25,749 nucleotides of DNA. Origin: Coriobacteriaceae bacterium. GTDB taxonomy: Bacteria; Actinomycetota; Coriobacteriia; Coriobacteriales; Coriobacteriaceae. A program made the position numbers and the translations under genes. This document shows, piece by piece, positions 1 through 25,749 of the stretch. The stretch covers positions 122,500 to 148,248 of the forward strand of contig CABIZD010000006.1 of NCBI GenBank assembly GCA_902363125.1, read 5' to 3'. The first letter of the stretch is position 1. Each line of letters begins with the position of its first letter. The notes beneath the pieces were generated by a model that was not told where the DNA came from, did not search any database, and worked only from the letters and a program-made list of their open reading frames with translations.

Positions 1-897
1 CTCTCCGAGCAGCTGTTCAAGCGTGCCGGCCTCAAGGCCGATTACAACCCCAACGGCAGCGCCTCCGAGGTCGGCGCGGGCGGCTACACGCTCAAGGACG
101 GCGACTCCGTCGTCTGGTGCTACTCGAAGTACGGCGACCCCGCGCCTGTCGCTCAGGTCTCTGCCATGTGCTCCGTCGTCGGCACCGACGCCAAGGGCGC
201 CCAGCAGACCTGGGCCGCCGCGCAGCGGATCACGCTGAAGGAGGGCTCGACCGCGGCCGACCTCTCCGAGCAGCTGTTCAAGCGTGCCGGCCTCAAGGCC
301 GATTACAACCCCAACGGCAGCTGGGGCTGGGCACTCAACTCGATCACGTCGCCCTTCGACTCCGGCCGCACGCTCGCCTACGACTCGGCGACCGGCGCTT
401 ACTGGCAGCTGTTCGTCAACGGCAGCGCCTCCGAGGTCGGCGCGGGCGGCTACACGCTCAAGGACGGCGACTCCGTCGTCTGGTGCTACTCGAAGTACGG
501 CGACCCCGCGCCTGTCGCTCAGGTCTCTGCCATGTGCTCCGTCGTCGGCACCGACGCCAAGGGCGCCCAGCAGACCTGGGCCGCCGCGCAGCGGATCACG
601 CTGAAGGAGGGCTCGACCGCGGCCGACCTCTCCGAGCAGCTCTTCAAGCAGGCCGGCCTGACCACCGACTACGATCCCAACGGCACCTGGGGCTGGGCGC
701 TCAACACGATCACGTCGCCCTTCGATAAGGACCGCAAGCTCGGCTATGACTCGGCGACCGGCGCGTACTGGCAGCTGTTCGTCAACGGCAGCGCCTCCGA
801 GGTCGGCGCGGGCGGCTACACGCTCAAGGACGGCGACTCCGTCGTCTGGTGCTACTCGAAGTACGGCGACCCCGCGCCCGAGCAGGTTTCCGTCACG
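1..897 (+). repeat. Tandem 366-bp (122-codon) DUF4430 repeat units
   Basis: Full units start at ATG 166 and ATG 532, exactly 366 bases apart. The preceding unit (1-165) is shortened: bases 1-60 equal 262-321 and bases 61-165 equal 427-531 without mismatch, so 105 bases (35 codons) are missing between two copies of AACGGCAGC. The units at 166 and 532 are near-identical at both ends and differ mainly over about 100 bases in the middle. A fourth, strongly diverged unit follows at about 890-1195. Confidence 0.9.
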
Positions 898-3201
898 ATG
901 GAGATTATTGGCAAAAAGGCCGGGATGGCTCAGCGTTGGACGAGCCCGTCGACCCAGGTGTTTGTTAAGGGCACGTCGATCAAGGATGCCTCCGCTACCT
1001 ATTTCGACGCCCTTGGCATCGAGTCCAAGATGTACGACCAATTCGGCTATTGGGGTGTCCATAGCCTCGTTTCTCCGCTTGATGGTACCGAGCTGTCCGG
1101 CGCTTGGTCGTTCTTTGTCAACGGCGTTCCTGGAACTCAACTCGATAACGACTACGTGCTTAAGTCGGGCGATAAGGTCGTTTGGGCTTACGCCCCTGGG
1201 GATACTTTGCCCGGTGTCGACAACGTTGTTCTTAATCCGAGCGCTGCACGCCCTAACTGGGATTGCGACTGGTCGGGCTTTACAAGTGCCGACAAGGTTA
1301 CCGACGCACCTGTGCCCACTAAGGATGCAGATGAGAAATGGGTAAGCGAGCTTAAGACGCGTGCGGACGGCAATAAGGGTGTTTCCGATGCGTTGCTGAT
1401 CGGTGACTATCTCTATGTGGCAGTTGGTTCTAAATTGCTCAAAAAGGATGTCGAGACGGGCAAGACCGTTCTAGAGTCACCTTTGGCTGCTGCAATTGAT
1501 TCCACCTCACGCATGGTATATACCAATGGTGTTGTGCTTGTTCCGCTTTCAGGCGGTCGTCTTCAGGCCTTAACGGTTGATGTGCTTGCGACGGTTTGGG
1601 TTACCGATGGGTTGCCGGCCGGTCCCGATGGCGCGCAGCAGTCGCTTGCTTCTGTTTCGGTTCGCGATGGCTATGCCTATTTTGGTACCGCTTCGGCCGA
1701 TTGGATTGACTCGAGTGACGGCTACCTGCTTTGTGTTCGTATTTCTGACGGTAAAGTCATGTGGCAGCACAAGAATGAAAACAGCAAGGGCTATTACTGG
1801 GCTGGCATGGCGTTCTCGGGCGACTATGGCGTTATCGCGGATGATTCAGGCACTGTCAGCACGGTTGATCCTTCGACTGGAAAGACCGTAGCAAAGCTTA
1901 AGATCGCCGATCGCGTTCGCGCGAACGTGCTTGTTGATGGGGCTACTGCTTACGTTGTGAGTGCCGATGGCACGCTCCATAAAATTGCTATCGCTAATGA
2001 TGGGGCCCTTTCAGAACTGGGTAAAGTTACGTTTGGCAGCAGCTCGACCTCTACACCCGTGTTTGTCAACGGTAAGATTGTAGTTGGCGGCACGTCGATT
2101 GAGTCCTTTATGGGCGGTCCCCAAAACAGTCTTACGAGCCACTATGGTCAGCTTGCAATTATCGACGCCGATACGCTTACGGTCGATTATTCAATTTATA
2201 AGGCAGACGGTAACTTCATCCGCGAGGATTCTTCTGCAAGTGGTTTTACGGGCAGCGGCGATGTTAAGTCACAGCCTGTGGTTTCCATTCAAGATGGTCA
2301 TACCTATGTATACTTTACGTCCAACAATAATCCTGGCGGCATTTATCGCTATCGCATAGGTGACGAAGAGGCTGAGCTGCTCTATAGACCGTCGGCCGAG
2401 AACCAGCAGTACTGCATGTCGTCGATTTCGGTCGGTTCTGATGGTTCACTCTACTACGCTAACGATTCGGGCAAGTTGTTCGCGATTAAGGGAAATGGCC
2501 AGAAGGTCAATCGCTATACTGTCTCGTTTGACGCAAATGGTGCAGATTCTATTGTGCTCGATTCCCAACGTATTAAGGCTGGTAAAACTGCTACGGAGCC
2601 TGCTGTAAAACCGCGTCGCAAGGGCTATACCTTCGGCGGTTGGTATACCGATGAGGCGTGCACGCAAGCGTATGACTTCAGTACGCCGGTGACGGCCGAT
2701 CTGACGCTGTATGCCAAGTGGACCAAGAATGCCACCAATTCTGGTGACAATGGCGGTTCTGGCTCCAGCGGCGGCAGCGGTTCTGGTACTGGTACCGGCA
2801 CGGGCACTGGTACGGGTTCCGGCGCTGGTTCCGGCTCTAAGGGCCCGCAGGCCGGCGGCGCTATCGCCCCGGGTCAGAAGCCGGTGACCAAGACGACGGT
2901 GTCGACCAAGACCGAGACCAAGGAAAACAAGTCCGACAAGAAGGGCTCCGATAAGTCCGACAAGAAGGATGAGAAGAAGTCTGAGAAGAAGGACAGCAAG
3001 TCCGACAAGAAGTCCGATTCCAAGTCCGATACGGGCGCTGCTTCCACGACCACTGCTAAGAAGTCCTCTGGTGCTTCCGAGCAGGAGACGGGCACCAACC
3101 CGCTCGCCATCGTTGGCATCGCCGCCGGCGTGATTGGCCTTGCGCTCATCGCCGTCTTCGTGCTGACCAAGCGCGGCAAGGGTGACGGTAATGCCCGATA
3201 A
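1..3201 (+). CDS. Cell-surface protein, DUF4430 repeats plus PQQ-like beta-propeller (5' end missing)
   Basis: The frame is open from base 1, so the true start and any signal peptide lie outside the window. Order of parts: DUF4430 (transcobalamin C-terminal-like) units to about base 890, a diverged DUF4430 unit at about 890-1195, a beta-propeller of PQQ/quinoprotein type at about 1370-2510 with repeated blades of the form 'DG-Y-Y'/'GKVMWQ', one Listeria-Bacteroides (Flg_new/InlB B) repeat at about 2515-2721 ending in LTLYAKW, a Gly/Ser/Thr-rich linker, a Lys/Ser/Asp-rich linker at about 2880-3090, then a hydrophobic helix and the short basic tail KRGKGDGNAR. This is the layout of a protein spanning the Gram-positive wall. 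The residues EQETG just before the helix resemble a degenerate sortase signal, but no LPxTG is present. The DUF4430 repeats use almost only C/G-ending codons, while the propeller uses mixed codons. The ligand is unknown. The gene overlaps the next one. Confidence 0.85.
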   Translation, partial: LSEQLFKRAGLKADYNPNGSASEVGAGGYTLKDGDSVVWCYSKYGDPAPVAQVSAMCSVVGTDAKGAQQTWAAAQRITLKEGSTAADLSEQLFKRAGLKADYNPNGSWGWALNSITSPFDSGRTLAYDSATGAYWQLFVNGSASEVGAGGYTLKDGDSVVWCYSKYGDPAPVAQVSAMCSVVGTDAKGAQQTWAAAQRITLKEGSTAADLSEQLFKQAGLTTDYDPNGTWGWALNTITSPFDKDRKLGYDSATGAYWQLFVNGSASEVGAGGYTLKDGDSVVWCYSKYGDPAPEQVSVTMEIIGKKAGMAQRWTSPSTQVFVKGTSIKDASATYFDALGIESKMYDQFGYWGVHSLVSPLDGTELSGAWSFFVNGVPGTQLDNDYVLKSGDKVVWAYAPGDTLPGVDNVVLNPSAARPNWDCDWSGFTSADKVTDAPVPTKDADEKWVSELKTRADGNKGVSDALLIGDYLYVAVGSKLLKKDVETGKTVLESPLAAAIDSTSRMVYTNGVVLVPLSGGRLQALTVDVLATVWVTDGLPAGPDGAQQSLASVSVRDGYAYFGTASADWIDSSDGYLLCVRISDGKVMWQHKNENSKGYYWAGMAFSGDYGVIADDSGTVSTVDPSTGKTVAKLKIADRVRANVLVDGATAYVVSADGTLHKIAIANDGALSELGKVTFGSSSTSTPVFVNGKIVVGGTSIESFMGGPQNSLTSHYGQLAIIDADTLTVDYSIYKADGNFIREDSSASGFTGSGDVKSQPVVSIQDGHTYVYFTSNNNPGGIYRYRIGDEEAELLYRPSAENQQYCMSSISVGSDGSLYYANDSGKLFAIKGNGQKVNRYTVSFDANGADSIVLDSQRIKAGKTATEPAVKPRRKGYTFGGWYTDEACTQAYDFSTPVTADLTLYAKWTKNATNSGDNGGSGSSGGSGSGTGTGTGTGTGSGAGSGSKGPQAGGAIAPGQKPVTKTTVSTKTETKENKSDKKGSDKSDKKDEKKSEKKDSKSDKKSDSKSDTGAASTTTAKKSSGASEQETGTNPLAIVGIAAGVIGLALIAVFVLTKRGKGDGNAR

Positions 3202-4066
3202 GCCCAAGGAGACCAACGGGCAACAGCCCGACTCCTCGTTTATCCAGCTCGATGATCCAAAGCAAAAGGGCGCCGCTTCGGCGGCGTCCGCTCCTCGACG
3301 GAAGGCGCTCCTTGGCGTTCTGACTGCCGCATGCGTCGTTCTGATCGTGGTCTCTCTGGGCTTTGTTCATCCCTCCGAGAGCGGTGCTTGGTCCATTGAT
3401 TGGATCGTCCAGACCGTGGCGGGGGAGAGCATCGTCGCCAAGGATGGCAATGGGTCCGGCTCGACTGTCGCTTCGGGCAAGGCCGGGTCCAAGGATTCCA
3501 AATCTTCTGATGATACGAATGACGGGTCTAGGGGTTCTGACAAATCTGACTCCAAGAAAGATTCCGAGTCTTCGGACAAGGAATCGGACAAGAACTCGGA
3601 TAGCAAGAAGTCCGGCGAAAAAGGAGCAGGAAATAAAAAGACTGACAACAGTCAGTCGGCTTCTCAGAATTCGGCAACGTCCGGTGGGCCTTCTGCCGTT
3701 CCTGATAACAGTAATGCCCCCTCGGGCAACCAGAGCGTCTCTCAGGAGTCTAGCTACGTTACCGTGACTGTCTCGGTTACTTCGAGCGCTGTGGGCAATC
3801 CTGTGTCCGCTGGTGGTACCTACACCTTTAATGAGGGAGCAACTGCCTACGACGCTCTCTGCGCGCTGGGTATTTCTATAAATGCGCGTGGCTCGTCGTT
3901 TGGCACTTATGTTGCCGCCATCGGTGGCCTGGCCGAGAAGGATGAAAACTATGGAAGCGGTAGCGGCTGGTGTTATTCCGTCAACGGCACAACGCCCATG
4001 ACAGCCTGCAGCAACTACGTTCTCTCAAACGGCGACAACGTGGTCTGGTATTACGTGACAGGCTAG
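3191..4066 (+). CDS. N-terminally anchored DUF4430 surface protein
   Basis: A 291-residue protein: a basic/polar cytoplasmic N-terminus of about 38 residues, one membrane helix (ALLGVLTAACVVLIVVSLGF), a long Ser/Lys/Asp-rich extracellular linker (about residues 80-190), and one C-terminal DUF4430 domain ending in NGDNVVWYYVTG. The predicted topology is type II, with the DUF4430 domain outside. ATG 3191 is chosen because AAGGG at 3178-3182 lies 8 bases upstream; a GTG at 3182 would sit inside that site. The gene overlaps the end of the preceding DUF4430 gene by 11 bases, so the two are probably translationally coupled. Both proteins share the domain and the same style of linker but are anchored at opposite ends. 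The function is unknown. Resemblance to the transcobalamin C-terminal fold allows, but does not show, corrinoid binding. Confidence 0.8.
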   Translation: MPDKPKETNGQQPDSSFIQLDDPKQKGAASAASAPRRKALLGVLTAACVVLIVVSLGFVHPSESGAWSIDWIVQTVAGESIVAKDGNGSGSTVASGKAGSKDSKSSDDTNDGSRGSDKSDSKKDSESSDKESDKNSDSKKSGEKGAGNKKTDNSQSASQNSATSGGPSAVPDNSNAPSGNQSVSQESSYVTVTVSVTSSAVGNPVSAGGTYTFNEGATAYDALCALGISINARGSSFGTYVAAIGGLAEKDENYGSGSGWCYSVNGTTPMTACSNYVLSNGDNVVWYYVTG

Positions 4067-4086
4067 GGGCCTCGACATATCGCATC

Positions 4087-4126
4087 AAACGGGCGGTTCG
4101 GACAAACATCCGAGACGCCCGTTTTT
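4087..4126 (+). terminator. Rho-independent terminator of the DUF4430 pair
   Basis: Twenty bases after the stop codon, AAACGGGCG pairs with CGCCCGTTT, an inner TCGGA/TCCGA pair tightens the stem, and a TTTTT run follows at 4122-4126. Confidence 0.85.
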
Positions 4127-4134
4127 ATACGAAT

Positions 4135-4443
4135 GGGACGTCATTTCCCAATCGAGGCTCAACCGGAAATTGCATCCCGCCCTGTAGGCGAATTCCGGGA
4201 CGCAGCTTCCCGTTGGGGCGGGTTTCGGAAAGCGTGTTCCGCTCTGAGGGCTCATTCCGGGATAGACTTTCCGAAGCAGCGCCCATTGGGAAGCTGCGGA
4301 CCGTATTGGGCATCGATTTTGGGATGCGCTTTCCGCTAGAGCCACGTTGCGGAAGCTGTGTCCCGTTCTGAGGCTGCAATCTGGGACGCGCTTTCCGCGG
4401 GGCGACCATGGGGAAACTACTACCCATTCCGACGCTGCGGCCC
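4135..4443. repeat. Degenerate tandem array, 62-bp period, internally inverted
   Basis: Five units start at 4135, 4197, 4259, 4321 and 4383, each exactly 62 bases after the last. Each has a forward 14-mer of type GGGACGCGCTTTCC and, 30 bases later (29 in unit five), an inverted counterpart of type GGAAGCTGTGTCCC (4165, 4227, 4289, 4351, 4412). The spacers are poorly conserved; several retain a CTGAGGCT-like core. The forward and inverted motifs of a unit can pair into a hairpin. The period is not a multiple of three, so this is not a repeated peptide. The 4127-4477 stretch holds no gene I can support. Confidence 0.8.
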
Positions 4444-4477
4444 GCCTTGTGCGCTTTCCTCGGCAGGCTCTGCAAAC

Positions 4478-4512
4478 AAAAAAACCGGTTGGAACGGGAA
4501 TTCCAACCGGTT
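4478..4512 (-). terminator. Rho-independent terminator after the distal GtrA gene
   Basis: AACCGGTTGGAA (4483-4494) and TTCCAACCGGTT (4501-4512) form a perfect 12-bp stem. The A-tract at 4478-4484 reads as a T-run on the minus strand, just beyond the stop of the GtrA gene at 4539. Confidence 0.85.
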
Positions 4513-4538
4513 ATACATTCAAGCAAATAGTGAATCGA

Positions 4539-4946
4539 CTATGACCGTGCGCCCTCGAGGAAGAAGCGGCGGCTGAAGTAGTTGTACCAGGTGACGAGGA
4601 ACGTGGCGATGGCCTTCATGGCCTGGTAGCCGATGCTCAAAAACGTGACGCCCACAAACATGTACAGGTCGTTGAGGCCCAGGCCGATCACCGACAGGAT
4701 GGTGAAGATCGTGAACTCGCGCTTGCGGCTCATGCCTTCGCGGTGGTCGAACACGTACTTCATGCTGAGCCAGTAGTTGACCACGACGGACGTGATAAAC
4801 GAAACCGTGGTGCTCATCAAAAAGTCGAGGTGGAACAGCTCGACGAGCGCAATGAGCATGCCCCAGTCGATGCCAAAGGAGATAAGACCCACGACAGCAA
4901 ACTTGAGGAACTGCTTGGTATGAGGTTGTGCCAGCGCCTTGCGCAC
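4539..4946 (-). CDS. GtrA-family membrane protein
   Basis: A 135-residue protein with four predicted membrane helices, the usual GtrA layout. The motifs are typical of the family: FLKFAVVGLISFGIDWG in helix 1, NYWLSMKYVF at the cytoplasmic loop, and a C-terminal YNYFSRRFFLEG. GtrA-type proteins are thought to move or handle polyprenyl-linked sugars for cell-envelope glycosylation; the specific sugar cannot be told. The start is a GTG at 4946, since the frame has no upstream ATG before the stop at 4989; a GGA lies about 9 bases upstream. It is a paralogue of the next GtrA gene, sharing SMKYVF, EGMSR and the LSVIGL helix. A hairpin and about 220 bases separate the two, so it may have its own promoter, but I see no convincing one. 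Confidence 0.85.
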   Translation of the reverse strand: MRKALAQPHTKQFLKFAVVGLISFGIDWGMLIALVELFHLDFLMSTTVSFITSVVVNYWLSMKYVFDHREGMSRKREFTIFTILSVIGLGLNDLYMFVGVTFLSIGYQAMKAIATFLVTWYNYFSRRFFLEGARS

Positions 4947-5093
4947 GTAATCACATCCAATGCGTTGATGAATCGAGCAAAGGATACTTTAGAGCTTTTA
5001 CAAGGGAAACGTAAGGTCTTTGCCAAGAACTATATGAACTCGCCAAATTTTCAAGAGCTAATCCGCAAACGTTGAAAATTTGCCCGTAAACGA

Positions 5094-5145
5094 GCGGCAC
5101 CCACGGACGATACTGCGCTGAGTGCACGTCGTCCGTGGGCGCCGT
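5094..5145 (-). terminator. Terminator-like hairpin between the two GtrA genes
   Basis: GCGGCACCCACGGACGA (5094-5110) pairs with TCGTCCGTGGGCGCCGT (5129-5145), 15 of 17 positions. It begins 20 bases after the minus-strand stop at 5166. There is no clear T-run on either side, so termination may be partial or factor-dependent. Confidence 0.5.
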
Positions 5146-5165
5146 AATGCTGCAGGGGTTTCGAG

Positions 5166-5561
5166 CTACTTGGTCTCGTCGCCCTCCAGGAAGATTTTTC
5201 GGGTCACAAAGTTGTAGACCATGACAAGTGCGGTGGCGCAGATCTTGGCGATATTGGCCTCGAGTCCCAGGCCGGCGTTGAGCGCCAGCACGATGCCGTC
5301 GTTGAGCACCAAACCGATCACGGACAGCACGACAAAGATGATGAACTCGCGGCGGCGGCTCATGCCTTCCTTGTGCGCAAACACGTACTTCATGCTTGCG
5401 AGGTAGTTAAAGATGAGTGAGATGATAAAGCCGCTGGTGTTGGCGATTAGGATGTTGAGGCCCAGACCGTAGTGGAGCAGATTCATAATGCCAAAGTCGA
5501 TAACCGTGGCAATGACACCGACGACGCCAAATTTCATGATCTGCGCAAGGAGCTTTTGCAT
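5166..5561 (-). CDS. GtrA-family membrane protein
   Basis: 131 residues, four predicted membrane helices, with the family motifs IMKFGVVGVIATVIDFG, NYLASMKYVF and a C-terminal YNFVTRKIFLEGDE. ATG 5561 is preferred: AAGG lies 8 bases upstream and the length then matches the sister protein at 4539-4946. A longer reading from TTG 5624 adds 21 residues that look non-conserved and has no properly spaced ribosome site. The gene follows fbp by 78 bases on the same strand and is probably co-transcribed with it. The link between a gluconeogenic enzyme and a sugar-lipid membrane protein may be no more than positional. Confidence 0.85.
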   Translation of the reverse strand: MQKLLAQIMKFGVVGVIATVIDFGIMNLLHYGLGLNILIANTSGFIISLIFNYLASMKYVFAHKEGMSRRREFIIFVVLSVIGLVLNDGIVLALNAGLGLEANIAKICATALVMVYNFVTRKIFLEGDETK

Positions 5562-5639
5562 GGTACCTGCCTTAGGGTGGCGCGGGGACGCCGTGGGGAT
5601 GACAAACTCAGCAAGTTTAGCCAATCCCCGCGGGTGGGG

Positions 5640-7556
5640 CTAGACGCGCTCTTCGATAGCACCGTTTCTATATGCATCGAGCAGCTGGCGCAGATCCTGG
5701 ATCTGGCTGCGAATCTTGGCGCCAGTATCGGTGTCGCTCACCATGCGGCGACGGTCTGCTTGGTCAAAACGGTTGGTCTCGCTTTCGATGTCCACGTTGC
5801 GCGTGAGTGCCTCGGCAACCGTCGTAAAGGCCCGGTGCGACTTGAGGCGGCAGCCGCGCGAGCTCGAGATGAGCGTATAGCCGGCGATGCCCGTCTTGGG
5901 ATGGTAAGCGCGGCAGAAGCCGCCATCGATGACCAGCAGCTTGCCCTCGGCGCGGATGGGCTGCTCGCCCTTGGTGGTTTTAACGGGCGTGTGGCCGTTG
6001 ATGATGTGGCCGGTCGGCGAGCATGCCATGGGCGCGACGCCAAACTCGCGCATGATATCATCGCAGACCGAGGGCGACTTGGTAAGCGTAAAGTACGGGT
6101 CCATCGGCTCGACCCAGGTGCTCTTATCGGCGATATAGGCGCGCTCAAAGGTACGCACCAGGCGTCCGCTGGCGGGTGAATTGAAGCCAATCCACAGGTA
6201 CCACATCCAGTCGAGGGCATCGCGGTCGCCCACGCGCCACGCGCGGCGGGCGATGTGGTCGCAAAAATCGAGATAATCGCGGCCAGCGTGCCAGGTGCCC
6301 AGGCAGTTCATGCTGCTAAAGGTGCCGTCTTCGTTGAGCGGAACGCAGCCGTGGAAGAGCAGGTTGCCGTTGGCGACCTTGTACATCGAGCCGTGGGTGT
6401 AGAGGAAATCGATATGGCGATGCAGGTGATCGGCGGTTACAAACTCGGACACGAGCTTGTCGATGATGTGCTGCTCCTGAGACGTGAGCGTGTAGGGGTC
6501 CGCCGGGTCGACGGTGGGGAAGTCGTTGGTCGTGAGCGGCCACACGCTGCCGTCGGCGAGCGTGACCGTGCCGGTGTCGTGGTCGATCTTGTCGAGTAAC
6601 AGGCGGTCGGTCATATCGAACTCGGGGTGGCGCTGGATAATCTGGCCCTCGAGCTTAAAGAGCAGCACGTTGATGGCCTTGATCAGCGGGGTGATGGACT
6701 CACCGGCGGTGTAGGTGGCATCGGCAAAGGCGACAAGCTCACGCAGCGAGATGCCGTAGTCGTTCTCCAGGATCTCGTAGTTGTCGTAGCGTAGGTTGTT
6801 GCGCAACACCGTGGCGATGCAGGCGGGCTCACCGGCCGCAGCGCCCATCCACAGCAGGTCGTGGTTGCCCCACTGGATGTCGAGTGAATGGTAGGTGAGC
6901 AGACGGTCCATAATTTTGGCCGCGCCGCCGCCGCGGTCGAAGATGTCGCCCACCAGGTGCAAGTGGTCGACGGCCAGGCGCTTGATGAGCGAGGCGAGCG
7001 ACTCGATAAAGTCGTCGGCGCTGGCGGTCTCTAGGATGGACTCCACGATGCGCTCGTGATAGCGCACGCGATAGTTGTTCTCGTCCGGGTGCGTGTGCAA
7101 CAACTCGTCGATGATGTAGGCGTAGTCGCGCGGGATGGCCTTACGCACCTTGGAGCGCGTGTAGCGGCTTGAAAGTGAGCGAGCGACCATGATGAGCTGG
7201 TCAAGCATCGTCTTGTACCAGGTTGGCGAGTCCTCGCGCCGGCTGCGGACCAGGTCGATCTTCTCGCGCGGGTAGTAGATGAGCGTACACAGCTCGCCCT
7301 TTTCGTCAAAGGAGAGCGTGTCGCCAAAGATCTCGTCGACATGCTCGCGCACGACGCCCGAGCAGTTGTTGAGGATGTGCATAAAGGCTTCGTATTCGCC
7401 GTGCACGTCACTCATAAAATGCTCAGTGCCTTTGGGCAGGTTGAGAATGGCCGAGAGATTGATGATCTCGGTAAACGCGGATTGCTCGGTGGGAAATTGT
7501 CTCGACAGCAGACGCAGATACTTGAAGTCTTGCGGGTTGCGATCGAATGCGACCAT
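5640..7556 (-). CDS. fbp: Fructose-1,6-bisphosphatase, class III
   Basis: 638 residues, close to the 640-670 of class III FBPases of Gram-positive bacteria. The enzyme hydrolyses fructose 1,6-bisphosphate to fructose 6-phosphate in gluconeogenesis. The metallophosphatase signatures are intact: SDVHGEY (D50, H52), GDIFDRG (about 203-209), GNHD (about 230-233) and a C-terminal NGHTP followed by VIDGGF. ATG 7556 is chosen because GGAAGG lies 7 bases upstream; an upstream TTG at 7601 would add 15 residues without a ribosome site and would fall within an inverted repeat. This is the first gene of a minus-strand run that continues into a GtrA gene. A perfect 10-bp inverted repeat at 7584-7613, just upstream of the start, suggests repressor or activator control. 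Confidence 0.95.
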   Translation of the reverse strand: MVAFDRNPQDFKYLRLLSRQFPTEQSAFTEIINLSAILNLPKGTEHFMSDVHGEYEAFMHILNNCSGVVREHVDEIFGDTLSFDEKGELCTLIYYPREKIDLVRSRREDSPTWYKTMLDQLIMVARSLSSRYTRSKVRKAIPRDYAYIIDELLHTHPDENNYRVRYHERIVESILETASADDFIESLASLIKRLAVDHLHLVGDIFDRGGGAAKIMDRLLTYHSLDIQWGNHDLLWMGAAAGEPACIATVLRNNLRYDNYEILENDYGISLRELVAFADATYTAGESITPLIKAINVLLFKLEGQIIQRHPEFDMTDRLLLDKIDHDTGTVTLADGSVWPLTTNDFPTVDPADPYTLTSQEQHIIDKLVSEFVTADHLHRHIDFLYTHGSMYKVANGNLLFHGCVPLNEDGTFSSMNCLGTWHAGRDYLDFCDHIARRAWRVGDRDALDWMWYLWIGFNSPASGRLVRTFERAYIADKSTWVEPMDPYFTLTKSPSVCDDIMREFGVAPMACSPTGHIINGHTPVKTTKGEQPIRAEGKLLVIDGGFCRAYHPKTGIAGYTLISSSRGCRLKSHRAFTTVAEALTRNVDIESETNRFDQADRRRMVSDTDTGAKIRSQIQDLRQLLDAYRNGAIEERV

Positions 7557-7583
7557 GAAACACCTTCCGATATGGTTGGTAAA

Positions 7584-7613
7584 ACTGATAAACAACGTCA
7601 AACGTTTATCAGT
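7584..7613. promoter_or_regulatory. Perfect inverted repeat upstream of fbp (probable operator)
   Basis: ACTGATAAAC (7584-7593) and GTTTATCAGT (7604-7613) are perfect inverted arms around a 10-bp spacer, with arm centres two helical turns apart. The nearer arm starts 27 bases from the fbp ATG. The stretch CTGATAAACAACGTCA within it resembles the direct repeats at 16980-17027 in the arginine island. Which protein binds is unknown. Confidence 0.6.
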
Positions 7614-7777
7614 ATGCGCCGCTTTTGTTTCGATTTTGCGCCAGCGGCTGAATTGTCGGCTGAACGGTTTGGTAAATCGATTTAGTTGAGGTAGATATGG
7701 CGGTTGGGTGGAGACGACAGAGGGTGTTTTCTCAGATATTTATGCGTGGGGCCGGTGGAGACGATGGTGGTAAAGAT

Positions 7778-7814
7778 GTTCACTATTTTTGGTTCGATTT
7801 GGTAAATAGTGGAC
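7778..7814. promoter_or_regulatory. Inverted repeat upstream of degV
   Basis: GTTCACTATTT (7778-7788) and AAATAGTGGAC (7804-7814) match as inverted arms at 10 of 11 positions around a 15-base spacer. The repeat ends 24 bases before the degV -10 element, where an activator or repressor could act. The rest of 7614-7837 shows nothing else I can support. Confidence 0.45.
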
Positions 7815-7837
7815 ATATGTACCGCATGTAGGCTCAC

Positions 7838-7848
7838 TGTGCGATAAT
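7838..7848 (+). promoter_or_regulatory. Extended -10 promoter of degV
   Basis: TGTGCGATAAT contains an extended -10 (TGc then GATAAT). No good -35 is seen at the usual spacing. The expected transcription start at about 7855 leaves a leader of about 22 bases holding the AAGGAG ribosome site. The same 11 bases occur on the minus strand before the tRNA-ligase gene (13722-13732). Confidence 0.65.
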
Positions 7849-7876
7849 TTGCGCAGCAATGAGTAAGGAGCCTCAT

Positions 7877-8767
7877 ATGAGTGATTTTGTCCTGACCTGT
7901 GAATCCGCCGCCGATCGAACCCGTGAGTTCTTTGCGTCGCGCAATATCCCTGTCGTGTGTTTTCATTACGAGATCGACGATGTTGTCTATACGGACGATC
8001 TGTATCAGTCGATTACGCCGGACGAGTTTTTTGCCCAGATTGCCGCGGGCGCCATGCCCAAGACGTCTCAGGTGAGCGTGGGTGAGTACGAGGAGTTTTG
8101 GGAGCCGTTTGTTGCCGAGGGTAAAGACGTGCTGCACCTGACGTTGTCGTCGGGTATTTCGGGCACGTATGGATCGGCCTGCGTCGCGGCGCAGATGCTC
8201 GCGGATCGCTATCCCCAGGGCGGCAAGGTGCGCGTCATCGATTCGCTGGGGGCGTCTTCGGGCTTTGGTCTGTTGCTGGAATATGCCGCCGACGTGCGCG
8301 ATAGCGGGGCTTCACTCGACGAGACGGCTGCCTGGATCGAGGAGCACAAACTCAACCTGCACCACTGGTTCTTCTCGACCGATCTGTCGAGCTACCTGCG
8401 CGGCGGTCGCATTTCGGCCGCGAGCGCGATCATTGGCACGGCGCTTAAGATTTGCCCGCTTATGACGGTCGATTGCGAAGGTAAGCTGTCGCCACGTGAG
8501 AAAATTCGCACTAAGAAGCGCGCGATTTCCGAGATGGCTAAGACCATGATGGCACACGTACAGGGCGGTACGGATTATTCGGGTAAGTGCATCATGTCGC
8601 ACTCGGCGTGCCGCGAGGATGCCGAGGCAGTTGCGGCGCTGATTGAGGAACAGGTTCCGCAGCTTAAAGGCAAGATTGAGATCAATGACATCGGTACTCT
8701 GATTGGCTCGCATACCGGACCTGGTACGGTGGCGCTCTTCTTTATGGGCGACAAGCGCGTGGATTAA
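7877..8767 (+). CDS. DegV family protein (FakB-like fatty-acid binding)
   Basis: 296 residues, the normal DegV size. Members bind a fatty acid between two domains; FakB proteins present it to the kinase FakA for phosphorylation and entry into phospholipid synthesis. Visible family motifs: TSQVSVGEY, LTLSSGISGTY, DSLGASSGFG, GRISAASAIIG followed by PLMTVDCEGKLSP, and the C-terminal GSHTGPGTVALFFMG. ATG 7877 is chosen because AAGGAG lies 6 bases upstream; an ATG at 7859 would sit almost at the predicted transcription start with no ribosome site. It is a single-gene unit diverging from fbp and ending in a terminator. Whether it works in exogenous fatty-acid use cannot be told without locating fakA. 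Confidence 0.92.
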   Translation: MSDFVLTCESAADRTREFFASRNIPVVCFHYEIDDVVYTDDLYQSITPDEFFAQIAAGAMPKTSQVSVGEYEEFWEPFVAEGKDVLHLTLSSGISGTYGSACVAAQMLADRYPQGGKVRVIDSLGASSGFGLLLEYAADVRDSGASLDETAAWIEEHKLNLHHWFFSTDLSSYLRGGRISAASAIIGTALKICPLMTVDCEGKLSPREKIRTKKRAISEMAKTMMAHVQGGTDYSGKCIMSHSACREDAEAVAALIEEQVPQLKGKIEINDIGTLIGSHTGPGTVALFFMGDKRVD

Positions 8768-8804
8768 TTTGCCCCATCACGTTGCTGCATGATTGCTCAA
8801 ACGA

Positions 8805-8838
8805 AAACGGCCCGTCTCACGTTTGTGGGGCGGGCCTT
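8805..8838. terminator. Terminator between convergent degV and the TIM-barrel gene
   Basis: GGCCCG (8809-8814) pairs with CGGGCC (8831-8836). The plus side is followed by a moderately T-rich stretch and the minus side by TTTTCGTTT, so it may serve both convergent genes. Confidence 0.65.
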
Positions 8839-8848
8839 GCTGTTGCGG

Positions 8849-9940
8849 CTAGCGTTTCTTTCCGCGGAAGAAAAAGCCGTGCAGTGACGGCTTGAGGCCG
8901 CGATTGGCGCGATGCTCCTCGACGCGCTCGTGGATCGAAGCGACGCGCTCGATGACTTCGTCGGGAATCGGCACGTCGGGATTCATGTTCTCGACCTGGC
9001 TGACTTCGGCGGCGGCGACCTGGTCGATAATGGGCACATCGTCGCGCGAGATGACAGGTGTGGCGTCTTCCTTCATCTTGCGATAACGCTGCATCATGTC
9101 GGCCTGTAGCTGCTGGGCCGAAGGCGGCGTCCAGATGATGGCGTTGGCGCCGGCGGCGATGGTCTCACGGATGCTCTCGGGCGTCTTGCCGCCCGGCGCG
9201 ATGAGCGGCAGGTTGGGATAGTGCTCGCGCAGTTCACGCAGGACCTGGGGCGTGTTTTTGCCGGCGGCGATGTTGAGAATCTTGGCTCCGGCGCGCACTT
9301 TGGCATGCGCATCGTCGTCGCAACGTACGACCGTGGCGATGACGGGGATGTCGGCGATGTTGGTGATGTGCTCGACCATCTCGGCAGTAGCGGGGGAGTT
9401 GACCACGCAGCCCGCCGCGCCCTGCATCTCGGAGACGGCTGCCATCTGCACGGAGCGCTTACCGGTCGTAGTTCCGCCGCCCACGCCTACAAAGACCGGG
9501 CACTCGGCGACGGTCAGCAGCGCTTGCGTAATGGCGGGCTGCGGCGTGAAAGGGTAGACCGCAAAAACGGCATCGGCGTTGGAGTTGCGGATAACCGCGA
9601 CATCGGTAGTGTAAATGAGCGACTTGATGCGGCGGCCGAAGAGCGTGAAGCCGCTGGCCTCCTCGATCTCGTCGGGCATGCGAAGAGCAGCCTTGCGCAG
9701 ACGTCCGTCGATGGGCAGGGGCTCCATGGGGAGCAGTCCGTTGGGGGTCACGGCTACCTGGGGCTCGGTGAACTCGTCTGCGAGCTCGACCTCGGAGAAA
9801 TCGACCGAGGCGACGATGTCCTCGTGAACCTCGGCGGGTACATCGATGGGAGCTTGGTCGTTTGCCGCGGCAGGCGTGTCGAAGGAGCTGGTGCCGACGA
9901 AGGCGTCGACGCGCTCATTTAGATCGTTGAGGGTATCCAT
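8849..9940 (-). CDS. Putative TIM-barrel phosphate-binding protein, function unknown
   Basis: 363 residues. The first ~75 are acidic and low in complexity. The core (about 80-280) reads like a beta/alpha barrel: strands such as PVFVGVGGGTTTG, AAGCVVNSPAT, IPVIATVV, AKILNIAAGK, LPLIAPGG and ANAIIWTPP alternate with helices, and the late Gly-rich turn (APGGKTPESIRETIAAGA) resembles the phosphate-binding end of KDPG-aldolase or ribulose-phosphate-binding barrels. The C-terminal ~80 residues are charged and end in FFFRGKKR. The start is ATG 9940; its ribosome site is weak (GAG). I cannot assign a reaction; it could be a lyase, synthase or hydrolase of that superfamily. It is a lone minus-strand gene converging on degV. 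Confidence 0.75.
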   Translation of the reverse strand: MDTLNDLNERVDAFVGTSSFDTPAAANDQAPIDVPAEVHEDIVASVDFSEVELADEFTEPQVAVTPNGLLPMEPLPIDGRLRKAALRMPDEIEEASGFTLFGRRIKSLIYTTDVAVIRNSNADAVFAVYPFTPQPAITQALLTVAECPVFVGVGGGTTTGKRSVQMAAVSEMQGAAGCVVNSPATAEMVEHITNIADIPVIATVVRCDDDAHAKVRAGAKILNIAAGKNTPQVLRELREHYPNLPLIAPGGKTPESIRETIAAGANAIIWTPPSAQQLQADMMQRYRKMKEDATPVISRDDVPIIDQVAAAEVSQVENMNPDVPIPDEVIERVASIHERVEEHRANRGLKPSLHGFFFRGKKR

Positions 9941-10090
9941 GGAGACTCGATTCTATGTGATGACGGCCGGCGCGATGCAGCCGGAATTGCGAATGCTAAA
10001 TCGTTTGACGAGTTGATTTTTCCCCGCCGCGCCATCCGTTAGACCGAAGGGCAGGCGAACGTGAAGGAGCTGTGGTGGCGGGGATCGAGG

Positions 10091-10099
10091 TGCTATCTT
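10091..10099 (+). promoter_or_regulatory. Extended -10 promoter of the 56-residue membrane protein gene
   Basis: TGC followed by TATCTT fits an extended -10. The predicted start at about 10106 gives a 26-base leader containing GAGGTG. No clear -35. The rest of the gap from 9941 shows no gene. Confidence 0.5.
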
Positions 10100-10131
10100 G
10101 AAAGTCCCGTTTAAAAGAGAGGTGACGCGGT

Positions 10132-10302
10132 ATGGAATTGACAGCAATGTTTGGCTCGATTGGCCTGTGTGTGGGCGCAATCGTTGCCGCCGCGGTCATC
10201 TACTTTGTGGTCACGGCCATTAAGGGCAAAAGGGCCGAACGCAAGGAGCGCGCGATGCTTAAACAGCATCGCGACCAGCAGGGCAAACGCGCACAGAGAT
10301 AG
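10132..10302 (+). CDS. Small single-helix membrane protein, 56 residues
   Basis: The short frame begins MELTAMFGSIGL and ends GKRAQR. Residues about 6-29 form one hydrophobic helix (GSIGLCVGAIVAAAVIYFVV), followed by a strongly basic tail of about 26 residues rich in Lys/Arg. By the positive-inside rule the N-terminus is outside and the tail inside. Support for it being a gene: GAGGTG with 7-base spacing, an extended -10 at 10091-10099, and codons typical of neighbouring genes. It lies between divergent and convergent minus-strand genes, 24 bases from the end of the methyltransferase gene. I recognise no family. Confidence 0.7.
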   Translation: MELTAMFGSIGLCVGAIVAAAVIYFVVTAIKGKRAERKERAMLKQHRDQQGKRAQR

Positions 10303-10326
10303 CTTGTTGAGTTTTTGATCCGTGCG

Positions 10327-11430
10327 CTAGCTGCGTTTTCGGATCAGGGCAATGTAGAAGCCCTCAAAGTCGCGGCTAGGCGGAATGGTGAGCGTGCCGG
10401 GCAGGCCGTTGGCGATGGCCGACACCTGACCGGCGGCAATGGCTTCGGTCAGAGCGTTGGACTCGATGCGCGGCTCCTCACCAGCTTCCTGGGTGCGTCG
10501 TGCTTCACTTTCGCTTGGCGTGCCGTCGAGGGGGATGAGCTCGCAGTCCATATGCTTGTCGAGGGCCTCTTGCAGGGCGTCCTCGTTTTCCTGCGGCAAA
10601 ATCGAACAGGTCGAATAGACGAGCGTGCCGCCCGGTTTGAGGGCACCCATGGCGCGGTCCAGAAGTGCTCGCTGCGAGCGGGCGCACTTGCTCAGCAACT
10701 GCTCGGTGAGGCCGCGCAGGCTTTTCTCGTTGCCACTGATGACGGTGCCCGTGCCGGTGCAGGGAGCGTCGAGCAGGATGCGGTCAAAGCGGAAGAACTC
10801 GTCGAGCTCGCGTGCGTCGATGCGCATGACGGGCACGTTTTTGGCACCTTGGCGGTGGAGGTTGGACTCAAGCTTTTCGGCGCGGGGAATGCTCATCTCG
10901 CAGGCCGTGAGGTGTGCCTGGCCCTGGGTGAGGGCGGCGATCTGCGTCGTCTTGCCGCCGGGGGCTGCGCACATGTCCAAGATGTCCTCGCCGGCCTGAG
11001 CGCCTAATACCAAAGGCGGCATCATGGATGACAGGCTCTGCAGGTAGATCTTGCCGTCGCGGTAGATGTCGAGGTCCCACAGATCGGAAACCTGGGCCTC
11101 GGGCAGGATAAAGGCGTCTGGGTACCAGGCGACGGGGTTGTGGGCGATGCCGGCTGCATCGAGCGCCGCAGCGATGTCCTCGGCGGTCGCCTTGAGCGTG
11201 TTGGCGCGCAGCGTGACCGGGCGTGCGGCTGCGGCACCGAAGCCCTCGATCATGAGGTAAGCATCGGCGGGCGCATAGGCGCCGGCGACCGTGTCGACCA
11301 TAAAGCGCGGCAGGTCGGCGGCGCAGGGAAGGGCGGCAAGCTGGTCGGAAAGCTCGGTAGCAGCAAACTGCCTGAGCTTGAGCTCGGCCTTGACCTGCTT
11401 TTTCTGCTTACGACGACGCGGCTTGGACAT
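10327..11430 (-). CDS. RNA (cytosine-5) methyltransferase, RsmB/RsmF (NSUN) type
   Basis: 367 residues. Members use S-adenosylmethionine to methylate C5 of cytosine in RNA, usually 16S rRNA. The SAM-binding loop DMCAAPGGKT is at about 152-161; motif IV DAPCTGTGT (C224) and motif VI YSTCS (C275) supply the two cysteines of the NSUN mechanism. The basic N-terminus (SKPRRRKQKKQVK) could bind RNA. It lacks the separate PUA-like C-terminal extension of longer RsmF proteins and is shorter than E. coli RsmF, so the target base cannot be assigned. ATG 11430 follows a purine-rich site (GGAAAG). The gene lies 59 bases downstream of the tRNA-ligase-like gene on the same strand with no terminator between, so an RNA-processing operon is likely. 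Confidence 0.92.
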   Translation of the reverse strand: MSKPRRRKQKKQVKAELKLRQFAATELSDQLAALPCAADLPRFMVDTVAGAYAPADAYLMIEGFGAAAARPVTLRANTLKATAEDIAAALDAAGIAHNPVAWYPDAFILPEAQVSDLWDLDIYRDGKIYLQSLSSMMPPLVLGAQAGEDILDMCAAPGGKTTQIAALTQGQAHLTACEMSIPRAEKLESNLHRQGAKNVPVMRIDARELDEFFRFDRILLDAPCTGTGTVISGNEKSLRGLTEQLLSKCARSQRALLDRAMGALKPGGTLVYSTCSILPQENEDALQEALDKHMDCELIPLDGTPSESEARRTQEAGEEPRIESNALTEAIAAGQVSAIANGLPGTLTIPPSRDFEGFYIALIRKRS

Positions 11431-11489
11431 CCGTCTTTCCTTCCCGTCCCAAATTGACTACTTTCCGGGCACGCCGCTGCTGGCGCGCT

Positions 11490-13640
11490 TTAGTACTGGC
11501 TCTCGTGCTTGCTAAAGAAGTCGAAGCGCGGGGGCAGCGGCTTTACGCGGTGCTCGCCGGGCTTCTCGCCCAGGCTCTCCACAAACTCGTCCGTGGAGGC
11601 AAAGATGTTATCCCAGCTAAAGAAGGCGACCGGATCGACGTCGAAGTATTCGCAGATGAGCTCGCAGCCGGCCGGCACAATACCGTGCATGAGCACGGTC
11701 GCCACGCGCAGCTCGGTAAAGGCGTCGACGAGGGCCTGCGTCATTGCGACGTTGGCTGGCTCACCCTCGAGCTTGTTGGCGGCCTTGGAGGCGTCGCTCC
11801 AGCGCTTGTTGGCGGCGCGCAGGTAGTCGTCGCACACGGCAAGCGCGCGGTGCGTCTCGAACTTGTACATGGCCTGCTCAAAGGCGAGGGTTGCCTGTTG
11901 GGCGGCTTCGACCACGGTGTCAGAAGCGGCACCGGCGGGGATGCAGCCGTTGCGGTAGGGGCTCTCGTCGCCTTCCTTGACGGCGACGCCGTAGAAGCAG
12001 CTGCGGGCCAGGCGGTTGAACACGCCGGTCAGCAGCGCGCTCTCCTTAAGGGCCGGGTCGATAACGCGCTTGTCGTCGCAGGCGCGCACCTCGTTGCCGT
12101 CCTTGTCCTTGCCGGTCACACGCGTGTCGTATGCCTTAGGGCTAAAGCTTACCGGCTTCTCGGACAGGCCGAGCGACAGCCAGTGCGCGCGCATCTGCTC
12201 GCAGGTGTAGTGGTTGAGCAGGTCGTCTGCCGGCGGGGGAGGCGTCTGCGAGGACGAGCTGGCCTTTTTGCCCATGTAGAGCAGGTGGTAGCAGGCGCTG
12301 ACGGTGCTCTGCGTGAGGTCCCAACCCAGGGCCTCCCACATGGCGGTCTGCGCGATGCAGTAGAAGTAGATGTTGTCCTGACCGATAAACTGGTAGATCT
12401 GTGCGTCGTCCGAGCACCACCAGTCGCGCCAGTCGAGCGAGCTGTGCTGGTAGGTGGGCGCGGGCACCTGCGTGGAGTCGGCAGCGGGCTCGCCCATGAG
12501 GGCGGCATCCTGGGCGGCGACGCCCTCGGTCACGCCGGCGGCTTTGGCATCGCGTGCGAGCACGGTACGCGTATAGCTGATGGGCGCCCACAGGCTCTCG
12601 GGCCAGCACCAGCAGGTGACGTCGGAGACGCCATCGACCTCGGGCACCGGAACACCCCAGTCGATGTTGCCGGTGATGCGGAAGGGCACGAGCGCCTTGC
12701 CGCTGCGGAAGCGCACGCCACCGTTGGCGAGCACTGCGTGGGCATCGTCGCGCTCCTTCCAGCTGGGGAAGGTGACGGTAAAGCTGCTCTTGTTGCCCTC
12801 GGGCTCCAGCACGGTGTGCTCAGGAAGCTGATCCTCGACGGCATCGAAGGCCTCGCGGAACTTGTTCTGGATGTAGAGCTGAGCCGGCAGCAGCCACTCC
12901 TCCATGGTCTTGGAGACCACGGAGCGAACCTGCGGGTTCTGGGCGAGCTTGGCGGTATAGGTCTTCATAAAGTTGAGGTAGGCCGGCAGGTCGAAGTAGA
13001 GGTTGTCGACCGGGCGCAGCTCGGGCACCTCGCCGGTGAGCTGGCTCTTGGGCGCGATGAGCTCCTCGGGCTCAAACTGGTGGCCCAGATCGCACTCGTC
13101 GGCATAAGCCTTCTCGGACTTGCAGCCCTGGATGGGGCAGCGGCCGATCACCTGACGGCCGTTGAGGAACGTGCCGGCCTTGGCATCGTAGAACTGCAGC
13201 GTGGAGCGCTTGGAGATGGTGCCCTGCTCGTGCAGGCGCTTGATAATCTCGGCGGTCACCTCGTTGTGAATCTGCGCAGCCGGCTCAAGGCCCGAGCCGC
13301 CGTAGATGTCGCAGCTGATGTTGTAGTTGTTGAGGGTCGCGGCCTGGCGGGAGTGATTGGACTCGACATACTCGCTAATGGACTTGTCGTAGCCCTCGTT
13401 CTCCTTGAGCTTGCGGTAGCTCTCCATGATGGGCGAGCCATAGCAGTCGGTGCCCGAGGTGAAGATGACGTTCTCGCGGCCCAGGCGGTCGCGCAGGAAG
13501 CGGGCGAAGAAGTCGGCAGGGACAAAGACGCCGCCAACGTGGCCAAAGTGAAGGCCCTTGTTGCCGTAGGGCTCGCCGGCGGTAACGATGGCGCGGCGAG
13601 GCCAGCTGGGACGGTCGTTCATGGAGTATTTGGATGCCAT
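11490..13640 (-). CDS. Class I tRNA ligase, methionyl-tRNA-synthetase-like
   Basis: 716 residues. The overall plan is that of MetRS: HIGH-type signature HFGH at 31-34, a Zn knuckle with CPIQGC and CDLGH at about 165-187, a tryptophan-rich catalytic core (WCWPESLW, DWRDWW) and a helical anticodon-binding-like end. The KMSKS loop is unusual: GKKASSSSQTPPPP at about 455-467, so the second signature reads KASSS and is followed by a proline run. ATG 13640 is preferred because AAGGAG lies 6 bases upstream; a longer reading to 13733 has no such site. It may charge tRNA-Met or be a divergent extra paralogue; a second metG elsewhere would favour the latter. Transcribed from an extended -10 at 13722-13732 and probably together with the methyltransferase gene. 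Confidence 0.85.
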   Translation of the reverse strand: MASKYSMNDRPSWPRRAIVTAGEPYGNKGLHFGHVGGVFVPADFFARFLRDRLGRENVIFTSGTDCYGSPIMESYRKLKENEGYDKSISEYVESNHSRQAATLNNYNISCDIYGGSGLEPAAQIHNEVTAEIIKRLHEQGTISKRSTLQFYDAKAGTFLNGRQVIGRCPIQGCKSEKAYADECDLGHQFEPEELIAPKSQLTGEVPELRPVDNLYFDLPAYLNFMKTYTAKLAQNPQVRSVVSKTMEEWLLPAQLYIQNKFREAFDAVEDQLPEHTVLEPEGNKSSFTVTFPSWKERDDAHAVLANGGVRFRSGKALVPFRITGNIDWGVPVPEVDGVSDVTCWCWPESLWAPISYTRTVLARDAKAAGVTEGVAAQDAALMGEPAADSTQVPAPTYQHSSLDWRDWWCSDDAQIYQFIGQDNIYFYCIAQTAMWEALGWDLTQSTVSACYHLLYMGKKASSSSQTPPPPADDLLNHYTCEQMRAHWLSLGLSEKPVSFSPKAYDTRVTGKDKDGNEVRACDDKRVIDPALKESALLTGVFNRLARSCFYGVAVKEGDESPYRNGCIPAGAASDTVVEAAQQATLAFEQAMYKFETHRALAVCDDYLRAANKRWSDASKAANKLEGEPANVAMTQALVDAFTELRVATVLMHGIVPAGCELICEYFDVDPVAFFSWDNIFASTDEFVESLGEKPGEHRVKPLPPRFDFFSKHESQY

Positions 13641-13721
13641 GGGACTCCTTCGCATATGTTGAGGGCGCGGCCGGGCGCGGGGCTCGGCGGCGCGGTGGTC
13701 AATTCGTGCATATCGTTCGAC

Positions 13722-13732
13722 ATTATCGCACA
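13722..13732 (-). promoter_or_regulatory. Extended -10 promoter of the tRNA-ligase-like gene
   Basis: Read on the minus strand, this is TGTGCGATAAT, the same 11 bases as before degV. The predicted leader is about 75 bases, long enough for a leader structure, although I see no T-box features. Confidence 0.6.
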
Positions 13733-13758
13733 TGCGGGCGGGTGCGTGGCAGGGGCGC

Positions 13759-13764
13759 TATCCT
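13759..13764 (+). promoter_or_regulatory. Candidate -10 of the DUF3267 gene, implying a leaderless mRNA
   Basis: TATCCT ends 8 bases before the ATG at 13773, so transcription should start at or within a few bases of the start codon. There is no ribosome site before that ATG. No clear -35. Confidence 0.45.
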
Positions 13765-13772
13765 AAGATGCT

Positions 13773-14339
13773 ATGAATGAGATTTCCAACATACATGCGT
13801 TTGAGGACGAGGATTTTCTGCACGCTTGCTTCGTGTGGGGGATGGTCGTAGTCGGCGTGTTTGCCGTGTGCCTGGTGCCGGTGTTTATGCTGCTGGGCGG
13901 GCCTGCAGACTTGGATGCGGCTGACGCGGGCGGCTGGATGGCTGTCGTGGGCTGGATAGTCGGCTTGGCTGCGATCTCAATGGCGTCGTTCGCCGTGCAC
14001 GAGCTGGTGCACGGTGTGTTTTTTAAGCTGCTGGCGCCTGCGGGCGCGAAGGTGACCTTTGGGGCGAATCGCGAGACGGCGATGATCTATGCCTGCGCCG
14101 AGGGGATTGTGTATTCGCGCCGGCGGTATATGGCGATTTGCCTGGCGCCGACGGTTGTTGTGACGACAGCGTTTGCCCTGGGGTTTGCGTTTTCGGGCTA
14201 TCCGCTGCTGTGCTATCTGGCGACCGGCTTGCATTTGTCGGGCTGTGTAGGCGACTGGTATTACGTGCGGACCATTTTGCGCGACCGCCGCATTGTCGCC
14301 TGCGAAGATACGTCCTTTGGCGTGCGCTTTTTTGGGTGA
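13773..14339 (+). CDS. DUF3267 zincin-like membrane protein
   Basis: 188 residues with about four hydrophobic segments (about 20-42, 55-74, 115-135, 140-158). HELVH at 76-80 is an HExxH zinc-protease motif, placed as in DUF3267 (putative zincin) proteins, in which it sits in or next to a membrane helix. A later conserved-looking segment, HLSGCVGDWYY, could supply a third zinc ligand (Asp). No substrate is known. The start at ATG 13773 has no Shine-Dalgarno site and lies directly after a -10-like element, so the mRNA may be leaderless. The stop codon overlaps the GAGGAG ribosome site of queH, indicating coupling. It could instead be a non-catalytic membrane protein. Confidence 0.8.
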   Translation: MNEISNIHAFEDEDFLHACFVWGMVVVGVFAVCLVPVFMLLGGPADLDAADAGGWMAVVGWIVGLAAISMASFAVHELVHGVFFKLLAPAGAKVTFGANRETAMIYACAEGIVYSRRRYMAICLAPTVVVTTAFALGFAFSGYPLLCYLATGLHLSGCVGDWYYVRTILRDRRIVACEDTSFGVRFFG

Positions 14340-14349
14340 GGAGATGTCG

Positions 14350-14925
14350 ATGAAGCCGTTGTTGCTGCATGCGTGCTGTGCACCATGCTCGCTTGAGCCG
14401 GTTCGCCTGCTGCGCGAGGAGGGGTTTGAGCCCACGATTTGCTGGACCAACCCCAATATTCAACCGCGCGATGAATGGCAGCGCCGCTTGGACGAGCTGC
14501 GCCGGTGGTGTGCCGATGGCGACATCGAGCTTATCGAGGCGGGGGAGGACCGGAAGCGCTGGGAGGCCGGCGTGGCCCCGCTGGGAGCCGACCGAGCCCG
14601 TCGCTGTCGCGCGTGCTATGCCCTGCGTCTGGCCGAGGCGTGCCGTGTGGCCCAGGAGCGCGGGTTTGAGTTTGTGGGCACGACGCTCGTCGTCTCGCCG
14701 TATCAGTTGTTCGAAACCTGCAATGATGTGTTGGAGCGTCTGGCTGCCGCCCGCGGTCTCACTCCGGTGATTCGTGATTTTCGTCCGTATTACCCCGAGG
14801 CCACGCGTCGTTCGCGCGAGCTGGGCATGTATCGGCAGAACTACTGCGGCTGCCGATTCTCGGCCGTCGAGGCGGCCATGGACCGCGCCCGCATCCGCGA
14901 CGAGCGCAAAGCGTCCAAAAAGTAG
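14350..14925 (+). CDS. queH: Epoxyqueuosine reductase QueH
   Basis: 191 residues. QueH reduces epoxyqueuosine in tRNA to queuosine, replacing the cobalamin-dependent QueG in many anaerobes. The cysteine motifs expected to bind the metal/iron-sulfur site are present: CCAPC at 9-13, RCRACYALRL at about 82-91, and YCGC near the C-terminus. ATG 14350 is chosen because GAGGAG ends 6 bases upstream; ATG 14344 would touch that site. The site overlaps the stop of the DUF3267 gene. QueA, the preceding enzyme of the same pathway, is encoded 6.1 kb downstream, beyond the arginine island. Confidence 0.93.
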   Translation: MKPLLLHACCAPCSLEPVRLLREEGFEPTICWTNPNIQPRDEWQRRLDELRRWCADGDIELIEAGEDRKRWEAGVAPLGADRARRCRACYALRLAEACRVAQERGFEFVGTTLVVSPYQLFETCNDVLERLAAARGLTPVIRDFRPYYPEATRRSRELGMYRQNYCGCRFSAVEAAMDRARIRDERKASKK

Positions 14926-14986
14926 TTCATTTTGGGCTGGGGCTTTGAGCTGTCTGTGCGGTACGGTCGTTTTTGGGAAAGTCGAT

Positions 14987-15643
14987 TTAATTAAGCGTGT
15001 GATCGTGGCTCGCTTGATACCAAACGACGACTCCTATGATTCTAATCCTCCGTTTGTTAAACATCAGATCCGGACTTGCTGTTGCATATGAATGGGACGA
15101 CAGCACAATCATGTCGTTTCCTTCTGCAAATCGCCTAATTACCGGTGTTTTACCGTCTGCGAGCGCCAATACAGCACAGCCGTTCCAAGGCTTTGCGGTG
15201 GTATCGACAAGTAGTAAGCTGCCGGGAGGGTAAATGCGGGACATTTCGTCACCTTTGATTTTAACGAAAACGCTATGTGGGTGACGCTTGGCTACGTCTA
15301 CAGGCGCGCAAGCATTTTGTTGGCTGTGCGTGATGCGGCGCTTTTGCGATTCGATATCGATGACGGGAAATGCGCCCTCCATTTCGTGGATAGCAGGGTC
15401 TTCGTCGGTGACGATTCTTTTATTTGCGAGCTTTACGGCCAAACCGTTTTCCTCGCCAACAAGTTCATCGCGGGTGCAACCGAAGAGCGCTTGTAACTTT
15501 TCAATATGGCGCTCACGGGGGGCATACCGACTTTTTTCCCAACGACAAACGGTCTCTTTAGATACCCCCAACATCTCTGCAAGTTGCGCCTGACCAAGAT
15601 GCTCCATGGTGCGGAGTTTACGAATATTTGCCCCGAAGCCCAT
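14987..15643 (-). CDS. XRE-family regulator with S24/LexA-like domain lacking the catalytic dyad
   Basis: 218 residues. The N-terminal helix-turn-helix is at about 5-60 (NIRKLRTMEHLGQAQLAEML, then SKETVCRWEKSR). The C-terminal part (about 115-205) has the fold signature of S24 peptidase domains: KIKGDEMSRIYPPGSLLLVD, then GKTPVIRRF. In LexA/CI proteins the first motif has a catalytic Ser (GxSM) and the second a Lys; here they are Glu and Arg, so self-cleavage is not expected and the domain may act in dimerisation or ligand sensing. ATG 15643 lies two bases past the stop of the upstream arginine deiminase gene, with GAGAGGA in that gene's end as the ribosome site. The operon position suggests it controls the arginine island. 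It converges on queH over a 61-base gap. Confidence 0.85.
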   Translation of the reverse strand: MGFGANIRKLRTMEHLGQAQLAEMLGVSKETVCRWEKSRYAPRERHIEKLQALFGCTRDELVGEENGLAVKLANKRIVTDEDPAIHEMEGAFPVIDIESQKRRITHSQQNACAPVDVAKRHPHSVFVKIKGDEMSRIYPPGSLLLVDTTAKPWNGCAVLALADGKTPVIRRFAEGNDMIVLSSHSYATASPDLMFNKRRIRIIGVVVWYQASHDHTLN

Positions 15644-15645
15644 GG

Positions 15646-16896
15646 CTATAGATCCTCTCGCCACAGAGGGAGGCATAGACAGTTTGTGCCACCATAGCCT
15701 TTGGTGAGCTCGTCAATGGATAACGGGAATAATTCCATTCCTGCTTTCTCAAGCGCTTCGTTGGTCCAAACGTTTTCTTCATATACGCATAGTTTTCCTG
15801 GCGAGAGCGCAAGGATAGACGTTGCGTTGTTCCGGCGCTCTCTTTCGTAGGCGGTTTGATTCCCGCCTCCGCAGTCAATTACTTTTATTGGTTCGCAACA
15901 GGCTGCAGAGAGTATTTCCGGAATCGTGCGATCGATAGGAGTGATCGTAAGGCCCTTTCCGGATCGTTTTAGTTGAATGCTGTATGCATCAACGGCATTG
16001 CATATCTCACGATCGATGAGGAACGCGTCGTGATCAATTCTACTTATGAACGTATCGAGGTGGATACGCAGCCCGTCAGAGGGGACTCGAATCGCAATTA
16101 GCTCGGTAGTCTGGAATTTATTTGAGGTCAGGAGCTCTTTGGCAAGTGACTCGACGGCGGCGGGTTCAGTTCGGTCAGAGATTCCAACTAATAATGTCTT
16201 AGCACTGATAACAAGAATGTCTCCGCCTTCGATATGGTAACTACTCCTGTTCAAATCACATACCGGGGTTTCTCCCATGATCTTGTGGTGGGTGAATATC
16301 TGCCGGTATAAGGCGACCTCACGATCACGCTCAGGCCAATACATATGATTTAGGATGATGCCGTCTCCGACTACCACAGCAGGATCACGAGTGAAAAAAA
16401 GCGTGTTGAGGGGATTGACCAAGAGCGAGGCGGGGTCAAATTGCTCGTGCACGAGCGCCCGTAGTGTTTCCGACTGGTTTGAACATAGCTCAGTGTCTCC
16501 AAAGCGAATGCCGTTAAGTACTATATTCACCAATTCCTGGGTGTTCTTAGCGTTCTCAAACAGCTGGGTTATTGTCTCGAGGAACTCTCTGCCTGTTGCC
16601 CCACTGCAACGGAGGTAGTCATCAATAAAACATTTAAGTGATTGGGGCTCAGTTTCAAGTGAGTCTTCGAGAAGGTCCCTAATTTCAATGGTTTCTACGC
16701 CATGCTTCTCAAGCAATTGAACCATGGAATCGTGCTCATATATTGCTTTGTCGAGGTCAAAACGACCGCTCCATTTTCGCAGGGAGAAAACTTGGCTGAA
16801 GTCGGCATCAGGGTAGTTTTGTGTTTCAGTTCCTGGTCGATGGACAAGTACGGCTTTTAAATGACCGATTTCATTTGTTATGTGTACGCCTTGCAT
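15646..16896 (-). CDS. arcA: Arginine deiminase (first copy)
   Basis: 416 residues. Hydrolyses arginine to citrulline and ammonia. The active-site landmarks are present: FFTRDP, HIEGGD, HLDT and the catalytic Cys406 in GGTNCLCLP near the C-terminus, followed by the family ending WRED. It differs clearly from the second copy at 18621-19865 (for example NCLCLPLWREDL against RCMSMPFWREDI), so this is an old duplication or separate acquisition. ATG 16896 has AGGAG six bases upstream. Codons are markedly more A/T-ending than in the GC-rich flanking genes. It heads the minus-strand arm, with the regulator two bases behind it, and diverges from the carrier gene across a 253-base control region. Confidence 0.93.
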   Translation of the reverse strand: MQGVHITNEIGHLKAVLVHRPGTETQNYPDADFSQVFSLRKWSGRFDLDKAIYEHDSMVQLLEKHGVETIEIRDLLEDSLETEPQSLKCFIDDYLRCSGATGREFLETITQLFENAKNTQELVNIVLNGIRFGDTELCSNQSETLRALVHEQFDPASLLVNPLNTLFFTRDPAVVVGDGIILNHMYWPERDREVALYRQIFTHHKIMGETPVCDLNRSSYHIEGGDILVISAKTLLVGISDRTEPAAVESLAKELLTSNKFQTTELIAIRVPSDGLRIHLDTFISRIDHDAFLIDREICNAVDAYSIQLKRSGKGLTITPIDRTIPEILSAACCEPIKVIDCGGGNQTAYERERRNNATSILALSPGKLCVYEENVWTNEALEKAGMELFPLSIDELTKGYGGTNCLCLPLWREDL

Positions 16897-16920
16897 GTCT
16901 GTCTCCTGTCCTGCTGGTTT

Positions 16921-16928
16921 TTATATAA
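16921..16928 (-). promoter_or_regulatory. Candidate -10 of the first arcA
   Basis: TTATATAA (palindromic) gives TATATA as a minus-strand -10. The start would fall at about 16914, leaving a short leader with the AGGAG site. No TTGACA-like -35 lies at 17 bases, consistent with an activated promoter. Confidence 0.45.
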
Positions 16929-16979
16929 GGCTAAGGCAGGTTCCTTGTTGTGTTGCGGAAAAGTTAAAAGACGTATGTA

Positions 16980-17027
16980 ATTGATAAATAACATCAATTT
17001 TAAATATCAGATTGATTAATAACGTCA
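16980..17027. promoter_or_regulatory. Paired direct repeats between the arginine arms (probable operator)
   Basis: ATTGATAAATAACATCA (16980-16996) and ATTGATTAATAACGTCA (17011-17027) match at 15 of 17 positions and are 31 bases apart, about three helical turns. The first is itself an inverted repeat (ATTGAT...ATCAAT). They sit between the two divergent transcripts. They resemble, but do not match, FNR boxes (spacer 7 rather than 4) or ArgR boxes. A related sequence lies upstream of fbp. No firm plus-strand promoter was found in 17028-17149. Confidence 0.6.
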
Positions 17028-17149
17028 CTTTAGCTGCCGTTCATAGGTGAAAAGCGACACGATGGCGATGGTTGGCCGACCACCGCTGAGCAACCTCATA
17101 CATTTATGGTGCCAGCTGGATAGATGGGAAAAGGAATGAAGGAGGAGAT

Positions 17150-18592
17150 ATGGCAGCGGAAAGTTCGAAAGGCATCAAGCAGTTCAAGGTCCCGCACGTA
17201 TATGCGATCATCTTTGCACTTATGGTCATCTTCGCTGTTCTCACGTGGATTGTTCCCTCTGGGTCCTATCAGCGTCAGGAGGTGAACGGTCGTGAAGTCA
17301 CTGTCGCAGGTACGTATGAGCAGAGTGAAAAGACATATATTGACGAGGAAACCGGGGATGAAGTAGATCTCAGACAAGGCGTCTTCGATGTTCTTCAGGC
17401 TCCAACGCGCGGTATACAAGAGGCAATTGAGGTCGTTGCATTCATCTTGATTGTGGGCGGTTCGTTTCAGGTTATTACTAAAACGGGCGCTATCACGAGC
17501 GGAATGGGTCGTGTCGTTCGCCGCTTTAAGAACAAAGACATTCTAATTATTCCTATTGCGATGGTTCTCTTTGCATTGGGCGGAACGAGCTTTGGCATGG
17601 CGGAAGAAACTCTCCCGTTCTTTGCGATCTTCATGCCAATTATGATGGCTATGGGCTTCGACTCGATGACGGCGTTCATGGTCGTGTTCGTTGGAGCGCG
17701 CACGGGTTACATCGCCTCAACGATTAATCCGTTTAATGTTCTCATTGCGCAAGGTATTCTTGGTATTCAGGGCAACCCCCAGCTGTGGCTGCGTATGATT
17801 GCCTGGGTTGTTTTGACTGCCGTTGCAATTACTTGGGTTGTCCTCTATGCACGAAGGGTAAAGAAGAACCCTGAGTCATCGATCACATTTGAGGATGATA
17901 TCGCCAAGAAAGTCGAGTTCGCTGCCGATGAATCTGCCCTTGACGCGGAATTTACGGGTCGTCAAAAAGGCGTGCTTGCGGTATTTATCGCTGGTATGTG
18001 CCTTATCATCTGGGGACTTGTGACCCAGGGCTGGTATATGAACGAGATTTCTGCGGTCTTTTTGGCCATGGGCCTGTTGGCTGGTGTTATTGCGGGCTTT
18101 AGTCAGGACGTCATCGCTCAGGAATTTGTTGCGGGTATCGCTGACTTTGCTTTCTCGGCAATTGTCGTTGGACTTGCGCGTGGCATCCTTGTCATTGCCT
18201 CTGACGGCATGATCATCGATACCATCCTCAATGCGCTCGCCACTGGTCTGGGCGGCATCCCGGCGGTTCTCTTTACTACGCTTCTTTATGCGGTTGAGAA
18301 CCTCCTGGCGATTCTGGTTCCCAGCTCATCTGGCCTTGCAGCACTGACCGCTCCCATTTTTGGACCTTTGACCGAACTCATGGGCCTTAATCCCGAGGCC
18401 GCCGTGTGGGCTCTCTCCATGGGTAGCGCGACGATGTCTTTGATCTGTCCTACTAGCGCCATTCTTGTAGCGGGTTTGGGCGTGTGCAAGATCAAGCTTG
18501 GCCAGTGGTGGAAGACCGTTTGGAAATTCTTCTTGGTCGTGTCGCTCATCAATATCGTATTCGTAGCAATCTCGGGACTTATTGCCCTGTAG
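17150..18592 (+). CDS. YfcC-family carrier, probable arginine/ornithine exchanger
   Basis: 480 residues and about 11-12 membrane helices. The sequence fits the YfcC/C4-dicarboxylate-type branch of the ion-transporter superfamily: an N-terminal helix followed by the motif WIVPSGSYQR, a central GGTSFGMAEETLPFFAIF re-entrant-type segment, ARTGYIASTINPFNV, and a C-terminal VENLLAILVPSSSGLAALTAP mirror segment. Carriers of this type are found in arginine deiminase clusters of some streptococci, where they exchange arginine for ornithine; that role here is inferred from position. GGAGGAG precedes ATG 17150. It is the first gene of the plus arm, 28 bases ahead of the second arcA. A carrier of another amino or organic acid is possible. 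Confidence 0.85.
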   Translation: MAAESSKGIKQFKVPHVYAIIFALMVIFAVLTWIVPSGSYQRQEVNGREVTVAGTYEQSEKTYIDEETGDEVDLRQGVFDVLQAPTRGIQEAIEVVAFILIVGGSFQVITKTGAITSGMGRVVRRFKNKDILIIPIAMVLFALGGTSFGMAEETLPFFAIFMPIMMAMGFDSMTAFMVVFVGARTGYIASTINPFNVLIAQGILGIQGNPQLWLRMIAWVVLTAVAITWVVLYARRVKKNPESSITFEDDIAKKVEFAADESALDAEFTGRQKGVLAVFIAGMCLIIWGLVTQGWYMNEISAVFLAMGLLAGVIAGFSQDVIAQEFVAGIADFAFSAIVVGLARGILVIASDGMIIDTILNALATGLGGIPAVLFTTLLYAVENLLAILVPSSSGLAALTAPIFGPLTELMGLNPEAAVWALSMGSATMSLICPTSAILVAGLGVCKIKLGQWWKTVWKFFLVVSLINIVFVAISGLIAL

Positions 18593-18620
18593 GTTTCATG
18601 GCTGAAATGGAGTAACAGGA

Positions 18621-19865
18621 ATGTCTAAAGGACTGAATGTACACAGCGAGATTGGTAAGCTCAAGAAAGTTGTGCTTCACCGCCCCGGTCGTGACCTTGT
18701 GAACGTAAAGGCAGAAGAGTTCGATGATGTCTGGATTCACGACTGTTTCTATCTTGATGTGGCTCAAAAGGAGCATGATGCCTTTGCGGATCTTCTGAGG
18801 AGCGAAGGTGTTGAGGTTCTCTATATGGAGAAACTCGTTGCTGAAGCGCTGGATGCATGCCCCTCGGCTCGCGCTGAGTTTACCGATACATTTATGGCTG
18901 AGAGCGGGATTGTCAATCCTATGCTTGAGCAGGCTGTTCGTGAAAAGCTCGACGCTATTTCAGATTCGTATCAGTTTGTACTTGAGGCTATGGGGGGGTA
19001 TCGTTATCGTGACCTTGAGCTGCCTCGCGTTTCGACTACGCTTAGTATGATGGATAATGAGGATGCGAAGCCCGATGATTTGGTGTTGAAGCCTCTTCCG
19101 AGTTCATATTTCTCTCGCGATCCTCTTGCTTCCGTGGGCAAAGGCGTTCTGCTTCACCATATGTATTGGAAACAGCGAGATCGTGAAGTGCCCTTCTACG
19201 AAGCGATTTTCAAATACCATCCCGATTATGCAGGGACTCCGATTTGGTACGACCATAAGAATCCCTGGCATATCGAGGGCGGTGATGTGCTTAACATTAA
19301 CGCTCATACCTTGGCTATTGGAATTAGCCAGCGAACTGAGGCGGCTGCGATTGAGGAGCTTGCAAAGAATTTGTTCTGGGGATCTGGGAATTCTGAGATC
19401 GATACCGTTTACGCTATTAAAATCCCCAACGGCTATGCTTACATGCATCTTGACACCGTTTGCACCATGGTGGATTTCGATAAGTTCACAGTTTATCCCG
19501 GTATTTTTGAGACCCTTCGTGTTTATCGTCTGACTCGTGGTGACTCTGAGGGAATGGTCGCTGTTCAAGAGATTGATGACACGCTTGAACATATTCTTGA
19601 AATGGCTACTGGCGTGGAGAAGGTGCAGCTTATTGAGTGCGGTGCCGGCGATATGGTTGAGGCATCTCGCGAGCAGTGGAACGACGGGTCGAACACTCTT
19701 GCCGTTGCTCCTGGTAAAGTCTGTGTTTACGAGCGCAATGTTGTCACAAATGATGAGCTCTACAAGAACGGTTTGGAACTTTTGGTCGTTCCCTCCGAGG
19801 AACTGTCCCGCGGTCGTGGTGGCCCGCGCTGCATGAGCATGCCCTTCTGGCGCGAAGATATTTAG
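18621..19865 (+). CDS. arcA: Arginine deiminase (second copy)
   Basis: 414 residues, same reaction as the copy at 15646-16896. The active-site landmarks are complete: YFSRDP, HIEGGD, HLDT and Cys404 in RGRGGPRCMSMPFWRED, which is close to the textbook form. The ribosome site is GGAG about 8 bases before ATG 18621. It lies between the carrier and the ornithine carbamoyltransferase genes with short gaps (28 and 32 bases), clearly one transcript. T-ending codons (GTT, CTT, CGT) are frequent, unlike queA downstream. Of the two copies, this one is most likely the main catabolic enzyme because it is in the operon with the next pathway step. Confidence 0.95.
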   Translation: MSKGLNVHSEIGKLKKVVLHRPGRDLVNVKAEEFDDVWIHDCFYLDVAQKEHDAFADLLRSEGVEVLYMEKLVAEALDACPSARAEFTDTFMAESGIVNPMLEQAVREKLDAISDSYQFVLEAMGGYRYRDLELPRVSTTLSMMDNEDAKPDDLVLKPLPSSYFSRDPLASVGKGVLLHHMYWKQRDREVPFYEAIFKYHPDYAGTPIWYDHKNPWHIEGGDVLNINAHTLAIGISQRTEAAAIEELAKNLFWGSGNSEIDTVYAIKIPNGYAYMHLDTVCTMVDFDKFTVYPGIFETLRVYRLTRGDSEGMVAVQEIDDTLEHILEMATGVEKVQLIECGAGDMVEASREQWNDGSNTLAVAPGKVCVYERNVVTNDELYKNGLELLVVPSEELSRGRGGPRCMSMPFWREDI

Positions 19866-19897
19866 TTGCAAATCCACTGTGATGGGAGATGGCGAAT

Positions 19898-20908
19898 ATG
19901 GGTGTTAATATCGCTGGGCGCAGTTTTCTGAAGCTGCTTGATTACACGACGGAAGAGATTGAGTATCTGCTTGAGCTTTCTGCTAACTTCAAAAGCATGA
20001 AGCGTGCCGGTGTTCCGCATAAATACCTTGAAGGCAAGAATATTGTTTTGCTATTTGAGAAGACTTCCACGCGTACTCGCTGCGCCTTCGAAGTTGGTGC
20101 ACTTGACCTTGGCATGGGTGTAACTTATTTGGATCCGGGCTCGTCTCAGATGGGCAAAAAGGAGTCGATTGAGGACACGGCTCGCGTCCTTGGCCGCATG
20201 TATGACGGAATTGAATACCGCGGCTTTGAACAGGCGAAGGTTGAGGAGCTTGCTGCAAAAGCTGGGGTTCCCGTTTGGAATGGGCTGACTACTGAATTTC
20301 ACCCGACTCAAGTGCTTGCCGATATTCTGACCATGCGTGAAGAGTTTGGAGAGATTAAGGGCAGGAAACTTACATTTTTTGGTAAGGCGGCCGGAAACGT
20401 CGCTGATTCGCTCATGGTCATTTGCGCTAAGCTCGGCATTAACTACTGTTCTTGCGGCCCAATCGGGGGAAATTCGGAGGGGGCTACATCCTATGATCCT
20501 GAACTCCTTGCAGAATGTAGTCGTATTGCGGCCGAGCATGGATCGACGATTACCATTACAGAGGATATTGAGGAAGGCGCTCGTGATGCCGATGTAATTT
20601 ACACGGATGTTTGGGTTGGCATGGGTCAGCCCGCAGAGCTGTGGGAAAGCCGCATTAAGCTCATGTCGCCGTATCGTGTGACCGCTGAGGTGATGTCTAT
20701 GGCAAAGCCCGAGGCGATTTTCCTCCACTGCCTTCCGAGCTTCCACGATACTAATACTACTGTTGGTGCCGAAATTGCTGAGAAGTTTGGAGTTACCGAA
20801 ATGGAAGTCACGGACGAGGTTTTTGAGTCCGATAAGTCTCGTGTTTTCCAAGAAGCGGAGAATCGCATGCATACGATTAAGGCGGTGATGTACGCAACGC
20901 TTAAGTAG
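19898..20908 (+). CDS. arcB: Ornithine carbamoyltransferase (catabolic)
   Basis: 336 residues. Converts citrulline and phosphate to ornithine and carbamoyl phosphate in the arginine deiminase pathway. Carbamoyl-phosphate motifs are intact: [15 protein letters not shown] and [10 protein letters not shown], plus the C-terminal [13 protein letters not shown]. Two places differ from the usual OTC pattern as I recall it: DVWVSMGE reads DVWVGMGQ (Ser to Gly in the ornithine SMG loop), and the GDxxNN segment reads GKAAGN. ATG 19898 is preferred because GGGAG lies 9 bases upstream; ATG 19889 adds three residues but touches that site. No carbamate kinase gene follows. A related carbamoyltransferase with another amine acceptor cannot be excluded. 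Confidence 0.92.
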
Positions 20909-20914
20909 CGGGGC

Positions 20915-20962
20915 GTTGAGAAAACAGTCGCAAATCTGTTTCCATACTATATTTCTCTCAAC
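20915..20962 (+). terminator. Two-tier hairpin after arcB, weak terminator candidate
   Basis: GTTGAGA (20915-20921) pairs with TCTCAAC (20956-20962); inside, AAACAG (20922-20927) pairs with CTGTTT (20936-20941). No T-run follows, so it may be an RNA end-protecting structure rather than an intrinsic terminator. Confidence 0.4.
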
Positions 20963-20966
20963 AAGC

Positions 20967-20975
20967 TGATAGGAT
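20967..20975 (+). promoter_or_regulatory. Candidate extended -10 of queA
   Basis: TGA followed by TAGGAT fits an extended -10 of moderate quality. The start would be at about 20982, putting the 13-bp hairpin at 20993-21023 within the queA leader. Confidence 0.35.
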
Positions 20976-20992
20976 ACAGGGGAGAATGATGC

Positions 20993-21026
20993 GCGCGTCA
21001 GTCGATTTTTTCGACTGACGCGCTTT
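20993..21026 (+). terminator. Perfect 13-bp hairpin before queA
   Basis: GCGCGTCAGTCGA (20993-21005), loop TTTTT, and TCGACTGACGCGC (21011-21023), followed by only three T residues. It could end the arginine operon or, if the promoter at 20967 is real, act as a leader structure of queA. It ends 16 bases before the queA ATG. Confidence 0.55.
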
Positions 21027-21041
21027 GTGAAAGAGGCAAAG

Positions 21042-22253
21042 ATGCGTACCGATGATTTTGACTACAACCTTCCCGAGGAACTGATTGCCCAAGCTCCTGC
21101 CGAGCCGCGCGACTCCTGCCGCCTGCTGGTGGTTGATCGCAAGGGCTCCCAGGCGGGAACGCCGCTGGAGCACGGCGGTACCGTTGAGCACCGCATCTTC
21201 CGCGACATCATCGACTATATCGAGCCGGGCGACGTGCTCGTCATCAACAAGACGCGCGTGATGCCGGCCTGCCTGATCGGTCGCAAGGCCGGCTCGGGCG
21301 GCGTGGTCGAGACGCTGCTGCTCAAGCGCCGCGAGGATGTGGATCCGCTGGGCCATGTCTGGGAGTGCCTGGTCAAGCCGGGTAAGCGCCTGAAGCCCGG
21401 TGCTCAGATTGAGTATCGTGCGGGCGGCGCCCATGCGCCCGAGGGCGCGCCCGTGGTGCTGACGGCCGAGGTCGTCGACTTTGTTACCGATAGCCGCGGT
21501 GGCCGTCTGGTGCGCTTTGAGCCGGCCGGTTGCAATGCCGCCGGCGACCCGCGCACGCTCGACGAGGCCATCCACGCTGCCGGCCACGTGCCGCTGCCGC
21601 CCTACATTACCGATTACGAGGGCGATCCCGAGAAGTACCAGACCGTCTACGCCATGAAGGAGGAGCACTCGGCTGCCGCTCCTACGGCGGGTCTGCACTT
21701 TACTCCCGAGCTCATGGCCGCTATCGAGGCCAAGGGCGCGAAGTTTGCCGCCGTCGAGCTCGAGGTGGGTATCGATACCTTCCGTCTGGTGGAGGAGGAC
21801 GACCCTACACAGCACGTGATGCACACCGAGCGCTACCACGTGTCGCAGGAGGTTGTCGACGCTGTGCATAAGGCGAAGGCCGAGGGCCATCGTGTGATCG
21901 CCGTCGGCACTACCGCAGTGCGCTCGCTCGAGAGCGCGTTTGACGCGGACGCGCCGGTGTCCGATCCGGCTGTGACGGCGCGCTATTTTGAGGGCCGCGA
22001 GGACGGGGCCGACACGCTCGGCCGCGGCGACATCGTGGTGCGCGAGAACGCGACAACGCAGCTCTACCTTATGCCCGGCTCGACCTATCACGTGGTCGAC
22101 GCGTTGATCACGAACTTCCACGTGCCTCGCTCTACACTCATGATGCTTGTGAGCGCGCTTGCCACCCGCGACCAGATCATGGATGCCTACGCTGCCGCCA
22201 TCGAGGAGCGCTACCGCTTCTTCAGCTTTGGCGACGCCATGCTCATCTTGTAG
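21042..22253 (+). CDS. queA: tRNA preQ1(34) S-adenosylmethionine ribosyltransferase-isomerase QueA
   Basis: 403 residues. Transfers and isomerises the ribosyl part of S-adenosylmethionine onto preQ1 in tRNA, giving epoxyqueuosine. Family motifs visible: N-terminal FDYNLPEELIAQAP, VLVINKTRVMPA, HAAGHVPLPPYI, TVYA(M)KEEHSAAAPTAGLHFT, GIDTFRLV, HTERYHV, GTTAVRSLES and TNFHVPRSTL. It is longer than E. coli QueA (about 356) because of loops near residues 35-50 and about 300-335. ATG 21042 is chosen because AGAGG lies 6 bases upstream; GTG 21027 has no such site. Strong C/G-ending codon use contrasts with the arginine genes just upstream. The stop codon is followed at once by a 12-bp hairpin. Confidence 0.96.
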   Translation: MRTDDFDYNLPEELIAQAPAEPRDSCRLLVVDRKGSQAGTPLEHGGTVEHRIFRDIIDYIEPGDVLVINKTRVMPACLIGRKAGSGGVVETLLLKRREDVDPLGHVWECLVKPGKRLKPGAQIEYRAGGAHAPEGAPVVLTAEVVDFVTDSRGGRLVRFEPAGCNAAGDPRTLDEAIHAAGHVPLPPYITDYEGDPEKYQTVYAMKEEHSAAAPTAGLHFTPELMAAIEAKGAKFAAVELEVGIDTFRLVEEDDPTQHVMHTERYHVSQEVVDAVHKAKAEGHRVIAVGTTAVRSLESAFDADAPVSDPAVTARYFEGREDGADTLGRGDIVVRENATTQLYLMPGSTYHVVDALITNFHVPRSTLMMLVSALATRDQIMDAYAAAIEERYRFFSFGDAMLIL

Positions 22254-22280
22254 GTTACGGCGTTTTACAAACGCCGTAAC
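22254..22280 (+). terminator. 12-bp hairpin directly after queA
   Basis: GTTACGGCGTTT (22254-22265), loop TAC, AAACGCCGTAAC (22269-22280): a perfect stem starting on the base after the stop codon. A counterpart with compensatory changes follows the SDR gene at 25503-25530. Confidence 0.7.
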
Positions 22281-22283
22281 CGG

Positions 22284-22397
22284 TCGACGCTGCGCGGGCC
22301 GCATTTGGACAATCTGACGTTCAACTTCAAGGGCGCGACCAGAAGGTCAGCGCCCTTTCGTTTCACGTCACCTTGTCTCAAATGCGACCCGCTCGCT
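22284..22397. repeat. 114-bp folded repeat, copy 1
   Basis: Matches 25534-25647 at 113 of 114 positions (A/G at 22387). It folds into one long arm: 22294-22307 with 22379-22392, GACAA with TTGTC, GACGT with ACGTC, and AAGGGCGC-GACC with GGTC-a-GCGCCCTT around an AGAA loop. Together with the hairpin at 22254-22280 it forms a 144-base element. Confidence 0.9.
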
Positions 22398-22445
22398 GAC
22401 TCTGCCATTACATCGGTGTTGCCGTGGTTGTTGAGTAGTCATTGG

Positions 22446-22503
22446 GCACTTGGCACTTGGGGACGTTCCTTTTGTGCCGGCACCTGGGGACACTCCTTAT
22501 GTC
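22446..22503. repeat. REP-like pair of GGCAC(T/C)TGGGGAC units
   Basis: Two adjacent units, 22452-22478 and 22479-22503, share GGCACYTGGGGAC, then TCCTT and TGT; a third partial GGGCACTT precedes them. TGGGGACRYTCCTT-type repeats of this kind are, from memory, common near REP-associated or IS200-like transposases, but no such gene is in the window. Confidence 0.55.
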
Positions 22504-22549
22504 AAGAGATTGGTGCAAGAGGGATAGATTACCTTGCATCAATCTAATA

Positions 22550-22615
22550 AGTTGCGGTGAGATAGTTCTTGAATTGGCTTTTTGAGGGCTAAACAGGAAC
22601 TATCTCACCGCAACT
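22550..22615. repeat. Long palindrome, 19-bp perfect arms, 28-base spacer
   Basis: AGTTGCGGTGAGATAGTTC (22550-22568) is repeated inverted and without mismatch at 22597-22615. No T-run follows on the minus strand, so it is not a typical terminator of the gene ending at 22642. No target-site duplication is obvious. Together with the REP-like pair it fills the gene-free stretch 22398-22641. Confidence 0.75.
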
Positions 22616-22641
22616 GCGTTGAGCGTTTTTTGGCAGCTGGT

Positions 22642-24405
22642 TTACTTGCTCGCGAAGAGCCAGACCAGGATGATCACCAGGATTGCGGCGACGATGCAGA
22701 CGATGGCGCCGGTGAATTTGATGCGTGAGTCGCGGGTACGCTCGCGCACCGCGTCCTCGGTGGCTTCGAGCTGGGTAACCTCTCGCTCGGTCTCGGCGTG
22801 TTCGGCTTTGTCTCGGGCCAAGGATCCTGCAAGCGACTCAGTGATCTCTGGGTGGTCGTGTACCTCGGTCGCCTGCTCGATGATCGACTGTGCATGTGCG
22901 GCATCTGCTTGGGCGTTGGCGATGGTCTGCTCCTGGTCCCGGCGTGCCTTGTCCTCGGCAGTGATCTTCTCGCGCAGTTCGCGCTGACGAGTCGCGGCGG
23001 CGGTTTTTGCGGTCTGCAGCTCGTCGCGCGCGGCATCGGCCTCTGCCGTCACGGCCTGATGGGCTCGCTTGGCGTCGGCGATGGGGGCCTGCGCCTGTTC
23101 GACGGCCTGCTCGGCTGCGGCAAGCGAGTGCTCAAGGTCGGCGGTGATGCGCGGGACATCTTCTTCGGCTTTTCGCAGGGCATCTGCCGTGTCGGAGATC
23201 TGCATCGAGAGCTCGCTGGTGCGCACCGTATAGTTGGCGGGATTTGCCGAGGGATTGCGTTGCAGCTCGGCATACTCATGGCGCAGCGTCTCGAGCTGGG
23301 CGCGCGTGGCGTCGACGGTTTGTTGTGCGGCCGCAATGCCGGCGTCTCGCTCGGCCTTCACCTTGTCGCGGATGCGCTTGGAATCCTCAAGACGTCGAAC
23401 GAGGCGGTTGCCGGTCTCGCGAGAGCTCGCCTCGCGGGCCTCCACGGCGTCGAGCGCGGCCTTCAGGCGGAGCTCAGTCGCGTCATCCTCTGTCTTCATT
23501 TGTTCGAGCTGACCCTTGAGCTCTGCTACTTTGGAAGCATGGACATCGCGATCGATTTCGGCTGCCGCAGCGGTCTTTTGCGCCGTGGCGATCGCCTGGC
23601 GCTGGTCGGCGACGATCTGGTCGTAGCGGCCTGCGATATCCTGGCGCGTCTCGAGTTCCTCGGCCTGATCGGCAATGCGCTGCTCAAGTTCGGCCAGGTG
23701 GGCGCGGGCATCGGCAAGTGCCTTTTTCGCGGCGTTCATCTCGCGCATGGCCGAGGCGCCCTGGGCGATAAAGGTGCCCACGGCGTTCGCAGTGTTCGAG
23801 ACAGCGGTCCCCAGATCGCGGCTCGCGGCGGGGGAGTGCGGGGCGGTCGGGCGAGCGGTGTCGGCAGCGTCCGCATCGGCAACCTGCGGCGCGGCGATAT
23901 TGCCGGTACCGCCCTCGACCACAGAAAAGCCTGCTGCGTGCGGATCGACCGCATCGGCGCCAATCGTGGGGTGCTCGAGCTGCAGAAACGAGGGCATGGT
24001 GCTGCCCTGGTCGGCAACCGGAGTCTCGCCGGGCACAAAGGTCGAGGCCGCCACGGCGGCCTCCTCTTCCTCGGCATCAATATCGGCATCGGCGACGGCG
24101 TTTTTCATCGCTTTGACAGCATCCATCATGGAGTCCATGACGGCATCGAGCTCTTCTTCCGAAGACACCTCGATGGGGCCCGCTGCTTGCGGGGCGTCGT
24201 CCTGTACAGGGGCGTCGTCCTGAGCGGGCGCATCGTCGTTTTGCTCATCGGCGTTTTCTGTTTCGGGGGTTTCCGCCGTAGCGCTTTCGTTCAAGATGGG
24301 GTCGTCGATGTCGATACCATCGCAGGTCACAGCGTCAGTATCTGCGGTGACGTTTGCGGAATCATCAATATGCTGTTGAGTCTGGGGGTCCAGCTCGTCT
24401 GTCAT
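22642..24405 (-). CDS. Tail-anchored coiled-coil protein, function unknown
   Basis: 587 residues. The N-terminal ~150 are strongly acidic (runs of D/E with repeated AQDDAPVQDDAP-like segments), then an Ala/Pro-rich region to about 200. A long heptad-rich coiled coil follows (about 220-550) full of Ala, Glu, Gln, Lys and Arg, with one break around NPSANPANYT. It ends in a single hydrophobic helix (GAIVCIVAAILVIILVWLF) and only three residues (ASK), so it is C-terminally anchored with the bulk in the cytoplasm. ATG 24405 is preferred: GAGGAG lies 9 bases upstream, while ATG 24411 is only 3 bases from it. It is a lone minus-strand gene. A structural, polar-scaffold or envelope-tethering role is conceivable but not shown. 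Confidence 0.8.
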   Translation of the reverse strand: MTDELDPQTQQHIDDSANVTADTDAVTCDGIDIDDPILNESATAETPETENADEQNDDAPAQDDAPVQDDAPQAAGPIEVSSEEELDAVMDSMMDAVKAMKNAVADADIDAEEEEAAVAASTFVPGETPVADQGSTMPSFLQLEHPTIGADAVDPHAAGFSVVEGGTGNIAAPQVADADAADTARPTAPHSPAASRDLGTAVSNTANAVGTFIAQGASAMREMNAAKKALADARAHLAELEQRIADQAEELETRQDIAGRYDQIVADQRQAIATAQKTAAAAEIDRDVHASKVAELKGQLEQMKTEDDATELRLKAALDAVEAREASSRETGNRLVRRLEDSKRIRDKVKAERDAGIAAAQQTVDATRAQLETLRHEYAELQRNPSANPANYTVRTSELSMQISDTADALRKAEEDVPRITADLEHSLAAAEQAVEQAQAPIADAKRAHQAVTAEADAARDELQTAKTAAATRQRELREKITAEDKARRDQEQTIANAQADAAHAQSIIEQATEVHDHPEITESLAGSLARDKAEHAETEREVTQLEATEDAVRERTRDSRIKFTGAIVCIVAAILVIILVWLFASK

Positions 24406-24496
24406 AGGCATGTGCTCCTCATCGTTGTTTGTCACCCTATGATAAAGTCTCGCGCCGACATCCCGCGCGCCGCAGCAAAGTTTCAAAACGTGTTCG

Positions 24497-24688
24497 ATGG
24501 CTCGATCTGATAGCAATAACTCGATCGCTTTATTCAGTTTGTACTTGACAATCCCTTCGCCGAACGACGTGGTGCCGTTCGCCTGCCATGGGCTTTATTT
24601 TTCACTTGAAGAAGCTAAAGTTGCATTTCAGCTTTTGGCGCGTGAAGTTGGATGCGCGCAGTCGGCGGGCGTGCCCGTCGCGATTTGA
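24497..24688 (+). CDS. Possible small protein, 63 residues (doubtful)
   Basis: An open frame in the 24406-24699 gap, starting MARSDSNNSIAL and ending SAGVPVAI. It ends 11 bases before the SDR start and contains one plausible amphipathic helix (SLEEAKVAFQLLAREVG). There is no ribosome site before its ATG and no recognised family. A TTGACA at about 24548 lies inside it and could belong to the SDR promoter instead, although no -10 follows at the right distance. Confidence 0.2.
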   Translation: MARSDSNNSIALFSLYLTIPSPNDVVPFACHGLYFSLEEAKVAFQLLAREVGCAQSAGVPVAI

Positions 24689-24699
24689 AAGGACTTTGT

Positions 24700-25500
24700 A
24701 TGGGACTTTTCACTGGTAAGACCGTGATCGTCACCGGCGGCGGCAAGGCCACGCTTAAGGACGGTTCCGCTGGCTCCATCGGCTACGGCATCGATATCGC
24801 ATTTGCCAAGGAGGGCGCGAACCTCGTCATCACCGGCCGCAACGTCGCCAAGCTCGAGGCCGCCAAGGAGTCTCTCGAGGCCGAGTACGGCGTCAAGGTT
24901 CTGCCTGTTCAGGCCGATGTCTCGGCTGGTCAGGACAACGAGGCCGTCGTCCAGAACGTCATCGACAAGGCCATTGAGGAGTTCGGCCGCATCGACGCCG
25001 TCGTCAACAATGCTCAGGCCAGCGCCTCGGGCGTGACCATCGCCGATCACACCATGGATCAGTTCAACCTGGCCATTTACTCTGGCCTGTATGCCACCTA
25101 CCTGTACATGCAGAAGGCCTATCCGCACCTGAAGGAGACCAAGGGCTCCGTGGTCAACTTCGCTTCGGGCGCCGGCCTGTTTGGCAATTATGGCCAGTGC
25201 AGCTATGCCGCCGCCAAGGAGGGCATCCGCGGCCTGACCCGCGTTGCCGCCAACGAGTGGGGCAAGGACGGCATCAACGTCAACATCGTGTGCCCGCTTG
25301 CTTGGACCGCTGCGCTCGAGAACTTCCAGGATGCCTATCCCGAGGCGTTCAAGGCCAACGTCCACATGCCGCCGGCGGGTCACTACGGCGACGTCGAGAA
25401 GGAGATCGGCCGCGTTGTCGTTCAGCTCTGCGGTCCCGACTTTAAGTACATGAACGGCGAGACCGTCACCCTCGAGGGTGGCATGGGCCAGCGGCCTTAG
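24700..25500 (+). CDS. SDR-family NAD(P)-dependent oxidoreductase
   Basis: 266 residues, the size of a classical short-chain dehydrogenase. The cofactor loop is expanded: TGGG at 12-15 is followed by KATLKDGSA before GSIGYGI, where classical members have TGxxxGIG. Further motifs: ADVS, NNAQA (in place of NNAG), FASGAG with the catalytic Ser, and YAAAK with the catalytic Tyr and Lys, then a C-terminal GGMGQRP. The substrate cannot be assigned. AAAGGA lies 6 bases before ATG 24700; an upstream ATG at 24652 lacks support. Codons are almost all C/G-ending, a sign of high expression. A terminator-like hairpin and the second copy of the 114-bp repeat follow directly. Confidence 0.93.
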   Translation: MGLFTGKTVIVTGGGKATLKDGSAGSIGYGIDIAFAKEGANLVITGRNVAKLEAAKESLEAEYGVKVLPVQADVSAGQDNEAVVQNVIDKAIEEFGRIDAVVNNAQASASGVTIADHTMDQFNLAIYSGLYATYLYMQKAYPHLKETKGSVVNFASGAGLFGNYGQCSYAAAKEGIRGLTRVAANEWGKDGINVNIVCPLAWTAALENFQDAYPEAFKANVHMPPAGHYGDVEKEIGRVVVQLCGPDFKYMNGETVTLEGGMGQRP

Positions 25501-25502
25501 GG

Positions 25503-25530
25503 GTTACGCGGTTTTACCAAACCGCGTAAC
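25503..25530 (+). terminator. 12-bp hairpin directly after the SDR gene
   Basis: GTTACGCGGTTT, loop TACC, AAACCGCGTAAC: a perfect stem two bases after the stop codon. Compared with the hairpin after queA, two G-C/C-G pairs are swapped on both arms, keeping the pairing. Confidence 0.7.
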
Positions 25531-25533
25531 GGC

Positions 25534-25647
25534 TCGACGCTGCGCGGGCCGCATTTGGACAATCTGACGTTCAACTTCAAGGGCGCGACCAGAAGGTCAG
25601 CGCCCTTTCGTTTCACGTCACCTTGTCTCAAATGCGGCCCGCTCGCT
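25534..25647. repeat. 114-bp folded repeat, copy 2
   Basis: 113 of 114 positions match 22284-22397, in the same orientation and 3250 bases apart. In this copy the outer arm GCGGGCCGCATTTG (25544-25557) pairs perfectly with 25629-25642. Confidence 0.9.
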
Positions 25648-25680
25648 CATATGACCCAATCCGCTGTCAAGAGCCACAAT

Positions 25681-25716
25681 GGCCCCGCCGACCGCTTGCA
25701 ATCGGTCGGCGGGGCC
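25681..25716. terminator. 14-bp GC-rich hairpin near the window end
   Basis: GGCCCCGCCGACCG (25681-25694), loop CTTGCAAT, CGGTCGGCGGGGCC (25703-25716), a perfect stem with no T-run. It may terminate transcription from beyond the window. The last 33 bases show nothing else. Confidence 0.5.
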
Positions 25717-25749
25717 TGCCGTTGAACCCGTCCCGGTCCGCCCCCGGCA

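Follow-up and report, generated by a model that had tools for sequence, protein, structure and literature searches.

Two near-identical hairpin elements at stop codons are members of a large, apparently undescribed DNA repeat family in Coriobacteriales

Why should two different genes end in nearly the same long palindromic sequence? In the window (the whole 25,749-nucleotide stretch of DNA that was analysed), one copy of such a sequence (copy 1; 22254–22397, + strand) starts 0 nt after the stop codon of queA and the other (copy 2; 25503–25647, + strand) starts 2 nt after that of a short-chain dehydrogenase/reductase (SDR) gene. The earlier note had described this placement, and had suggested that the sequence is a structured element of about 145 bp which is either a mobile palindrome doubling as a terminator or a structured 3′ UTR RNA. 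The two copies are indeed strongly structured, with folding-energy z scores of −10.58 and −10.66 and none of 200 shuffled sequences equalling either value. The near-identity of a 114-nt block starting at 22284 was likewise confirmed, position 22387 being the sole difference between the copies.

The unit runs in the order stop codon, 0–5 nt, a first hairpin (H1), a linker ending in GACGCTGC, a long interrupted hairpin (H2), TCGCT and a tail. The queA gene ends with TAG (22251–22253), and the next base is the first of H1 of copy 1 (22254–22280; a 12-bp stem with the 3-nt loop TAC). This is followed by the linker (22281–22293, with the conserved GACGCTGC at its end), H2 (22294–22392; outer type GCGGGCCGCATTT), TCGCT (22393–22397) and a tail module of the GAC...CATCGGTGTTGCC type (22398–22423), which is semi-conserved among copies and has a blurred end. 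The SDR gene also ends with TAG (25498–25500), which is followed by GG and then by H1 of copy 2 (25503–25530; a 12-bp stem with the 4-nt loop TACC), a linker containing GACGCTGC (25531–25543), H2 of the same type as in copy 1 (25544–25642) and TCGCT (25643–25647); all of these features lie on the + strand. TCGCT is invariant in alignment A1. The H1 stems of the two copies differ by swapped base pairs that are altered on both arms, so that pairing is kept, as had been claimed. The extent of about 145 nt first given to the unit is right for the structured part but incomplete, as it also includes the linker motif GACGCTGC and roughly 25 nt of tail. The tail occurs in several alternative forms; downstream of copy 2 lies an alternative module, CATATGACCC... 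(25648–25720, + strand), which has its own GC-rich hairpin and also follows some other copies.

Other repeats are found close by. A second, REP-like family (GTAGTCATTGGGGACG..., GGCACTTGGGGACGTTCC) follows many copies of the element and is present in the window at 22437–22502. At 22548–22617 a long inverted repeat, TTGCGGTGAGATAGTTC...GAACTATCTCACCGCAA, precedes a convergent gene and is also found after queA at locus L189; an Rfam match to mir-4798 at the same position is under its cut-off. At the start of the window (1–878), repeats spaced by 366 bp lie within a long open frame.

The two window copies are members of a large and apparently undescribed family of hairpin DNA repeats. A BLAST search with copy 2 gave 33 matches in the nearest genome, several of which are the same palindrome met again on the reverse strand; of the 98 genomes searched, 34 had a match. 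A pattern scan returned at least 120 stretches in named genomes, and among those listed all 80 of 80 are from Collinsella. A covariance model of the element (R1) found 40, 43, 47 and 45 matches in four Collinsella genomes, counts that take in partial and reverse-strand matches. When up to 21 candidates per genome were scored across relatives, matches to R1 were present in at least 70 of 148 genomes and at least 18 of 63 genera; they extend to a second family of Coriobacteriales, where a single genome of 3.9 Mb has as many as 50. The search of relatives proposed in the earlier note therefore shows that the element is not confined to two copies, with dozens of matches per Collinsella genome. Neither an exact pattern search of viral contigs nor a BLAST search of phage records found the element, and the single plasmid record is a 900-kb replicon of C. 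aerofaciens; carriage by phages or plasmids was rejected. That record (NZ_OY725717.1; 899,693 bp), labelled plasmid 6, carries rpoC, tyrS and lysS and thus looks like a piece of chromosome.

The position at gene ends is a property of the family. After copies shorter than 135 nt or without a GT/AT start were dropped, 61 full copies with H1 remained, and 50 of these start between −1 and +5 nt from the stop codon of a long co-oriented frame (70 of 71 matches were mapped, one reverse-strand partner being omitted). For a control repeat, GGGGACGTTC, only one of 14 cases is within 20 nt of a stop, although this control is small. TAG is over-used at the element-bearing stops (38/50 versus 246/528 genes without the element; p = 9 × 10⁻⁵). 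Stop adjacency agrees with the RefSeq annotation of one C. aerofaciens record in 10 of 10 copies (those of at least 143 nt among the copies listed for one contig; the record was equated with contig G008:C6 from equal coordinates). The genes that end between −1 and +4 nt from H1 in this record encode an M20 peptidase, the SDR, QueA, a DAHP synthase, a hexose kinase, LacB, TyrS, LysS, a D-2-hydroxyacid dehydrogenase and RpoC. Of 53 copies in the second family, 23 lie between −1 and +4 nt from a stop, and seven others have the stop of the reading frame within the H1 loop. Greater distances are in part explained by tandem arrangement, where the H1 and linker of an older copy persist upstream. IS110 elements target REP-like palindromes, and an IS110 transposase gene (NZ_OY725717.1, 458120–459232) was seen about 100 nt from the element copy that follows tyrS.

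Across copies, H1 is a GTTNCG...CGNAAC hairpin with a loop of 3–4 nt. The stem sequence of H2, which is about 100 nt in length, is free to vary while its irregularities are conserved: TC/CC and TC/TC mismatches, two bulges and the tip GACC...GGTC. Most of these mismatches become tandem GA when viewed from the opposite strand. In an alignment of 71 matches, 95.3% of the cells are paired (73.5% when shuffled and 31–40% when slid) and 43 of 47 pairs show a two-sided change; since this alignment was fitted to the model, the pairing figure is partly by construction. RNAalifold, run on 41 copies aligned with MAFFT, gave double changes in 35 of 50 pairs. Loss of pairing without compensation, which would have spoken against a conserved structure, is thus not what is seen among the further copies. 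Covariation had also been taken as a sign of selection on structure. The pairs do covary, but the step to selection is weaker than it appears because both arms are often replaced jointly as a block, and copying alone can preserve pairing. The conserved mismatches and bulges are a better argument for selection than the covariation. As the copies are related, counts of this kind (of pairs, strands or sites) are of non-independent events.

Which nucleic acid is the folded form was addressed by comparing the two strands. Among 180 distinct copies of at least 138 nt, the better-folding H2 strand is the one opposite to the mRNA in 172 (57/59 and 66/69 in Collinsella and 49/52 in the second family). 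H1 has no preference, its opposite strand being better in 90 of 180, and a random-loop control gave 94 of 200. DNA folding parameters give the same result for H2 (opposite strand better in 59/59 and 51/52). In the Collinsella alignments, with one bulge column pair excluded, A·C mismatches on the plus strand outnumber G·U pairs by 102 to 57 (105 and 60 before de-duplication). The better folding of the opposite H2 strand and the excess of A·C suggest that the selected form is probably something other than a plus-strand RNA. No Rfam family matched the window at the gathering score, and a loose search of positions 22100–25749 (3.65 kb) and of eight loci also gave nothing at that score. A structured plus-strand RNA is disfavoured by these searches together with the strand comparison, and a structured 3′ UTR on the mRNA strand is accordingly the less supported of the two original suggestions.

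The elements are also oriented with respect to replication. Of 93 listed copies in three complete genomes, 86 run with the replichore, compared with 295 of 509 sampled genes. The individual values for elements and genes are 35/38 and 145/263 in G120 (binomial p = 8 × 10⁻⁷), 29/31 and 92/133 in G114 (p = 1 × 10⁻³) and 22/24 and 58/113 in G135 (p = 3 × 10⁻⁵); the copies listed are 38 of 50, 31 of 41 and 24 of 34, respectively. The arc limits in G120 were first taken from the elements themselves and then checked against GC skew, which agreed in 19 of 20 stretches, the exception being one border stretch. For G114 and G135 the limits were position 0 as origin and half of the genome, with which the skew agreed in 20 of 20 stretches. 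In the Collinsella genome G042, 216 of 305 genes within a 400-kb piece already run in one direction; Collinsella alone is therefore unconvincing and the claim rests on G120, G114 and G135. This orientation places the better-folding strand on the leading-strand template. Part of the bias could stem from the kind of gene that carries the element, from how strongly it is expressed or from whether it is essential.

Comparison of orthologous gene ends shows how the copies change. After queA, the element is present in the window and in the 15 most similar of 30 loci, where two types of H1 and at least three of H2 occur in mixed combinations; the 15 remaining loci, from the same genus, lack it. After the SDR gene, it is present in the window and in 13 of 22 loci, with the H2 tip deleted at one locus and the sequence unreadable at a contig end at another. 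Two syntenic 400-kb pieces, compared by eye using 22 of 32 model hits, offer nine comparable sites with a copy scoring above 100 bits: seven are filled in both genomes and two in one genome only. Six of the seven doubly filled sites differ in H1, in H2 or by a nested copy, and one is nearly unchanged. In total, 151 parsed distinct copies comprise 21 outer-stem types and eight inner types, with mosaics, and the three main H1 types combine with 15, six and 13 outer types. H1, the outer stem and the inner hairpin are thus swapped as modules, even at one gene end. New copies also start within old ones: a new H1 starts within the H2 loop of older elements at L187, L189 and L318, new copies start within an older H1 at SDR loci L211 and L217–L219, and others begin directly past the linker of an older element. 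The site comparison defined no target-site duplication or clean empty site; what was seen were replacements and nested copies. The proposal of recent copying or gene conversion is borne out by this exchange of modules at orthologous gene ends. The copies at locus L402 in G120 and locus L360 in G114 follow the same gene end and look vertically kept, which would fit a host element as well.

Several further hairpins were noted during this comparison. Draft contigs stop at the H2 tip (model position 86–88) at L069, L073, L089 and L109, likely an assembly break at the palindrome. At the sites in G014 orthologous to L317:10308–10452 and L313:10497–10595, another family of long hairpins, with a variable outer stem and an inner CAGTCCTGC...CACATTAAGTG...GTGCGGAACTCGCGA, occupies the place where the other genome has the element. 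H2-like hairpins without H1, in which the outer conserved motifs are on swapped arms, occur at L309:5461–5583, L326:6876–7024 and L313:10497–10595 and past the SDR stop at L225; these are possibly a sister family.

Taken together, we favour, with moderate confidence, the interpretation that these are non-coding, non-autonomous DNA hairpin elements found across Coriobacteriales, which are copied and exchanged with replication and are anchored at gene 3′ ends. On this model, copies would be made and swapped at the level of DNA while the chromosome replicates. What is recognised, or is prone to break, would be the hairpin of the bottom strand, which has tandem G–A mismatches and bulges; after a break or a stall at its tip, another element might serve as the template through short shared blocks, and such copying would replace both arms together and so preserve pairing. 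The position after the stop would be tolerated by the host or even used, the inner hairpin and U-run of some copies being a plausible terminator. Hairpin breakage with short-homology copying would explain the paired changes with few wobble intermediates, the half-element remnants and the orientation. Something more is needed to account for the conserved mismatches, the simplest candidate being recognition by a protein. Against this interpretation, searches for an integron integrase and for a Y1 transposase found no dedicated enzyme, the offset from the stop (−1 to +5) varies in a way unlike sequence-specific insertion, and H1 is without the strand preference of H2.

The family could instead be a host-encoded 3′ end element, a terminator and mRNA-end hairpin that is inherited vertically, selected beside the stop and homogenised by gene conversion, a reading that we consider unlikely but credible. 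It would account for the tight placement at stops and for the presence of the element after rpoC, tyrS and lysS, and some Collinsella that lack the element have, by eye, a U-run terminator at the equivalent gene end. In 16 of 61 copies the inner H2 hairpin and its U-run satisfy a strict test for terminators, and in the smaller gene-called set a terminator is present at 8 of 13 element ends compared with 84 of 274 other ends (p = 0.03). However, 45 of the 61 inner hairpins fail the same test; of the 61 element ends, 20 had a canonical terminator within 300 nt, which in 16 cases was the inner H2 hairpin itself, and this share is near the 84 of 274 for other ends. The suggestion of a mobile palindrome that doubles as a terminator holds for the repeated palindrome, with termination possible in a minority of copies. 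Termination within H2 would also leave the conserved 3′ arm untranscribed, the better-folding H2 strand is not that of the transcript, copies are found nested and replaced at one and the same site, and 78 of 148 relatives have no match among the up to 21 candidates scored per genome.

A more specific form of exchange would be a dispersed system resembling integron attC sites without the integron, in which bottom-strand hairpins past stop codons would be swapped one module at a time, in time with the replication fork, by a putative structure-specific enzyme or by programmed hairpin breakage. We regard this as doubtful; if true, it would mean interchangeable gene ends for a whole order of gut bacteria.

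An RNA transcribed antisense with respect to the upstream gene, as a separate sRNA or as the 3′ UTR of a gene converging on it, would agree with the better folding of the antisense H2 strand in 172 of 180 copies and with the 102 G·U pairs to 57 A·C mismatches found on it. The sequence cUUCGg, a stable RNA loop, forms the tip on this strand in 22 of 52 second-family copies, but is scarce in the two Collinsella sets (4 of 59 and 8 of 69). Such an RNA nevertheless appears improbable, given that DNA parameters show the same strand preference and that there is no Rfam match; in addition, 173 of 180 copies have G-N-N-A or G-N-A as the antisense-strand H1 loop, and these are stable loops of DNA rather than of RNA. 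Neutral upkeep of palindromes by template-switch correction, with no recognised form or function, would agree with the few wobble intermediates and the joint alteration of both arms. We judge it very improbable: the specific mismatches and bulges, the linker and TCGCT recur in two families, where correction should erase them, and the placement at stops is strict.

Mobilisation of a REPIN-like element by a RAYT (Y1 transposase) is hardly tenable, and as a general cause was largely refuted: a Y1 match is found in 36 of 42 Collinsella genomes, and the six without one have only 0–4 R1 matches, all weak, among the up to 21 candidates scored per genome, but six of ten copy-bearing genomes (including G120, G114 and G135), with 18–50 R1 matches each, have no Y1 match, a copy is nearby at only one of 28 Y1 loci, and inspected RAYT genes are, by eye, often flanked by other, GTAG-like repeats. 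The correlation between Y1 and the element within Collinsella speaks against this rejection, and phylogeny may be its source. Several of the Collinsella Y1 (RAYT) genes that were inspected have GTAG-type repeats on their flanks.

If the elements are DNA hairpins exchanged with replication, as favoured here, they would be a repeat family with base-level stop-codon placement and replication polarity in common human gut bacteria. They would offer a natural test of how hairpin DNA spreads, of how palindromes stay paired without selection on RNA and of modular swapping at gene ends. They also carry a caution, in that strong covariation in an alignment need not imply a functional RNA.

Among known systems, the miniature repeats ERIC/IRU, Correia, BOX and RUP are imperfect intergenic palindromes of about 100–170 bp, and the element resembles them in this and in its size; they are not known to be anchored at stop codons or to swap modules in a comparable way. 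Like REP/BIME sequences and the GTAG-tagged, RAYT-associated REPINs, the copies are dispersed intergenic palindromes, often 3′ of genes and numbering tens to hundreds. Unlike these, the element has no GTAG tag at the hairpin foot, where the bases before H1 vary; it is a much longer two-hairpin unit with precise stop-codon anchoring, its stems are variable with conserved inner mismatches, and there is no linked RAYT at 27 of 28 loci. The integron attC site follows a gene and has the consensus boxes R″ (RYYYAAC) and R′ (GTTRRRY). By eye these boxes are absent from the element, since in most copies a G interrupts the YYY run in the H1 arms GTTNCG/CGNAAC. No match to the integron integrase model TIGR02249 exceeded the cut-off in the ten copy-bearing genomes examined; matches below it were present in all ten and in all 14 control genomes. 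Membership of an integron was rejected. The element further differs from attC in that its copies are dispersed rather than in arrays and carry the extra hairpin H1. The likeness is in a variable sequence that keeps an imperfect hairpin with conserved irregularities and a preferred bottom strand, as attC is described in PMC8946536. According to that paper, the attC bottom strands of chromosomal integrons lie mostly on the leading-strand template; the bottom strand of the element likewise folds preferentially (in H2, not in H1) and lies on the leading-strand template. The CGTC-tagged REPs are also palindromic repeats without a dedicated transposase. In the sections of PMC3733652 that describe them, they have stems of 8–9 bp, loops of 4–5 nt, a CGTC tag at one end and a CCA-type tail; compared with this description, the stems of the element are far longer and its minus-strand CGTC is away from the hairpin foot. 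A literature search returned no description of the family; a term search of PMC6006769 gave no match, and the 250 palindromic candidates from human microbiomes listed in PMC8040213 might include it. The element is a new family within a known broad kind, the dispersed palindromic repeats, among which its anchoring, polarity and modularity are unusual.
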